Positions 1 to 64,000 of a stretch of DNA of 64,000 bases are shown here, in pieces. The stretch spans positions 1 through 64,000 of the forward strand of contig CANONN010000013.1 of the NCBI GenBank assembly GCA_947567625.1, read 5' to 3'. How positions within the stretch are numbered: the stretch's first letter is position 1; each line of letters starts with the position of its first letter. This stretch comes from an uncultured Roseburia sp. Lineage in GTDB: Bacteria; Bacillota; Clostridia; Lachnospirales; Lachnospiraceae. Below the pieces are notes generated by a model. It made no database searches, had not been told where the DNA came from, and saw only the letters and a list, made by a program, of their open reading frames with translations. The position numbers and the translations under genes are program-made.

Positions 1-125
1 TTCCCCGGATTCTGCGTATTTCCTGGTGTCTGCGTATTCCCCGGATTCTGCGTATCTCCTGGTATCTCCGTATTCCCGGGATTCTGCGTACTGCCCGGCG
101 CCTGTGTGTCTCCCGGCACCGGCTG
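1..125 (-). repeat. 18-bp tandem repeats encoding PGNTQx linker
   Basis: On the minus strand this stretch reads as about seven copies of an 18-bp unit encoding PG-[ND/S]-T-[QE]-x. It continues past the window edge. It is a low-complexity Pro/Gly/Thr hinge inside the Ig-like protein, prone to copy-number change. Confidence 0.7.
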
Positions 126-752
126 TGGGCCGGTCTGCGTATCGTTTTGCGGCTTTTGATTCACCGTGATTTTTATTCTTACTTTTTTGCTGCCGGACTG
201 TCCTAAAATATCCGTTTTGCCGCCGGAAACGGCTGTCACCTTGCCTTTTTTGTTTACCTTGGCAACCTTGACGTTTTTCGAGCTCCACGAAACAGGCTGT
301 GCTCCCTTGGCCGGCGTCACCTTTGTCTTGAGTGTCACTGTTTTGCCAATGTCCAACGTGTAGGATGTTTTGCCGTTCAAGGTGAGTTTCTTCGTCGCCT
401 TATAGACTTTGACTTTACATTTGGCCGTCGCCTTTTTGTTGGCCTTCGACTGCGCGGTGATCGTCACCGTTCCGGTCTTTTTGCCTTTCACCACACCGGA
501 CGCCGAAACCACTGCTACCTTCCTGTTGGATGTCTTCCATTTGACGCTCTTAGACGCCTTTTTCGGCGTCACAGACGCTACCTTTAATTTTAAGGTGCCG
601 CCGACATAAGTGGAGGCACTTTTATGATTTAATGTGATTTTCGTTACTTTTTTCGGCGCTGCCGTCACAGAGCTCCCACCCGCAACGCAGCTCGTAAATA
701 ACACTGTCCATGCCAGCAAAATAGCTATTATCCTTTTTTTCTTTCCCTGCAT
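1..752 (-). CDS. Secreted Ig-like (Big_2-type) repeat protein, C-terminus cut by window edge
   Basis: The reading frame starts at ATG 752-750 behind a purine-rich GAAAGGAAAG ribosome site and stays open to the left edge, so only the first 250 codons are visible. An N-terminal hydrophobic segment (residues 5-20) ends in FTSC, which could be a signal peptide or an imperfect lipobox. Residues 30-195 hold two bacterial Ig-like domains with the typical 'VSVTPKKASKSVKWKTS' and 'VAKVNKKGKVTAVSGG' patterns. After them comes a linker of six-residue repeats of the form PGNTQx, encoded by 18-bp DNA repeats. Such architecture is typical of exported surface or adhesion proteins; the functional domain would lie beyond the edge. 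Function is unknown. Confidence 0.8.
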   Translation of the reverse strand, partial: MQGKKKRIIAILLAWTVLFTSCVAGGSSVTAAPKKVTKITLNHKSASTYVGGTLKLKVASVTPKKASKSVKWKTSNRKVAVVSASGVVKGKKTGTVTITAQSKANKKATAKCKVKVYKATKKLTLNGKTSYTLDIGKTVTLKTKVTPAKGAQPVSWSSKNVKVAKVNKKGKVTAVSGGKTDILGQSGSKKVRIKITVNQKPQNDTQTGPQPVPGDTQAPGSTQNPGNTEIPGDTQNPGNTQTPGNTQNPG

Positions 753-969
753 AGCCGTCTTTCCTTTCTTTCTGCTAATTTCCGTAACATTCACATCCTG
801 TCTCTGTTTTCTAAACAAGAAACGTTTGAAAAACAGACACCGTTTTCCATTGTGATATCCTACCGCATACGCCCTTACTTCCCGTGTATTAAGTGCTATC
901 ACCATACACCTTGCACAATTTCCCTGCAATATTGCGGCGCATTATGGTTAATTTTTTACGGTAAATCTT

Positions 970-1018
970 AAAAAAATACAGAAGCCCCCTGAAACTGCAT
1001 CAGCAGTTCCAGGGGGCT
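970..1018 (-). terminator. Rho-independent terminator of the phosphoglucomutase gene
   Basis: AGCCCCCT-GAAACTGC (983-998) pairs with GCAGTTCC-AGGGGGCT (1003-1018) around a 4-nt loop. On the minus strand the stem is followed by TATTTTTTT. It lies 25 bp beyond the stop codon of the phosphoglucomutase gene. Confidence 0.9.
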
Positions 1019-1042
1019 GTCCTATGTCCTGTCGTATGTTTT

Positions 1043-2773
1043 TTAGATTTTTTCAATCATCTCCAGAACGGCTTTGGAGAGCGCCGCCGATTTCTCATCC
1101 GCGTCTTCTAATGATGTACCCTTTACGCCAAGGTAGAATTTGACTTTCGGCTCGGTGCCGGACGGTCTGACACATACCCAAGCGCCGTCTGTCATCTCAT
1201 AGTAAAGCACATTGGAGGACGGAAGCCCGGTCGGTTTCACGTCTCCGCTGGCAGTGTCTTTGATCGTGTCGTTTTTGTAATCCCGCACGGCTGTCACTTT
1301 ATATCCGCCGATCTCCTCCGGCGCATTCTCACGCAGCGTATTCATAATCGTCTGTATCTTGGAGAGACCCTCAATGCCCTTTAAGGTGATCGAGGTCACG
1401 TCATCCTTGTAGTAGCCGTATTTCTCATACATGGCGAGCATGGCATCCCAGAGCGTCATGTTTTTGGTCTTATAGTATGCCGCCGCCTCGCAGAGCGTCA
1501 TGGAAGCGACGATCGCGTCTTTATCACGCGCGTAGGTGCCGGTCAGGCAGCCATAGCTCTCCTCCATCCCGAAGAGATAAGTCCCTTTGCCGGTCTTTTC
1601 AAACTCCAAAATCTTCTGGCCGATAAACTTAAATCCGGTCAGTACTTCTATCAATTGGATCCCATAATAGTCCGCGATGGCATCAGCCATATTGGTAGAG
1701 ACAATCGAGCGGATAAACGCGCCGTCCTCCGGCAGTCCCTGCAGTTCTTTGCGCTGTCCGATCACATAGTCGCCGATCAGGCAGCCCGACATATTGCCGG
1801 TTAAGCTGTGATACTCGCCCGTCTTGGAATCTTTGACATACACGCCAAGACGGTCCGCATCGGGGTCGGTGGCGAGAATCAAATCCGCGTCAACCTTTTT
1901 GCCGAGTGCGAGCCCCAGCGCAAACGCTTCCGCGGCTTCCGGGTTCGGATAGCTCACCGTCGGGAACTCGCCGTCCGGCAGCTCCTGCTCCGGCACGACA
2001 TAGACATGGGGGAACCCCAGCTCTTTTAGCACCCGGCGCACCGGGATATTGCCGGTGCCGTGCAGCGGCGTGTAGACGATTTTCATGTCCGCAGCCACTT
2101 TATCAATGCAATCCTGATGAAGCACCAGTTTCTTTAATTCCTCGATATAGGGATCGTCGATATCCGCACCGATCACCTGATACAGCCCGGCCGCCCTGGC
2201 TTCCTCAAGCTCCATCGTCTTTACTGTGGCGTAATCCGTTACCTTTTTTACCTCCGCCATAATACCGGTGTCATGCGGCGGCGTGATCTGCGCGCCGTCC
2301 TCCCAGTATACTTTATATCCGTTGTACTCCGGCGGGTTGTGGCTGGCCGTGATGTTGATGCCTGCGATACAGCCCAGCCTGCGCACGGCATAGGACAGCT
2401 CCGGCGTCGGCCGCAGCGACTCAAACACATATGCCTTGATGCCGTTGGCAGCCAGACAAAGCGCCGCCACATCTGCAAACTCCGGCGACATTCTTCTGGA
2501 ATCGTAGGCGATCGCCACGCCTTTTTCCCTGGCTCCGACCGCAGAGATGTAATTAGCAAGCCCCTGTGTCGCCTTTCTGACGGTGTAGACGTTCATACGG
2601 TTGGTCCCGGCGCCGATGATGCCGCGCAGGCCCGCGGTGCCAAATTCCAAATCCATGTAAAAATGCTCCTCAATCTCCTTCTCGTCGCCCGCGATGCCCC
2701 GAAGCTCCTCTTTCGTCGCCTCATCGAAATAGGGATTGTCCAACCACTCCTGATATGTCTCTCTATATCCCAC
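1043..2773 (-). CDS. pgcA: Alpha-phosphoglucomutase / phosphomannomutase
   Basis: This 576-residue enzyme of the alpha-D-phosphohexomutase superfamily interconverts glucose-1-phosphate and glucose-6-phosphate, feeding UDP-glucose and cell-envelope sugar synthesis in the cytoplasm. Visible signatures are the phosphoserine loop TASHNPPEYNGYK (residues 142-154, catalytic Ser144), the Mg-binding loop DPDADR (303-308), the sugar-binding GMEESYG, and the C-terminal phosphate-binding RPSGTEPKVKFY. Length matches Bacillus PgcA (about 580). The start is GTG at 2773, chosen because AGGAGG lies 10 nt upstream. It is separated from the upstream lipoprotein gene by 135 bp with its own candidate promoter and ends at a strong terminator. 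Whether glucose or mannose phosphate is preferred cannot be read from sequence. Confidence 0.95.
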   Translation of the reverse strand: MGYRETYQEWLDNPYFDEATKEELRGIAGDEKEIEEHFYMDLEFGTAGLRGIIGAGTNRMNVYTVRKATQGLANYISAVGAREKGVAIAYDSRRMSPEFADVAALCLAANGIKAYVFESLRPTPELSYAVRRLGCIAGINITASHNPPEYNGYKVYWEDGAQITPPHDTGIMAEVKKVTDYATVKTMELEEARAAGLYQVIGADIDDPYIEELKKLVLHQDCIDKVAADMKIVYTPLHGTGNIPVRRVLKELGFPHVYVVPEQELPDGEFPTVSYPNPEAAEAFALGLALGKKVDADLILATDPDADRLGVYVKDSKTGEYHSLTGNMSGCLIGDYVIGQRKELQGLPEDGAFIRSIVSTNMADAIADYYGIQLIEVLTGFKFIGQKILEFEKTGKGTYLFGMEESYGCLTGTYARDKDAIVASMTLCEAAAYYKTKNMTLWDAMLAMYEKYGYYKDDVTSITLKGIEGLSKIQTIMNTLRENAPEEIGGYKVTAVRDYKNDTIKDTASGDVKPTGLPSSNVLYYEMTDGAWVCVRPSGTEPKVKFYLGVKGTSLEDADEKSAALSKAVLEMIEKI

Positions 2774-2811
2774 TGCAATACGTCCTCCTTATTACATATT
2801 TTTCTCCTTTT

Positions 2812-2840
2812 ATCTTATCGTCCCGCGGCTTTTTTTTCAA
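2812..2840 (-). promoter_or_regulatory. Candidate promoter of the phosphoglucomutase gene
   Basis: On the minus strand, TTGAAA (2840-2835) and TAAGAT (2817-2812) are 17 bp apart. Between this and the GTG start the leader holds AGGAG-AAAAAT-ATG-TAA, a start-stop mini-ORF, followed by the real AGGAGG. Confidence 0.45.
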
Positions 2841-2908
2841 GTATTTTCTGCCATCTTTCCATACATTTTTAATTTTTCGTTACAATTTACCCCATGATAC
2901 GCAACTCA

Positions 2909-4321
2909 TCAATCAATATCCTTTAGCACTTTTAATAACTCCGTCAATGTGGAAACATAGTCCGAGGACGAGGAACTGCTGTCCGAATTCCCGGTCAGTG
3001 AATCTACGATCGCCCCGATCGCAGTGTCTGTCACGCTCTCTTTGATATCATTGGCGTTGATGCCGGAAGTCAGGGCATCGCCGCTTGCACCGTTGCTGCC
3101 GGCATGGCTCCCCGCTTTGCTGCCCGCGAGGCTCCCCGCCTTGGTGCCCGCCTTTCCCTTGGCAACATTACTCTGAGACGTATCCTTCTTCTCGCTCTTT
3201 CCCTCGCCCGACGACACGTCGGCGCTGTCGGCTGACAGCGAACCGCTCTCCCCCGACAGCGCGATCACAATCGTGGCCTCCTCGCAATTGACATAGAGCT
3301 TTTTGCTGTAGGTATCGTATTCATCGGCCATCACCATCAGCGAGTGGACGCCGTAGGGAATGGAGACCGGCGCGCTGTAGTCGATGCTCTCGCCGTCGAC
3401 AAACACGGCCGCGCCGGGCACGTCCACCGCAAAGAGAATCTTGCCTGTTTTCGGCCCCTCCCCTTTTAGGGTGTCTAAGTCAAGCTCTACGGTCTCATCA
3501 CGCCCCACCGTCACCTCGGTCGTATCACCGTAACCCTTGTTGGCCACCGCCACCGTATAGGTGCCCTCCGGCACCTCGAGCTTCATATCCTTGGTGATCT
3601 CCGAGAAGATCTTCTCCCCCACCTGAATGAAGCTTCCCTCAAACAGATCGGTATTGCTCAGCTGCAATGCGCCGTGACCGGTCGTCACGGAGACGGATAA
3701 CAGCTTTTTGCCCACGCCCACCAGCCGCAGCGTGTCCATCTCGCTCAGCTCCGACAAAGACATCTGTGCTCCGTCGGAATTGACAAACAGGCTCTCATCA
3801 TACGAATACCTCGTATCCGCAATCTGTAAAATATTTCGCTCTTGATCCACACTGTAGCGGGTGACCCCCGGATATTCCCATACCGTATCGGCAATCTGCG
3901 CTTCCAAAAGCTTCCCGTTATCGTCCTTGCTGTTGACAAAGACACAGCGGCCGGTGCTAAAGTCCGACGCCGTCGTGTGGTTGCCGTATTTATCGAGGAA
4001 ACGCGTCACCAGTGTGTACTGATACTGATATTGTTTGCCGGAAGCCAGCTGTTTTAGCATCAACGTCTCAGACTTCATATTATTGTTCACGATCATAAAC
4101 AGATCTGTGCCGATGGTCTCTTGGGCCTGTTCACCGGGAGTCTGCTCCGTCTCCTCTGTCTCTGTCTCCTCCTGCTGCACGTCGGCGGATTCTGTGCCGG
4201 GCAGGTAATAGCGCCCCGTCACAATCGGATCGCTCTTTGTGCCGCAGGCGCCTGCCATGCAAGATAAAAACACTACAAAGCCCAGCGCCAACATGCGTTT
4301 ATGTATTTTTCTTATCTTCAT
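2909..4321 (-). CDS. PEGA-domain lipoprotein
   Basis: A 470-residue exported protein. The N-terminus is basic, then hydrophobic, ending AGAC at about residue 26, an imperfect lipobox, followed by a Glu/Thr/Gln-rich spacer (residues 42-70). The middle (about 75-275) is a beta-rich region without a family I can name. Residues about 290-350 form a PEGA domain: KILFAVDVPGAAVFVDGE, then PYGVHSLMVMADEY. The C-terminal 100 residues are low-complexity (Ser/Gly/Lys, with repeated AGSKAGSHAGS-like units) and contain no catalytic motif. PEGA domains are usually extracellular, with roles suggested in surface-layer or cell-wall contact. It starts at ATG 4321 behind AAGGAGAG. It follows the cotS-like gene on the same strand. 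Function unknown. Confidence 0.75.
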   Translation of the reverse strand: MKIRKIHKRMLALGFVVFLSCMAGACGTKSDPIVTGRYYLPGTESADVQQEETETEETEQTPGEQAQETIGTDLFMIVNNNMKSETLMLKQLASGKQYQYQYTLVTRFLDKYGNHTTASDFSTGRCVFVNSKDDNGKLLEAQIADTVWEYPGVTRYSVDQERNILQIADTRYSYDESLFVNSDGAQMSLSELSEMDTLRLVGVGKKLLSVSVTTGHGALQLSNTDLFEGSFIQVGEKIFSEITKDMKLEVPEGTYTVAVANKGYGDTTEVTVGRDETVELDLDTLKGEGPKTGKILFAVDVPGAAVFVDGESIDYSAPVSIPYGVHSLMVMADEYDTYSKKLYVNCEEATIVIALSGESGSLSADSADVSSGEGKSEKKDTSQSNVAKGKAGTKAGSLAGSKAGSHAGSNGASGDALTSGINANDIKESVTDTAIGAIVDSLTGNSDSSSSSSDYVSTLTELLKVLKDID

Positions 4322-4382
4322 CTGATGCTCTCCTTACCAAAACTTCCTGACTTTGGACAATACAAGTTTTCAGCGGTTTATC

Positions 4383-5357
4383 CTATAAAAACGAAAACAA
4401 CATCTGCAAAAAGCTGCTGCGCTTCTCCTCCTGTGCAACGACCTTCTGCAATTTTTCGATATTGCGCCCGGATATCCACGCTTTGTGAGCGTTATAATAG
4501 TGGTTCGCCACTTTCCAAAACTTCTCCGGGTACGCGAGATAAATATACAAATACGTCATCTCCTGTTTTTCCAGCGGATGAATTTTTTCGTAGGCACGGA
4601 TCATGTCAATGCCAAGCCCCATATTCCAGTTATTTTTCTCCAGCATTTTGCGCATAAAGTTGGCGAGGTCGCTCACACTGATATGATAGGTGAAACGATC
4701 GAAATGCACAATAGCAATGCCGTTTTTGGTAAATATTACATTGTGCTGGTTATAGTCTCCGTGACAAAAACCGACGCTCTGCGGGCAGAGCTTTGTCTGC
4801 TCCAAGAGCCTTGTCACCTGTCCCGCTTTTTCTATATAATCGGCATAACACTGGGAAAACAACAGTTCAAAATCATTTTTCTTTTTTCGTCCCCGCACAT
4901 AGTTTTTGACTTTGTTCAGTTCCCGGTTATGCTTTTCGTAGAGCTTTAAGAGCGAATCTTCCCCCGTCTTGACAAACGGGGGAATCTCCCCGCCGTATCC
5001 CGCGGCGGCGTTATGAAATTTCGCCAGTGTCTTCACCGCCGCCAGCATATCATCGCGGCTTTTGGTATCACACTCGCTGCCCGTCATAGCGTCACACAAT
5101 AGATAGCCCGTTTGCTCATCGCTCTGGGCCAACGGCTTGCCCTCTCTGGTTGGCCATATTTTCTCCGTCAAGATGCCGCAGCTTTCCAGAAATTGCAGCA
5201 TTTGCATCAGAAATGCCGCGCGCTCTTTGGAACCCTGGTATTCTTTTAACAGCTTTAATCCCTGACTGGTATCGCACAAAAAGCCCTCTCTGCTCTTTGC
5301 AATGGAATTTACCTCTAACGCATACTGCTCCAGTATCTGTTCCGGTCGATTATACAC
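4383..5357 (-). CDS. CotS-family spore coat protein (kinase-like fold)
   Basis: A 324-residue member of the CotS/aminoglycoside-phosphotransferase-like superfamily. The kinase-like catalytic loop is visible as CHGDYNQHN (about residues 200-208). The following metal-binding segment, normally I-D-F-D in this superfamily, reads VHFDRF, so the usual first Asp is His. The end, with FMRKMLEKNNWNMGLG and a Tyr/Trp-rich helix region, is characteristic of clostridial CotS proteins. CotS proteins are inner or middle spore coat components, and substrates are unknown. I place the start at GTG 5357, because GGAGGG lies 7 nt upstream of it, whereas the ATG 15 nt earlier (5372) has no ribosome site. It sits downstream of cca in the same direction. 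Confidence 0.75.
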   Translation of the reverse strand: MYNRPEQILEQYALEVNSIAKSREGFLCDTSQGLKLLKEYQGSKERAAFLMQMLQFLESCGILTEKIWPTREGKPLAQSDEQTGYLLCDAMTGSECDTKSRDDMLAAVKTLAKFHNAAAGYGGEIPPFVKTGEDSLLKLYEKHNRELNKVKNYVRGRKKKNDFELLFSQCYADYIEKAGQVTRLLEQTKLCPQSVGFCHGDYNQHNVIFTKNGIAIVHFDRFTYHISVSDLANFMRKMLEKNNWNMGLGIDMIRAYEKIHPLEKQEMTYLYIYLAYPEKFWKVANHYYNAHKAWISGRNIEKLQKVVAQEEKRSSFLQMLFSFL

Positions 5358-5424
5358 AAAAAAGCCCTCCATATGTTCAAGCTACGGCTTATCTGCCGTG
5401 TCTTTCTATCATATGCGAAGGGTT

Positions 5425-6753
5425 TTATTTTATGACGCTTTCCAACAAATTTCCTCTTGTATTCCGTTCGGGATGCTCGAGCACCATTTCCAATAACTGC
5501 TGTAAGGTTTCGCCGATCTCTCTGCCCGGTTTCATGCCGAGCGCGATCAAATCTTTGCCGTCAATCGCCAAATCCTTGATCGTAAGGCACTGGCCTTTAG
5601 CCATAATCTCCTCATACATGGCCTCGTACGCCGCAATATAGGAAAGGCTTTCCTCGCGCCAGCGCTCGCTATGCGCCATGGCATCCGCCCGCTTCACGGC
5701 AAAATACGCGGGATACTGTTCCTGCCCGACCCTGACGATGGCGCGGCGGATGGCGCGCGGCTCAAGCGGCGGCCTGTCGTCATGCCAGCGCACATACGCG
5801 CATACGCGCCGAATGGTATCGTTGTCGAACTTTAGACGGCGCAGAATTGCTTTCGCCATCTCCGCCCCCTTGGCGGGATGCCCATAAAAATGCTCCACGC
5901 CGTCCTGCCCTATCGTGCCACAGAGCGGTTTGGCCACGTCGTGAAGCAGCATCGAAAGACGCAGGACTTTGTCGGGCGGCACCTGCCGCAGCGCCTCGAT
6001 CGTATGTTCTCCCACCGTATAACAGTGGTACGGATTGCGCTGGCCCGTCTCCATCATTTTGTCAAATTCGGGCAAAAATACGCGCGTCAGCCCCAGCTCG
6101 TACGCCGTGCGTATCTTCTCCGGATGATCGGAGGTCAATAGCTTTACCAACTCCGACGCCACGCGCTCCGCGCTGACTTTGGCGATATTCTCCGCCAGCC
6201 CAGAAGCCGCCGCGCACGTCTCCTCCTCGATGGAAAAATCCAGCATCGCGGCGAAACGCACGGCGCGCAGCATGCGCAGGGCGTCCTCTAAGAAGCGCTC
6301 GTCTGCCTCGCCCACACAGCGGATGATGCCGCGCCCAAGATCACCGATGCCGTCAAAAACGTCCACCAGACCGCTCCTGTCATTGTACGCCATGGCGTTG
6401 ATCGTAAAATCACGCCTTTTTAAATCTTCGATCAGGTTTGCGGTAAAAAGCACCTCCTTGGGATGCCGGGCATCCTCATACTCACCGTCGATGCGGTAAG
6501 TCGTCACCTCAAATCCCTCATGACCGATCATGACCGTGACGGTGCCGTGCTGCAAACCGGTGTCAATGGTGTGCGCAAAGATCTCTTTTACCTGTTCAGG
6601 GCGGGCGGACGTTGTGATATCCCAGTCCCCAGGAGAGCGGGAGAGTATGGAATCCCTGACGCAGCCGCCCACGGCGTATGCCTCATAGCCCTTCTGTTCC
6701 AATTGTCCGATAATATACTTCACCTTTTGCGGCAGCACAATGGTTACACTCAT
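5425..6753 (-). CDS. cca: CCA-adding tRNA nucleotidyltransferase (class II)
   Basis: This enzyme adds or repairs the 3' CCA of tRNAs from CTP and ATP. The N-terminal nucleotidyltransferase head shows GGCVRD near residue 29 and the catalytic GDWDITT with its two Asp residues. A neck (DLKRRDFTINAMAY, then RAVRFAAMLDF) follows, and an HD domain (SMLLHDVAKP, residues about 270) is fused C-terminally, giving about 440 residues as in many Firmicutes. The frame opens at a GTG (6780), but I choose ATG 6753 because GAGGGAGGG lies just upstream of it. It follows proS by 42 bp in the same direction, so co-transcription is likely. The tRNAs at 57472-57619 lack an encoded CCA, which fits a need for this enzyme. 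Confidence 0.93.
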   Translation of the reverse strand: MSVTIVLPQKVKYIIGQLEQKGYEAYAVGGCVRDSILSRSPGDWDITTSARPEQVKEIFAHTIDTGLQHGTVTVMIGHEGFEVTTYRIDGEYEDARHPKEVLFTANLIEDLKRRDFTINAMAYNDRSGLVDVFDGIGDLGRGIIRCVGEADERFLEDALRMLRAVRFAAMLDFSIEEETCAAASGLAENIAKVSAERVASELVKLLTSDHPEKIRTAYELGLTRVFLPEFDKMMETGQRNPYHCYTVGEHTIEALRQVPPDKVLRLSMLLHDVAKPLCGTIGQDGVEHFYGHPAKGAEMAKAILRRLKFDNDTIRRVCAYVRWHDDRPPLEPRAIRRAIVRVGQEQYPAYFAVKRADAMAHSERWREESLSYIAAYEAMYEEIMAKGQCLTIKDLAIDGKDLIALGMKPGREIGETLQQLLEMVLEHPERNTRGNLLESVIK

Positions 6754-6795
6754 GGATTGGCATATCCCTCCCTCTGTCACTTACGTTTTAACCGC

Positions 6796-8238
6796 TTAGT
6801 ATGATTTGCCCCAGTAAACCAGTCTGTGCGCCGGTTTGCCGCAGCAGACGCAGGTATCCGCGATCTGCTCCTGGTCATGGAACGGCATACAGCGCGAAGT
6901 CACCGTAAAATCTTCCTTGAGCTTGTCCTCACATGCCTGCTCTCCGCACCACATGCCGCGGATAAATCCCGGCTTATGTTCTGCGATTTCTTTTAACTCT
7001 TCATAGTTGTGCGCATCCCAGATATGTGCGTCGCGATGTGCCTTTGCACGCGCAAACATGTCGCTTTGTATCGTCTCTAAGATCTGCGGCAGCTTCGCGC
7101 TAAGCTCGCCAAGCGCCACCTCGATTTTCTCCCGCGTGTCGCGCCTTACGACAACGCATTTGCCCGCTTCGATATCCTTAGGTCCAAGCTCAATGCGCAC
7201 CGGTATCCCGCGCATCTCCTGCTCAGAGAATTTCCAGCCCGGGCTCTTGTCAGAATCGTCCAGTTTCGCGCGGCAGACTTTGCCGAGTTCTACGCAAATC
7301 TCTTTCGCTTTCTCCAACACGCCCTCTTTGCGCTGCTGTATCGGGATGACAACGGCCTGCACCGGCGCAATCCTTGGCGGCAGTACCAGCCCTGAGTCAT
7401 CGCCGTGTACCATAATAATTCCGCCTATGAGACGGGTGGAAAGCCCCCAGGAAGTCTGGTGTACATACTGAAGCTTGTTTTCTTTGTCGGTATACTGTAT
7501 CTCAAAGGCCCTGGCGAACCCGTCACCGAAATTATGGCTCGTGCCGGACTGCAGTGCCTTGCCGTCATGCATCAGCGCCTCGATCGTATAGGTAGCTTCG
7601 GCTCCGGCAAACTTCTCTTTTTCGGTTTTTTGTCCGCGGATCACCGGCATCGCCAGCACTTCCTCACAAAAATCGGCGTAGAGATTCAGCATCTGAATCG
7701 TGCGCTCTTTGGCCTCCTCTGCGGTGGCATGTGCAGTGTGGCCCTCCTGCCAGAGAAACTCTCTCGAGCGCAGGAAAGGACGCGTCTCTTTTTCCCAGCG
7801 CACCACGGAACACCACTGGTTATAAAGTTTTGGCAGGTCGCGATACGACTGAATCAGATCATGGTAAAAGTCACAGAACAGGGTCTCGGAAGTCGGTCTG
7901 ACACAGAGCCGCTCCTGCAGCTCATTTAATCCGCCGTGCGTCACCCACGCGACCTCGGGCGCAAACCCCTCCACATGGTCTTTCTCTCTCTGCAGCAGGC
8001 TTTCGGGTATGAACATCGGCATATAGACATTCTCCACCCCGGTCTCTTTGAAACGGATATCCAGTTCTTTTTGAATATTCTCCCAGATTCCATAGCCGGC
8101 CGGCTTGATGATCATACATCCCTTTACCGACGAATAGTCGATCAGTTCGGCTTTCTTTACCACATCGGTGTACCACTGTGCGAAGTCGTCTTCCATGGAA
8201 GTGATGGCTTCCACCAGCTTTTTCTTATCGTTTGCCAT
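6796..8238 (-). CDS. proS: Prolyl-tRNA synthetase, archaeal/eukaryotic-like type
   Basis: A 480-residue class II aminoacyl-tRNA synthetase that charges tRNA-Pro. The short form without the bacterial insertion domain starts with [19 protein letters not shown]. Class II motif 1 lies around [13 protein letters not shown], motif 2 is [18 protein letters not shown], and motif 3 is in the segment after [22 protein letters not shown]-terminal zinc-binding region (CGEQAC ... CVCCGKPA) ends with the conserved YWGKSY. This is the 'ProS type 3' found in many Clostridia. ATG 8238 is preceded by AAGGAGAG. The gene lies 50 bp after rluA and 42 bp before cca, forming an RNA-metabolism gene cluster. Confidence 0.96.
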
Positions 8239-8288
8239 ATCGGTCTCTCCTTCTATGTTTGATTGCCATTTCTTAATATTTTTATATT

Positions 8289-8942
8289 TTATGCCAATGT
8301 GTACGGGTTGTCAATTTCAAAGTCAAGTTTCTTATGGGTTTTCGGATGGCGAAACGCGATTTTGCAGGCACACAGCGCAAGGTTTTTGCCGGACGGGAGC
8401 ATATTTTCCTGAAAGTTATATTTTTTGTCCCCCACGAGCGGAAAACCTGCATGTGAAAGCTGCACCCGTATCTGGTGGTGACGCCCGGTCATAAGGCAGA
8501 CGCGCAGGATAGCGTATCCGTTGTTCGCTTCTTGCACCTCATAGGAAAGCCGCGCCAGCTTTGCCCCCGGCGTGCTTTTAGACACAACGGCAGAGACATT
8601 GCTCTTTCCGTCCCGCAGCAGGTAATCTTCGAGCAAATCTTTCTTTTTTTTCGGCACTCCCTGCACCATGGCATAGTAATATTTTGTGGTCAGTTTTGCC
8701 GCCATCTGACGGCTTAAGTCCGCCGCGGCCTCACTTGTCTTGGCAAAGACAATCAATCCCTCGACCGGCTGGTCAAGACGGTGCACCACACCGATATAGG
8801 GCGGCTGGCCCTGCTCTGTGCGGTAATTTTTCAGCAGGCTTTCCATGTCCTGCTGCACAAAACTTTTGGTCTGCACCGGTAAGCCGGGCGGCTTATGGCA
8901 GACGATGATCTCCTCGTCCTCGTATAGGGTTGGTATCTGCAT
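8289..8942 (-). CDS. RluA-family pseudouridine synthase
   Basis: A 217-residue RNA pseudouridine synthase of the RluA/RluD group, modifying uridines in rRNA or tRNA. The catalytic motif [16 protein letters not shown] contains the active-site Asp, and the RluA core continues with [20 protein letters not shown]. No S4 domain is present at the N-terminus, so it is the short form. The frame extends upstream, but ATG 8942 is the likely start since GGAGGG lies 5 nt before it. Its substrate position cannot be predicted. It is the first gene of a run with proS and cca. Confidence 0.9.
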
Positions 8943-9129
8943 AATGTCCCTCCACTTATGTATCAGCTTAAACAAACTCCTCCAGCGCTGTTTTCGTCAG
9001 TAATACCTTTGCTCAATCTGTTTTTTATCATACTGTATGTTTTCACACATTTCAATCCATTTTTTGCCCCCGCCAAAAGCTACTCAAATAGGCAGTCCCA
9101 GCCAGCGCAAAATTTTATCAGATTATGTC

Positions 9130-9158
9130 TTGTACCAATTATTTTTCTGTGCTATACT
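9130..9158 (+). promoter_or_regulatory. Promoter of the MarR-family gene
   Basis: TTGTAC (9130-9135), a 17-bp spacer, and TATACT (9153-9158) preceded by TGC, an extended -10. It is 34 bp upstream of the regulator's first possible start. Confidence 0.7.
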
Positions 9159-9164
9159 GTCAAT

Positions 9165-9180
9165 AGTTCTATATGGAACT
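9165..9180. promoter_or_regulatory. Near-perfect palindrome, probable MarR operator
   Basis: AGTTCTATATGGAACT is a 16-bp inverted repeat with a single mismatched pair, lying just downstream of the -10 box, with a GTTCTATTT half-site following. Position and symmetry fit autorepression by the MarR-type protein encoded next; this is inferred. Confidence 0.6.
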
Positions 9181-9191
9181 GTTCTATTTAG

Positions 9192-9662
9192 ATGCGAGGT
9201 GGCAGATTGGAGACAAAAGGCGGATTTTACATCACACAGATCAAACAGCTTCAGGGCAGAATTTTCGAGCGGCTTTTACTCACTAACAACTTAGAAATAA
9301 GCGGCGGACAGGGACGTATTCTTTTTATCCTGTGGAAAACAGATCATCTTACCGTCGGCGAGATCAGCGAGCAGACCTCGCTTGCCAAAAATACGGTTTC
9401 CGCTGTCATCGACGGCATGGTGCAAAAGGGCATTGTCACAAGAGAGATCAATCCGGCAAACCGCCGGCAGACGATCATATCTCTCACGGAATATGCAAAG
9501 TCTCTGCAGGAAAAATATGAGTCTGTGTCAGATCAGATGAACGCCTTATTCTATCAGGGATTTTCAGAGGACGAGCGGGTGCAGTTTGAACAGTACCTAG
9601 CGCGCATCCTGCACACGCTGCGCGAACACCTGGAACCGGACCATACGGCGTCAAGTAAATAA
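9192..9662 (+). CDS. MarR-family transcriptional regulator
   Basis: A small (about 150-residue) winged-helix regulator. The DNA-binding helices lie in LTVGEISEQTSLAKNTVSAVIDGMVQKGIV, and the wing is TREINPANRRQTIISLTEYA, the R/D-rich loop typical of MarR proteins. Flanking helices would form the dimer interface. The start is uncertain: ATG 9192 has no clear ribosome site, whereas the in-frame TTG at 9207 follows GAGGTGG. A palindromic operator sits between its promoter and start, suggesting autoregulation. The co-directional oxidase-like gene 163 bp downstream is the obvious candidate target or partner. The inducing ligand is unknown. Confidence 0.88.
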   Translation: MRGGRLETKGGFYITQIKQLQGRIFERLLLTNNLEISGGQGRILFILWKTDHLTVGEISEQTSLAKNTVSAVIDGMVQKGIVTREINPANRRQTIISLTEYAKSLQEKYESVSDQMNALFYQGFSEDERVQFEQYLARILHTLREHLEPDHTASSK

Positions 9663-9711
9663 ACATGCAAACTTTAAAGGAGCTTGCCCTGTAAAAACAT
9701 GGAGGATTCAA

Positions 9712-9820
9712 GATTGAAAATTAAAATTTTCAATCTGCAAGTTTGTGTCTGCGCAGCATCCACAAACTTGTTATGCACAAAAAGCAAATGCGAACGTTGT
9801 TCGCATTGCAGAAATGAGGA
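9712..9820 (+). repeat. Three-hairpin repeat element, copy 1 (upstream of the oxidase gene)
   Basis: Three consecutive perfect inverted repeats: 10-bp arms at 9712-9721/9726-9735, 10-bp arms at 9738-9747/9761-9770, and 9-bp arms at 9787-9795/9799-9807. The block ends in GCAGAAATGAGGA (9808-9820), which includes the ribosome binding site of the gene starting at 9826. A homologous block lies upstream of aroK on the other strand (23174-23265), with the same loop TCTGCGC and the same distance to the start codon. The arms differ between copies but remain complementary. Confidence 0.75.
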
Positions 9821-9825
9821 GAATT

Positions 9826-10251
9826 ATGATTACACGAGAACAGATCATCGGATTTATCCAGAAACAAAAGACGGCGTTTATCGCTTCCGTGGACGAAGAT
9901 GGCTTTCCAAACATAAAAGCCATGTTTACGCCGCGCAAGATTGAGGGAAATTGCTTTTACTTTTCGACTAATACCTCTTCCATGCGCACACAGCAATATA
10001 TGAAAAATTCCAAGGCAAGCATCTATTTTTATAAAAGAGGGCGTTTTCAGTATGAGGGCATTATGCTGACCGGCACAATGGAGGTACTCCAGGACCCGCA
10101 AATAAAAGAAGAAATATGGCAGACCGGCGATACGATGTATTACAAGCAGGGAGTCACTGACCCTGATTACTGCGTGTTAAAGTTTACAGCAGTCAAGGGA
10201 AGGCGTTACTGCGCTTTGAAATCAGAAAGCTTTCAAGTTGCAAAGTGGTGA
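9826..10251 (+). CDS. Pyridoxamine 5'-phosphate oxidase-family (split-barrel flavin) protein
   Basis: A 141-residue single-domain split-barrel protein. The family pattern is clear: KTAFIASVDEDGFPNIKAMF at the start, FYFSTNTSSMRTQQYMKN, ASIYFYK and MLTGTMEVLQD. Members bind FMN or F420-like cofactors and often act on small oxidants or are of unknown activity; true PNPOx activity is not implied. The longer open frame reaches back to 9745, but ATG 9826 is chosen because GAGGAG lies 4 nt before it, and the upstream extension is made of the repeat element. A MarR-type gene precedes it in the same direction, so redox- or drug-responsive control is plausible. Confidence 0.85.
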   Translation: MITREQIIGFIQKQKTAFIASVDEDGFPNIKAMFTPRKIEGNCFYFSTNTSSMRTQQYMKNSKASIYFYKRGRFQYEGIMLTGTMEVLQDPQIKEEIWQTGDTMYYKQGVTDPDYCVLKFTAVKGRRYCALKSESFQVAKW

Positions 10252-10274
10252 GGTTTTTCTCTTATTCATATGCA

Positions 10275-10309
10275 GTGAGGGTGTAACTCACAACGAGTCG
10301 CACCCTCAC
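10275..10309. terminator. Hairpin between convergent genes
   Basis: GTGAGGGTG (10275-10283) pairs with CACCCTCAC (10301-10309), with ATTTTAAA following on the plus strand. It lies between the ends of the oxidase gene and the chemoreceptor gene and may serve both; the T-tracts are weak. Confidence 0.5.
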
Positions 10310-10356
10310 CATTTTAAACGTAATATTTCCTGATAGCCCCGTCCCTGGGGCATCCC

Positions 10357-11904
10357 TTATTCATCTTTTTTAAGAAGCAGCGTCATTTTATTCACCATCT
10401 CATTAATCGTGTTGGCCTGTGTGGCAACCTCTGCCGTATCGCTGGCATTGCTTTCCGCCATTTCGCTTATTGCACTAAACTGTTCGTTTTCGTTTCTGAT
10501 ACTTTCTGCAATATCCTGATTAATTAAAACTGTGTTCTTAATCACTTCTGACTGCTCTCTGTGTGCATCTCCCATGGCTTTAATGGCATCCACTGACACA
10601 TTGAGCATATCCGTCATCTCTTTCATTCCGTTGAAAACATTGACAAAAGATTCATTTTGTTTTCCTAATTTAGAGGAATTTTCTTCTACCTGCGCAGTGA
10701 TTTCAACCACATTTTGCTGTACCCGTTCAATCACCGCCCGAACATCTTTTAAAGATTCCTGCGTGTTATTCGCGAGATTCCCCACTTCTGTCGCAACTAC
10801 GGCAAAACCCTTTCCCGCTTCTCCGGCCCGTGCAGCCTCGATGGCTGCATTTAATGCCAACAGATTAGTCGACGACGAAATATCATTAATCAGATTTAAC
10901 GTTACTCCTATTTCCTGAACGGCTTCCGATAATTTATCCGTTATACTTGTTGTGGCATTCATGGATTGAGATACTTCGCTATTGATGAGAGATAAATCGT
11001 TCAGCAGTTGCTCATACTGTTTTGATTTGTCCAAAAGATCTTTGGACGTATCCTCCACCTTTTCTACATTTTCAGCAACAACGTCTTCCCACTTATTCAA
11101 TTCACTAAGATTAACCATGCTCTCATCTGTCTTTGCGCTTAGCAGATTATTTCCGGCCGCCAATTGCTCGCTTGTCGCCGCAAGTTCTTGCGCAGAGGCA
11201 CTTTCCTTTCCGGAAATCTCGGAGAGAGCCACCCCGGCCGTATGTAATTGATCGGATAGTTCTCGGACGGTGACAAGTATACTGGTGACATGTTCATTAT
11301 TCTTTTCCAATTCATCTTTTTTGGCATTTACTAAAAAATGTGCAACAAAAAATATAAAAATAATTAATCCGGTTAAGGATAACACTAATGCAACCAGACA
11401 CATGATAATATCTGCCAGGAATAATTCATCCTTAACGGGAAGAAGGTCCGTACCTTTTATAAACCATCCTGCAAATAAAGAACCCATGCATGCCAAACCG
11501 CTTACGAGCAGCAGTTTCATATCTAAAAAGAATGCGATCAAAATGAGGAAAAAGAATAAAAATCCCCAAAACGTTCTTGACGGCAGCATATATAATAAAT
11601 AATTCCATTGAAGAACTAAAACTACCACAGAAAAAATCTTACCAATCTTTAATCTGCCTTCTTTTAAATATCCATCCTTATCAAAGGATGATTGAATGAT
11701 TCTGATAGCTATCGCAAAAAATGCTACATCCATGATACCCAAACCAATTGTTGCAAGCCAAGGCACTTCAGGATATAGTCCAAACATTTTTTCTGTGTTA
11801 AACATGACAGTCGCACACATACAAGCACTTACTAAGATAATAAGCCCCCATTTAAACACCGTAGATAAGTAAACTTCAACAGACGTCTTTTTCTTGTTCA
11901 ACAC
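10357..11904 (-). CDS. Methyl-accepting chemotaxis protein with a polytopic membrane N-terminus
   Basis: A 515-residue chemoreceptor. The first ~195 residues contain about six hydrophobic segments and no large extracellular sensor loop, so sensing is likely within or near the membrane. There is no evident HAMP domain. The cytoplasmic signalling region runs from about 200 to the end, with the CheA/CheW hairpin tip at [40 protein letters not shown] (around residues 340-380). It starts at GTG 11904, 6 nt after a perfect AGGAGG. A consensus promoter lies 180 bp upstream, leaving a long leader with a hairpin at about 11936-11972. No chemotaxis kinase genes are nearby. It is more AT-rich than the housekeeping genes. 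Confidence 0.92.
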
Positions 11905-12085
11905 GATTAACCTCCTAAATGTAAATTACTAAAAATGCCTTTTATCAGATACAAGATCAGATAAAAAGCATATTTTTTACTATTAAACTCAGATAGGGCT
12001 TATAGCCTGTGCTGTGAAAAGAATCTTGAAGAAACAAAAACTGTCACGTTAGTGCTCTTATGTTTTGTACACTCTTGCTGTTAGC

Positions 12086-12114
12086 AATATACCATTTTTG
12101 AACACTTTTGTCAA
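12086..12114 (-). promoter_or_regulatory. Promoter of the chemoreceptor gene
   Basis: On the minus strand, TTGACA (12114-12109), a 17-bp spacer, then TATATT (12091-12086). The resulting leader is about 175 nt. Confidence 0.75.
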
Positions 12115-12196
12115 TTTGTAGAAAGTGGCCAATTTACCAACGAAGACACCCCTTGCAACATACCCGGCTGATAACTGCTCGTGCCGGGCTTTTTTT
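12098..12196 (+). ncRNA. Candidate small RNA (promoter plus intrinsic terminator, no ORF)
   Basis: On the plus strand TTGTAC (12065-12070) and TATACC (12088-12093) are 17 bp apart. About 95 nt further is a strong terminator: CCCGGC (12163-12168) pairs with GCCGGG (12183-12188), then CTTTTTTT. No plausible ORF lies between. The promoter overlaps that of the divergent chemoreceptor gene. This is inferred from signals alone. Confidence 0.35.
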
Positions 12197-12276
12197 ACTT
12201 TCTGAAACTTTGTTAAAAAAGTTCTATTTCTACTTTCATATTTACCTTGATGATATCCTTTTCTTTCATCATAATA

Positions 12277-12316
12277 AAAGGCCTCCTATGATTTTACTTT
12301 ATCATAGAAGACCTTT
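12277..12316 (-). terminator. Terminator-like hairpin downstream of the secreted-protein gene
   Basis: AAAGG/CCTTT and CTATGAT/ATCATAG arms form a long interrupted stem, followed on the minus strand by TTTTATT. It lies 60 bp beyond the stop codon at 12376. Its 3' arm also contains GGAGG, 9 nt before a 19-codon ORF (ATG 12272 to TAA 12213) reading MMKEKDIIKVNMKVEIELF; this may be a gene remnant or a chance ORF. Confidence 0.5.
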
Positions 12317-12375
12317 CTAAGCACTATTTAAAGAAAAAGTTTTACACTTTCCATAGATGGGAGCCGTATCATAAC

Positions 12376-13842
12376 TTATTTCACTTGAATCGTAACTACC
12401 TTGCTTGCCGCTTTATATTTCCCCTTTGCCGCCGCTTTAATGGTAATCTTATAAGCCCCCCTCTTAGCACCCATTTTTAATGTTACTTTACCGTTCTTGT
12501 TTACCGTTACAAATTTCTTCATTCCCTTTGGATATTTCGTAACTTTGTATGTCAGCTTACCATTACCACTTGCTTTTGCCTTTAAATTAAAAGATACACT
12601 CTTCTTTTTGAGACTTGATGCCTTGTAACTCTTCATCTTTGCAGTGGTAATCTTCTGCGCTTTTTTAGCTGACACTGGAGCTTTCGCCTTCTTTATTTCT
12701 GTGCAGCCAATATTCATACACTTATAAACTATATAGCCATCACCTGTTAATGTACCGTCATCCCACTCATGGCCTATAGCTTTTATGACTGTCTGAGGTG
12801 TTACAATCTGTCCACAGGAGGAACAATGCTCGCCATCTGTAAGTCCGTCAACTGTACATGTTGCCAGTACCCCGGTGTCCTTTACAGCTTTGTGCGTCGT
12901 AGTATTTCGAGTTGCTGCATAAGCGGGATTAATGTTTAAATATGTATTGTTTATCTTTATATAAGGTACTTGCTGACATAATGGAACCAAAATACCAATC
13001 CATGTTTCTTCCGTTAGGCCTGGCTCAATCGTAACAGAATATATATCCTGATTTTCCCTGTCTCCCATGAATGATGGTGTGTCCGCGACAGATACTCTGG
13101 CGCCACTATACTTATAAAACGTTTTTAGGACATCGGAAGCTCGTAAAGTACCTGCAGATTTATTGGTAATTTCCCATTTCATTAAATACCATTGCATACC
13201 AACAGGCGCCGTTGGATTATACATATTCTCTGACTTAACAATTGTATTTGCTGTTTCCCCTGTATACAATTCCTTTAACTGTACATTATAGTCTGGAAAA
13301 GACGTAGTCCGCCACGCTGACATAGCATTGCACATATAATTATTCTCTGCCGTTTGAACACCGTTCTGAACGCAGGAAAAAGACGTATCGTTTCCGTTAT
13401 ATAAATTATCTCCTTTAACGCCAGCCAGATCATTCGTCAAATAAATATATGAGGTAGATGTTGTAGGCGCCGTATTCCACTGATAATAACTATAGAACCT
13501 TTTCGTAACTACAGCCTTATAGGTTCCGGCAGCTTTTCCCGCCGTATCCCATGTAACTGTATAATATTTGATTGTGGTATATTGATTGTAAAATGCCCGA
13601 GTTACCCCACCTATGTAATTATTTGAAGAATCGTAAATTTCAACGATTAATTCTTCATTTTTAAATGCAGGCGAATATTGATAAACAATATATGCCGTCT
13701 CTCCGACTGAAGCATACACATCACTGGCTATTGCGAGGGGATAGCTTGCAGCCTCAACAGTTTCTGGGCACACAGCAAAACTGCCAACCAACAAAAACAT
13801 CGTTAGCATAATGCTAACAAAAGATTTCCACACCCTTTTCAT
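12376..13842 (-). CDS. Secreted protein with Cys-motif repeat and C-terminal Ig-like fold, unknown function
   Basis: A 488-residue exported protein with a clear signal peptide (SIMLTMFLLVGSFAVC, likely cleavage after VEAA at about 32). Residues 33-135 look like a beta-sandwich that senses or binds (VYASVGETAYIVYQY ... TVTWDTAGKAAGTYKAVV). Residues 140-315 are rich in Tyr/Asn/Thr without a recognised family. Around 325-355 a short motif DGLTDGEHCSSCGQIV ... KAIGHEWDDG resembles the 'CSxCG ... ATGH' repeat seen in many clostridial surface proteins. The last 90 residues are a Lys-rich Ig-like domain. ATG 13842 has GGAGG 8 nt upstream and a consensus promoter. The gene is notably AT-rich relative to neighbours, suggesting transfer. 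I do not recognise a function. Confidence 0.75.
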   Translation of the reverse strand: MKRVWKSFVSIMLTMFLLVGSFAVCPETVEAASYPLAIASDVYASVGETAYIVYQYSPAFKNEELIVEIYDSSNNYIGGVTRAFYNQYTTIKYYTVTWDTAGKAAGTYKAVVTKRFYSYYQWNTAPTTSTSYIYLTNDLAGVKGDNLYNGNDTSFSCVQNGVQTAENNYMCNAMSAWRTTSFPDYNVQLKELYTGETANTIVKSENMYNPTAPVGMQWYLMKWEITNKSAGTLRASDVLKTFYKYSGARVSVADTPSFMGDRENQDIYSVTIEPGLTEETWIGILVPLCQQVPYIKINNTYLNINPAYAATRNTTTHKAVKDTGVLATCTVDGLTDGEHCSSCGQIVTPQTVIKAIGHEWDDGTLTGDGYIVYKCMNIGCTEIKKAKAPVSAKKAQKITTAKMKSYKASSLKKKSVSFNLKAKASGNGKLTYKVTKYPKGMKKFVTVNKNGKVTLKMGAKRGAYKITIKAAAKGKYKAASKVVTIQVK

Positions 13843-13891
13843 ATCCTAATCCTCCAAAAAATAAAATTTTTAAATCTTTTATATGCAAATA

Positions 13892-13920
13892 ATTATATAT
13901 GCAATTACTACAAAAGTCAA
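13892..13920 (-). promoter_or_regulatory. Promoter of the secreted-protein gene
   Basis: On the minus strand TTGACT (13920-13915), a 17-bp spacer and TATAAT (13897-13892). Further upstream, AATATCAGTT (13954-13963) and AACTGATATT (14021-14030) form a widely spaced inverted repeat of unknown meaning. Confidence 0.75.
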
Positions 13921-14072
13921 CTGATTAGCAAATATCTTTGGGGTCAAGGACAAAATATCAGTTACAATTCATACTATTGACGAACTCCTCAACATGAGAT
14001 CATAAAATTGTGTTGCCAAAAACTGATATTACATGTATTCTCAATAATACTGATAGACAAACACTCCTCATA

Positions 14073-15056
14073 TTACGGCCTGCATCTCCCACATGGCTCA
14101 TACCCCTGCCGCATCAGCTCCGCTCTGCTTCCCTCATACTCTGCCCTATTTTGCGGTTTGATATCGGCCGCGCTGCCGCAATCGGGTGTATGAAATTTAT
14201 GCGTATTCTGATTGAGGATATACTGGCCGCTCTCCTCCTCGGCTTGCTGCCTTTGTTCATCGAATGCGCCGTCGGCATCCCCCGTCCCGTTCCCCTGCGT
14301 CTTGTCGGGCTGCGCCGCGCCGTCGCCACCGCCCATCTCGCTGGCAAGACGGCTCTCCCCGGTTGCATAATCAATCTCTACGCCGGGCTGTACATTATAC
14401 ACATAAACGCAGAAACAGACCCCTGCCCCCGCGTCCTCGACGGAGTATGCCTCCATCTTTACACCGGAGGCAACAAGATTATCTCCCTGATAAACCGGCG
14501 TGACGCGGTAGAGCACATGGCCGCCGCTCTCCTCCACATAGTCCGCCACCATCTGTTCAAACGGCAGCATGCCCTCGACGTTAAAATAGCGGGTACCCGT
14601 AATCAGATTCTTTTCGTTGTCGTTCTCCCCCGCCAGCATAAAGGCGATCAGATGACAGCGGTTGTAGAGATAATTGCCGTCCACGCTCTCATACTTAACA
14701 GTGTGCCATCCGGTCGGCTTGATCATACCGATATCCCCGCGCGGCTCCGTCGGCATCAGCTCCTCACAGATATTGGCGTAGGCCGCGCCGCAGCGCCCCA
14801 GTTCGTCCAACTCGCTGTAATGCTCAAACGGTTCTGTTGTCAGCTCTTCCTCCGAGAAAGAGGGGACATTGCCGGAAAGCTCCACCGAAAGTTCCCCGCC
14901 GTACGGAGGAATGTCGGCCAGTAAAGCGCTGTCTGTGACAGTTTGCCCCTCCGGCAGTGGACGCGGCTCACTCTCTGCCTTGCACCCGCCAAGCGCCAAC
15001 GTCACCAGAAGACAAAACAGCGCCAAATATCTCATATCTCTGCTCTTTTTCCTCAT
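14073..15056 (-). CDS. DNA/RNA non-specific endonuclease lipoprotein with C-terminal Cys/His metal-binding motif
   Basis: A 327-residue exported nuclease. A lipobox (LALGGC) follows the hydrophobic N-terminus, so the mature protein would be membrane-anchored. The ββα-metal nuclease core spans about residues 85-235; the DRGH-like catalytic segment reads NRCHLIAFMLAGENDNEKNLITGT, close to the streptococcal EndA/Spd type. After an acidic Gly/Asp/Gln linker, the last 45 residues form a small domain HKFHTPDCGSAADI ... YEPCGRC, resembling Ada-type zinc-binding tails also found on clostridial nucleases. The start ATG 15056 is preferred over ATG 15068, which overlaps the AAAGG ribosome site. Possible roles are nutrient acquisition from DNA or competence. 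Neighbours give no further hint. Confidence 0.85.
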   Translation of the reverse strand: MRKKSRDMRYLALFCLLVTLALGGCKAESEPRPLPEGQTVTDSALLADIPPYGGELSVELSGNVPSFSEEELTTEPFEHYSELDELGRCGAAYANICEELMPTEPRGDIGMIKPTGWHTVKYESVDGNYLYNRCHLIAFMLAGENDNEKNLITGTRYFNVEGMLPFEQMVADYVEESGGHVLYRVTPVYQGDNLVASGVKMEAYSVEDAGAGVCFCVYVYNVQPGVEIDYATGESRLASEMGGGDGAAQPDKTQGNGTGDADGAFDEQRQQAEEESGQYILNQNTHKFHTPDCGSAADIKPQNRAEYEGSRAELMRQGYEPCGRCRP

Positions 15057-15178
15057 TTCACGCACCATCCTTTAATATTTTTTCGTTTTTGCCATCGGGA
15101 ACCATTCCGCCGCACCCTCCATGGGGGGAAGCAAAACGTTAGCAATATCATTCTCATATGGGACTGCACCATAGGAAA

Positions 15179-15209
15179 GAGCAGCAGGCACCCCGCGCAC
15201 CTGCTGCTC
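15179..15209 (-). terminator. Hairpin downstream of carB
   Basis: GAGCAGCAGG (15179-15188) pairs with CCTGCTGCTC (15200-15209), ten perfect pairs, with TTTCCT following on the minus strand. It lies 10 bp after the carB stop. Confidence 0.7.
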
Positions 15210-15218
15210 CCACACGTT

Positions 15219-18200
15219 CTAAATATTCTTTACTTTGGCGATATCCACCGGCGTGAGCGTATCCATCGCCGATTCCAGGCTTAATGCCAGCGCATCCGCC
15301 GTATCCATCGCGGTAATACAGTATACGCCCGTCTCAATCGCATTGCGGCGGATTAAAAAGCCGTCGCGCGTCTTATCGCCGTTGCCCTGCGTGGGGGTAT
15401 CGATGACAAGATCGATCTTGTGTCCGAGTATCAAATCCATGACGTTTGGCGACTCCTGCGTAATTTTATTGACCCGCCGCGCATCCACGCCATTTTTTTG
15501 CAGATATTTTGCGGTACTTCTGGTCGCGTAAATCTTATACCCGAGCTTCTCAAAACGTCTGGCGATGCCGACCGCCTCCTCCTTGTCCGCATCTTTCACG
15601 GTCATAATCATCTGCTTGTGTTTGGGCAGTGTGATGCCCGCGCCGAGAAACGCCTTGTAGAGCGCTTCGTTAAACGTCTTTGCAATGCCCAGGCACTCGC
15701 CGGTCGACTTCATCTCCGGCCCTAAGGAAATCTCCGCGCCGCGCAGCTTTTCAAACGAGAATACCGGCATCTTGACCGCGATATACTCTGCGGCCGGCGC
15801 CAGACCCGGCTCATAGCCCAGGCCGCGAAGCGTATTGCCCATAATCACTTTCGCCGCCACATCCACAATCGGAATCCCCGTCACTTTGCTGATGTAGGGC
15901 ACGGTCCTCGAGGAGCGCGGATTGACCTCGATCACATATACCTCCTCATTCATGGCGATAAACTGGATATTGATTAAGCCGACGACATGGAGCGCCTGCG
16001 CCAGCCGTCTGGTATACTCGATGATGGTCTCTTTCACATGGTCGCTGATGGTCGGCGCCGGATAGACGGAAATACTGTCGCCGGAGTGGATGCCCGTGCG
16101 CTCGATATGCTCCATGATACCCGGAATCAGAATATCCGTGCCGTCGCACACGGCGTCCACCTCGACCTCCTTGCCCTGTAAATATTTGTCTACCAGAATC
16201 GGGTGATCCTGCGCGATGCGGTTGATGATGCCGATAAACTCCTCAATCTCCTCGTCGCAAAAAGCGATGCGCATCCCCTGTCCGCCCAGGACATAGGAGG
16301 GCCTAACGAGCACGGGATAGCCCAGGCGTGTGGCCACCGCTTTTGCCTCCTTGGCGGTAAATACCGTTCCGCCGGCAGCCCTTGGGATACCGGTTTTTTC
16401 TAAGATTTCATCAAATAACTCCCGATCCTCGGCGGCGTCCACGTCCTCTGCCTTCGTTCCCAGAATCTTAACGCCCATCTTCATGAGGCTTTCGGTCAGC
16501 TTAATCGCCGTCTGGCCGCCGAACTGCACGACCGCCCCGTCCGGCTTCTCCAGCTTCACAATCGCCTCCACGTCCTCCGGCGTCAGCGGTTCAAAATAAA
16601 GCTTGTCCGCAATATCAAAATCGGTGGAAACCGTCTCCGGGTTATTGTTGACGATAACGGTCTCCCAGCCCTCCTTCGCGAACGCCCAGGTACAGTGAAC
16701 CGAACAATAGTCAAATTCGATTCCCTGTCCGATGCGTATCGGCCCGGAACCAAGCACGAGCACTTTTTTCGGGGGGGTGGTGACGGCGGCCTCGTTCTCA
16801 CTGCCATACACCGAATAGTAATAGGGCGTGCTCGCCTCAAACTCCGCCGCGCAGGTATCGACCATCTTATAGGCGGCAACGATACCGTTGGCATAGCGCA
16901 TGTCGTGCACTTCCTGCTCACGTAACCCCGATAACGCCGCGATCACGTTGTCCGGGAACTCGATGCGCTTTGCCTCTTTTAAGAGCTCTACCGTCAGCGG
17001 TTCCGTCTTTAAGCGCCCCTCCATCTCCACCAGAATTGCAATTTTGTCGATAAACCACTTGTCAATCCTCGTGATCTCATTGATTTTATCATAACTTACG
17101 CCGCGCCGCAGCGCTTCGGCGATCGCCCAGATACGGCGGTCGTCCACCTTTTCCAGTTGAAGAAAAAGCTCTGCCTGGGTTAAATCAGAAAAATCGTAGG
17201 AGAGCAGGCTGTCCACATGCTGTTCCAACGAGCGGATCGCTTTCATCAGCGCCCCCTCGAAATTGTCGCAGATACTCATGACCTCACCGGTGGCCTTCAT
17301 CTGCGTCGTCAGGGTACGCTTGGCCGTGATAAATTTGTCGAACGGAAGCCTGGGAATCTTTACCACACAGTAATCGAGCATCGGCTCGAAACTCGCGTAA
17401 GTCTTGCCCGTAATCGCATTTTTGATCTCATCCAACGTGTAGCCCAGCGCGATCTTGGCCGCCACCTTCGCGATCGGGTATCCGGTCGCCTTGGAGGCCA
17501 GCGCGGAAGAGCGGGAAACGCGGGGGTTTACCTCGATCACGCAGTACTCAAAGGTATCCGGGTGCAACGCGTACTGGACATTACAGCCGCCGGTAATGCC
17601 AAGCTCGGTGATGATATTTAAGGCGGAGGTGCGCAGCATCTGATATTCCTTGTCGCCCAGTGTCTGCGAGGGGGCGACGACGATCGAGTCGCCGGTGTGC
17701 ACGCCCACCGGGTCGATATTTTCCATATTGCAGACGGTGATGCAGTTGCCGGCCGCATCGCGCATCACCTCGTACTCGATTTCTTTCCAGCCCGCAATGC
17801 AACGCTCCACTAACACCTCGCCGACACGGCTTAGGCGCAGGCCGTTCGTCAAGATCTCAATCAGCTCATTCTCGTCGTGGGCGATACCGCCGCCGCTGCC
17901 GCCGAGCGTAAACGCCGGGCGCAGCACCACCGGATAGCCGATCGTGTTGGTAAAACGAATCCCGTCGTCCACATTATTGACCACCTGCGAAGCCGCGCAG
18001 GGTTCCCCGATTTTTTCCATCGTATCTTTAAAAGCCTGCCTGTCCTCGGCGCGAAAAATCGTCTCCGCCGTCGTGCCAATTAAGCGCACGCCATACTTTT
18101 CTAAAATTCCTTTCTCGGAAAGCTCCATGCCAAGATTTAATCCCGCTTGTCCGCCCAGCGTCGGCAATATGCCGTCCGGCTTTTCTTTTGCGATAATCCG

Positions 18201-18425
18201 CTCCAACATGGAAACGGTGAGCGGTTCAATATAGACCTGATCCGCGATATCCTTGTCCGTCATAATGGTCGCCGGGTTGGAGTTCACCAGCACTACCTCC
18301 ACGCCCTCCTCTTTTAAGGAGCGGCACGCCTGCGTACCCGCATAGTCAAACTCCGCCGCCTGCCCGATCACAATAGGGCCGGACCCGATCACCAAAACTT
18401 TTTTTATCTCTTTCTTTCTAGGCAT
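15219..18425 (-). CDS. carB: Carbamoyl-phosphate synthase large subunit
   Basis: A 1068-residue synthetase that makes carbamoyl phosphate from bicarbonate, ammonia channelled from CarA, and two ATP, for pyrimidine and arginine synthesis. The two homologous ATP-grasp halves are evident: the N-half begins [21 protein letters not shown], and the second half restarts at [21 protein letters not shown] near residue 555. ATP-grasp Glu/Asn segments appear twice as IEVNPR(V/S)SR. The C-terminal ~140 residues are the allosteric MGS domain. Length is standard. ATG 18425 is preferred over 18437 because GGAGGAG lies between them. carA ends 31 bp upstream, so the pair is an operon. Confidence 0.97.
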
Positions 18426-18456
18426 CTTCTCCTCCATTCCGACAACATATGCAACG

Positions 18457-19515
18457 CTACATCATCTCTATAAACCGGTCAAACAGATACGCCGAATCCT
18501 GCGGTCCCGGGGATGCTTCCGGGTGAAACTGCACGGTAAAAATATGTTTCCCGACGTAGGAAAGGCCCTCGTTGGTTCCGTCGTTGACATTGACAAACGC
18601 CGGAACGGCAATCGACGAATCCAAATACTCCTCATCCACCACATAACCATGGTTCTGCGACGAAATATAGACGCGCCCGGTCGCCAGATCTTTTACCGGG
18701 TGGTTGCCGCCGCGGTGGCCGTATTTCATTTTGTGCGTATCCGCGCCGGTTGCAAGCGCCATGAGCTGGTGCCCCAAGCAGATGGCAAAAATCGGCGTGT
18801 CGGACTGATAAAGCTTTTTGATCTCCTCGATAATCCCGGTGCACTCTTTGGGGTCTCCCGGCCCGTTGCTGAGCATAATGCCGTCCGGCTCCGCCGCCAA
18901 GATCTCCTCCGCCGTTGTCCGCGCCGGGTATATCGTCACCTCGCAGCCCCGCCGGTTTAACGACTGGGCAATATTGTTTTTCGCCCCCAGATCAAGCAGC
19001 GCGACTTTTTTCCCCTTGCCGCGCAGTACGGATACTTCGGTACAGGTCACGCGGTCCACAACATTTCCGGTTTTATAAGCCTTTAGCCTTGGCAATATTT
19101 TCTCAAAGTCGTAATTTTCATCGGTCGTAATCATACCGTTCATCGTACCCTTTTCGCGCAGAATCTTTGTCAGCGCGCGGGTGTCTATGCCTGCGATGCC
19201 CGGGATATCATATTTGAGCAAAAAATCCTGTATCGTGCCCTCACAGCGGAAATTGCTTGGCATCCGGGACAGCTCCCGGACAATATAGGCGTCCGGCCAG
19301 GGTCTTTTTGATTCCATATCCGGCGTGATGCCGTAATTGCCGATCAGCGGATATGTCATAACCACCGCCTGTCCGGCATAAGAGGGGTCGGTCAGTACTT
19401 CCAGATAGCCGGTCATAGACGTATTGAATACGATCTCGCTGATCACTTCCTTCTCGGCTCCGATGCTGGTTCCGGTAAATACCGTCCCGTCTTCGAGTAT
19501 TAAAAATGCTTTCAT
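18457..19515 (-). CDS. carA: Carbamoyl-phosphate synthase small subunit (glutamine amidotransferase)
   Basis: A 352-residue subunit that hydrolyses glutamine and passes ammonia to CarB. The N-terminal CPSase small-chain domain includes [20 protein letters not shown]. The class I glutaminase domain has the nucleophile loop [12 protein letters not shown] and the catalytic His-Glu in [11 protein letters not shown]. The start is ATG 19515; the open frame extends to 19560, but the upstream codons carry the GGGAAAGGA ribosome site. It is the first gene of carAB. A leader of about 190 nt with several stem-loops and a terminator-like hairpin precedes it, suggesting attenuation. No UMP/PyrR binding-loop consensus is recognisable. 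Confidence 0.96.
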
Positions 19516-19558
19516 TCCTTTCCCTTGTCCTTTCCTTTGGCAAATATCAACGAAGCCC

Positions 19559-19702
19559 AAAAAAAAAAACGCTGCCGTTTTTTTCTGTCATTCTCGTATT
19601 CAATCTGGTTGCAGACAGATACCTGCTGTCTGCCCCGTTTCACCGGGCGCGCACAGCTTTTTGTGATCTGCCTGGCACACCCGTTTTACGGATTTTTTTA
19701 AT
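19559..19702 (-). promoter_or_regulatory. Structured carAB leader with terminator-like hairpin
   Basis: Reading the minus strand from the promoter: CCGT/ACGG stem (19691-19681), CACA/TGTG stem (19664-19651), CCCG/CGGG stem (19647-19634), an 8-bp stem GCAGACAG/CTGTCTGC (19633-19611), and finally AAAAAACG/CGTTTTTT (19583-19564) continuing into eleven T residues (to 19559). The last hairpin resembles a weak intrinsic terminator 44 nt before the carA start. Attenuation control is an inference; no known riboswitch consensus is recognised. Confidence 0.45.
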
Positions 19703-19709
19703 TAAAAGA

Positions 19710-19738
19710 ATTCTATCATATCAACCCTTGTTTTTCAA
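19710..19738 (-). promoter_or_regulatory. carAB promoter
   Basis: On the minus strand TTGAAA (19738-19733), 17-bp spacer, TAGAAT (19715-19710). The same hexamers and spacing recur before aroE. Confidence 0.65.
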
Positions 19739-19766
19739 CCTTTTTTCGAGACGAATCTGGCGGATT

Positions 19767-19987
19767 GTAACAGTTCAGCTCAGGACTTTGCACTCGCTGC
19801 AAAGTCCGTAAGAACGCGTATATCCAGCCAAGCGGGAATCCGGCTCTTTGTCGAAGACAAACTTTAAATGAGCCGGATTCCGTAACTATGAAGCCGAAGG
19901 CTGAATAGTTACGGCGGATTCCCTGCGATTCAACACTACTGGCCGCTAACTGCGCAGCAGGTGCGCAGTTGCAGGCTAAACTGTTAC
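19767..19987. repeat. MITE-like multi-hairpin repeat, long copy
   Basis: The ends are inverted repeats (GTAACAGTTCAGC at 19767 against GGCTAAACTGTTAC ending at 19987). Inside are four hairpins: GGACTTTGCA/TGCAAAGTCC, GAATCCGGCTC/GAGCCGGATTC, CGTAACTAT/ATAGTTACG and AACTGCGCA/TGCGCAGTT (19948-19970). No ORF. The last 74 bp (19914-19987) match 31722-31795 with 11 differences and no gaps. The element begins 13 bp after the stop codon of the GNAT gene. Confidence 0.75.
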
Positions 19988-20000
19988 GACAGATCGTACT

Positions 20001-20594
20001 CTAGTAGAGTAAAAGGCTATATATAATGGAAACAACGACCGCGGCGGCGCTGAGCAGAAAAAGCACGACCAGAATAAATACCAGCGTCCCCGTGCTAACG
20101 CCCTTGCCCTTCGGCGGCACGGGCTGCATATAGGCGGCAAAGCGGTATTCCAGCGGGCAGAAATCCACACCGGAAGATATTTCCGGCATCTGCGTAAAGC
20201 CGTTCTTAATGAAAAAGCCGGCCGATGCCGCCGGGATGGCGTGAACCGTTATACGGCCCGCCCGCAGCACATGCTCTGCAAAACCCGCCATCTCCTGCAA
20301 CATCGCTGCCCCAATCCCCCTCTTCTGATAATAGGGATGCACATAGAGCATGGTGATATGGGCATCGCTCTGCATCGCTCCCACCGCACAGAGTGTCTGG
20401 CCCTCAATGGCTCCCCACAGCAGCAGTCTCTCCGCCCGAAACTGCTCTGTCAATGCCTGCGGCTGCATATAATCATAAAACTGCCGCACCATAGCGGGGT
20501 CCTGTACCTGAGGTTTGGCACTGTATTCATAGATTCCTGTCGCCAGTTTTATGACGCTTAACAATTCATTTTCTTTCATTCTGCGAATTTCCAT
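20001..20594 (-). CDS. GNAT-family N-acetyltransferase with C-terminal membrane anchor
   Basis: A 197-residue protein. The GNAT fold covers about residues 1-145; the acetyl-CoA binding motif is MLYVHPYYQKRGIGAAMLQEM (Q/R-x-x-G-x-G/A type), followed by the late strand FFIKNGFTQMPE. After it, residues 160-165 are Lys-rich and 168-193 form a single strongly hydrophobic helix (LVFILVVLFLLSAAAVVVSII), leaving only a few residues outside. A membrane-tethered GNAT is unusual but known in Firmicutes. Substrate unknown. It starts at ATG 20594; the MITE-like repeat follows immediately downstream. Confidence 0.85.
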   Translation of the reverse strand: MEIRRMKENELLSVIKLATGIYEYSAKPQVQDPAMVRQFYDYMQPQALTEQFRAERLLLWGAIEGQTLCAVGAMQSDAHITMLYVHPYYQKRGIGAAMLQEMAGFAEHVLRAGRITVHAIPAASAGFFIKNGFTQMPEISSGVDFCPLEYRFAAYMQPVPPKGKGVSTGTLVFILVVLFLLSAAAVVVSIIYSLLLY

Positions 20595-20697
20595 CGTTCT
20601 TTGCCTTTCTCCTGAATCTGCCGTCCTGCCCGTTGTTTCCTGCGGCCTGACGAATGTTTCCTATATAATGATTGGCCAGTCCTTTTTATTTTGGTAT

Positions 20698-21300
20698 TTA
20701 TATACTGCGCAGATGGTCTCTCTCCTCGCGCCCTCTCCCAAACAGCCGCGCAAAGACTGACTCACGCCTGTCCGTGGGCTGCTGATCTTGCTCCGTGGGA
20801 GCGGGCAGTATCTGATCGGAAAAGCGCAGCTCCTCGAGTCCGTCTAAATGATTGATCTTTTGGCACATCATGCGCAGACTGTCGAACGCGGCGTTCATCA
20901 TGCGCTTGGCGTTGCCTGCCATGCGGTTGTCAAACTCCTGCCTGTTCTCTATGCCCTCTCCGGCCAGACAGTCATCGCCCAAAACGCGGAGTAAAATCAG
21001 CCGGTCGCGCTGCTCTTTGCGCACGACACTTAAAAACCTGCTCACCAGCACATTGTGGCTCTCCTCTTCCGTGTAAGACAGAAACGTCTCCAGGCGCGCC
21101 TCGCCGGGAAAACCCACTTCATACTGCCTGTTATACACCCGGCAGATCTGCTCCGCCACGGAGCGCAGCAATATGCCGCACTGCCTGGGCTGTCCCCAAT
21201 AGACCTGCTCCGCCTCCGCCAGCGTGTGCGCCATGTCAACATAGATATCGTTCATCCATTGCAGAGGACATTTTGCCTGCTCCAAAAAATCAAAATTCAT
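20698..21300 (-). CDS. Uncharacterised cytoplasmic helical protein
   Basis: A 200-residue, soluble, mostly helical protein without signal peptide or membrane segments. The segment GQPRQCGILLRSVAEQICRVYN (about residues 35-57) resembles the 'R-x-x-x-E' helix of DUF4145-like domains, which occur alone or on restriction enzymes; this resemblance is weak. A second region, HNVLVSRFLSVVRKEQRDRLILLR, is also helical. The C-terminal ~35 residues are charged and probably disordered. It starts at ATG 21300, 27 bp after the aroE stop region in the opposite reading order (aroE lies downstream on the same strand). I do not recognise a function. Confidence 0.6.
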   Translation of the reverse strand: MNFDFLEQAKCPLQWMNDIYVDMAHTLAEAEQVYWGQPRQCGILLRSVAEQICRVYNRQYEVGFPGEARLETFLSYTEEESHNVLVSRFLSVVRKEQRDRLILLRVLGDDCLAGEGIENRQEFDNRMAGNAKRMMNAAFDSLRMMCQKINHLDGLEELRFSDQILPAPTEQDQQPTDRRESVFARLFGRGREERDHLRSI

Positions 21301-21327
21301 ACCGGTAAGCCCGCCTTTCCCAAAACA

Positions 21328-22197
21328 TCAGCTGAAAAATAAGTGCTTCACTTCCTCCACCGGCATATCCTTGCCGGTATAAAGCTTAAATGCCGATACC
21401 CCCTGCCATAGCAGCATACCCTTGCCGCTGATGCAGGTACATCCCGCCTCCCTGGCCTCCCGCAAAAGCCTGGTCTCCTCAGGATTATAGACGGCGTCCG
21501 CCACCACAAGGCCCGGCCGAAATGCGCGCAAGTCTTTGACCACGCTCTCATTCTCCATCGGCTTCATGCCGACAATCGTGGCGTTGACAAAAATATCGCT
21601 CGCCGCGATCTCCTCCGTCATTTTCGCCGTATCGGCGATATCATAGACGTTTACCACAATCCCAGACACCTCGTTGCGAATCTTCTCCGCGGTCTCTATG
21701 GTGCGCGCAAAGAAATCGTCCTTGATGTTAAAAATCGCAAGCTCTCTCGCTCCGTCTAAGGCGCACTGCACCTGAATGGCCGTAGCCGCTCCGCCTCCGC
21801 CCGCGACGGCAACCTTTTTCCCTCTTACGTCAATGCCGTGATCTTTGAGGTTGTTCACAAAGCCCTCTCCGTCTGTGATATATCCGACCAGCCTGCCATC
21901 CTCATTGACAATGGTATTGACCGCCCCGATAATGCGCGCCGCCAGCGAAAGCTCGTCCATATACTTTGCCGCCTCCGTCTTGCACGGCATCGTCACATTC
22001 ATCCCGCGCATCCGAAACAGCTTCATAGCCGAAAGCGCCTCTTTCACCTGCTCCACCTTGATATCAAACGCCACATAGGCATAGTCCAAACCCAATTTTT
22101 CAAAACTGTAATTGTACATCGCCGGCGAACCGGAATGTCCCACCGGGGAACCGATCAGCGCCAACAGCCCCGTATGTCCCGAAATTCTCTTTTCCAA
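21328..22197 (-). CDS. aroE: Shikimate dehydrogenase
   Basis: A 289-residue enzyme reducing 3-dehydroshikimate to shikimate with NADPH, step four of the chorismate pathway. The substrate pocket is marked by IGSPVGHSGSPAMYN (Ser residues) and the catalytic Lys in NVTMPCKTEAAKYMDEL, with Asp in YITDGEGF. The Rossmann glycine motif is VAGGGGAATAIQ, and the conserved end is GKGMLLWQGVSAFKLYTG. Slightly longer than E. coli AroE, closer to the quinate/shikimate dehydrogenase group, so quinate use cannot be excluded. It has its own promoter (22232-22260) although aroK lies 318 bp upstream in the same direction. Confidence 0.94.
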   Translation of the reverse strand: MEKRISGHTGLLALIGSPVGHSGSPAMYNYSFEKLGLDYAYVAFDIKVEQVKEALSAMKLFRMRGMNVTMPCKTEAAKYMDELSLAARIIGAVNTIVNEDGRLVGYITDGEGFVNNLKDHGIDVRGKKVAVAGGGGAATAIQVQCALDGARELAIFNIKDDFFARTIETAEKIRNEVSGIVVNVYDIADTAKMTEEIAASDIFVNATIVGMKPMENESVVKDLRAFRPGLVVADAVYNPEETRLLREAREAGCTCISGKGMLLWQGVSAFKLYTGKDMPVEEVKHLFFS

Positions 22198-22231
22198 CTG
22201 TCATCTTCCTCCCAAAAATTCTCTCGTTTTT

Positions 22232-22260
22232 ATTCTAACTATTTTGTAGTGTTTTTTCAA
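22232..22260 (-). promoter_or_regulatory. aroE promoter
   Basis: On the minus strand TTGAAA (22260-22255), 17-bp spacer, TAGAAT (22237-22232), 35 bp before the aroE start. Confidence 0.65.
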
Positions 22261-22311
22261 TAACATTCGTGCTTTTCCATAAAAAAGCGATAACAAAGAT
22301 ATGATTATTCC

Positions 22312-22340
22312 AAAAAAAATCCACCATTTGCATGGTGGAT
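22312..22340 (-). terminator. Intrinsic terminator downstream of aroK
   Basis: ATCCACCAT (22319-22327) pairs with ATGGTGGAT (22332-22340) around a 4-nt loop. On the minus strand the stem runs into eight T residues. It lies 175 bp after the aroK stop, so the aroK 3' untranslated region is antisense to the small ORF at 22361-22459. Confidence 0.85.
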
Positions 22341-22360
22341 TTGTAAAAGGGGGAGAATTT

Positions 22361-22459
22361 ATGAAAAAAATGTTATCACCTCATGTGATAGTTATACTAT
22401 ATACTTTAATTATGACCCTGTCTTGTATAAATTTTGAATTCTATTTGAAGAATTCTTAA
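22361..22459 (+). CDS. Candidate 32-residue hydrophobic small protein
   Basis: ATG 22361 follows GGGGGAG at 5 nt, an excellent ribosome site, and the frame closes at TAA 22457. The peptide is MKKMLSPHVIVILYTLIM, then TLSCINFEFYLKNS: two Lys, one hydrophobic segment of about 17 residues, and a short polar end. That outline fits a small membrane peptide, such as a type I toxin-like product or a regulatory peptide. Its entire length is opposed by the putative aroK 3' transcript. A -10-like TATGAT lies at 22300-22305 but no good -35 is seen. Whether it is expressed is unknown. Confidence 0.4.
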   Translation: MKKMLSPHVIVILYTLIMTLSCINFEFYLKNS

Positions 22460-22514
22460 CAATTTGTACATATTTGACAATAGAACGTTTTTTACCGGTA
22501 TGTAACCTTTCGGC

Positions 22515-23168
22515 CTATCCCACAGCCAATTTTTGTACCAGCTCGGCACAGATCGCCGCCACATCTTTGTGGTCGGTAGCCACAGTGATATCCGCCGCCT
22601 TCTGATACGCTTCCCGGCGCTTTTCCATCAACTGCGCAATATATTCGACGTTCATATTTCCGTTTAAAATCGGGCGCTCCGTAGAATTTTTGACGCGCTC
22701 TAACGTAGTCTGGGGCGTCGCGGTGAGGAGCACAATGCGGCTGCTCTTTTTGAGATTTGCCACATTCTCTTCCCGCATCACCAGGCCGCCGCCGCAGGAA
22801 ATGACAGCCTGTCCCATATCCTCTAACGAACATACCGTTTTGCTCTCCAGATCTCTAAAATATGGCTCGCCGTACTTGTCAAATAGGTCCGTGATCGACA
22901 TTCCCTCCTGTTTCACGATCATCGCGTCCGTGTCGCGTTCCACCAGGGCAAGCGCCCGCTTCAGATACCGCGATACCGTGCTCTTGCCGGCCCCCATGAA
23001 ACCGATCAGCGCAATGCTTTTCGTTCCGCCTGCAAGCGCATTGAGCAGGGCAAGATTCTTCTGCGCCTCCCGCACGTCGTACTCCCCGCTTCCGACCAGC
23101 GCCACGCGCTCCGCAAGCAGTGCGGCCATTTTCTTGTCACAAAGCCTTAACTCTTTTTCCATATCCAT
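22515..23168 (-). CDS. aroK: Shikimate kinase with N-terminal chorismate-mutase-like helix
   Basis: Phosphorylates shikimate with ATP. The kinase domain starts near residue 51: P-loop GFMGAGKST, shikimate-binding DTDAMI and FRDLES, the SCGGGLV glycine loop and the lid with STERPILNG. The first ~45 residues, MEKELRLCDKKMAALLAERVALVG, resemble the first helix of AroQ-type chorismate mutases (L-x-x-L-L-x-E-R-x-x-L-V) but are far too short for that enzyme. Start ATG 23168 follows GGGGA; the open frame upstream is repeat DNA. A three-hairpin repeat element occupies the 127-bp gap after map. Confidence 0.92.
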   Translation of the reverse strand: MDMEKELRLCDKKMAALLAERVALVGSGEYDVREAQKNLALLNALAGGTKSIALIGFMGAGKSTVSRYLKRALALVERDTDAMIVKQEGMSITDLFDKYGEPYFRDLESKTVCSLEDMGQAVISCGGGLVMREENVANLKKSSRIVLLTATPQTTLERVKNSTERPILNGNMNVEYIAQLMEKRREAYQKAADITVATDHKDVAAICAELVQKLAVG

Positions 23169-23173
23169 ACAAA

Positions 23174-23265
23174 TCCCCATTTCTGCGCACGTTTTTTGCG
23201 CATAACAAATTTGTGACAAGTGCGCGCAGACACAAATTTACGTGTGAAAAAGGTATTTTTCACAC
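23174..23265 (-). repeat. Three-hairpin repeat element, copy 2 (upstream of aroK)
   Basis: On the minus strand the order is: 10-bp stem with 4-nt loop (23265-23242), 9-bp stem AAATTTGTG/CACAAATTT with a 15-nt loop containing TCTGCGC (23239-23207), paired TGCGCA hexamers (23202-23184), then GCAGAAATGGGGA. The distance from GCAGAAATG to the start codon is the same as in copy 1 (9712-9820). Stem sequences differ between the copies but complementarity is kept. Confidence 0.75.
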
Positions 23266-23295
23266 TAATCTCCATTTTCAACTGAACCTCCGGGT

Positions 23296-24171
23296 TTACC
23301 AGCAGAGCACCTCATGCCCTTCCTCGGTGACAAGCACCATGATCTCCCACTGTGCCGAGGGGAGCCCGTCCTGGGTATACACCTCCCAGTCATTCTCGTC
23401 GTCCACATAGATCTCAACCTTGCCCATGTTTACCATCGGCTCGATCGTGAAGATCATGCCCGGCACCAGAAGCATCTCCGTACCGCTCTTACTGTTGTAG
23501 CCTACCCACGGCTCCTCGTGAAACTCAAGGCCTACGCCATGTCCGCCGATCTCCCGCACCACGGTATATCCGTTGGCAAACGCGTGATCGTGTACTGCCT
23601 GGCCCATATCGCCCAGAAATCCCCACGGCTTCACCTGCTCGAGCCCTTTCACTACGCACTCCTTGGTCACGTCCACAAGCCTGCGCTTTTCGGGCGTGAT
23701 CTCCCCGATACAAAACATCCGGGACGAATCGGAAAAAAAGCCGTTTAAAATCGTAGAACAATCGACATTGACGATATCCCCCTCTTTTAAGATCACATTC
23801 TTGGATGGAAAACCGTGACATACCTGTTCGTTGACCGAGGTACAAACGGAATAGGGATAGCCCTCATAATGTAAGGGCGCCGGGATGCCGCCCATTTCGG
23901 TTGTGATATCATACACGATCTTGTCGATTTCCGCGGTGTCCATCCCCGGATGGATATGCTCCTCAATATAATCCAACACTGCGATATTGATTTTACAGCT
24001 TTCTTTGATTCCCGCGATCTGAGCCGGTGTTTTGATAATATCATGGGGCGGCACGATATGCCCATGATTCGCATACATCGCTATCTTTTCATCAAAAGCC
24101 TGATGGCACACCTTGTACTTTTTCCCGCTCCCACACCAGCATGGGTCGTTTCTGCCAATTTTAAATGTCAT
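23296..24171 (-). CDS. map: Methionine aminopeptidase type I with N-terminal SEC-C zinc motif
   Basis: Removes the initiator methionine from nascent proteins. Residues 6-23 form a SEC-C-like metal-binding motif (GRNDPCWCGSGKKYKVCH), which probably docks the enzyme at the ribosome or nucleic acid. The pita-bread catalytic domain follows, with the five metal ligands in NVDCSTILNGFFSDSSRMF (two Asp), GGHGVGLEFHE (His), TIEPMVN (Glu) and AQWEIMVLVTEEG (Glu). In the last segment the usual E-H-T is E-I-M. Total 291 residues. The gene sits between the SurA-N-like gene and aroK on the same strand. Confidence 0.95.
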   Translation of the reverse strand: MTFKIGRNDPCWCGSGKKYKVCHQAFDEKIAMYANHGHIVPPHDIIKTPAQIAGIKESCKINIAVLDYIEEHIHPGMDTAEIDKIVYDITTEMGGIPAPLHYEGYPYSVCTSVNEQVCHGFPSKNVILKEGDIVNVDCSTILNGFFSDSSRMFCIGEITPEKRRLVDVTKECVVKGLEQVKPWGFLGDMGQAVHDHAFANGYTVVREIGGHGVGLEFHEEPWVGYNSKSGTEMLLVPGMIFTIEPMVNMGKVEIYVDDENDWEVYTQDGLPSAQWEIMVLVTEEGHEVLCW

Positions 24172-24289
24172 GTCTCTCGTCTCGATTCTTTTTATAATAT
24201 TTTCGTGTCACACCGGGCCCCACCCGCTTGTGATCCCAGCCTGCCCTGCGCTGCATTTCCTCTGTAAGGCTCCGCTTTCTTCCATCCGC

Positions 24290-24943
24290 TCAGTGATTCA
24301 GCGTCACCCCGCCAAATTTGATGCGCTGCCAGATTTCGCCCTCCTCATAATCGTGCTCCTCCAGCAGTTTTAAATAGGCTTCGCCCGTATACGAATACGC
24401 CTCAAACTCCTTCTCATAAAAGGCCGCAAGATAGGACTGATACTTCTCCGCGAGGGCAATCCGCCGCATCGTCTCGCCGATCTCTTCTTTGGTAACGCCG
24501 AGCGCCTTCTTCTGCTTGTCGCTTAGATCGCTCCAAAAGTCCGTCAGGGCATCGGCTGCATACTGCTCCTCCTCCTTGGTGAGAACAATGCCCTCCGCCC
24601 GCGAGGATTCGTAAAAAATCGCATCGTGCACGGCCATCTCGATCACGCTCTGCTTCGCTTTGGTGCGGAAAAAGGTATGATTCGTAAATGCATTCCAGAA
24701 AGCACCGGTGTTTTCGTCGTCATAGATCATGGCATAGTATTCTACCAGCCCTTCCTCATAAGCGACATAGAATGCCACATCCCGCACCAACAGCTCGTCC
24801 CCGTCCACGATTGCCACAACCTCATCGAGCGCCTCGTGAAAGGCGACAGTGCCTCTTTGACTGCCCCGGCCAAGCGCATAAATCATCAGACACACCATGA
24901 CCGCCGCGACAACAACGACAAATTTAACCGCCTGTTTGTTCAT
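24290..24943 (-). CDS. Membrane-anchored SurA-N-like protein without a PPIase domain
   Basis: A 217-residue protein with a single N-terminal membrane segment (KFVVVVAAVMVCLMIYALG) and the rest outside. The region VVAIVDGDELLVRDVAFYVAYEE resembles the start of SurA/PrsA chaperone N-domains (x-V-A-x-V-[ND]-G-x-x-[IL]), and the helices TKAKQSVIEMAVHDAIFYESSRAEGIVLTKEE continue that pattern. No parvulin domain follows, so a chaperone-like or substrate-holding role is possible but not shown. It starts at ATG 24943, 19 bp after the NlpC/P60 gene, suggesting coupled expression with a cell-wall hydrolase. Confidence 0.65.
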   Translation of the reverse strand: MNKQAVKFVVVVAAVMVCLMIYALGRGSQRGTVAFHEALDEVVAIVDGDELLVRDVAFYVAYEEGLVEYYAMIYDDENTGAFWNAFTNHTFFRTKAKQSVIEMAVHDAIFYESSRAEGIVLTKEEEQYAADALTDFWSDLSDKQKKALGVTKEEIGETMRRIALAEKYQSYLAAFYEKEFEAYSYTGEAYLKLLEEHDYEEGEIWQRIKFGGVTLNH

Positions 24944-24961
24944 ATAATCCCCTCCATCCTG

Positions 24962-26293
24962 CTACAGCACCCTGCGGATGGTGGATATGGTGCGGTAGGT
25001 TGCGGTTCCGTAGCAGACGCCGGTCCGCGGTGTAGACGCATGAATGATCTGCCCGTTTCCGATATAGATTGCCACATGTCCCGGATAACAGATAATATCG
25101 CCCGGCTGGGCATTTTCATAGCTCACGGCCTTACCGCAGCTTTGCATGCCGTAGGATGTGCGCGGCAGGGAAATGCCGAATTTGGCAAACACCGCCATCA
25201 CAAAATAAGAACAGTCGGTTCCGTTTGTCAGACTGTTGCCGCCGAGCACATAGGGCGCGCCCAAAAACTGTGTGGCATAGGACACCACGGCGCTGCCGCT
25301 GACTCCGGTCGTATAGGCGGGATTCGAGCCGCCGTCTGTCAGGCCGCTGGTATTCCCGGCATTGCCGGTTCCCCCGGCCCCCCCGGTCGTCGCGCCGCCG
25401 GCTCCCCCGGCCGCGCTCTCAGAAGATGTGGCTGCCGTCTGTGCACTTTGGGATGATTTGGTCTTATCGTTCTTTTCTTTCTCCTTCTTGCGCTTTTCCT
25501 CCTCCGCTTTCTTGCGTTCCGCCTCCTGCCTTGCCTTCTCTTTGGCGATGATCTGATTCTGTTCCTGCACCGTCTTCGCATATTGGCTGGCAAGCGTCTG
25601 CGCGCTGGCAAGCTTGGCGTTAAAGTTGTCCATCTCGGCGCCCTTCTTCGCTATGATGGACTCCAACTGCCCCTGCTGCTCTTCGTAGCTTAGTTTGAGC
25701 TCCTCCATCTCTTCCATCTCGTTGTCCAGCTGTACCGTCAGCGCTTCCACCTGCGCTACGGTATCCTGGTACTGGCCAAGCAGTGTTCTGTCGTAATCAT
25801 ACACTTCATTGACATATTCGGCTCTGTTCAAAAAATCAGTGAAGCTGTCCGCCTCGAGCAGCGCGGCCAGAAACGACTGATTGCCGTTTTCATACATATA
25901 TTGAATCCGCTGCTTCATGGCCTCATACTGCGCCGCCTCCTCCTGATTGGCGATCACGAGGGCAGCGTCGGCCTCCTCAATCTTAAGCTCCTGGTTGGCA
26001 ATATCGCCCTGCAAGATCTCCATGTCGGTCAAAAGGCGCATCAGCTCGTCATCATACCGGTTCATCTCGGCCTGTAAGCTGTTCTGCGCCGCATGGATAT
26101 TGTCGATCTGCCGGTTGACCTCATCCAAATCCTCCTGCGCCTGCGCTTTCTTGCTCTCTGCATTCTTAATCACGGAAGCAAACGCCGGTCTCGCACAGAC
26201 AATGCCAAGGGCGCCAATGAGGACGAGCGCCGTTATTTTTTTTGCCGCATGTCGTTTCCCTGTGTGCTTTCTCCTGTTTTCTTTTCTCTCCAT
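24962..26293 (-). CDS. Secreted NlpC/P60 peptidoglycan hydrolase with coiled coil
   Basis: A 443-residue exported cell-wall hydrolase. An uncleaved or signal helix (KITALVLIGALGIVCA) precedes a long coiled coil (about residues 40-270, rich in Glu/Gln/Lys/Ala), like PcsB/CwlO-type enzymes that are held inactive until activated by FtsEX. A low-complexity Gly/Ala/Ser linker (275-330) leads to the NlpC/P60 domain: catalytic Cys in NGTDCSYFVMAVFAKFG, His in YPGHVAIYIGNG, and the third polar residue in IIHAS. It likely cleaves gamma-D-Glu-diaminopimelate stem peptides during division or elongation. It is followed closely by the SurA-N-like gene. Confidence 0.93.
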   Translation of the reverse strand: MERKENRRKHTGKRHAAKKITALVLIGALGIVCARPAFASVIKNAESKKAQAQEDLDEVNRQIDNIHAAQNSLQAEMNRYDDELMRLLTDMEILQGDIANQELKIEEADAALVIANQEEAAQYEAMKQRIQYMYENGNQSFLAALLEADSFTDFLNRAEYVNEVYDYDRTLLGQYQDTVAQVEALTVQLDNEMEEMEELKLSYEEQQGQLESIIAKKGAEMDNFNAKLASAQTLASQYAKTVQEQNQIIAKEKARQEAERKKAEEEKRKKEKEKNDKTKSSQSAQTAATSSESAAGGAGGATTGGAGGTGNAGNTSGLTDGGSNPAYTTGVSGSAVVSYATQFLGAPYVLGGNSLTNGTDCSYFVMAVFAKFGISLPRTSYGMQSCGKAVSYENAQPGDIICYPGHVAIYIGNGQIIHASTPRTGVCYGTATYRTISTIRRVL

Positions 26294-26515
26294 CTTTCTT
26301 CTGTCTCCCGTTCTCTGAAAATGCCTCTTTCCGTGCTGTATCTCTATTTTCTATCCTCTCTTGATTCTTTTCTGTCCTCTTTTTATTATCTCTTTGCGCG
26401 GAAAGGGACGAAAGTCCTACATCCTCCGTCAAACCTTAGTCCCTCCCGCACCGGGCGGCTTCCGCTCGTAACCATTTCAAAGTATATCACAAAACAACGG
26501 CAGAAAAAAGACGGT

Positions 26516-28069
26516 TTACACTTTTTTTATAATCAATATCTGATCGCCCGGCGTAAGCTGCTCCGTCTTCAGCTGATTGGTCTCCATAATGTCTGCAACT
26601 GTCGTATGGTTTTCCTTGGCGATCTCCCAGAGACTGTCTCCCTGCTTGGCGATATACCCCACAAGGCCCGGACTGCATTTTAACTGTTCGATATCGAGCG
26701 GCTCCTCCTGCAATTCACAGATATTGGACACCGGTATCTCGTCAAACACAAACAAATCCATGTGCAGCACTGCCTTGATCTCTATGTGCATCTGATCGAG
26801 CATCGCCGCCGACAACTGCTCGATGCCGCAGTCAAGCTCTATCCTGGCAGGGCTTGCGGCGTCCGGCACCTCCAAAAGCTGGGAGAACGGATAGATTTCC
26901 CGCACCGTACCGACCGGCATATGATCGTCGGTTGTGATATAGAGCAGCTCCACCGTCAAAATGCCCTCGACAAATACGCCCTCGGGCTGCATCTCTTTTT
27001 TCTCCACCAGCACCGAACCCTCACAGGCACAGATCTGTAAAATCTTCTCCTGGTCACCCGCCAATTCCATCTGCTCGACCAGGCGCTGTTTTGCATAGTT
27101 TTTAATCCGCAAATTCTCCAGATTCTGCATCTGGCGCACCGGCGTCACCTGTTTTTTCAGTGAATACACATCCTCCAGCAAAGGCATGATCTCTTCCTGC
27201 CACATGCGCAGCTCCATATCCAGCGCGAGCTCCAACACAAGAATCCTCTCCTCACCGTCGTAGTCCTGTTTGGACTCCAGCTCCATAGAAACCGGCGTCA
27301 GTTTTACTTTGTAGAGCAGATCTTCACGCGCCGCCTCCTTCTCCACGCTGCACGAGAGCGGCACAGAAGTTTCATACCACTGCAGGCGCTCGCTTTCGGC
27401 CTCCGCATAGAGCAATGCCACGAGCACTTCTCCGTTAATCACGACTTCTCGGTCCTTTAACGTGCTTTCGATATTGCGCAGCTCCACGCTCTTCCAGAGA
27501 ATTTCGTGCACGTTCGGCTTGCTCGAGGGAAGAATGATCTCACTGCGCTGCCGGCAGATATCGCGCTCAGAGAGCACCAGTCGCAGCATTTCCTGCTGTC
27601 TGGTGCGCGTTTCATACTCTATGCCGTCCTCTAATCCGGTGGTAAACTCCAGATTCGTCTCCTCCTCCGCCGTCGTGCGCAGCACAACGACCGCCCGCAC
27701 ATTTAATTTGCGGGAATTGATGACGCCGATTGTGATATCTTCGAGCTCTCCGCCGACCTTTACCTTGTCATAATCCGTAATCCCGTCCATGTTGAGCTTT
27801 TCCTGAAACGGAATCTCGCCCCGCAGACAGCTGATCTTGCCATCTTCCTGATCGCTGCGGTACAAGACGCGGAATATCATGCTGCCCTTGACCCAAGCGG
27901 CTCCGTTTGCGGCCTTCACTTCGTCAAAGCGCAACTCTCCTTTCTCTTTTAACACCTTTACGATATCCGGCCGGTAATCCGGCACATTGTAATCGTCGTC
28001 CAATGTAATCTGGCTGACAGCGCTTGCTTTCTGCTGTTTTCTATGTATCCCTGTCTTATTTAACTGCAT
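26516..28069 (-). CDS. sipL: SipL-type spore coat morphogenesis protein (SPOCS domains plus LysM)
   Basis: A 517-residue protein with SPOCS (DUF3794) repeats through its length (for example ITIGVINSRKLNVRAVVVLRT near residue 125 and FVEGILTVELLYITTDDH near 395) and a C-terminal LysM domain (GYIAKQGDSLWEIAKENHTTVADIMETN, about 465-510). In Clostridioides difficile, SipL binds SpoIVA through its LysM and is essential for coat localisation around the forespore. The same architecture supports that role here. Start ATG 28069 is chosen for the GGGGGA upstream; the frame extends to 28138 without a ribosome site. Expected to be expressed under SigE in the mother cell (known for the family). Confidence 0.9.
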   Translation of the reverse strand: MQLNKTGIHRKQQKASAVSQITLDDDYNVPDYRPDIVKVLKEKGELRFDEVKAANGAAWVKGSMIFRVLYRSDQEDGKISCLRGEIPFQEKLNMDGITDYDKVKVGGELEDITIGVINSRKLNVRAVVVLRTTAEEETNLEFTTGLEDGIEYETRTRQQEMLRLVLSERDICRQRSEIILPSSKPNVHEILWKSVELRNIESTLKDREVVINGEVLVALLYAEAESERLQWYETSVPLSCSVEKEAAREDLLYKVKLTPVSMELESKQDYDGEERILVLELALDMELRMWQEEIMPLLEDVYSLKKQVTPVRQMQNLENLRIKNYAKQRLVEQMELAGDQEKILQICACEGSVLVEKKEMQPEGVFVEGILTVELLYITTDDHMPVGTVREIYPFSQLLEVPDAASPARIELDCGIEQLSAAMLDQMHIEIKAVLHMDLFVFDEIPVSNICELQEEPLDIEQLKCSPGLVGYIAKQGDSLWEIAKENHTTVADIMETNQLKTEQLTPGDQILIIKKV

Positions 28070-28151
28070 ATAAAAAAGTCCCCCATCTTTGCCTATTTGT
28101 AAACAACATATGCAAAGACAGCAGACTTTATGCCACATGATTCCTATTCCA

Positions 28152-28394
28152 TTAACATAATTTCATGCGAATATCACGGGTAATAATATCCGAATAACTA
28201 AACGACAACAATTGTGGTGGATTATTTTCGTTTTCATCTTTTACCAATATCGTAAATACACTGGGATATGCTCCCTGAATGACTCCTTCCTGAATGTCTA
28301 CCTTGTTGCGTCCCCGATCCAGCTGTATCATCACTTTCCTGCCACACTGCTGATATACGGAAGCTCGAACTCTGTTGATATCTTTCTGTTCCAT
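28152..28394 (-). CDS. veg: Veg family protein
   Basis: An 80-residue SH3-like small protein. The family signature is clear: GRKVMIQLDRGRNKVDIQEGVIQGAYPSVFTI, then SFSYSDIITRDIRM. Veg is highly expressed in Bacillus subtilis, where it stimulates biofilm formation through an effect on SinR; its molecular role remains unclear. A GGAGGTG ribosome site precedes ATG 28394. It lies 82 bp upstream of sipL on the same strand. In other Firmicutes veg commonly sits beside sporulation or ispE genes. Confidence 0.93.
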   Translation of the reverse strand: MEQKDINRVRASVYQQCGRKVMIQLDRGRNKVDIQEGVIQGAYPSVFTILVKDENENNPPQLLSFSYSDIITRDIRMKLC

Positions 28395-28452
28395 AGTCTA
28401 CACCTCCACCCAGAAAAACTCTACTTCAGTATATCACTGTGCTAAAATTCTG

Positions 28453-28884
28453 TCAATTAAAAATTACGCTCTCCTCCCGTTTTTCGGTTTTTACCACGAT
28501 AGACGGATAGCTTGGGCTCTTGCTCACCTGTTCCCCCTTGCGCGGCCCGATCAGCTCCGTGTCAAAATAGATCGCATTTTCTGTCAGATAACAGTCTTTC
28601 ACCTGTATGCTGTAACCGCCCGTCTCCTGCTCGCCGTAACCGTGCACAATATAGAGCGCGTCCTCCGTCTCGTATGTCATTTTAAAATCCGCCGCTTTTC
28701 GCTCCTCCATCATGGCCCGAAGCTCCTCCGGGACGTCATTCTCCTCCATCACCGCATACTCCAAATCCGCCACTTTTTTGGCTGCGCGTCCCTCCACACC
28801 ACAGGACGCTGCCGTCATCAGACCGCAGGCAGCGATACACAACAAAACTCCCCTTTTCCATTTTCCCAGACAACAACGCATCAT
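28453..28884 (-). CDS. PrcB_C-like lipoprotein
   Basis: A 143-residue exported protein with lipobox TAASC (Cys at about residue 28). The C-terminal segment TGGYSIQVKDCYLTENAIYFDTELIGP ... SPSYPSIVVKTEK matches the PrcB_C pattern (a small beta domain first noted as a subunit of a Treponema protease complex) seen in many Firmicutes lipoproteins. No catalytic motif. It starts at ATG 28884 behind GAGAGG. Role unknown; possibly a protein-binding lipoprotein. It is immediately upstream of veg in the same direction. Confidence 0.75.
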   Translation of the reverse strand: MMRCCLGKWKRGVLLCIAACGLMTAASCGVEGRAAKKVADLEYAVMEENDVPEELRAMMEERKAADFKMTYETEDALYIVHGYGEQETGGYSIQVKDCYLTENAIYFDTELIGPRKGEQVSKSPSYPSIVVKTEKREESVIFN

Positions 28885-28958
28885 GTTTCCTCTCCCAAAA
28901 CCGGATGATATTGTTATATTTTATGTCCGCGCTTCTAAAATATGATTGAAAGAAACGA

Positions 28959-28988
28959 TTGACACAATACTTGCTTTCTTAATATAAT
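28959..28988 (+). promoter_or_regulatory. plsC promoter
   Basis: Perfect TTGACA (28959-28964) and TATAAT (28983-28988), 18-bp spacer, 34 bp before the start codon. Confidence 0.8.
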
Positions 28989-29022
28989 AGAACTCATCAG
29001 TAAGTTAGGAAGGTACAAATGC

Positions 29023-29742
29023 ATGATTCGTCTGATTTTAATTGCACTCATCATTGTTTTGTTTCTGATTCTAAGTATTCCTATCCTTGGCGTGGAATAT
29101 TTGATCGGCAAGTCCCATCCGCAGAAGGCAGATTTACAACAGCTGCGCCTCATACAGGGCATATTCCGTTTTATCCTGTTCGTGGCCGGGGCCAAAGTGA
29201 CCGTCATCGGCGAAGAAAATGTCCCCAAAGACGAACCGGTCCTCTACGTCGCCAATCACCGCAGCTACTTTGACGTCGTCAGCACATACAGCCGCTGTCC
29301 GGGCCTGACCGGTTACATCGCCAAATACTCGATGCACGGCATCCCCCTGCTCTCTGTCTGGATGAAACGGCTGCACTGTCTGTTTATCGACCGTTCCAAT
29401 GTCAAGAATGCCATGAAGACCATTCTCGCGGGCATCGACCTCATCAAGAACGGCGTTTCCGTCTTTATTTTCCCGGAAGGCACCCGAAACCGCTCCGACC
29501 AACAGATGCTACCGTTCAAGGAGGGCAGCTTTAAAATCGCGGAAAAAACGGGCTGCGCCATTGTTCCCGTAGCCATCTTGGGCTCCGCCGAGATCTTTGA
29601 AAACCACATCCCGTTTGTGAAGGCGGGCCATATCACCCTGGAATACGGAAAACCGATCTATCCAAAAACGCTGGACAAAGAGAACCAAAAGAAAATCGGC
29701 GCATACTGCCAGCATATTCTCGAAGACATGCTGAATCATTAA
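29023..29742 (+). CDS. plsC: 1-acyl-sn-glycerol-3-phosphate acyltransferase
   Basis: A 239-residue membrane-associated acyltransferase that makes phosphatidic acid for membrane lipid synthesis. An N-terminal transmembrane helix (LILIALIIVLFLILSIPIL) precedes the acyltransferase motifs: block I NHRSYFD (H-x4-D), block II around MKRLHCLFIDR, block III FPEGTRNRS, and block IV IVPVAILGS. Of two ATGs in the start region, 29023 is in frame and lies after AGGAAGG; 29019 is in another frame. It has its own strong promoter and terminator, one of the few plus-strand units in this half. Confidence 0.93.
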   Translation: MIRLILIALIIVLFLILSIPILGVEYLIGKSHPQKADLQQLRLIQGIFRFILFVAGAKVTVIGEENVPKDEPVLYVANHRSYFDVVSTYSRCPGLTGYIAKYSMHGIPLLSVWMKRLHCLFIDRSNVKNAMKTILAGIDLIKNGVSVFIFPEGTRNRSDQQMLPFKEGSFKIAEKTGCAIVPVAILGSAEIFENHIPFVKAGHITLEYGKPIYPKTLDKENQKKIGAYCQHILEDMLNH

Positions 29743-29758
29743 TAGATTACATCTGACA

Positions 29759-29790
29759 AAAACCGCCAGCTTGCGCTGACGGTTTTTATT
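29759..29790 (+). terminator. plsC terminator
   Basis: AAAAACCGCCAGC pairs with GCTGACGGTTTTT, one mismatch, followed by ATT. A few bases on, a 20-bp near-identical direct repeat (about 29815-29834 and 29857-29876) spans the end of the next chemoreceptor gene. Confidence 0.8.
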
Positions 29791-29867
29791 AGCAACTTAC
29801 TCCCTGTATTAGGTTTCATCGACGTTCTTTATGAATTGATTTCCTGCATTTTGTTCATCCACGTTCT

Positions 29868-31604
29868 TTATAACTGCACGAACTTCTCGGCTTCTTTCTT
29901 CAACTCACCCGCAATCGCACTGTTGCTCTCCATCTCCGTGGAAATCTCTGTGATATCCTTTACGAGGGAATTGGTGTTGACCGCCGCATTGGTAATGCCA
30001 TCGGCGCTCTCCGATACCGCTTTGGAGATTCCTTCGATCGCCTCTGTGATGTTGCGGATTAAATCTTTGAGTTCAAACGACATATTGTTAAACTTGCCGA
30101 CGATATCGTTGACATGCACCGCATCTTTGTTATACTGCCTGCCCGAAGCCACAAAGCTGTCATAATCGGGCATAATATTTTCATTGACATATTTTACCAG
30201 AGAATCCGAGCTCTGCACCAGCTCCGTCACTGCCGCGACTACCATACTGTTGATCGCCTGAATATTGTTGGCAGCATCGCGGCTCGAATCGGCCAACTGC
30301 CGGATTTCATCCGCCACCACCGCAAATCCCTTGCCGGCGTCACCCGCGCGCGCTGCTTCGATCGAAGCATTCAGCGACAAAAGATTTGTCTGACTCGAGA
30401 TGCTGAGAATCTCGTCCGTCAGATCATTGACACGGGACACGCTCTTGCTGTCCTCAATGGCTTTCTCGAGCTTCGATAAAATATTACTGATAATCTCACT
30501 CGTATTCTGCTTGTTGGCAACCGCCGTCGTCTCCAGACTAGACGCCCTCTGCTGCATCTCGTTTGCGTAACTGAGCAATCCCTCGGAAGCATCCGCCAGC
30601 TCCACCACGTTGGAATCTACATGGAGCGTATTCTCGTTGACACCCGCTACCGTCGCGGAAACTTCTTCGAGAGAGGCAGACAACTGCTCCATCACGGAGG
30701 AAATGTCATAGGAATTGTCGTTGGCTGTGGTGACATTGCCAAGCACCGTTGTGACAATACGCTCTAACTGCAAAGAATTATCCGTGATCTTCGCCATGAT
30801 GCTCTGCAGAGTTTCGATAAAAGTGTTGATGCCGTTGGCAAGCTGTCCGACTTCATCTCTGCCGTGGCTGGGCACGCGCTGGGTCAAATCTCCTCTGCCG
30901 GACTTGATATTGTCTACGATCGTATTCAATTTTTTGTTCATGCCGGTCATCGGGCGTATGATACCGGCAATGCAAATAAGTACTGCACAGCCCGCCAGCA
31001 CGAGGGCGATAACCAACAGTCCCAAACCAAGCGCCCGCGCGCTCTGGTATGTACCCGCCTGCGAGGAGACCGCCTGTTTCAATGCCGCCTTATTGAGTTC
31101 TAACAGCGCGTCAAGATTTTCGGTGATACTGTTGCTCTTTGCCGTCACTTCACCGTTTGCCAGCACCATAGCCCGCTGGGTCTGACCGCCGCCGCTGTAC
31201 TCCAGCGCCTTTCCGAAGCTATCCAGGTATAGCAGATAATTGCCCTGAAACTGCTGGTAGACTTCCGTCTGCTCCCCATCGCTGATCTTAGTCTCTAAAA
31301 CTTCACATATCCCGTCAATCTTTGCCTTCATCTCCTCCGACTCCGATGCAAGCGCCTTCTTCGTGGCGACATCATTGGCGGTACAGCTGGCAAACACCAT
31401 GCGGTTGAGCGACTGGAACGACGTGGACAGTGCCCCGATCTGCTCTATATTATCTACATATTTTTCCGAAATCCGCGTACTCGCTTTCATCACACTGCCA
31501 AGACTCGAAATACTGGTGATCGTGACAACCACCAACATCAAGGCCAATAGTAACATTGGAACCAATACTTTAAATCGGATGCTGACATTATCTAATTTTT
31601 TCAT
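29868..31604 (-). CDS. Methyl-accepting chemotaxis protein (4HB-type sensor, HAMP)
   Basis: A 578-residue classical chemoreceptor. TM1 ([17 protein letters not shown]) and TM2 ([21 protein letters not shown], about residue 200) bracket a helical extracellular domain of the four-helix-bundle type. HAMP follows, then the signalling bundle with tip [37 protein letters not shown]. Note the tip has LSLNAS in place of the common LALNAA. Start ATG 31604 is chosen for AGGAGG nine nt upstream; the annotated frame could extend to 31634. The last residues show no CheR-binding pentapeptide. It lies downstream of the GGDEF gene, separated by the MITE-like repeat. Confidence 0.94.
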
Positions 31605-31707
31605 TTTGCATATCCTCCTGTGACTTGCTTCCAAAATGTACTATTCTTATTATAGTATGCATTCGGCAAAATCACAACGACTTTTTGACATTTTCCAGCA
31701 TTTTTAG

Positions 31708-31795
31708 TGACGGTTCAGCCTGCGGATTCCCTGCTATTCGGCATTACTGTCTGCTAATTGCGCAGCAGGTGCGCAGTTGCAGGTTGAACTGTCAT
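31708..31795. repeat. MITE-like repeat, short copy
   Basis: Terminal inverted repeats TGACGGTTCAGCCTGC (31708-31723) and GCAGGTTGAACTGTCA (31779-31794) match at 14 of 16 positions. It contains the TTGCGCA-gcagg-TGCGCAG core. It corresponds to the right end of the copy at 19767-19987, as if the middle were deleted, and lies 5 bp after the stop codon of the GGDEF gene. Confidence 0.75.
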
Positions 31796-31800
31796 TTTTT

Positions 31801-33723
31801 TCAACTGCACCTGTTGACCTTTTTCTTCATTTTTTCTCTGTACATCACTTCATCGGCCTGCCTGATGTAATCGTCCATCGTCTTTTCACTTTTCCAGTCG
31901 GTATAGATCGTACCGATGCTGGCGGAAAGCTCAAACGGCAGCTCCATGCGCTCCGCCATATCGCGGATTTCTCCGTGGATATTTTCCACCAGTGACCTCA
32001 GTTCTTCTTCCGGCACGCTGGGCATCACAGCCACAAACTCATCTCCGCCGTTGCGCACGGCGATACCGCCCTTGGGGACATAATGGAGTAACGTCCCCGC
32101 AATCGTGCGGATAGCAAAATCACCGTACTCATGCCCATAAGTATCGTTGATAAACTTCAGGCGGTCCATGTCTATAAACATGACGATCAAATTTTCGCCC
32201 AGCTTTTTCTTCTCCTCAAACAGCCGCGGTACCAGCGTCCTATAACCCATACGGTTGTACAGGCCCGTCATGGCATCCTTGATATAGAGCTCGGAGAGTA
32301 TCTTATTCATATACTCGGTTCGCTCCTTGCGGTGCAGATTTTCCATGGCAGTGATCAAGGTATTTAAAATCTCATACAAATACTGATGCTCCATGACATA
32401 AATGCCGTTGCGGATGACAAAATACCCTACCGTATATTTCTGGAAATGCAGCGGCATAAACACAAAATCCGTCGCCGGCTCATCAAAATCAAACATCGGA
32501 AACAGTTCTTTGATCTGCCTGCCGCAGCTCTCAAGCGCTCCCTCCTTGCCATATGCAAATTCTACATTCATATGTGTGGGATACCCCTCGATGCAGAAAT
32601 CCTCTTCCTCCAGCAAATGACCGTCAAAATACTCCCTCTCGCGCCGAAAATCGTTCATATGGTCATCCAAAACCAGATAGACCGCATCGCACTGCATGAT
32701 ATCAAAACAATGCTGAATACACTCCGCCATGTCGCGGATGGTAGGGCAGTGCATCAATTCATATTCGAGCACCTTTATCTTCTCCCCAAACTTTTCATCA
32801 CCCAGTTTATAGATAATTTGATCTTTTGCGATCTGTCTGTGATCCACTACGCGCTGCGGCACACAGCCGCAGCTCTCCGAAAAAATGCTCTTCGTCTTCG
32901 TATAATGAAAACGCCCGATCTCCTCCCCGGCCCACACTTTTAAGAACATCTCCACACAGAGCGCGCCGACCTCTTCGCGGATATAATTGACCGTCGCCAG
33001 ATAAGGCTTATACATACTCGCCTTGTCAAAGTCGTCAAACCCGGTAATACGGAAGTCATCGGGCGCATGATATCCCATGGTGGCCGCAGCCTCGCAAAAA
33101 CCCACTGCGATATTATCATTGGCACAAAGCACCGCGTCCGGCAGCTTGCCGTCATGGCTTTTCAGCAACGCAAAAAATCCCTCGTAGCCGCAGCGGAATT
33201 CAAAGCTGTCACAATAAAAATCATCCTCCCCGTATGCCAGATTTTGCTCTTTCATATAATCTTTCATGCCGGCAATGCGCAGGACATTTTCATAATTGCC
33301 CATGTCCGCCATCACAAACCAAAAGCTCTGACAGGCATGAACCCTGTGCAGATGCGCGATCATTTCCCGCATCGCATGATAATTGTCAATTCCTACAAAG
33401 TAAAATCCTTCGATCTCGCAGCCGATGACAATCACTGGCTTTTGGGACTCCCTGGCTGCGCGCACGATATATTCTGACGCGGAAGCCGTGCGGATATTAT
33501 TCAAATCCAAAATAATACCGTCAAAATCGGAAAGGCAGGGCAGACGGTATATATTATACTCGCCCACATTATAATTTTCATCCAGGCTCCAGGAACCGGA
33601 GCTGTTGAAAATGTAAAGATTGATCTCTTCCTCTCTTTCCCTGATCTTTTGCAGGATGCCTGCCGGCCAGGCGTAAGTGAAGAAACGCTTCCACCCATCC
33701 ATGATCAATGCAATTTTCTTCAT
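31801..33723 (-). CDS. Diguanylate cyclase with LacI-type sugar-binding sensor domain
   Basis: A 640-residue protein. Residues 1-285 form a periplasmic-binding-like fold of the LacI/GalR type (KKIALIMDGWKRFF ... VIGCEIEGFYFVGIDNYHAM ... AVLCANDNIAVGFCEAAATMGYHAPDDFRITGFDD) without a helix-turn-helix and without a signal peptide, so it is cytoplasmic. Residues about 330-455 look GAF-like. The GGDEF domain (470-635) has the active motif RNGGDEFVAVMPS and metal-binding FIDMDRLKFINDTYGH; no obvious RxxD inhibitory site. It is probably active in making c-di-GMP, controlled by a sugar-like ligand (inference). Only 26 bp separate it from the upstream rhamnogalacturonan lyase gene, without terminator, so the two are likely co-transcribed. 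Confidence 0.9.
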   Translation of the reverse strand: MKKIALIMDGWKRFFTYAWPAGILQKIREREEEINLYIFNSSGSWSLDENYNVGEYNIYRLPCLSDFDGIILDLNNIRTASASEYIVRAARESQKPVIVIGCEIEGFYFVGIDNYHAMREMIAHLHRVHACQSFWFVMADMGNYENVLRIAGMKDYMKEQNLAYGEDDFYCDSFEFRCGYEGFFALLKSHDGKLPDAVLCANDNIAVGFCEAAATMGYHAPDDFRITGFDDFDKASMYKPYLATVNYIREEVGALCVEMFLKVWAGEEIGRFHYTKTKSIFSESCGCVPQRVVDHRQIAKDQIIYKLGDEKFGEKIKVLEYELMHCPTIRDMAECIQHCFDIMQCDAVYLVLDDHMNDFRREREYFDGHLLEEEDFCIEGYPTHMNVEFAYGKEGALESCGRQIKELFPMFDFDEPATDFVFMPLHFQKYTVGYFVIRNGIYVMEHQYLYEILNTLITAMENLHRKERTEYMNKILSELYIKDAMTGLYNRMGYRTLVPRLFEEKKKLGENLIVMFIDMDRLKFINDTYGHEYGDFAIRTIAGTLLHYVPKGGIAVRNGGDEFVAVMPSVPEEELRSLVENIHGEIRDMAERMELPFELSASIGTIYTDWKSEKTMDDYIRQADEVMYREKMKKKVNRCS

Positions 33724-33749
33724 ATTACCCCCGCCTTTCCTTTTTTGCT

Positions 33750-36700
33750 CTATTTTTTGCCGACCAATTTATATTTTTTCAGTCCGGCTTTCTTAAAATA
33801 AGATGCGTATTTCTTTTTCTGTGCGTTCGGGACTTTAATGGTGAGATTGGACTTCGTCTTCTTGAACGCATTTTTTCCAACTGATTTTAACTTTTTCGAT
33901 TGAATCGTGAGCGTCTTTAATTTACTGTCGCCGCTGAATACGGACGCGCCGATCGTTTTAAGCCCTGTTCCGATGGTCACGGACGACAGCTTTGTGCACG
34001 ACGCAAACGCCCCGGTATCCAGCTTCTGTACGCTGTTGGGCAGAGTGATCTTTGTTAGCTCCTTATCCCCCTTAAACGCACTCGCGCCGATCGTCTTACA
34101 TTTGCTGCCTTTCTTAAACGTCACCGTCTTAAGCGAAGTACACTTCTCAAATGCACTCTTGCCGATTGACTGCACGTTTTTGCCGATGGTCACTTTTTTC
34201 AGCTTGGTCTTCTTATAGAACGCTTTGGCGCCGATGGCAGCCACCTGGTATGAGACACCGTTGACTTCGATCGTATCCGGCACTGTGACATCTGTCGCCT
34301 TTGCGTTCGCGTACCCGGCGTACTCGACCGTCCTGCCGTTTCCCGTCACCACATATTTGTTACCGCTCTGATCGGAAACCTGATCGCCGGCCTGCACCGG
34401 TTCCTTCTGTTCGGAATTGTCACTGCCTGCGCCTCCCGTACCGTTTCCTCCGGTTCCGTTATCGCCGCCGTTTCCTCCGGGATTCTCACTTGCCGGCGTC
34501 TCACTTCCGCCTGCATTTTCACTGCTACCGGCGCTCTCGCTCTCTCCGGTCTCAGTGTTCGTCATTTCACTTCCGGTCGTCTCACTTGTCCCTGCGCCTT
34601 CACTGTTTCCGGTCTCAGTTCCCGTCGTCTCGCTCTCTCCGGTCTCAGTGTTCGTCATTTCACTTCCGGTTGTCTCACTCGCCCCTGCACTTTCGCTGCT
34701 GCCCGTGTTCTCGCTTCCTGTGCTCTCACTTCCCGGCGTCTCACTTCCGCTTCCTCCGGTTTCACTTCCCGCACTCTCGCTTCCTCCGGTTTCACTTCCC
34801 GCACTCTCGCTACCCGGCGTCTCGGTGCCCTCTGATCCTTCTCTTGCAAAGACTGCTTCGACCGTCATATCCGCCGTCACATTCTGTAACGTATAGTTTG
34901 TCACCTTGCCAACCGAGATTCCGTTTACTTTTACATCCGCGACCACATAACCGGCGTCCGGGACAAGCTGGAATGTCAGATTATCCCCATGGAATATATT
35001 CGTATTCTCCGCGGCGTCACTGCCGTCCACGGTGATTTTTCCGCCTGCACTACTCTGGAATGTCACACTGTGCCCGATGCGACGGAATGTCGCCTCCACG
35101 GTTACATTCTCTTTCACACTCGTAAGCGTATGGCTCGCCACGCTGCCGACGGACGCCCCGCCCACTTTTACATCGTCTATCACATAACCGGCGTCCGGGA
35201 CAACGGCAAACGTCAGGCTGTCTCCGTAAAATACTTTCATGTTCTGCGCGGCGTCACTGCCATCCACGGTAATCTTTCCGCCCGCACTGCTTTTGAACGT
35301 TACAATATGCCGGATGCGCTGGAAGGTTACCTCCACCGCCACATCCGCCACGACATGGCGGACGGTATAACTCGTCACTTTACCCACGGAAATTCCGTCT
35401 ACCCTGACATCTGCCACTTCATAACCGGCATCCGGCACGATCGTAAATGTCGCGTCACCTCCGGCATTGACTACCTTGCTCTCCGGCGTTATTGTTCCGC
35501 CTGCTCCTGCCGTGGCTGTCACGGTATGGTGCTCCACTTCCACGAAGCTGACTTCCACCGCAATATCTTTGGTCACCGTCCGTATCGTGTAATCGGTCAC
35601 TGCTCCGAGTGAAATGCCGCCGACTGTCACATCCGCGATCTCATAGCCGCCGTTCGGCGTCACGGTAAACGTAAAGTCGCCGTTCTCCGTGACTTTATTG
35701 GCGCCTGCAGGCGTTACGCTTCCTCCCTCACCCGCATTGACTGTCACGGTAAATTCTTTCAGCGGCTCCGTGCGCGCCGTCACATTGACCTTCGCTTTCA
35801 GGCCGCGAACAACCTTTTCGGTCTGCTCATTGATCGGAACGAAATACACGTCAAACTCGTGTGTTCCCACATCACCGACATCTAACGTATCGTCCTCCCA
35901 GTGATAATATCCTCTGGTGTTGCTTCCGGGCAGCGAAAGCTGCGAGAGCTTTTGTCCGGTCACCGCATTGATGGTGTTAAGTTTCACCTTGCTCAAATCC
36001 GGCATGGCTTTGTCGATCGACCATGTTATCACCTTATCTTCCACGGTATTGTCCGACCATTTGTAACCGGGTTCGAGCGCACAAAGGGCATTGTAGTTAC
36101 CCGGATATGTAGCTTTCCCGTATTTTACGGTATAACCGTCTTTTGCCTCCACACCGACCTGCATGGTTTTATAGATATAGACCAGATTTTTTGCCGCCGT
36201 TGGGATATCTACCGCCGTGAGTGTCGAGATATCCGGCGCCGCCTCCACAACCTTGAGCTTGCAGACTGCCTCCTCCGTGGAACCGACAACCTCACAGGTA
36301 ATCACTGCGCTGCCCGCCGAAAGCGCCGTAATCTCGCCGGAGGCGGAAACCGCCGCTACCTTTGCATCGCTGCTCGAATATTTGTATGTCACTTTGCTTC
36401 CCGCCGGCGTTACGGACGGCGTCAAAACATGCTTCTTTCCCGCCTCCAATTCTAAATTCGAGACATCAAGCGTCAGCCCCGTGATCGCGGGCTTCTCGAC
36501 AAAAGTGACGGTAACTTCCGCATACTTGGCCATATTCTTCGCCAACGCGGCTCGCACGGTCGCCGTTCCCGCGCTTTTACCGGTAATAACGCCCGCTGCG
36601 GTGACAGAGGCCACATCTGTGCCCTTGGTCACCGTGTAAGTAACACCCTGATCGGATGCGTTCGACGGCAGCACCTGAACCGCCGCACGGATTTCTTCGC

Positions 36701-39700
36701 CGACAACGGCCGTCGTCTTATTGACGCCGAGCTTCACGTCCGTCGCTGCGGTTGTTCCTCCGGCGGCCGAAACCGGGCGCACAATGATGCCGGCCACATT
36801 GCCGGCGGAAAACGCTATCGTCAGCTGCCCATCCTCGACGGTTACTGTTTTTGATATCACCACATAAGCATTTTTCCCACAATTCTCTGAAAAACTAACA
36901 CCCTCTACCGTGCCGCTTGTTCTCTGTGAACCGTTGAACGAGCCGCTGGCGATGATATCCACTTTGTAACTTCCGTTCGGCACATCCGCTACAAAACTGT
37001 TGGTTCCAACCATCGCATAATCCAGATACACCCCGGAAGGAATAATACCCGCTCTCTCATAACCAAGGCCGCGGCCCTCGAACGCTTTTACGGTCGGATC
37101 TTCCGGCAAAAATCCATAACCGCGCTCCGCCGTGTAGTTGATTCCCAGGCTCTCCATCGTGCCGCTGCCGCCTTTTGCATTGACATTTACCGCCGTCCAG
37201 CCATCCGGCGTCGCGCTTCCGACGATGCCGATGTCAAAGCGGTACGATGGCCGATAATCGACGGTGACCTCAGCCTCCACAACACCCTCGTAGTCTTCGG
37301 CCACGCCATAGACCGTCTGTGTACCAAGTTTTGTTGTATCCACTGCGCCCCAGCTTACCGGACGCGTCGTCACATCCCCTGCCTTACTCCTGATCGTCAA
37401 GGTCTCCGGCAGACCGGATACATCGCCGTAATAGGCAGTTTCCGCGTACACTTTATCGGCTGACGCCGACAAATCGATCACGAGCGGCCTTGACAGATAG
37501 GAATCGCGCTCCGTCATTTCCTCGCGGTACACGGCGTCGCCTCCGGCTGTTTCGATCATCCGCGGCACTTTCACCACAGCCGCGATCTGATAAGCATAGC
37601 TCTTTCCCATCGTGACGTTTGTGTCGGTATATCCCGACGCATCGGCTCCAAGCGTCGCCAACAGTTGATACGCTCCCACTGCGCCGTCAGTCACCTCTGC
37701 ACGGTACAGATGATACCCGGTGACCTCATGGCCCCGCACGCCGTCCGATGCCGGTGAAAACCTAAGCGCCACCTGCTGATCGGTGGTCTTCTTTTCCACA
37801 CAGCCAAGCGCTGCCGTCACCACGCCCTCAGAGACAAGGTAGCTGGTGTTGGCCGGCTGGTTGTAGCCGACATTCTGCCAGGCCACGGCCTCACGATAGG
37901 CCAAGTCCTCAAGCAGGCAGGGAACCACATAATCCGTCTGTATCGTCGTCGCGTACACGCGCGCCTTGCTGGCATCCGCAGCGCTCCTGACAATGATCTC
38001 TTCTCTCCAATCGCCCAAAATATCGGCCACCAGACCTGCATTATTTTTCGTACCGTTACTGTTAAACGCCTCGGTAGTGGCAAACAGCGTCGTCGAATCT
38101 TTTCCGGTAAGGTAATTCCACTTTGAAACAACCGGATTCTGCTTACTGTCGCCGTCATACAATTCGCTGAGCAGATCACCATCCCAGAAGATTGAAAAAT
38201 TCATGGCAGGCGTCGCGCCGGTCTGGCCTAACTGCACCAGTTGCTCCATCGTGGACGATGCCGCAAACACCGCTCTGGAAGCAGAGTTCTGAACGCCCTC
38301 CGGGCCATAGCCCGCATACCACTCGCCGCCAAGGGAAGTCGGGTCAATATCCGCCATAAGGCCGCGCCCGGTATCCGCTCCGGTGCCGTATCCCATCAAG
38401 AGTTTGCCGGTCGCCGCGTCATGCACCTCCACCTGCACGTTGATCGTTTCCCCGTCCATGTGTGAGCTCAAATCCTCATGAACCTGCATAATCTCCAGCC
38501 CCGGATTGTCCGGTATCCAGTCCGATACATGCATAGCGTCCCCGTGCTGGAGCCCGGTACTCCAAAGTACCTTGCCGTCGTGGTCGATACAGAGAGAACC
38601 ATAGATCATTTCGTCGCACCCGTCACCGTCGACATCATTGACCGCAATTCCGTGGTTTCCCTGCGCCTCGTACTCACCGCCGTCCTTCATCGTATCGAAC
38701 GCCCAGTAAGTGTCGATCTTATCTCCAATCCCGTCGCCGTCCGTGTCCTTCAAATAAAAAGCTGTGATGGCTATTCTCGTATAATAACCGCGGCCAAACA
38801 GAGCGGCCGGCGCTTTATCCTCCCCCATCACATAACCGGTTCCCGACAGGTAACGCTCGGAACGGTTCCCGTAATCGTCTCCCCAGGAAGTCCAATTGCC
38901 GCGGTCTGGTATATAGGCGGTGCTGTCTAAGATCGTTCCGTCCTCACCGTTGAAAATCGTAAAATATTCGTCTCCCGTCAGCGATCTGCCGCCGCCGTTG
39001 CGGTAATCATAATTCATCTCCCCCTGCACGACGTCAACTCTCTGCTTATCGGCGCTGATCTTGCCGACATGCCCGGTCTCCTTCAAGGTCGCCGCCGTAC
39101 CGTCCGCCGATTTGTAAGTCGTCGTGCCGTCCGCCGTCTTGACTGCGATCTCGGCGATGCCGTCACCGTCAAAATCCCAGACCTGATACTGCGTATAGTG
39201 CGCGCCGGCGCGGATGTTGACACCCATGTCGATACGCCAGAGCAGTTTCGTCTCTCCGGTGTTCCAGTCCACCCGGTAACCGTCAAGAAATACTTTTCCG
39301 GTATAACCATTGTGGGAATTATCCTGCGAATTGTTCGGGTCCCACTTCACGATCAGATCAAGCGAACCATCGCCGTCGAGCTGTCCGACCGACATGTCAT
39401 TGGCCGTATAAGTACAAGTGGTAGGATGCGGTTTCGCATTCCCATCTTTATCATATTCGATATACAGCGGTACGGTTTCATCCTCCGGCTTGCAAAGATT
39501 AAGCTCCAGATACTGCTTCTGCCATGTGGCAATCTCTTTTGTCTCTACGCCGAGCGCCACATCTGTTGAGCCAACCACACGATAAGTATCGGTAGCTTTT
39601 CCCGCAGGATCCACAAGGTTTGTCACTGTAATCCCAGCGGCGATCTTACTGTTATTGCGATACACATCAAACACCGCGTCTGATCTGCCGTCGCCGTCGA

Positions 39701-39983
39701 TATCATCCTCCTCAAAGCTCCTCCAGCTCACATAGACACCGCTCGTAATCGCGTTGCCGTCCGCGTCCGTGGCGCTTACTTTTGTCTCCGCGCCTGCTTC
39801 TCCACCAAGGTTGATGGCGACAACACCCCTGTCTTTCAGTCCGTCCTTGCCGATCCTCACATCCGCTTTGGCCGCGCTCCGTTCTGCGGCCCAAACCTCG
39901 CGCGCGGGCAGCCCGGTCAATACGGTCTGCACCCCGAAAAGAAATGCCAATACGCCGGCCCCGCAACTCTTCCACTTTCTCAT
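33750..39983 (-). CDS. Giant secreted rhamnogalacturonan lyase (PL11) with Ig, InlB-like and BspA LRR modules
   Basis: A 2077-residue exported enzyme. After a signal peptide (LAFLFGVQTVLTG), the PL11-type lyase covers about residues 40-715; RGVVAINLGG, VYVSWRSFEEDDIDGD, FDVYRN, and the DGDG-type Ca loops (CTYTANDMSVGQLDGDGSLDLIVKWDPNN, DFDGDGIAEIAVKTADG) are its hallmarks. It would cleave the rhamnose-galacturonate backbone of rhamnogalacturonan I. Then follow an fn3-like domain, a CBM-like beta domain (915-1070), two Big_2 domains, four ~70-residue repeats like the InlB B-repeat, a Ser/Glu/Thr/Gly linker, and six or so BspA-like LRR units (about 1880-2077). No LPxTG anchor. Start ATG 39983 follows AGGAG. 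Confidence 0.9.
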   Translation of the reverse strand: MRKWKSCGAGVLAFLFGVQTVLTGLPAREVWAAERSAAKADVRIGKDGLKDRGVVAINLGGEAGAETKVSATDADGNAITSGVYVSWRSFEEDDIDGDGRSDAVFDVYRNNSKIAAGITVTNLVDPAGKATDTYRVVGSTDVALGVETKEIATWQKQYLELNLCKPEDETVPLYIEYDKDGNAKPHPTTCTYTANDMSVGQLDGDGSLDLIVKWDPNNSQDNSHNGYTGKVFLDGYRVDWNTGETKLLWRIDMGVNIRAGAHYTQYQVWDFDGDGIAEIAVKTADGTTTYKSADGTAATLKETGHVGKISADKQRVDVVQGEMNYDYRNGGGRSLTGDEYFTIFNGEDGTILDSTAYIPDRGNWTSWGDDYGNRSERYLSGTGYVMGEDKAPAALFGRGYYTRIAITAFYLKDTDGDGIGDKIDTYWAFDTMKDGGEYEAQGNHGIAVNDVDGDGCDEMIYGSLCIDHDGKVLWSTGLQHGDAMHVSDWIPDNPGLEIMQVHEDLSSHMDGETINVQVEVHDAATGKLLMGYGTGADTGRGLMADIDPTSLGGEWYAGYGPEGVQNSASRAVFAASSTMEQLVQLGQTGATPAMNFSIFWDGDLLSELYDGDSKQNPVVSKWNYLTGKDSTTLFATTEAFNSNGTKNNAGLVADILGDWREEIIVRSAADASKARVYATTIQTDYVVPCLLEDLAYREAVAWQNVGYNQPANTSYLVSEGVVTAALGCVEKKTTDQQVALRFSPASDGVRGHEVTGYHLYRAEVTDGAVGAYQLLATLGADASGYTDTNVTMGKSYAYQIAAVVKVPRMIETAGGDAVYREEMTERDSYLSRPLVIDLSASADKVYAETAYYGDVSGLPETLTIRSKAGDVTTRPVSWGAVDTTKLGTQTVYGVAEDYEGVVEAEVTVDYRPSYRFDIGIVGSATPDGWTAVNVNAKGGSGTMESLGINYTAERGYGFLPEDPTVKAFEGRGLGYERAGIIPSGVYLDYAMVGTNSFVADVPNGSYKVDIIASGSFNGSQRTSGTVEGVSFSENCGKNAYVVISKTVTVEDGQLTIAFSAGNVAGIIVRPVSAAGGTTAATDVKLGVNKTTAVVGEEIRAAVQVLPSNASDQGVTYTVTKGTDVASVTAAGVITGKSAGTATVRAALAKNMAKYAEVTVTFVEKPAITGLTLDVSNLELEAGKKHVLTPSVTPAGSKVTYKYSSSDAKVAAVSASGEITALSAGSAVITCEVVGSTEEAVCKLKVVEAAPDISTLTAVDIPTAAKNLVYIYKTMQVGVEAKDGYTVKYGKATYPGNYNALCALEPGYKWSDNTVEDKVITWSIDKAMPDLSKVKLNTINAVTGQKLSQLSLPGSNTRGYYHWEDDTLDVGDVGTHEFDVYFVPINEQTEKVVRGLKAKVNVTARTEPLKEFTVTVNAGEGGSVTPAGANKVTENGDFTFTVTPNGGYEIADVTVGGISLGAVTDYTIRTVTKDIAVEVSFVEVEHHTVTATAGAGGTITPESKVVNAGGDATFTIVPDAGYEVADVRVDGISVGKVTSYTVRHVVADVAVEVTFQRIRHIVTFKSSAGGKITVDGSDAAQNMKVFYGDSLTFAVVPDAGYVIDDVKVGGASVGSVASHTLTSVKENVTVEATFRRIGHSVTFQSSAGGKITVDGSDAAENTNIFHGDNLTFQLVPDAGYVVADVKVNGISVGKVTNYTLQNVTADMTVEAVFAREGSEGTETPGSESAGSETGGSESAGSETGGSGSETPGSESTGSENTGSSESAGASETTGSEMTNTETGESETTGTETGNSEGAGTSETTGSEMTNTETGESESAGSSENAGGSETPASENPGGNGGDNGTGGNGTGGAGSDNSEQKEPVQAGDQVSDQSGNKYVVTGNGRTVEYAGYANAKATDVTVPDTIEVNGVSYQVAAIGAKAFYKKTKLKKVTIGKNVQSIGKSAFEKCTSLKTVTFKKGSKCKTIGASAFKGDKELTKITLPNSVQKLDTGAFASCTKLSSVTIGTGLKTIGASVFSGDSKLKTLTIQSKKLKSVGKNAFKKTKSNLTIKVPNAQKKKYASYFKKAGLKKYKLVGKK
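34380..34850 (-). repeat. Low-complexity Ser/Glu/Thr/Gly linker repeats in the PL11 gene
   Basis: About 155 codons of imperfect E-[ST]-x-[GT]-S/T-E repeats. A block of about 45 bp at 34540-34585 recurs nearly unchanged at 34631-34676. The composition gives long spurious open frames on the opposite strand. Confidence 0.7.
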
Positions 39984-40103
39984 GGTATTTCTCCTTTTCT
40001 GATACTTGATTTGCTCCCCTTTCACAGCAAAAAATCTGTCAATCTATTTTTGGCAAAAATTATGCTATTTTCTCTATTTTACCAAATCTTTTCCTTTTTT
40101 CCT

Positions 40104-40131
40104 AGTATATTATTTTTAATATTTATCACAA
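40104..40131 (-). promoter_or_regulatory. Candidate promoter of the first lyase gene
   Basis: On the minus strand TTGTGA (40131-40126), 16-bp spacer, TATACT (40109-40104), in a very AT-rich 125-bp gap. Confidence 0.4.
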
Positions 40132-40147
40132 AATATTTCCATATAAA

Positions 40148-40177
40148 GTAAAAGTTCCGCCTCATCTGGCGGAACCT
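40148..40177 (-). terminator. Terminator overlapping the stop of the membrane GGDEF gene
   Basis: GGTTCCGCC pairs with GGCGGAAC around AGATGA, which includes the stop codon; ACTTTTACTTT follows on the minus strand. This separates the upstream GGDEF gene from the lyase transcript. Confidence 0.75.
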
Positions 40178-41862
40178 TTCATCTGTCTCTTTTTTTCGTA
40201 CATGCGGTCATCTGCAACCTGATATACCTTTTCAATATCATGATCGCTCTGGCTGCCGCAGGCGTAACCGTAGGCGATTGACAAATTTAAATCCTTGACT
40301 GTCTGATTTTTGCTGGCGGTATCCCGCAAAAACTGTTCAATCAGAAGCGATATCTCACTTTCGTCGGACGTTTTTATCACCGCAACAAACTCGTCTCCTC
40401 CCACTCTCGCCACAAACCCATGCGGCTCGAACGTTTTTGCGATCACTTCGGCCGCGCTGCGGATCAAACGGTCTCCCTTGGCATGGCCGTATGTATCATT
40501 GACGGTTTTGAGATTGTTGACATCAAAGCATAGGACGGTATATTTGAAATCCCGTTCTTCTTTGAGTTTACTCATATACTCCATACAGTACCGGCGGTTA
40601 TGAAGCTGCGTCAATTCATCGGTATACGCCCTTTTTATCAGGAAATCGCGTTCTTTTTGCTGCATCATGCTCTGTGTCATTTCAATATAAAAGGAGAGAA
40701 ACAGGATACAGATAAAAATCATGATGCCGCTGGAGGAAACGCCCTTGACATTGAAAAAATCATTACCCAGATACCTCATAAAATTATAGCCGATCATATC
40801 ATACGCCATGCAGAGCATGACAATCAACATTCCAAACACGGACAACCGGTTGGAAACCTCAGAGAACTTTACATTGAGTAGCAGCACAATAAAAAAGAAT
40901 AGCAGTCCGGCGGCAAAAATCACCTGCATATATGTCAATGTCCCCGCCATATGTGCAATATCAAAGGCATGAAGCGTGATCATCGCAAAGATGGCGGTAA
41001 ACTCCGTCACAAAAAACACGCGGTAAAATACTTTTAACGGCTTCCACCCAAGGTTCATAATCTCGTGATGCATATACACCGTCAGCGGGATTGGCGCTAA
41101 GTAAAGTGCGAGATAATTGATCAGCGAAATCGAATAGAGCGGCATCCCAAAAATCTGCATGACATTGTAGTAACTCAGTGACCACAACCCCATACAGATT
41201 GAAAAAACTGATATACAAAACAGCCGGATATATTTTATGGAACCAATGAGTGCAAAAATCGTAATCACATTGGCAATCAGGCCGAACAGGAGCAGAAAGC
41301 AACCGCAAAACAGGGGCAGTCTGTTTTCCACCATCAACGACGGATAGGCATGTTCCCAATCATACAGCTTTATGGTATCGAGCTTTGTAAATACCTTATC
41401 CTCCGCCACACTCAGATGAATACGGCATGTTTTGCCTTTGTAGCTGTCGGGAAATGCTATAAACTGATAACCGCTTCCCAGTGTTTTGCCCTGTTTAAGC
41501 CTGTCATAACCATAGGTATAGACAAGCTCATCCGCAATATACATTTGGACGGCACAATGCCTGACATACAAACGCAGCGCACCCTCGATCACTTCCCAGT
41601 CGGACGGCAGTTTGCGCTGCATGATAATCTCATCGCCTTTTTCAACTGCCGGAAACCGAAGCTCTGTCAGCAAAACATTCGGATAAACCGTACCATTTAC
41701 CGTGATATCCCACCCATCGTCCAACGTGATACACTCTGCTCCCTCAGACATCCCGCTTGTTATCATCCTGTCAACCTTGGATATCCAAAAGAGCATACTG
41801 GCCAGGGCAAAGAAAACCCATATGAATTTTAATATTCCTTTGAAAGAAACTCTTTTTTTCAT
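40162..41862 (-). CDS. Membrane diguanylate cyclase of the 7TMR-DISM type
   Basis: About 566 residues. One N-terminal membrane helix (FIWVFFALASMLFWI), then an extracellular beta domain (residues ~35-180, with DDGWDITVNGTVYPNVLL and ALRLYVRHCAVQMYIADEL), as in DISM extracellular sensor modules that often bind carbohydrate. Seven hydrophobic segments follow, then a cytoplasmic GGDEF domain with DELTQLHNRRYC, CFDVNNLKTVNDTYGHAKGD and active motif VARVGGDEFVAVI. No RxxD inhibitory site is evident. Start is uncertain: ATG 41862 is chosen (GGAAAGG upstream); the frame extends to 41934. It lies between the esterase and lyase genes, bounded by terminators on both sides, so is its own transcript. Confidence 0.88.
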   Translation of the reverse strand: MKKRVSFKGILKFIWVFFALASMLFWISKVDRMITSGMSEGAECITLDDGWDITVNGTVYPNVLLTELRFPAVEKGDEIIMQRKLPSDWEVIEGALRLYVRHCAVQMYIADELVYTYGYDRLKQGKTLGSGYQFIAFPDSYKGKTCRIHLSVAEDKVFTKLDTIKLYDWEHAYPSLMVENRLPLFCGCFLLLFGLIANVITIFALIGSIKYIRLFCISVFSICMGLWSLSYYNVMQIFGMPLYSISLINYLALYLAPIPLTVYMHHEIMNLGWKPLKVFYRVFFVTEFTAIFAMITLHAFDIAHMAGTLTYMQVIFAAGLLFFFIVLLLNVKFSEVSNRLSVFGMLIVMLCMAYDMIGYNFMRYLGNDFFNVKGVSSSGIMIFICILFLSFYIEMTQSMMQQKERDFLIKRAYTDELTQLHNRRYCMEYMSKLKEERDFKYTVLCFDVNNLKTVNDTYGHAKGDRLIRSAAEVIAKTFEPHGFVARVGGDEFVAVIKTSDESEISLLIEQFLRDTASKNQTVKDLNLSIAYGYACGSQSDHDIEKVYQVADDRMYEKKRQMKGSAR

Positions 41863-41967
41863 AAAAAACCATGCCTTTCCCATAGCCCACTCAGTTGGAC
41901 CGTCACCGCTCGCTCCGGTCAAATCCTGCGACATGACAAAACGCTGTAAATGATCGGCTTCATCCGT

Positions 41968-42005
41968 AAAAGCCCCCGGGGGACGACAGACCTCCGGGGG
42001 CTTTT
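41968..42005. terminator. Strong terminator after the esterase gene
   Basis: AAAAGCCCCCGG (41968-41979) pairs perfectly with CCGGGGGCTTTT (41994-42005). It can work in both directions and ends the minus-strand esterase transcript 63 bp past the stop. Confidence 0.9.
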
Positions 42006-42067
42006 CTTGTCACAAACAGTCCGCTGCGAACCGAACGACCGTTTGTCACTTGCCTCTTAGACAAAGA

Positions 42068-45000
42068 TTATTTTGTCACCTTGATATTCTTGTTACCTTT
42101 GTTTTTGAATTTACCTGCGTAGGACTTCACCTGTTTCTTCGGAACCTTGATCGTGAGATTTTTCTTGGTTGACTTCAGTGCATTACTGCCCACTTTGGCG
42201 AGCTTTTTGGACTTGATCGTGATCGTCTTCAAAACCTTATCCCCATTAAACGCACTCTTGCCGATCTCTTTTAATCCCGTACCGATTGTCACAGTCGACA
42301 GTTTCGTGCAGGACGCAAATGCACTGTCACCAATCTTTTGCACGCTGTTCGGAATGGAAATGATCTTGAGCGCTTTGGCACCCTTGAACGCACCGGTTCC
42401 AATGGTCTTACACTTCGTTCCCTTAAACTTCACGGTAGTAAGTTTCGTACAGTTTGCAAATGCATTCGTGCCGATCGAAGTCACATTCTTGCCGATGGTA
42501 ACGCTCTTTAATTTCGGAGCCTTCTCAAACGCCTTGTTGGCAACCGACGTCACTTTATACGAAACGCCTCCGACACTCACCGTATCAGGAATCGCCGCGC
42601 TGGTGATATTTTTCTTATCTGCCGGCGCCGTGTAAGCAACTTCCTTGCCCGCTGTCATCACCTTGTACTTCACACCGTCGCTGGAGGTAAAGGTCTCGCC
42701 CTTTCCGGGAGCCGGTGCCTGGCTGGATGGCGTCTCACTGGATGGCGTCTGACTCGAGTTTGTCTCACTGGATGGCGTCTCGCTCGGCTTCGTCTCGCTG
42801 TTGTCCGTCTTCACCGGAACAAGCGCGCTAATCGCACTGTTTAACGCTGTTGCCGCCGCCGCAATCTCTTCCGCCGTAGCATCCGGGCCAACTGCCTTTG
42901 CTGTCGCAAGCGCACTCTCCAGCCTCGCATAGCTGTCCGGCGTGTAGTCTGCTTTTGCCTTGGCTTCTGCCGCCGCAATCGCCGTATTCAGCGCCGTACG
43001 ATCAGGTTTCCTTACCACATTGGCTAAGGCCTCGTTTAATGCAGCGGCTGCCGCTGCAATCAGCTCCTGGTCGTCTGTGACGTCAAGCGCTTTTGCCGTC
43101 TCTAAGGCAGCTTTTACCACCGCATAGCTTTCCGACGTGTAATCACTCTCATTCAGACTCTCTGCCGCTGCAATCGCCGTATTCAGTTCGGTCAAATCTG
43201 CCGCCTGACCCTTTACATTGATCACTTTGTAAGCCGTATAAGCCGTGCAGCCCGTCGTAGCTAGATCGCCTGTGGTGTACGCAACGGTAACGATTGCCGT
43301 TCCCTCACCCACAGCCGTCAATTTATTTAACCTATACTGCACTACATTCTCATCCGAAATGTAAATTGTCGGTTTTGTACCGATCGGTGCCTTTTCTGCC
43401 GTTACTGACAGACGCGTAGTATTTTTCCCGCTGGCCGGATCAACGATCAACGTATCTGCACACTCAATAGAAATCGGAAAACTGTTGTCCTGCTCTTTCA
43501 TCAGGGCTTTTAACGGCACAAGCTTCTCATCCTCAGATGCCCGCAACAGATTATCCATCAGCTTCGTAAAGAGTGGGCCGCCCGCTTCACTGGTATGCAC
43601 CGTATCCTTATAAATTCCCAGAGTATTTGTATTGTCCTTGCCCATCGCGCCGACCAACCCAAGCGTCGCACCGTCCAGATCAAGCATCGGAATGTTTTCT
43701 TCTTTTGCTACCTGCATCATGGCAAGTCGGTAGTCATCGAAGCGGTGATCCAGGACACCGTCATCATTCCATGCACCAATCACGATCGGCGTTACGAGTA
43801 CAAGTGTTGCACCCCGCTCGGACACAGCCTTATTGTAATCGCTGATCTTCTTTTTAAAGTCATCCAGATTTAGATAACGATTTGGACGCGGCGGGTTCTC
43901 ATCATTGTGTGCTGACTGTACGAACACATAATCGCCCGGATTGATATTAAGCAGCGCTTCATTCAGTCGTCCTTCCTCCAGAATCGACTTCAGTGAACGA
44001 CCATCCCTCGCGTAATTGCGGAAAATTACCTTATCGGTTTCCATGAAATCATAACCGGTATCATTCTTCGTCGCAGTACTCTCATCCAACTCCCCGAACA
44101 ATGTATAAAGATACTGTGCCCAAGACCTTCTATATCCCGCTGTATAATAAGACTGCACAGTAGAATCACCAAGAATGTGCACCGTCGGTTTCTCTGCGTT
44201 GGCACATCTGCTGTCAATCTCACTGACTGTCACACTCTTTACATAGACATCTACAGGTTGTGCAGGCGCACCGTCAGCTACATTAAGATAAATTATCGCC
44301 GACGTACCGTCAACTTTTTTGTCATTCCGCTCAAAACGCAGATTCAACTGTCCGTCCGTAACTGCAATATCAAAGCCTTTTGTCACGGTTTGCCCTGCCG
44401 GCACAGGAGTATCAACAATCTCTTCCGTTTCATGATCGCCATACGAATACCTTATCAATTCCTCCGTTTTCACCATAACATTCATCTCCGCAGATTCCGG
44501 ATTTGTAAAAGTCACGTTTACATGATAGTTGCCGTTCGGAAGATCAGCTGCAAAAGCCGCCGTATTCTCATAAGTAATCTTATCCTCGACACGCCCGCCG
44601 CTCGGAAGCTCTGTCCAAACCTGACCGCTGACGGCAAGATAATCTTCGCCGGATGCAGAAGTGTTGATATAATCGATACCCGGTACCTGTGTCAATTCTC
44701 TCCTGATATACGCCTTTTTGTCCGCATTATCATAATCATCATGATAATCTTTCCAGCCCTCCGCCTCATTCGGATAGCTGTAGTTTATAAAACCATAACC
44801 GGTCTCGGCATCATAAGCCTTTGCCGTATCTGTGCCGAACATATATCTCTGCCCGGACACGGTCAATTCAAACGAAGCCGTCACACCGGATGTCGCCCCC
44901 GTCGCAGTGATCGTTGCTGTACCATTTTTCTTCGCCGTTACGGATAATTTTCCGGCACTGACAGCAACAGAAGCAATTTCCTCATCAGAAGAAGTATATA

Positions 45001-47932
45001 CAATCTCCTCATTGGCTTCTGCGGGCACAAGATTTACGGTAGGCTCAATCGTATCCCCTGCTCCCGCTTTTATCGCCGACGCCCCAAATGTAATTGCTGT
45101 TGCCGGCGTCAGGACTGGAAGCTCTGCAACCGCTGTGCTTAAAATATTTTTAGCGTAAGCATAATCCTGCGCATTGAAAAATCCCGCATCCTGCTCTAAA
45201 ATATCTGCCACGGCATTAGCAAGCGTAAACTTCTCACCTGCCAACAGACCAGAGTTTAAACCTGCCGATTTTTCACGGTAAGTGTTCAGCGCCGTCACGG
45301 CGTCAGCAGCGCCTGTCGTATCCTCGGCAGCCGCATAATAAATAGCATAGTTATCCAGATATGTCGTCCAGAGAAGTGACAAATCATTTGTCGTTCCGTT
45401 ATCCTGTTTTCCTCTCATCAACAAGAACTTCATCGTCTTAATGCTTGCCTTTGTAGCGGTAATCGGGATATCTTTTACAACCTTGCCCTCTATGCTGGCA
45501 TCATCTCTTGGCAAAATGAACAAATCCGCTGTACCCTTTTTAAAATGAAATGCTATTTTAACATTATACCATGCATCTGAGGGCAGTCCCAAATCAACGG
45601 CACGGGAATCCTTGTACTCGTGGAAACCGGTACCCGTCAGATAACTGGTATCGTTCGGATAATTCCCCACTACATAGCCGATATGGCCTTCCGTATCATT
45701 GATCTTCGCTGATTTTAATGATAAAACGCGCTCATTGGCAGCAGCGCTGTAAAACTCAAGCTCCGTGCAATTTCTTCTATCCGGTATGCCCGGATACCAC
45801 TCAAATTCTACCAGCTCGACAGCTGCATCCACAGCATCTGCATCCGCAAAATCTTTTTGCAGTCCTCGGTTGCCAGACTGGCTTCCTGTCTCCATCTTCA
45901 ACAGACGGTTGCCTTCCAGATCCATCATAGCGGATAAATACGTTTCGGGATTACCGCCAGTTGTGCCGGTCACACCCCATGCTGCTTTTTTCAGTTCTTC
46001 CTCTTCAAACGTAGTTTCAATGAGAGTCTCAGCCTGTTTCTTCAATCCGTCCGCCGCAGTATTTAATGCGGCAAGCTTTGCGTCACACTGCTCCGCTGAA
46101 ACGGCAGGATCCGCCAGGCATTTGTCGGCTTCCGTCAACGCTGCCTGCAGGGCTGCTGCACTCTCAATTGAATATACGCTTCCGTCATACAGTTGGGTGC
46201 GGTACTTATTCACCGCCACTGTCAGCGCTTCAATTCCAACCGGATTGTATGCCGGCACCTCGATCTCAGCAGAGGCCGGACCTTCTCCTTTCGCGCCTAC
46301 CGCCTTTACAAAGTAAATATAATCGCCATCTACAGGAGCTGGGAACGTAGCAAACAGTTGAGGCTGCGTCATATCCGCAGACAGCAACGCCGTCTGTGTA
46401 TATACCTTCTCCTCCACATCCGTTCCCTTGGCTTTCCGGTAAATATCAAAAGCCCCTATCAGCTGATTCGGATCATAGATCGTACTTTCCGGCAAATTCC
46501 ACTGAAGGGAAATAAAGCCGCTTCCCTGTTTTTTGACCCGCAGATTACTTACAGTTGCCGTTGGCGCCGAGGTATTGACCGGAACATCCTTTACATGACC
46601 GGAAATGCTAAGCCCCGGCAGATCTTTGATATCCGCCGCCACGATTTGCGCAGCCACAATACCGCCAAGACGGTTTAAATGCGTGCCGTCCACGGTCAAA
46701 TTCACCCCAGTACCATAGCCGTTCCATTTCCCAAGCAAATCTACATAATGCAGGTTATTTTCCGTAGCGACTTCTTTCATCGCCTTGACATATTCCGCAG
46801 CAGATTTCGTACCTGAGCTGATAATCACGTCGAGTCCAAATGTTTCTAACACATCCACAAAATACTGCAGTTTTTCCTTGAACTCCGCTCCTGTACTCTT
46901 TCTACGACCTTCTGCATTGTCGTTAATGCCTCCCTCGATAATTACGGTATCACCCGGATGGCTGGTCATCAGAAAATCATTCAGATATCCTTCGTAGATC
47001 CAGCTCTTTATCGAACTTCCGGCAACTGCTTTGTTGACCAGAACAACGCTATCATCCACAAACCTGCCCATCGAGAACTCTTCCCCCCATCCGGTACGCT
47101 CCGGAATTGGTGTCCACACTTGCCCGTCCTCCGGCGGATATTTTGCCAAGGTCGAATCACCGATAAAACGTAAGGTAGGTTCCGCCGATGGCTCTGTAAT
47201 CTGTTCCACCCTTGTTATCTGCACTTCTTTGATATAAGTTTTGCCTGACACTTCCGCATCTGTCAGAGAAGTAGCAAACTCAATTGTCAACTGACCGTCC
47301 ACAACCGCAGTTTTTACTTCAGATACCTTCTCCTCTCCTGGCTCCGTGTAGATCCACGAAGTCTCAGACGGCATCGTATAACCGGTCGAAAAACTCTCCG
47401 TGCTCCAACGCACGGAATACATATTGCCTTCTACATAGGCACCGTTTACCGCCTTTTCTTTACCGTCTGTCCCCTGGATAATTGTAACATCATAAATTCC
47501 CGCCGGAACATCCACGAGAAAAGTAGGATATTCCCATGTATGTGCCGTACTGTCCATATAATTGGTCCCGGACACAAAATCTCTGCCACTGGCCAGCTTT
47601 ACATTTTCCGTCTTTTGCCAGCCAAAACCCGTACTCTCGCTGTATGCGGTAAATGATTTGATTTGTCCCGCCGTGCCAAATTTATACGTTCTTGTTTCCC
47701 CAATCGGGAAAATATCCGTACCAGCATCCGTATAATCCGCCGCTTTCTGCAGGCTCTCTGTCTCCACTGCCACTTCACCGTCTCCTGCCGCATTCTCCGG
47801 CATACTGGCAGCTTTTACATACATGGAACCAGACAAAATTGTCTCCATTAACATTGCTGTTGTCAGAACCACTGCACCTATACGCCGACACCTTTTGCCG
47901 GCTATTTGCAGGGAGCCATTTCCTTTTTTCAT
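42068..47932 (-). CDS. Giant secreted protein with two SGNH/CE12-like rhamnogalacturonan acetylesterase domains and BspA LRR tail
   Basis: A 1954-residue exported protein. After the signal peptide, a CBM-like domain (60-225) leads to esterase 1 (about 255-445): FIGDSTLA (Ser), GGINDN, and DGTHLN (Asp/His). An fn3 domain, a lectin-like region (640-870), a Big_2 and a second CBM-like domain (1040-1250) follow. Esterase 2 (1250-1470) has HILGDSTVQSYY, QSAHNDENP and DTVHTSE, again a full triad. Two FIVAR-like helical repeats (1580-1710), a Ser/Thr/Pro linker and BspA-type LRRs (1760-1954) close it. It would remove acetyl groups from rhamnogalacturonan so that lyases can act. ATG 47932 follows a perfect AGGAGGT. 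It is 132 bp downstream of the second lyase gene, on the same strand. Confidence 0.9.
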   Translation of the reverse strand: MKKGNGSLQIAGKRCRRIGAVVLTTAMLMETILSGSMYVKAASMPENAAGDGEVAVETESLQKAADYTDAGTDIFPIGETRTYKFGTAGQIKSFTAYSESTGFGWQKTENVKLASGRDFVSGTNYMDSTAHTWEYPTFLVDVPAGIYDVTIIQGTDGKEKAVNGAYVEGNMYSVRWSTESFSTGYTMPSETSWIYTEPGEEKVSEVKTAVVDGQLTIEFATSLTDAEVSGKTYIKEVQITRVEQITEPSAEPTLRFIGDSTLAKYPPEDGQVWTPIPERTGWGEEFSMGRFVDDSVVLVNKAVAGSSIKSWIYEGYLNDFLMTSHPGDTVIIEGGINDNAEGRRKSTGAEFKEKLQYFVDVLETFGLDVIISSGTKSAAEYVKAMKEVATENNLHYVDLLGKWNGYGTGVNLTVDGTHLNRLGGIVAAQIVAADIKDLPGLSISGHVKDVPVNTSAPTATVSNLRVKKQGSGFISLQWNLPESTIYDPNQLIGAFDIYRKAKGTDVEEKVYTQTALLSADMTQPQLFATFPAPVDGDYIYFVKAVGAKGEGPASAEIEVPAYNPVGIEALTVAVNKYRTQLYDGSVYSIESAAALQAALTEADKCLADPAVSAEQCDAKLAALNTAADGLKKQAETLIETTFEEEELKKAAWGVTGTTGGNPETYLSAMMDLEGNRLLKMETGSQSGNRGLQKDFADADAVDAAVELVEFEWYPGIPDRRNCTELEFYSAAANERVLSLKSAKINDTEGHIGYVVGNYPNDTSYLTGTGFHEYKDSRAVDLGLPSDAWYNVKIAFHFKKGTADLFILPRDDASIEGKVVKDIPITATKASIKTMKFLLMRGKQDNGTTNDLSLLWTTYLDNYAIYYAAAEDTTGAADAVTALNTYREKSAGLNSGLLAGEKFTLANAVADILEQDAGFFNAQDYAYAKNILSTAVAELPVLTPATAITFGASAIKAGAGDTIEPTVNLVPAEANEEIVYTSSDEEIASVAVSAGKLSVTAKKNGTATITATGATSGVTASFELTVSGQRYMFGTDTAKAYDAETGYGFINYSYPNEAEGWKDYHDDYDNADKKAYIRRELTQVPGIDYINTSASGEDYLAVSGQVWTELPSGGRVEDKITYENTAAFAADLPNGNYHVNVTFTNPESAEMNVMVKTEELIRYSYGDHETEEIVDTPVPAGQTVTKGFDIAVTDGQLNLRFERNDKKVDGTSAIIYLNVADGAPAQPVDVYVKSVTVSEIDSRCANAEKPTVHILGDSTVQSYYTAGYRRSWAQYLYTLFGELDESTATKNDTGYDFMETDKVIFRNYARDGRSLKSILEEGRLNEALLNINPGDYVFVQSAHNDENPPRPNRYLNLDDFKKKISDYNKAVSERGATLVLVTPIVIGAWNDDGVLDHRFDDYRLAMMQVAKEENIPMLDLDGATLGLVGAMGKDNTNTLGIYKDTVHTSEAGGPLFTKLMDNLLRASEDEKLVPLKALMKEQDNSFPISIECADTLIVDPASGKNTTRLSVTAEKAPIGTKPTIYISDENVVQYRLNKLTAVGEGTAIVTVAYTTGDLATTGCTAYTAYKVINVKGQAADLTELNTAIAAAESLNESDYTSESYAVVKAALETAKALDVTDDQELIAAAAAALNEALANVVRKPDRTALNTAIAAAEAKAKADYTPDSYARLESALATAKAVGPDATAEEIAAAATALNSAISALVPVKTDNSETKPSETPSSETNSSQTPSSETPSSQAPAPGKGETFTSSDGVKYKVMTAGKEVAYTAPADKKNITSAAIPDTVSVGGVSYKVTSVANKAFEKAPKLKSVTIGKNVTSIGTNAFANCTKLTTVKFKGTKCKTIGTGAFKGAKALKIISIPNSVQKIGDSAFASCTKLSTVTIGTGLKEIGKSAFNGDKVLKTITIKSKKLAKVGSNALKSTKKNLTIKVPKKQVKSYAGKFKNKGNKNIKVTK

Positions 47933-47966
47933 CCTAAACCTCCTTTTCCTGATCTCGATCTAATAG

Positions 47967-47999
47967 CACTGTACCCCGGAAGCCATAGACCTCCGGGGC
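47967..47999 (-). terminator. Weak hairpin between lyase 2 and esterase genes
   Basis: CCCCGGA pairs with TCCGGGG around about 12 nt, with partly complementary flanks, but no T-tract follows. It may protect or attenuate rather than end the lyase transcript. Confidence 0.35.
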
Positions 48000-48064
48000 A
48001 CTGCTGCCGTTTTGCAGATTTCTGCCGCGTAGCTGCCTTCTTCACAGACTACATCACGTAAACA

Positions 48065-51000
48065 CTATTTTGTTACTTTTATGTTCTTATTACCTGCTTT
48101 CTTAAGCTTGCTTGAATAAGCTTTCACCTGTTTTGCCGGAACCTTGATCTTAAGTTTCTTATTGGTTCCTTTCAAAGCATTCTTGCCTACTGTCTTAAGT
48201 TTCGCAGACTTAATCGTCATTTGGGTAAGAGCCTTGTCATTGCTGAATGCACTCTTACCGATCGATGTCAGGCCTTTTCCGATAGTTACCTGTTTTAATT
48301 TTAAACAACCTGCAAATGCATTATCACTGATCTTTGTAACACTGTCTGGAATCGTAATCTTCCCAAGAACCTTATCGCCTTTAAATGCGTTTGCCCCAAT
48401 CGTCTTACACTTGCTGCCTTTCTTAAACGTTACCGTCTTAAGTTTGGTACAGCCTGCAAATGCATTCTTGCCGATGTTCTTGACATTCTTGCCGATCGTA
48501 ACTTTTGTTATCTTAGTGTTCTTGTTAAACGCATTGTTCGCAATAGACGTTACATTGTATTTGATTCCGCCCGCTTCTACTGTATCCGGAATTGATACCG
48601 TAGCACTGTTCTTATTCTTTGGAGCCTTATACTCGACTTCCTTACCCTGTGCAGTTACGGTATACTTTGCACCGTCCTTACCGGTAACAGGCTTACCTTT
48701 TGCAGGACCTGCCGGCGTTTCGCTGTTTACAGTTCCGCCCTGGCTACTGCCTGGCTGGCTGTCGCCTGTGGTTCCGCCCTGGCTGCTGCCTGGCTGGCTG
48801 TCGCCTGTGGTTCCACCCTGGCTGCTGCCTGGCTGGCTGTCGCCTGTGGTTCCGCCCTGGCTGCTGCCTGGCTGGCTATCACCTGTGGTTCCACCCTGGC
48901 TGTCGCCTGTCTGGCTGTCATCCCCAGTAATTGATTTGAGGTTCTTGATTGCTTCATTAATAGCTGCAACACAAGCCTCTATATCCTGCGGCGTAGCGCC
49001 CTTATCCTGCAGTAATTCTTCTGCCAGAGCTATAGCGTCTGCCAAAACATTGTAACTTTCTTCCGTGTAAAGAGTCGGATCAATTTCGACAGCCTTGCCG
49101 TAAGCCTCCTCCAGTGCGCTCTTATCCACACTGCTAACCAGACCGTCAATTGCTTCAACTAATGCTTCATATGCTTCATCTGCGTCTCTCTGCCCCGGAT
49201 CCGCGTCTTCTGCCAAAAGTGCCTGTGCGGCTGCAAGCGCATCACTAAATTTCTTCCAGCTCTCTGCCGTAAAGTTTGCTTCCTGATAATCTTTTACTTC
49301 ATCTACTTTTGCAGACAGCTTCGTTAAAATAGCTTTTCTCTGTAAACCTTCTGCTGCGGCAGAAAGTTCATCAATCACTGCTACAACTTCCGCTTTCTTC
49401 TCTTCTTCATGTCCTACCAGCGCCTGTGCTCTTTCCAGAATCTCTGCAACTGGTTCAAGAGATGCTGCGGTAAAATCATCCACTGTGCAGGCTTTCAATT
49501 CATTCATGGTTTCCTGCAGCGCTTTTGCATATGACATATGTGCCATCTCAAGTCCGTTCAATCTTGCGGTAACGCCCGTCGGTCTTGCCGGATCGAAACA
49601 GGTAATAGAGAACACGCCCTTGCCACTGCCTGCTGCTGCCTCCGGTACATACACACGATATATCGCATTTGCTGCCAAGTACTGTCCGCCACCAGAGCCT
49701 GCCTGCGTATAAATCGTCTTTCCGTCTTCGTCTACGCGCTGCGGTGTGATGGCACCGCGGGAAGCTGCCTTAACACCGGCCTCATTATTGTTGTATGCCG
49801 CTTTACCATCATTAAAATAGAAATCAACAGTATGGTTGGAAATTTTATCTCCGGTATAAACATAGACATACCAGTAACCTTCCGCCACATCAGCCATAAA
49901 GGTATACGGATCACCGTTTTCTCCATAAATATAATCCCTGAAATATGCACCACCGGATGTCGTGTTCATCGCCTTGGTAGGCTCTTTCAATCCAAAATGG
50001 CTGCGATTGTCATCACCGTTGTCCGCATAAAGCGTGTCACCCGTTACCAATGTACACAATTTTCCGTTTAATGGGAAACCATGCGTATCCATTGTCAGTG
50101 TATTTGCTGTCGCAATCTGCGGATCACTTTCTGACTTATCTTCAGCTACATCTTTTGCCGGTCCAAAGTCAATCGCGTAAGCAGTAACCGGCTCTGTCTC
50201 GGCCAGATTGCCCCATGCGTCCAGAAGATTATTATAAATAATTGTCATGTACTGTCTGGTCTTTGTCTCGACTACCTTAACCGCTTCAACGGCTTCAACA
50301 TATGCGTTCTTTAACGCATTCCAGCTAGAAACCGTATATGCGTCTTCTTTTACCGTTCCTTCACCGAGAGTCATATCGCCAGTGACACCATCACCGATCT
50401 CTGCAATCAATGCATTTAACTCCGCCGGGTCATAGTCTTCTACTTTTACTGCTTCACCAGGACTCGCTGTTCCCTCACCGTCAGATACGATAGAAACACC
50501 GTCTAACCAGAGATCCAGCACTGTTACTACTCCCTGCATCTGCTCAGTAATAACCAGCTTATCCTGCACAGCCTTATAAGCTTCCACTGCTTTTTTCAGA
50601 CCGTCTACCGATACATAATACTCTGGCGTAGCAAGCTTTTCTTCTGCTACCAGACAAAGAACGTCGCCGTCTGTGGGATCCAACAATTTCATATAGCGGA
50701 CATCTTTTGCTGCGGCATCTGCTGCCTGCATTGCACGAACAAGCTCTACCGTAAAGTCTTTTGCACTGTGACTCTTCTCTTCCACCTTTGTGATCTCTGT
50801 TTTCAATGTTTCAGCAGCTTTCTCATAAGCTTTCCATTTAGCAGCCTCAGCATCAACGACCTTCGGAACAATTGTGTTGACTGTAATGGCACTGATAAAC
50901 GAGAAGTTTTTGGGTGATTTCCCTGCTTTCACCACAATCTGTCCCGGTTTTTTCAATGTGACATTAGCTGCAACACCGTATTCTGCAACAGACAACGATT

Positions 51001-54000
51001 GTCCTTTTGTAAAGCCCGGTTTACCAAGCGATACATCATTGATGAAAAATTCATTGTCACCATAATTATCATTATCATGGTTTGCGCCATATACATTTAC
51101 CTGATATGTACCTTTCGGCAAATCAATCTTAAATTCCAGTTCTGAGCCACTAAGTCTCACAGCATCACTTACGGCATGCTGCAACAACAAGTCATATGGC
51201 TCACTGCCGTCCGCAATAGGAGTTGCCCATACGCGGTTTACATCCGTTATTCCAAAATCCCTGCTGAAGCCATAGCCAGCCTTCTCACTGTACACTTCAG
51301 TGGTAATATTCTTAAACGGTGCATCGGTCTCCTGTTTGTTCGTACCAAAATCAAACAGATAGTCTTCCATTGGTTTTAAGCTAGCAGTAACACCCGGCAA
51401 TACACTGACCTTCTCTACCACAATCGAGCTGTCGACTGCTTTTACATCCGATGTAATCTCTATCTCTTCTTCTGGTGACGCATCACTCTTTATGCTACTT
51501 GCAACCGTTGCAGCTGCTACATCGCCCGGCTCCTGATCTTTCTTACGGTTCGGAAGCCATACATACTCCCAATCCGTATCAGCCGCATAGTAATAATCCG
51601 TGTATGCCGGCTGGTTGTAGGAAGAGTTCTGAGACGCAATGCCTACACGATACTGAAGATTCTGCATTAAAGTATAGTTCTTGTGCTCAAAGTTCTCTGT
51701 GTTCATGTAAATTCTTAAAGAAGTGCTGTCATATGCACGAACGAGCAACTCTTCTCTGGTATCACCGAAGAGATCCGCTACCAGACACGGATTACCTTTC
51801 GTCCAGTTATTGGTTGTGTAGCCGTCGCCTCTCATAAAGGTGGTATCCTTGCCATCTTTATTTCCGGTAATGGAAACAGGCTGTACCTTTTCTGTCGCAG
51901 TTCCCGCAACAAACTGAGTACTCATATCAACATCCCACTTGATGTTCATATTGGTTCCCATACCGATCAGGGATACATTATTGCCCTTGGCATCCTTGCC
52001 TGTACTGATCTCAATACCTCTGACATCCGGCAGGTTGTCGCCGATCATCAGACGTCCGAAATCGGTGTCACCCGGCACACTAAAGATAGCCGTATTAGTC
52101 TCACAGTCGCGGAGCGCCCAGTTATATGCTGCACCAGTACCGCCCTCGAAGCAGGAAGCTATTTCCAATCCCGGTCTGTCTGGATCCACATCCGTGATAT
52201 GGATACAGTCACCGTGTCCGTATTTATTCACGGTCTTGGACTTCGGATTGTATGCTTTTCCTGAGCTGTAAAGATACAGATCATTCTTTGTCATGTCGTA
52301 GGATACGATAGCGCCGCCGTTGATGATATCCTGGCGTCCATCACCGTCCACGTCAGCGACTGCGATATAGTGATTACCCTGTCCTGCCAGCGTGCCGGTC
52401 ACCGGATCCACGCCGTCTGCACCGTGATAATCATTGAATGGATTCTTCATTAAGGAAAATCCGGAATCAATGCCGCCCACCAATTTGAGCTTTTTGTTTT
52501 CCACGTTGTACGCCGCCATCGTCGTTCTGCTGTAATAGCCACGGCCCATCACACAGCTTGGATGTACGCCATCAAGGTAAGCTACCACTACATTAAAGCG
52601 GTCAACACGGTTGCCCGGCTCCATGAAATCAAGTGCATAATCACACCAGAGCATACCGTCGTCAATGCGGTCATAATACCAGTCCTGTGTATCCAACTCT
52701 GCGCCATTTGAGCAGTCGAAGAGTGAGATATATTCCGGTCCGGTAATCACATAACCCTCGAATGTGTTCAAGTTATGTTTTCTCATACGGAACTGATAAT
52801 GTTTCAGGAAATAATCAGCCAGCAGCGTTGCTTCCGCCTCTGTGTAGCCTTTGCCTGTCATATCTTTATCGACAGACGCAAGGTCATAACCACCAAAATA
52901 ATCCTTAACATCCTGCACACGAACGGTCTTTAAATTTGCCACCGGTGCGCCTGCGCCTGGATATCTGACATTGCCCTCTTCATCGCGCAGAGCAACATTA
53001 ACCAGTTTATCCGTAGCCGGATTGTAATCCGGGATGTACTTCTTAACCTCCGCAACGACTTTCTCGTCGCTCATGCTACTTCCCAGCGTCTTTAAGTCAA
53101 TGGAGCTGTTGCTGTCGTCTCCGACATAAAACTTCGCGTCTCTCCATCTGGTGTCTACAGAGAACATTTCCACGAGATTATTGCTCCAACCGCCCTCACA
53201 GTCGATAACACTCTTTACAATATCTTCCGGATAATTATCCCATTTGCCCCAATGCTGAAAATATTCAATCATATAATCGCGATAATCAGCCGCAGACATC
53301 ACATAATTGCTTTCATCCGTTGCGCCTTCTGCTATTGCACTGGCTGTGTTTGTCACATATTTCTCGGATTTGACTGTGCCGTCAGAATTATATGTAATCA
53401 TCTTGGAACCGGGAGCGGTTTTAACCATCAACTCCGCCTTGTTGTCCCCGTCAAAATCAAATACGCCAAATTCCGTATAATGCGCACCTGCGCGGATATT
53501 CACGCCAAGATCCAGTCTCCATAGCAGCGTGCCGTCCAACTTGTAGCAGTCGATATAGGCATTTCCGGTATATCCTACCTGCGAAACATCTTTTGACTGG
53601 CTCGGATCCCATTTTACAAAGTATTCATATTCACCGTCGCCGTCTACATCCGCCACTTCACAGTCGTTTGCGCTGTATGTGATCACATATTTAGACGCAT
53701 CTCCGGCATCACCGCCGAAATCAGCATCATTACCATAGTTATCTGTTCTTGAATTAACGCTGGTAATTCTCTCTATGCCATATACCTCTGCAATCGTTGT
53801 ATCAGCAGGTTTTTGTAACGGAATATCCTTTATGGCCACATTCTTGTTGGCTGTATCCTTCGCGAACACTTCATATGAGGTACACGCCTGATCAGTGATC
53901 TCTTTTCCCTCAGCATCCACTGGGACAAGTTTATATGTAACGCCATCCAAAGTTTTCTGCGCCGTATCAAGATAATTGGTGCTGTCCGTTACCGTAGCAA

Positions 54001-54769
54001 GCTTATCTTCACCGCGGTATACATTGAAGTTTACGCCGGTCAGTCCTGTTTCACCGTATCCTGTCACTTCATCTGCAAAAAGTCTCCAATTCAAGTATAC
54101 ACCCGCATCTGTCAGCGTAGCCGTCATACCACGGTCAAGTTTCTCCATCTGCGCTATATACTCAACGGCTGTCGGTGAAACTGCTGTCTCCTTAGATTTT
54201 GCGCCAACTCCTTTGTTAGTAACCGGTGCCACCTTAAAATAAAGGTTGCGGAACGTAGACTTATGTACGACAAACTCAGTTGTGGTTCCTTGAACCGTCA
54301 CTACAGGAGCAGGAGTTTCCCCCATCTCTGTGAATTTCGGAATTGTCGTTCCTTCGCTGTTTAACTGTAAGAACTCCGTCGTCTTTAAGTTCTTGTCTGC
54401 CCAGTAAACATTATAGCCCACTAGCGTTTCAGTTGCATCATCCGGCTGGAATGCATCCCACTTCAGTGTAATCGTATCCGCCGTTACGTTGGTTACTTTC
54501 AGCCTTTCCACAAACTTCACTTCCTGAAGTTTGTCTATGGCCGTCTGCATGTTTGTTACCGTCTGCTGATATTCGTCGGCATTTTTGAGTGCCAAATCAG
54601 CTGCATCCAGGGCCGCCGTTATTTCCGACTTCCAGCTCGTGCCCAATGATGCACCAAATACATTTGTAAGACCTGCATCACCAAAAGTTTCCACAAGCAT
54701 TGCAGCCGTCAAAACCGCAGCGCCTACTCGGCGCATACCCGTTCTGCGTTTACCACGTTGTCTGTTCAT
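48065..54769 (-). CDS. Giant secreted rhamnogalacturonan lyase (PL11) with large insertion, CBM, FIVAR and BspA LRR modules
   Basis: A 2234-residue exported enzyme, the largest in the window. Signal peptide, short helical region, fn3 (about 90-190), then the PL11 lyase (about 210-1075): VYLNWRLFADEVTGY, FNVYRGED, DVDGDGEYEYFVKWDPSQS, GVFDFDGDNKAELMVKT, and later GRGYYSRTTMAAY and VADVDGDGRQDIINGG. Between the Ca-loop strand and GPEYISLFD lies an insertion of roughly 195 residues (480-675) absent from the first lyase. Two CBM-like domains (1135-1290 and 1530-1740), FIVAR-like helices, a 13-residue tandem-repeat linker and BspA LRRs (2060-2234) follow. ATG 54769 has GGGGGA 8 nt upstream. It is first in its transcript, with the esterase downstream. 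Confidence 0.9.
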   Translation of the reverse strand: MNRQRGKRRTGMRRVGAAVLTAAMLVETFGDAGLTNVFGASLGTSWKSEITAALDAADLALKNADEYQQTVTNMQTAIDKLQEVKFVERLKVTNVTADTITLKWDAFQPDDATETLVGYNVYWADKNLKTTEFLQLNSEGTTIPKFTEMGETPAPVVTVQGTTTEFVVHKSTFRNLYFKVAPVTNKGVGAKSKETAVSPTAVEYIAQMEKLDRGMTATLTDAGVYLNWRLFADEVTGYGETGLTGVNFNVYRGEDKLATVTDSTNYLDTAQKTLDGVTYKLVPVDAEGKEITDQACTSYEVFAKDTANKNVAIKDIPLQKPADTTIAEVYGIERITSVNSRTDNYGNDADFGGDAGDASKYVITYSANDCEVADVDGDGEYEYFVKWDPSQSKDVSQVGYTGNAYIDCYKLDGTLLWRLDLGVNIRAGAHYTEFGVFDFDGDNKAELMVKTAPGSKMITYNSDGTVKSEKYVTNTASAIAEGATDESNYVMSAADYRDYMIEYFQHWGKWDNYPEDIVKSVIDCEGGWSNNLVEMFSVDTRWRDAKFYVGDDSNSSIDLKTLGSSMSDEKVVAEVKKYIPDYNPATDKLVNVALRDEEGNVRYPGAGAPVANLKTVRVQDVKDYFGGYDLASVDKDMTGKGYTEAEATLLADYFLKHYQFRMRKHNLNTFEGYVITGPEYISLFDCSNGAELDTQDWYYDRIDDGMLWCDYALDFMEPGNRVDRFNVVVAYLDGVHPSCVMGRGYYSRTTMAAYNVENKKLKLVGGIDSGFSLMKNPFNDYHGADGVDPVTGTLAGQGNHYIAVADVDGDGRQDIINGGAIVSYDMTKNDLYLYSSGKAYNPKSKTVNKYGHGDCIHITDVDPDRPGLEIASCFEGGTGAAYNWALRDCETNTAIFSVPGDTDFGRLMIGDNLPDVRGIEISTGKDAKGNNVSLIGMGTNMNIKWDVDMSTQFVAGTATEKVQPVSITGNKDGKDTTFMRGDGYTTNNWTKGNPCLVADLFGDTREELLVRAYDSTSLRIYMNTENFEHKNYTLMQNLQYRVGIASQNSSYNQPAYTDYYYAADTDWEYVWLPNRKKDQEPGDVAAATVASSIKSDASPEEEIEITSDVKAVDSSIVVEKVSVLPGVTASLKPMEDYLFDFGTNKQETDAPFKNITTEVYSEKAGYGFSRDFGITDVNRVWATPIADGSEPYDLLLQHAVSDAVRLSGSELEFKIDLPKGTYQVNVYGANHDNDNYGDNEFFINDVSLGKPGFTKGQSLSVAEYGVAANVTLKKPGQIVVKAGKSPKNFSFISAITVNTIVPKVVDAEAAKWKAYEKAAETLKTEITKVEEKSHSAKDFTVELVRAMQAADAAAKDVRYMKLLDPTDGDVLCLVAEEKLATPEYYVSVDGLKKAVEAYKAVQDKLVITEQMQGVVTVLDLWLDGVSIVSDGEGTASPGEAVKVEDYDPAELNALIAEIGDGVTGDMTLGEGTVKEDAYTVSSWNALKNAYVEAVEAVKVVETKTRQYMTIIYNNLLDAWGNLAETEPVTAYAIDFGPAKDVAEDKSESDPQIATANTLTMDTHGFPLNGKLCTLVTGDTLYADNGDDNRSHFGLKEPTKAMNTTSGGAYFRDYIYGENGDPYTFMADVAEGYWYVYVYTGDKISNHTVDFYFNDGKAAYNNNEAGVKAASRGAITPQRVDEDGKTIYTQAGSGGGQYLAANAIYRVYVPEAAAGSGKGVFSITCFDPARPTGVTARLNGLEMAHMSYAKALQETMNELKACTVDDFTAASLEPVAEILERAQALVGHEEEKKAEVVAVIDELSAAAEGLQRKAILTKLSAKVDEVKDYQEANFTAESWKKFSDALAAAQALLAEDADPGQRDADEAYEALVEAIDGLVSSVDKSALEEAYGKAVEIDPTLYTEESYNVLADAIALAEELLQDKGATPQDIEACVAAINEAIKNLKSITGDDSQTGDSQGGTTGDSQPGSSQGGTTGDSQPGSSQGGTTGDSQPGSSQGGTTGDSQPGSSQGGTVNSETPAGPAKGKPVTGKDGAKYTVTAQGKEVEYKAPKNKNSATVSIPDTVEAGGIKYNVTSIANNAFNKNTKITKVTIGKNVKNIGKNAFAGCTKLKTVTFKKGSKCKTIGANAFKGDKVLGKITIPDSVTKISDNAFAGCLKLKQVTIGKGLTSIGKSAFSNDKALTQMTIKSAKLKTVGKNALKGTNKKLKIKVPAKQVKAYSSKLKKAGNKNIKVTK
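48742..48897 (-). repeat. Four tandem 39-bp repeats encoding GGTTGDSQPGSSQ
   Basis: Four nearly identical 39-bp units (48742, 48781, 48820, 48859), plus degenerate partial units at both sides, encode a Gly/Ser/Thr/Gln linker before the LRR tail of the second lyase. Near identity suggests recent expansion and easy length variation. Confidence 0.9.
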
Positions 54770-55282
54770 TCGTGATATCCCCCTTTTCTTTTTTTATGAA
54801 GACCCCGAGCAGATCTCGGAATCCCGTCACTTTTCCATAATGAAAAAGCTACCTATGCTTATAATACTCTTCATTTCTGTAAAAAGCAAGTACTTTTTAT
54901 AGGACGTTTGCTCTATTTCCAATAATTGACAGGTTGCTCCAAGCAGTAAAAAACAGGCACTCTTCCCCCTATTAATGAAAACGATGCCTATTCTAAATTT
55001 ACCTTATTATCCTTTTCGTATAATGGACCAATTTAAAAATGCTTCCTTGTTATATGTTCCAACAAATCTTTTTTCGCCAAACATGAAAAACCCTCCGCAT
55101 CAAATCGGAGGGCCTTTCGAGGAGTTTAGTTATGAAAATGTTAATCTATATAAAAGGAAATTACCGAAAAGCAGAAAGGATAACTGCTTTCGATATTGTT
55201 AGTATATGGAATAAGTATGTCCAATTTGTGTCAACTTTACTAAGAATATATAAAATACAAAGCGATTTTTATTTAGATATTT
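54770..55282. other. 513-bp intergenic region before the lyase locus
   Basis: No convincing gene. It holds the lyase promoter (54861-54889) and a terminator hairpin CCCTCCG/CGGAGGG (55092-55113), followed on the minus strand by GTTTTTC, about 170 bp after the murI stop. On the plus strand GAGGAG lies 7 nt before an ATG at 55132, but that frame runs into antisense of murI and is unlikely to be a gene. Confidence 0.6.
54861..54889 (-). promoter_or_regulatory. Promoter of the lyase 2 / esterase transcript
   Basis: On the minus strand TTGCTT (54889-54884), 17-bp spacer, TATTAT (54866-54861). The leader to the ATG is about 85 nt. Confidence 0.55.
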
Positions 55283-56071
55283 TTAATGATTATAAAGAAG
55301 ACGGCTGCAAAGGTCTAAGATTTCCTCGCTCTCCAAACTATTTTGAAACACCACCGTTCCTTTATGGCCGGGGGTATTACAGAGCCCTTCCGCCAGCAGG
55401 CGCCGTCTCGTCTCCCGGGCCGTACCGGCGCCGCCGTCAAAAAGCGGCGTCTGCTCTCCTACCACTTTTTGGATTGCCTCCCGCACAAAAGGGTAATGTG
55501 TACACCCCAGGACCACGGCATCGATCTTGACCCTGGAAAAAGAGGTAAACAGAGACCGAAGAAACGCTTCAATCCGCTCCCCCTGTGTCTCCCCGCGCTC
55601 GACGAATTCGACCAACCCCGGACAGGGAAGCGGGTAGACCGCCGCCTGCTCTTCGTATTGGGACAACAGCAGATGAAACTTCTCCTCCCGCAGGGTCATG
55701 GGCGTTGCCATTACGACGACTCTCGGATGTTTGCCGACGGCTACCGCGGGCTTTAGGGCCGGCTCAATGCCAATCACAGGGAAATTCTTATAGCGCATGC
55801 GAAGTTCGTCGACCGCGGCGCTGGTAGCCGTATTACACGCCACGACAAGCGCCTTCACCCCCTGTTTGAGCAAATGCTCCGCGTCCAGGCAGGTAAGCTT
55901 TCTAACCGTCTCCACATCCTTAATTCCGTAAGGCGCGTTGCGGGAATCTCCGTAAAATATATAGTTTTCATTCGGCATCAGCGTCACCAGTTCCCGCAGA
56001 ACGCTGATTCCGCCAACGCCGGAATCAAATACCCCGATTGGCCGCTGCTCCCTCTCCATGTTTTTTACCAT
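55283..56071 (-). CDS. murI: Glutamate racemase
   Basis: A 262-residue cytoplasmic enzyme giving D-glutamate for peptidoglycan. The Asp/Ser start motif GVFDSGVGGISVLREL, FYGDSRNAPYG, the first catalytic Cys in VVACNTATSAA and the second in VLGCTHYPFV are all present, with a usual length for the family. ATG 56071 is preceded by AAGGATGAGGA. It stands alone, with a terminator hairpin about 170 bp downstream. Its neighbour on the other side is the divergent YvyF-like gene. Confidence 0.95.
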   Translation of the reverse strand: MVKNMEREQRPIGVFDSGVGGISVLRELVTLMPNENYIFYGDSRNAPYGIKDVETVRKLTCLDAEHLLKQGVKALVVACNTATSAAVDELRMRYKNFPVIGIEPALKPAVAVGKHPRVVVMATPMTLREEKFHLLLSQYEEQAAVYPLPCPGLVEFVERGETQGERIEAFLRSLFTSFSRVKIDAVVLGCTHYPFVREAIQKVVGEQTPLFDGGAGTARETRRRLLAEGLCNTPGHKGTVVFQNSLESEEILDLCSRLLYNH

Positions 56072-56196
56072 TCCTCATCCTTTTTTCCTTATTTTAAAGA
56101 ATATACCTAACCGCGTCCATCGTCAATATGTAACGCTTACATTACTTTTCGCGCCTACCTAAAGCAACAATACGTGCAAAAAAAATATAAAAACTA

Positions 56197-56225
56197 TTTT
56201 CTTATCGAGATATTCGTAGTATAAT
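56197..56225 (+). promoter_or_regulatory. Promoter of the YvyF-like gene
   Basis: Consensus TATAAT (56220-56225) with TTTTCT (56197-56202) 17 bp upstream; the -35 is poor. About 90 nt before the start. Confidence 0.5.
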
Positions 56226-56315
56226 GATGGATGGAAGTTTTTCTCCTTACATTATTATAATAAAAATGAAAGAAAAGAAACATCCCGATCGAACAAGATA
56301 GAAATGAGGATTGCT

Positions 56316-56732
56316 ATGAGACACAGAGGGCTTTTTGAAGATTATAAATATTGTGAAATTTGCAGACGGCCGCTCGCGCTTGACTACGAAGGTACGCTCT
56401 GTCAACTCTGCGAAGAACAGGCTCTGTTTATGCGCGTCAAGGAGTTTATCCGTGAAAATGACGTCACAGAGTATGATGTGGTCGAAGAATTTCACATTCC
56501 GCTTTCCCGCGTCAAACATTGGATACGGGAAGGCCGCATTGAATACAAAGACAAAGAACTAAATAAACGCATCTCCTACAACTGCCAGGGGTGCGGGGCT
56601 CAGATTTCATTTGGCACGCTCTGCGCCAAATGTCTCAAACAGAGCAACATGGAGGTTCATGCCGCCGCCATGCTTACGTCAAACGCACAGACACGCATGC
56701 GTTTTCTGGACAACGTGGACGGCGACCAATAA
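56316..56732 (+). CDS. YvyF-like flagellar-operon protein (zinc ribbon, MerR-like helix)
   Basis: A 138-residue protein with an N-terminal Cys cluster (CEICRRPLALDYEGTLCQLC), a winged/MerR-like segment (DVTEYDVVEEFHIPLSRVKHWIREGRIEY, about residues 45-80) and a C-terminal zinc ribbon (CQGCGAQISFGTLCAKC). This is the layout of the YvyF/TIGR03826 family found in flagellar late operons, proposed as a regulator. Here it is not beside flagellar genes within the window. ATG 56316 is chosen since GAGGA is 5 nt upstream; ATG 56304 overlaps no ribosome site. Its stop abuts the stop of the convergent membrane-protein gene with no bases between. Confidence 0.8.
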   Translation: MRHRGLFEDYKYCEICRRPLALDYEGTLCQLCEEQALFMRVKEFIRENDVTEYDVVEEFHIPLSRVKHWIREGRIEYKDKELNKRISYNCQGCGAQISFGTLCAKCLKQSNMEVHAAAMLTSNAQTRMRFLDNVDGDQ

Positions 56733-57230
56733 TCATTTTACGATACCTCTCGGATAGCGCGCCGCAATAGCCTCGACCATATCCTGATCGGGCTCGAACT
56801 CGTAGCGGATGAGCCCTTTCTCTTTTTTGATGATCAGCTCATAGACTTTTGCCCCGGGAATCCCGCTGCCAATGTTGCGGTATGGGATACTCTTATCGTT
56901 CTCATACTTGTACACGCTCCGGTCTCCCTTGGGCGCGATCGCGACGACGCTCTCCTCCATCGTCGCCCACACGATGTTTTTGCGTCTGCGTTTGTCCTTG
57001 ATACGGGCAATGCGGATATCACCGTCAAAGTAGACATATTCAAACTCAATATCCGTGCGGTAATTCCACCAAAACCAGACAAAACCAAACAGCATCGTCG
57101 GCAGAATGAACAGCGGAAATACAAAAATGGCAAAAAACAAGTTGAGACAGGTCAACAAAAACCAAACGAGCACCATTATCTTTTTGAACACCGTTCTCTG
57201 CTGCGGCACAATCACTAATTTTTCATGCAT
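56733..57230 (-). CDS. Two-helix membrane protein of unknown function
   Basis: A 165-residue protein. Residues 15-50 are hydrophobic and form two membrane helices (IMVLVWFLLTCLNLFFAIFV and FPLFILPTMLFGFVWFW); the rest is a cytoplasmic or external beta-rich domain with DIEFEYVYFDGDIRIARIKDKRRRKNIVWATMEESVVAIAP. The pattern resembles a family of short Lachnospiraceae membrane proteins with a PH-like domain (DUF6106-like), but I am not certain. ATG 57230 has AAAGGA 10 nt upstream. It converges with the YvyF-like gene; no function can be assigned. Confidence 0.65.
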   Translation of the reverse strand: MHEKLVIVPQQRTVFKKIMVLVWFLLTCLNLFFAIFVFPLFILPTMLFGFVWFWWNYRTDIEFEYVYFDGDIRIARIKDKRRRKNIVWATMEESVVAIAPKGDRSVYKYENDKSIPYRNIGSGIPGAKVYELIIKKEKGLIRYEFEPDQDMVEAIAARYPRGIVK

Positions 57231-57427
57231 GTATCTTATGTCCTTTCTAAAATTTGTGAGCTCTGCTGCACCCAGCCCGTTTCAACCGCTCTCTGCTGCG
57301 TGCCTGTGCTCTCCCTGTCATTTTATCATTTGAAACACAAGAAAAAAAGCCTTTTCTACAAAAAGTCTTTTTTCATAAAAATCTCGTTTCATTTTCATAT
57401 TTGTAGGTTTCTTTTACGCATTTTGGC

Positions 57428-57456
57428 TTGACAATTTATTCCTTTTCGTTTATAAT
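57428..57456 (+). promoter_or_regulatory. tRNA operon promoter (perfect consensus)
   Basis: TTGACA (57428-57433), exactly 17 bp, TATAAT (57451-57456), 15 bp before the first tRNA. This is the best promoter in the window, as expected for stable RNA. Confidence 0.95.
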
Positions 57457-57471
57457 GTTTTTCTGTGAGAT

Positions 57472-57544
<73 letters not shown>

Positions 57545-57548
57545 CTCC

Positions 57549-57619
57549 GCGGGTGTAGTTCAATGGTAGAACACCAGCCTTCCAAGCTGGATACGTGGGT
57601 TCGATTCCCATCACCCGCT
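57549..57619 (+). tRNA. tRNA-Gly (TCC)
   Basis: 71 nt, acceptor GCGGGTG/CACCCGC with discriminator T, D-arm AGTTCAATGGTAGAAC, anticodon arm CAGCCTTCCAAGCTG (anticodon TCC), T-loop GGTTCGATTCC. No encoded CCA. Four bases separate it from tRNA-Phe. Confidence 0.98.
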
Positions 57620-57626
57620 CTCCTAG

Positions 57627-57662
57627 AAAGGAACTTCTATGCCAAAGAAGTTCCTTTGTTTT
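57627..57662 (+). terminator. tRNA operon terminator
   Basis: AAAGGAACTTC (57627-57637) pairs perfectly with GAAGTTCCTTT (57647-57657), then GTTTTT. Confidence 0.9.
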
Positions 57663-57775
57663 TATGCACAGCCCCCGTGCAGCGGAACCATGCCGCTATG
57701 CGGCGCACGGGGCGCGCGACGAGCAGGGGAAGACGGCTCTTCCCTACTCGATTTTTCCTTTCACACGGAGGGTCC

Positions 57776-58414
57776 ATGGAACCAAAAACGAACTTTAAGG
57801 CGCTTTCAACCAAAGCCAAATTACAATATATCTGGGATTATTACAAACTTCCGTTTATCATTATCGGGACTATCGCAGTCGTGATCGGTTCTGTCGCGAT
57901 GCAGATCAGCAGCTATGAACCCCCTCTGTTTAATGTCATTATGTTTAACTGCAATCACGCCGTCGACACCACCGCCATCGGTTTCTATGATTTTTTGGAT
58001 GAGGAGGGAATCGAACATACCGACGCCGCGATCGCCCTGACATCCACTTTGAATTTTACAGAAAACGCTTCCACTACGATGTATGACCGCCAGACATTGA
58101 CAACGCTTTTATACGCGGGCGGACAGGATATTTTGATGGGTACCGGAGACGTCTATATGGCCTATGTGGAGCAAAACGTTTTGATGGATCTTCGGGACGC
58201 GCTGTCAGCAGAAACGTTACAAAAATACGAGGACAGCCTAATCTACAGCACGGTCGAGGAAACGGGGGAGACCTACCCCTGTGCCGTCGAATTGAACGGC
58301 AATTCCTGGCTGAAAAAGTATGATTACTATGACAACTGCTATTTTGGGATTCCCTACGGAGCCGGCAATTTGGAACTCGCCAAACAGTTTGCCGAGTACC
58401 TGCTGGCGAAATAA
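57776..58414 (+). CDS. Single-pass membrane protein of unknown function
   Basis: A 212-residue protein with a short cytoplasmic N-terminus, one membrane helix (LPFIIIGTIAVVIGSVAMQI, residues 25-44) and an extracellular domain. The outside part has NVIMFNCNHAVDTTAIGFYDFLDEEGIE and GGQDILMGTGDVYMAYVEQNVLMDLRDAL, which loosely resemble solute-binding-like lobes seen in small Lachnospiraceae membrane proteins. No catalytic motif. ATG 57776 is chosen because GGAGGG precedes it; the open frame upstream runs through the tRNA genes and is not coding. The 115 bp between the tRNA terminator and start contain a GC-rich hairpin (CCCCGTGC/GCACGGGG, about 57669-57707). Confidence 0.7.
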   Translation: MEPKTNFKALSTKAKLQYIWDYYKLPFIIIGTIAVVIGSVAMQISSYEPPLFNVIMFNCNHAVDTTAIGFYDFLDEEGIEHTDAAIALTSTLNFTENASTTMYDRQTLTTLLYAGGQDILMGTGDVYMAYVEQNVLMDLRDALSAETLQKYEDSLIYSTVEETGETYPCAVELNGNSWLKKYDYYDNCYFGIPYGAGNLELAKQFAEYLLAK

Positions 58415-58446
58415 CTCGCGCAAAAGATGACCGCGCAGAAATGAGG
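58415..58446 (+). repeat. Truncated copy of the three-hairpin repeat element
   Basis: Between two co-directional genes, GCGCAAAA ... GCGCAGAAATGAGG matches the last hairpin and ribosome-site part of the elements at 9712-9820 and 23174-23265. Only the terminal section is present; the start codon follows at 58454. Confidence 0.5.
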
Positions 58447-58453
58447 TTCATGT

Positions 58454-59242
58454 ATGAAATGTCCGGTTTGCGGCAATGAAGGAACAAAAGTATTCGATGC
58501 TCTTCTTTTAAACAAATATAAGGTGGATTATTTCGCCTGTGACGTCTGTGCCTGTGTCTTTACGGAAACGCCTTACTGGATCGAAGAATCCTACGAAGAT
58601 TCCATCACCGCCATTGACACCGGCATTATGAACCGCAATATCTCTTTTGCGATGGATACCAACTATATCCTGCACCATTATTTTGGCACTTCCGGGAAGT
58701 TTATCGACTACGCGGGCGGCTACGGCATCTTTACGCGCCTGATGCGCGATCTGGGCTATGATTTCTACTGGTCCGACAAGTATTCTCCCAACCTGCTCGC
58801 GCACGGCTACGAAGCCGACTCTCTCAAAGAAAAAGTAGAGCTGGTCACTTCGTTTGAAGCTTTTGAGCATTTCGCCAACCCGATGGAAGAGATCAGGGGA
58901 CTATGCTCATACGGAAATAATATTCTGTTCTCGACGCTGATCTACGACACAGAGCGCGGCATCAAACCCAAAGACTGGTGGTACTATGTCTTTGAGACAG
59001 GTCAGCATATCACATTCTACAGTGAAATCACCCTCAAATACATCGCTTCCGAGCTTGGGTTCCACTACGTCAAAATTAGTCCCGAGCTGCATCTGTTTAC
59101 TCAAAAAAACATCAGCAGCCGCAAGCTGCAAAAGTTAAACCGGCCATGGGGCAGACTGCAAAAGCTGCTGTTGTTTTACCGCAACCGCCGCCATGGCAAG
59201 TCCGAAGAGGACATGTATACCCAAAAAGCAAAACGTTTTTGA
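58454..59242 (+). CDS. Class I SAM-dependent methyltransferase with N-terminal zinc-ribbon
   Basis: A 262-residue protein. The N-terminus has four cysteines in two pairs (CPVCGNEG ... CDVCACVF), a metal-binding motif found on C-methyltransferases of sugar and polysaccharide biosynthesis. The SAM motif I is FIDYAGGYGIFTRLMRDLGY with acidic SDKY after strand 2; FEAFEHFANP is the post-I motif (E-H-F), as in the Methyltransf_23 group. A basic C-terminal tail ends the protein. The substrate is unknown; no sugar pathway genes are adjacent. The ribosome site ATGAGG lies within the truncated repeat element 40 bp after the previous gene. Confidence 0.85.
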   Translation: MKCPVCGNEGTKVFDALLLNKYKVDYFACDVCACVFTETPYWIEESYEDSITAIDTGIMNRNISFAMDTNYILHHYFGTSGKFIDYAGGYGIFTRLMRDLGYDFYWSDKYSPNLLAHGYEADSLKEKVELVTSFEAFEHFANPMEEIRGLCSYGNNILFSTLIYDTERGIKPKDWWYYVFETGQHITFYSEITLKYIASELGFHYVKISPELHLFTQKNISSRKLQKLNRPWGRLQKLLLFYRNRRHGKSEEDMYTQKAKRF

Positions 59243-59249
59243 TAGCCCC

Positions 59250-60443
59250 TCAGCCGTTCATCAAATTTAGGAGTATCCTGGCTGTAAACATACCGTTTTC
59301 CACGGAAAAATCCGCCTCCCCATGATAGAACGACAAAATCTTCATCACGCCGGAGCTTCCTGCCTTGTCCCCTATGCCATGTTCCGGCATACCGTCTTTC
59401 ATTTTGAGATTCGACGCACAGGTATTCCTGCACAGAATGACAAGTTTTTTCCCTTTTTGAATGAGAGAAAGATAAATCTGCGGCATGTCCAGATTTGACT
59501 CGATACAGCCGCGAATGGCATTTTCAAAAGTACAGACAAGCACGGCGGCAAGGTCGATTTCCCGCACCGCAAGATCTGCCGCCATTTTCACATACATGTC
59601 TACCTGAATATTTTCTCTTTCCGCCAGACTCTTATAGACATACAGGAGGCGGTTCATTGTCTCATTTTCACAGAAGCGTTTCCCGCCATTCTCCGCACAC
59701 TCTCCATCCTCTTTCGACTGATTGATCAGTTCTAACTGATGCCGTATGAGCTGTCCGTTCATCTCGATCAGCTCATGCTCCGTGCGGTAACGTTTTTCCC
59801 TTCCCCGATGCAGGTACAGATGAAAGACCATATACTGAATCAGCCCTGTCATAAACAAAAGGATTGCCACCCGTCCGATATGCAGCATAGAAAAATCATG
59901 GCTTCCGGGCCAGAATGCCACCATAGAAGCGATCAGAACGGACAGCAGCAGCGTAACGGCGCTGAACCAATCCAGCTCCTCCCGCAGATCATCCGTGCCA
60001 TCCAGAAATTTATTTCTGATTTTTGAGGCAAGCAGGAACACGATGACTGCCATCAGTACAATCCGTATCACAATATCCGCGACGATGCTTCCTCCAAACC
60101 ACAGCCTTGACAGATCAATGCCCAGGAAAACAGTTACGGAAAGCAGATAGAATCCCAGCGTCAGCTTATACAGCGACAGATACAGGTTGTCCCTGCCAAT
60201 CCAGATACAAAAAATTCCCACCACAGGAATGGACAATAGCCCTGCAAAGCGGACAAAACTATCCTTATCCATCAAATACCAGCAGCTATAACCTGTCGTG
60301 GCAAGCAGCCAGAACAGAATACAGCTGACCGCCATTTTTCTCCGAAACGCCGCCGGATGCTCCAGCAGCATAAAAACTGCAATCATCAGCCCGGCGCCCA
60401 GGCCGTTGCGCAGAAAAGAAACCCAAAATGAACCTCCCAGCAT
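59250..60443 (-). CDS. AgrC-type GHKL sensor protein lacking a clear phospho-acceptor motif
   Basis: A 397-residue protein with about six membrane helices (residues 1-205) and a C-terminal GHKL ATPase-like domain (N-box in CTFENAIRGC, then LVILCRNTCASNLK and the G-box around GSSGVMKIL). The central linker, which in AgrC-like kinases carries the R-H-D-x-x-H-H motif, here reads NGQLIRHQLELINQSKEDGE and is shortened, so the usual phospho-histidine site is not recognisable. It may be a signalling pseudokinase or heterodimer partner. It starts at ATG 60443 with a GA-rich ribosome site, 44 bp after its intact paralogue. No response regulator follows. Confidence 0.85.
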   Translation of the reverse strand: MLGGSFWVSFLRNGLGAGLMIAVFMLLEHPAAFRRKMAVSCILFWLLATTGYSCWYLMDKDSFVRFAGLLSIPVVGIFCIWIGRDNLYLSLYKLTLGFYLLSVTVFLGIDLSRLWFGGSIVADIVIRIVLMAVIVFLLASKIRNKFLDGTDDLREELDWFSAVTLLLSVLIASMVAFWPGSHDFSMLHIGRVAILLFMTGLIQYMVFHLYLHRGREKRYRTEHELIEMNGQLIRHQLELINQSKEDGECAENGGKRFCENETMNRLLYVYKSLAERENIQVDMYVKMAADLAVREIDLAAVLVCTFENAIRGCIESNLDMPQIYLSLIQKGKKLVILCRNTCASNLKMKDGMPEHGIGDKAGSSGVMKILSFYHGEADFSVENGMFTARILLNLMNG

Positions 60444-60487
60444 CTTCTTCCCTCTCCTTCCTCTTGCGATTCACATGCCATAGCTCT

Positions 60488-61777
60488 TTATCCCAAACAA
60501 TTGCCAAACACCACTCTGCAGGTAAAGATACCGCTCTCAGCCGAAAAATCGACATTGCCCGCATATTTCCTGGCAATGCGCAGTATGCTTTCCACTCCCA
60601 CGCTGTCGCGGCTTTTATTCTTTGGTATACCGTTTTCAAAAAGAATATTCGATGTACAGGTGTTTTTGCAGACACAGGTATACTTTTTCTCTCTTTGTCG
60701 GACTGAAATCTCAATGCGCCGTTTCCCCTCCGCCTGCATACATCCGCTTATGGCATTTTCCAGGATATTGGCAAGAATAGACACAAAATCAACGTCGGAT
60801 ATACCGGAGGTATCCCAGAGACGGATATCCGTTTTTATCTCTATTTCTTTTTTCTCCGCTTTTGCCAGGTAAACGGACAGGACGTGATTCACCGCATGGT
60901 TGGCACAGAACGTTCTGGCATATTTTTCCGTCTCTTCTTTATCATAATTTTGCAGGTAGTCTAAAATCCCCTGATAATCCCTGTTTTTGGCAAACTCCAC
61001 CACCACAATGATGTGATGCCTGAAATCATGCCTCGTCTGCCTTGCATTCCGCTCTATTTCGTCATAAGAATCAATCTGCGCAAGAAGCAGTTTCTCATGA
61101 AGCTGCATCTGCTTTAGCTGCCATTCATCGTTCAGCCGCCCCATAAAGCGGAATAATACCACATAGACGCTCACCACAAAGATATAGACAGATATCAACA
61201 TATAAAAATAAAAGGCACTGTGGCTATGCTGCTTCTCATTGCTAAACACCAAAAGAGTCACCATATAAAATGTCAGGAGAGATAATACGGTAATACTGCG
61301 GTCTCCATGTCTGATCTCATGGTACAACAGAAAGAAACGCTTTTTAAAAAAGAAATGATACAATAGCAGAAAAAACAGGTTTAATCCGATGCGAAGCAGC
61401 CAGATCGCTCCCTCCCCCGCTCCGGCAAAAGCGTCCGTGAAAAGGGAGATCACACTGTGGATAAATGTCCAGAGACAATAATAGGCAGATAGCAGGAAAA
61501 CAGACTTGGAAGGACTGATCGAGACGCCAAAGATATAGGCTGCCCCGTATATGACGGTCGCAAGGCTGTAACCTGCATAAGAGAACATACCGCCCAAAAT
61601 GCCGATATACCCCATCCCCATGCCCAATATTTGAACAAGAACGCCTGTCGCAGCCAAAATGATTACCGTCTTCTTCCTGTTATATTTCGGCTCCAGCGTA
61701 ATGTTTGCTAACCACACCACATGAAATATATTGATAATCACACTGGTAATCAATGCACTGCTCATCTCTTCGGTCAT
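60488..61777 (-). CDS. AgrC-type GHKL sensor histidine kinase
   Basis: A 429-residue kinase with about six membrane helices (1-215), a short coiled linker and the phospho-acceptor motif RQTRHDFRHHIIVVVEFA (His near residue 255). The GHKL ATPase domain shows the N-box SILANILENAISGC, CVCKNTCTSN, and a G-box at SVGVESILRIARKY. Such kinases usually sense peptides or similar ligands and phosphorylate LytTR-type response regulators. None is encoded nearby in the window. ATG 61777 follows GGAAGAGGATAG. A 9-bp direct repeat with LytTR-like spacing lies upstream (61911-61940), suggesting LytTR control of this pair. Confidence 0.92.
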   Translation of the reverse strand: MTEEMSSALITSVIINIFHVVWLANITLEPKYNRKKTVIILAATGVLVQILGMGMGYIGILGGMFSYAGYSLATVIYGAAYIFGVSISPSKSVFLLSAYYCLWTFIHSVISLFTDAFAGAGEGAIWLLRIGLNLFFLLLYHFFFKKRFFLLYHEIRHGDRSITVLSLLTFYMVTLLVFSNEKQHSHSAFYFYMLISVYIFVVSVYVVLFRFMGRLNDEWQLKQMQLHEKLLLAQIDSYDEIERNARQTRHDFRHHIIVVVEFAKNRDYQGILDYLQNYDKEETEKYARTFCANHAVNHVLSVYLAKAEKKEIEIKTDIRLWDTSGISDVDFVSILANILENAISGCMQAEGKRRIEISVRQREKKYTCVCKNTCTSNILFENGIPKNKSRDSVGVESILRIARKYAGNVDFSAESGIFTCRVVFGNCLG

Positions 61778-61879
61778 CTATCCTCTTCCTCTCCGCAGTA
61801 ATAAAAGATGTTGCAATATGACTACCCCGATCTCTCTCCTATCCTTATCTTTCGCATACTGCCTGGTCTTTTGCTTTTT

Positions 61880-61940
61880 ATTGTATCAAAAAAAGACGGC
61901 CTGTTTTCTGTTTTGGTATGATTTGCAGTTTTTTTGGTAT
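61880..61940 (-). promoter_or_regulatory. Direct repeat with LytTR-like spacing and candidate promoter before the kinase pair
   Basis: TTTTGGTAT occurs exactly at 61911-61919 and 61932-61940, 21 bp apart (two helical turns), the spacing of AgrA/LytTR sites. A -10-like TACAAT (minus strand, 61885-61880) is 25 bp downstream. The half-site only loosely matches the LytTR consensus. Confidence 0.45.
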
Positions 61941-61959
61941 ACTTTAGTTCATTATCCAT

Positions 61960-63192
61960 TCATCCTTTCACCACACCGACCGTCTTTAATTTCCTCACCG
62001 GCGTCACGATATCCTTCTGCTGCGCCATGACCTGGTCGATATCCTTGTAGGCAAACCGGCACTCCTCTGCCACATCATTTTTCTTTCTTTTGCCGAGCAC
62101 GACGCCCTGCTCTTTTAAATCCACCATGACTTTTTCTGTGCTAAACGCCTGCATCGCCCCCGTCCTCGAATAGCTCCTGCCCGCGCCGTGCGAGGAAGTA
62201 CAGAACGATTCGCTGTTTCCTTTGCCCTCGACCACATAGCTGTAAGAGCCCATAGCGCCCGGTATCACGGCCAGCTCACCCTGACGCACTCTGGTCGCGC
62301 CCTTGCGGTGCACCCATACATCGGCGTCATAGTGATGTTCCAGCGCCGCATAGTTGTGATGGCAGTTGATCGCTTCGCCGAACGAAACCGTATGCCCCGT
62401 ATACTTTTCCACCCATTCGTTTACAATGGCACAGGTTTTATCCAGCATATGGGCGCGGTTCTCAAAGGCATAGTCTAAAGCCAGCTTCATCCAATTGATA
62501 TACTGCCTCCCTTCCTCCGACTGCACCGGCAGAAATGCCAAATGGTATTCGTCCTTCACTTCGCTGTACCACATCCGGTTGCATTCTCTCGCTTTTTTGT
62601 GAAAATAATCACAGATCGCCTTTCCCAGATGGCGGCTCCCGGAGTGAAGCATGATGCAAAGGTATCCATCCTGGTCTTCCTGAAGCTCAATAAAGTGATT
62701 GCCGCCTCCAAGACTTCCCACCTGGTAATAACCGTCCTCGATCAGCGGGAGCAGTTCGACATTTTTATCGTATTTTTCCATCTCCTGTTTGGCGCGGTCG
62801 AGCACTTTCGACTCCTGCGGCGCTTTATAGCGCTCCATGTTTAAAGGTATCGAACGCATGATACTGCCAATGACCGCCTGCACGATCGTGCCGTTTCCGG
62901 TTGTAATCCCGCGTATGTCGTCCACACGGATATCGGTCGGGATAAAATCCATGCCGCACCCGATATCGACGCCCACCGCATTGGGAATGATCACATCTTT
63001 GGCCGCGATCACCCCGCCAATCGGCATCCCTTTCCCCGCATGTGTGTCCGGCATCAGGCACACCCATTTATGGATAAACGGAAGATTCGACAGATGATAC
63101 GCCTGCTCCAGACAGTTCTCCTCCATCTGGCCGATATCCTCCAGCCATATTTTTACCGGAAATCTTGTGTTTTCGTTATTTAATACAAACAT
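61960..63192 (-). CDS. rtcB: RNA-splicing ligase RtcB
   Basis: A 410-residue Mn/GTP-dependent ligase joining 2',3'-cyclic phosphate or 3'-phosphate to 5'-OH RNA ends, in tRNA splicing or repair. The metal and GMP site is visible: GVDIGCGM (Asp/Cys), GGGNHFIE, MLHSGSRHLG, INCHHNYA, and the guanylylated His in SSHGAGRSYSR near the C-terminus. It belongs to the bacterial RtcB type that opens with FPVKIWLEDI. ATG 63192 follows GAGAGGAAGGG. A divergent gene starts 317 bp away; they may share a control region. Confidence 0.95.
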   Translation of the reverse strand: MFVLNNENTRFPVKIWLEDIGQMEENCLEQAYHLSNLPFIHKWVCLMPDTHAGKGMPIGGVIAAKDVIIPNAVGVDIGCGMDFIPTDIRVDDIRGITTGNGTIVQAVIGSIMRSIPLNMERYKAPQESKVLDRAKQEMEKYDKNVELLPLIEDGYYQVGSLGGGNHFIELQEDQDGYLCIMLHSGSRHLGKAICDYFHKKARECNRMWYSEVKDEYHLAFLPVQSEEGRQYINWMKLALDYAFENRAHMLDKTCAIVNEWVEKYTGHTVSFGEAINCHHNYAALEHHYDADVWVHRKGATRVRQGELAVIPGAMGSYSYVVEGKGNSESFCTSSHGAGRSYSRTGAMQAFSTEKVMVDLKEQGVVLGKRKKNDVAEECRFAYKDIDQVMAQQKDIVTPVRKLKTVGVVKG

Positions 63193-63509
63193 AATAATCC
63201 CTTCCTCTCTTCTCTTTTATCATTCTAACCCCCCATGTCACAGCTTCGCTGTGACTCAAATCTGCGCGGGAAATCCAACGCCATACCCATCTTACCTATG
63301 CAGTTCTCTCGCTCTATAAATGCGTCTCACCGGAACTGTTATCATTATATACAGTATTTTCCAGCAAATCATTTCAAAAAAGTTGCGAACTCTCAAAATG
63401 CCCCCATTCTGTCCCCGATATGCTATACTGTTAAGAAGAGACTGGCTGCGGCGTAACAGTGAAGAGGGAGGCCATGCTGTTACACCGCGGCAGACAGAGG
63501 AGGTACGTT
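63193..63509. other. 317-bp divergent intergenic region of rtcB
   Basis: It contains an 8-bp hairpin with a 3-nt loop, GTCACAGC-TTC-GCTGTGAC (63237-63255), close to the rtcB start, and an extended -10 box TGCTATACT (63421-63429) for the rightward gene. No -35 is obvious and no sigma-54 site is seen for rtcB. Confidence 0.55.
63424..63429 (+). promoter_or_regulatory. Extended -10 promoter of the rightward gene
   Basis: TATACT preceded by TGC; the same TGCTATACTGT string occurs at the MarR gene promoter (9151-9160). No -35 is recognisable at 16-18 bp. Confidence 0.45.
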
Positions 63510-64000
63510 ATGTCCGCGTTCCAGGAACTGATCGGGAGCTTTCCCAAGACGAGAGAATATGTGCGCGATTTTTTTGTCTATGGCTTTAAGTCGCGCGATG
63601 AATTTAAGGATAAAAGCCCGCGCACCTACGACAATGAGCGCAGGCGGCTGGAGTGCTGGCTTGCGCCCTATGTGCGCAGGGATTATGCCGCAAACGGCTC
63701 CAATATCTCCCTCGCCATCGACAGTAATCTGCTTGATTCCAACCCGCTGTTTCAGGTCTGGAAAACGAAAAGCTTTACCGACTACGATATCACGCTTCAT
63801 TTTCTGATTCTGGACCTGTTACAGGACAGTGCCGCGCTGACCGCCGATGAAATTACATGCCGCCTGCTCTCTGATTACGATACGCTGTTTGACACGCAGA
63901 CCGTCCGCCGCAAATGTAACGCCTATGTCAAGGCGGGGCTGCTGCAAAAACAAAAAAGCGGCAAAACCGTCCGCTATTTCCTCGATAATGCGCTGGCCCT
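63510..64000 (+). CDS. N-terminal part of a probable WYL-type transcriptional regulator (cut by window edge)
   Basis: ATG 63510 follows GAGGAGG at 6 nt, and the frame is open to the right edge (163 codons visible). The protein begins MSAFQELIGSFPKTREYVRD, then FFVYGFKSRDEFKDKSPRTYDNERRRLECWL. A helix-turn-helix-like segment follows further on, with LTADEITCRLLSDYDTLFDT, then QTVRRKCNAYVKAGLLQKQK. This start is typical of Lachnospiraceae proteins that carry a C-terminal WYL ligand-binding domain, but that domain lies outside the window, so the assignment is tentative. It is divergent from rtcB. Confidence 0.6.
   Translation, partial: MSAFQELIGSFPKTREYVRDFFVYGFKSRDEFKDKSPRTYDNERRRLECWLAPYVRRDYAANGSNISLAIDSNLLDSNPLFQVWKTKSFTDYDITLHFLILDLLQDSAALTADEITCRLLSDYDTLFDTQTVRRKCNAYVKAGLLQKQKSGKTVRYFLDNALA

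Follow-up and report, generated by a model that had tools for sequence, protein, structure and literature searches.

Two genes of the window (the whole stretch of 64,000 nucleotides analysed here, from a contig of an uncultured Roseburia sp.), one for a PNPOx-like oxidase and the other, on the opposite strand, aroK, are preceded by closely similar blocks that run up to their start codons. We asked what kind of element two such gene starts would share, how it reached them, and whether it may act on their translation. An earlier note on this DNA had proposed a dispersed cis-regulatory RNA or a mobile 5ʹ UTR with its own ribosome site. Both blocks were found where that note had placed them, as copy A on the forward strand and copy B on the reverse strand.

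Anatomy of the shared element

The features of the two copies, and of a third one in the window, are as follows (SD, Shine-Dalgarno).

9701..9705, + strand: SD1 of copy A, an SD-like GGAGG immediately left of the copy (sequence)
9712-9721/9726-9735, + strand: hairpin P1 of copy A, containing the start-like TTG 9714-9716
9738-9747/9761-9770, + strand: hairpin P2 of copy A (family-level stem pairing)
9748..9752, + strand: predicted pseudoknot 5ʹ strand TCTGC of copy A, inside the conserved TCTGCGC 9748-9754 (family-level pairing)
9788-9795/9799-9806, + strand: optional hairpin P4 of copy A (sequence, folding)
9808..9812, + strand: predicted pseudoknot 3ʹ strand GCAGA of copy A, complement of 9748-9752 (family-level pairing)
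9816..9819, + strand: SD2 of copy A, GAGG, six nucleotides 5ʹ of ATG
9826..10251, + strand: PNPOx-like oxidase gene 3ʹ of copy A (Pfam domain PF01243; ATG 9826)
23270..23273, - strand: SD1 of copy B, an SD-like GGAG left of the copy (sequence)
23265-23256/23251-23242, - strand: P1 of copy B, containing the start-like GTG 23263-23261
23239-23231/23215-23207, - strand: P2 of copy B (family-level stem pairing)
23224..23230, - strand: predicted pseudoknot 5ʹ strand TCTGCGC of copy B (family-level pairing)
23182..23188, - strand: predicted pseudoknot 3ʹ strand GCGCAGA of copy B (family-level pairing)
23175..23178, - strand: SD2 of copy B, GGGG (sequence)
22515..23168, - strand: aroK 3ʹ of copy B (shikimate kinase domain PF01202; ATG 23168)
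58380..58446, + strand: third, degenerate copy with the right end CGCGCAGAAATGAGG retained (core model, 20.6 bits, E 0.002)

The degenerate copy was followed by a methyltransferase-domain gene at 58454. From 5ʹ to 3ʹ, the element family is built of SD1 (usual), P1, P2, a loop starting with TCTGCGC, a linker that may hold optional hairpins, GCGCAGA, AAT, SD2 (GRGG or GGAG), six nucleotides and ATG. The core of P2 was TTTGTG/CACAAA, often extended. The TCTGCGC of the P2 loop and GCGCAGA are complementary and were predicted to form an H-type pseudoknot, whose helix ends three nucleotides before SD2; in copy A the 3ʹ strand is GCAGA alone instead of GCGCAGA, which leaves five pairs. Computed duplex energies of the pseudoknots, copy A with its five pairs left aside, lay between -11.2 and -20.3 kcal/mol. 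When six copies were folded without the pseudoknot, SD2 was mostly unpaired in four; in the other two, copy B and one long form, it was partly paired.

Between copies A and B the stems P1 and P2 had changed in sequence and retained their complementarity, and the distance from GCAGAAATG to ATG was 9 nt in both, just as the earlier note had it. Of the three successive hairpins described there, P1 and P2 held up; the third did not, being the optional P4 in copy A and, in copy B, a hairpin that the 3ʹ strand of the pseudoknot forms as an alternative. Likewise, TCTGCGC was indeed conserved, but not as a mere loop, given its complement shortly 5ʹ of SD2. The first reading had thus overlooked the pseudoknot, and also a start-like codon within P1.

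P1 hairpins, counted from a score of 8 upwards with G.U and one mismatch tolerated, were present in 168/206 copies and in 19/206 shuffled upstream stretches; in some copies, e.g. L185 and L225, P1 was unclear. The start-like NTGAR was located among the first bases of 125 of the 168 hairpins, which comprised 55 distinct arm pairs (some of them distinct by length alone), and was missing from the other 43. An SD-like 4-mer stood 4-15 nt 5ʹ of this NTG in 84 of the 125 copies, compared with 34/375 control windows further upstream, and was missing in 41. Of 103 upstream frames followed from the P1 NTG, 42 passed the ATG of the gene, 8 stopped close to it and 53 stopped earlier. Their phase relative to that ATG was random (31, 33 and 39 of 103), and no conserved peptide was found among the 103 frames compared, peptides and phases varying between subfamilies. 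Random phase and differing peptides speak against a leader-peptide attenuator with a conserved peptide. Thus, the upstream frame would act by opening the structure and not by its product. On this sequence pattern, translation of the frame is predicted, with somewhat better than even odds in our estimate.

Conservation of the fold in the family

To count pairing we used the 106 hits of a core model (R1), which correspond to 104 distinct rows and include two opposite-strand echoes. The model was built from 38 of 40 seeds hand-picked among pattern matches with a downstream ATG; it includes P2 and excludes both the pseudoknot and the ATG, and its E-values are rough. Cells of the alignment are sequences counted and not independent events. 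Across P2 and the pseudoknot, 93.8% of cells were paired, versus 91.9% (sd 0.2) in shuffles and 29-49% in slid structures. Double-change cells numbered 20 (15 in P2 and 5 in the pseudoknot, there in 3 of its 7 pairs) versus 3.7 in shuffles. In the pseudoknot, 90.0% of cells were paired; of its 64/641 unpaired cells, 47 fell in the outer three pairs, the outermost being the weakest with 23. A variable triplet beside this outermost pair was paired in 116/145 copies, and 20 of its 35 distinct combinations could pair versus 10.6 (sd 2.2) when shuffled; 20 was reached at least once in 2000 shuffles.

Among one-sided transitions, those giving G.U exceeded those giving A.C by 28:3 in P2 and by 62:18 in the pseudoknot (in total, 90 to 21). 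Since G.U stands so far above A.C, it is the fold of the coding strand that is kept. Compensatory change in the stems rather than random decay, which the earlier note had made the mark of selection on RNA structure, was seen in the family alignment, in the comparison of P1 and in a related family (E2, below). We regard formation of the pseudoknot in the mRNA as very likely.

Position at gene starts and dispersal

The genome of the window (3.42 Mb, 110 contigs) gave at least 69 blastn matches for copy A and at least 61 for copy B, many of which belong together as parts of a single place. After merging there were about 64 places, with partial and variant copies counted, and with fragments consisting of the left end alone or of a very short right end alone dropped. 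In 80 stretches fetched from this genome, R1 marked 54 distinct places (78 rows, duplicates merged by hand), the weakest at E 0.005. An exact pattern of the element was present in at least 114 stretches of the GTDB r220 collection, and among the 80 matches listed most were titled Lachnospiraceae or genera, such as Roseburia, that we take to be members of this family. These matches in the same genome, in GTDB and with R1 refute the idea that two AT-rich hairpins of the window resemble each other by chance, an explanation which has practically no probability left and nothing in its favour after the genome search. The further copies in related genomes that the note had called for were thus present in both pattern and model searches.

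In a sample of 200 Lachnospiraceae genomes, one per genus, the search with R1 detected copies in 37, and at least 25 copies in four, high copy number being confined to some genera. In a class-wide sample of 245 genomes, the rows listed showed three with a match. Besides the genome of the window these were a genome from its own family and a genome from a different family, the latter at E 8e-4, close to the chance level. Some copies were located at or near contig ends (the end of C26, L075; near the end of C34, L003). Such positions would be expected if repeats interrupt the assembly, and copy counts may be low.

The preference for gene starts was strong. Among 159 copies found by pattern, 148 had an ORF of at least 40 aa within 2-13 nt downstream (11 had none) and 117 had ATG at one exact distance. 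An ATG opening such an ORF lay 5-7 nt downstream of 82/106 model hits, compared with 177/10600 random positions in the same loci. Within 30 nt an ORF of at least 40 aa followed 99 of the 106; of the seven without one, four preceded another element, two were the opposite-strand echoes and one had no start. Orientation was biased as well: within 20 nt, 96/106 hits had ATG and ORF downstream in the sense direction, and 3/106 had them past the left end of the core on the other strand; within 80 nt, the numbers were 99 and 16 of 106. The search was seeded from copies with an SD-like right end, and fragments elsewhere could escape it. Upstream, 115/196 copies had an ORF on the same strand that ended no more than 100 nt before them.

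The genes served were diverse. The only clusters among 148 downstream proteins were seven of two members each and one of seven, a member of which (L013) matched ABC_tran, so that hardly any targets are orthologous and a fixed regulon was rejected. Pfam analysis of ten downstream genes gave DeoC, ketoacyl synthase, nucleotidyltransferase, class I tRNA synthetase, transketolase, IGPS, metallo-hydrolase, AIR synthase and ABC transporter, as well as a class II tRNA synthetase just below the cut-off.

Ten copies of 126 nt in the same genome, selected by an exact 26-nt left end, had a mean identity of 99.3% (minimum 97.6%), while their 60-nt flanks were unrelated (26% and 30% identity); nine of them preceded ORFs of at least 40 aa and one an ORF of 22 aa. 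We then compared orthologous sites by eye. At the fabG-fabF junction the element was absent from 21/21 other genomes of the genus, although G020 carried there an element with the pseudoknot of another family and G023 a remnant like the right end. The site 5ʹ of trpB, where the genome of the window has a right-end remnant, lacked the element in 23/23 relatives, two of which were only 60% alike in protein, and the trpC site lacked it in 14/14 readable relatives (11 loci were too short). At trpC, GGGAG follows the upstream stop codon in the genome of the window and GGGAGG is found there in G035, and therefore the element appears to lie between the native SD and the ATG. In a second genus, the gene after one copy of G256 had no element in 13/13 readable relatives. 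The aroK site of G032 contained no element but began with AATGGAGGTTAGTGTGA, as copy B does at its left end, and a trace cannot be told there from a shared native start region. R1 at E 0.01 matched none of the 73 loci taken from relatives for their orthologous genes, and matched all three positive-control loci at that threshold.

The comparison of orthologous sites shows that presence of the element differs between lineages. Gain is favoured because relatives lack the element and copies are near-identical, and dispersal by mobility is in our view very likely. Terminal inverted repeats, looked for in a single copy from the 99%-identical set, were not found (best 7 of 15 nt, offsets 0-5), and no target duplication was found (at most 1/10 copies; lengths 3-7, several offsets tried) with ends not fixed by an empty site. 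No clean empty site turned up in a close relative, the main matches being only about 65-82% identical in both genera tested. For a mobilising gene one candidate profile was searched, that of the Y1 transposase (PF01797), and it was absent from the genome; at 93% completeness, such a gene may have escaped detection. At each of five tandem junctions (the pattern permitted 2-9 nt) the next P1 NTG lay 5-7 nt after the SD of the previous right end, that is, in the place of the ATG.

Carriage by plasmids or phages was considered and rejected. The plasmid sequences searched gave no match; 12 faecal phage scaffolds, unverified, matched, and two of the four inspected had cellular-looking downstream proteins by eye (one P-type ATPase-like, one ACT-domain-like). 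A viral contig collection gave one exact match.

Explanations, known systems and related families

Our preferred reading, to which we give a probability of roughly 70%, is that the element is a mobile cassette which lands between the SD and the ATG of a gene and brings in a new ribosome site, with a probable influence on translation. Insertion would divert the native SD to the short upstream frame starting within P1, and SD2 of the cassette would take over initiation of the gene. Such a takeover would let insertion be tolerated even before housekeeping genes. The pseudoknot beside SD2 would set, and may switch, translation initiation: its end, three nucleotides 5ʹ of SD2, is taken as within reach of the initiating 30S subunit, and ribosomes translating the upstream frame would unfold the pseudoknot together with P1 and P2; without such ribosomes the pseudoknot would stand beside SD2. 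We predict as likely a real effect on translation, in whichever direction, up or down. Of the two forms proposed in the earlier note, the mobile 5ʹ UTR with its own ribosome site is well supported, and the cis-regulatory RNA is plausible but putative, the downstream genes having no common function.

Other explanations, which are not mutually exclusive, account for part of these observations. The closest is a purely selfish structured repeat, whose fold serves mobility through a single-stranded DNA or RNA intermediate and whose location at start sites reflects survival of those insertions that happen to bring an SD. Many near-identical copies, the tandem junctions and high copy number in some genera only would agree with it. 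However, random insertion would give many antisense copies and copies elsewhere, whereas 82/106 hits lie 5-7 nt from an ATG and only 3/106 face an opposite-strand start; the excess of G.U over A.C fits the coding strand, though single-stranded DNA of that strand would fit equally. We consider this explanation unlikely, if still the best of the alternatives. The near-identity of copies with unrelated flanks also bears on a dispersed regulon, in which a cis-regulator of translation, be it riboswitch-like or one to which a protein or an sRNA binds, is retained since the genes need a common signal, and duplication is secondary. It speaks against such a regulon, as do the few clusters among the 148 downstream proteins and the orthologous genes that lack the element at the sites tested in relatives. 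The pseudoknot beside SD2, the fixed spacing and the sense orientation are nevertheless as in translational switches, and several targets are housekeeping enzymes; on balance we find it improbable. The stable helices directly 5ʹ of SD2, together with the many copies that follow an ORF of the same strand at no more than 100 nt, could also suit an mRNA-stability element, in which P1 and the pseudoknot shield RNA 5ʹ of the ribosome site from a 5ʹ exonuclease. This would leave unexplained the NTG and SD1 at P1 as well as the fixed spacing to the ATG, and we hold it to be the least probable of the three.

The element had no gathering-score match in Rfam 15 (window and 15 loci). E-value scans were also run on the region of copy A and on eight other loci. 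The best echo by bits on copy A was TD-2 RNA (RF03162; 27.6 bits, E 0.028), on the opposite strand and below the TD-2 gathering score of 48.7; TD-2 was not listed at E 1 in the eight other loci, which provide no control as an equal score would miss that limit. The main text of PMC2864571, in the portion consulted, makes no mention of TD-1, TD-2 or Shine-Dalgarno, and PMC7812874, as far as its consulted part goes, concerns 5S rRNA insertions and has no bearing on the element. No published description of the element was named among the literature matches listed, from a collection that lacks most subscription papers.

REP/RAYT systems (IS200-type) consist of short hairpin repeats adjoining GTAG/GGAG-like tetranucleotides. 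The element differs from them in its sense orientation at start codons, and no Y1 transposase (PF01797), the hallmark of IS200/IS605 or REP/RAYT, was found in the genome of the window. Dispersed repeats of small size are commonly treated as passive, or as acting on the transcripts that they join. The BOX, RUP and SPRITE repeats of Streptococcus pneumoniae are dispersed and structured like our element, can be co-transcribed and are proposed to be mobile, as is the element, and some BOX repeats carry expressed ORFs; in the part of PMC3049150 consulted, no fixed SD-start codon position or pseudoknot-SD-ATG layout is reported for them. The MITE-type repeats described there by terminal inverted repeats and target duplications differ from the element, whose 99%-identical set had neither, although near-identical dispersed copies with unrelated flanks are MITE-like. 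The odc1 (uORF-25-1) motif, with 272 examples in alpha-proteobacteria and most often with one gene, resembles the element in having a pseudoknot and an upstream ORF at the ribosome site; it has a conserved 11-aa peptide and an RBS within a stem, reporter mutants near its pseudoknot lose main-ORF expression, and it is not described as dispersed in the consulted part of PMC8632094. The translational riboswitches SAM/SAH, SAM-V and preQ1 share the small H-type pseudoknot, theirs controlling translation, whereas in the element the SD is 3ʹ of the pseudoknot and targets share no pathway. The element is thus riboswitch-like in its conserved structured 5ʹ UTR at a ribosome site, and its downstream genes (148 clustered, Pfam on ten) show no consistent pathway.

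In its way of life the element comes nearest to small dispersed repeats such as BOX, and in its layout to the odc1 leader; among dispersed structured repeats, the new points are the fixed position at start sites and the self-supplied SD. The element brings a ribosome site and a pseudoknot to the starts of dozens of unrelated genes of gut bacteria, which bears on gene-start annotation and on expression models for Lachnospiraceae. If the proposal is true, these genes are natural parallel experiments on how 5ʹ structure sets translation, and the question arises what recognises the start site during insertion; recognition could act on initiating mRNA or on single-stranded DNA.

A related dispersed family, E2, had P1 and the P2 core in common, another pseudoknot and the same layout. 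Its pseudoknot differs between species by a double change, being CTGGAGCG:CGCTCCAG in the genome of the window and CCGGAGCG:CGCTCCGG in most of the relatives listed. Blastn matches of E2 numbered 25 in the genome of the window, 23 in G006 and 12 in G032 (loci L061-L065, L421, L430, L437 and L444 in the former; L422-L449 in relatives). Further variants of the pseudoknot were seen by eye: CCGAGAACG:CGTTCTCGG, and CCTGC:GCAGG with a right end like GAGAAAGGTATGG 5ʹ of the start codon (L049, L050, the left flanks of L037 and L048, and the G020 fabF junction, L287). Tentatively, and with less than even odds, these could be families, told apart by their pseudoknots (TCTGCGC, CYGGAGCG, CCGAGAACG, CCTGC), of one class of mobile elements with a single architecture that targets the translation initiation site itself; its members would insert downstream of a gene's SD and ahead of its start codon, could form head-to-tail stacks, and would change how translation is initiated in dozens of genes per genome.

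Head-to-tail arrays of the same or different element families were observed before one gene at L065 (C4:64494-64807), L062 (C51), L027/L032 (C53), L354, L356, L385 and L389. Short hairpins ended directly 5ʹ of ATGGAGG-like sites in the left flanks of L018, L028, L063, L064 and L065, some of them perfect (e.g. L064, GTCGCGGC..GCCGCGAC), and there may be other structured units right before SD sites in this genome. At L061, a gene judged WecB-like by eye has the apparent start GTGAAAAATC, which was identical to the left end of an element, as if the upstream frame had become the start of the gene.
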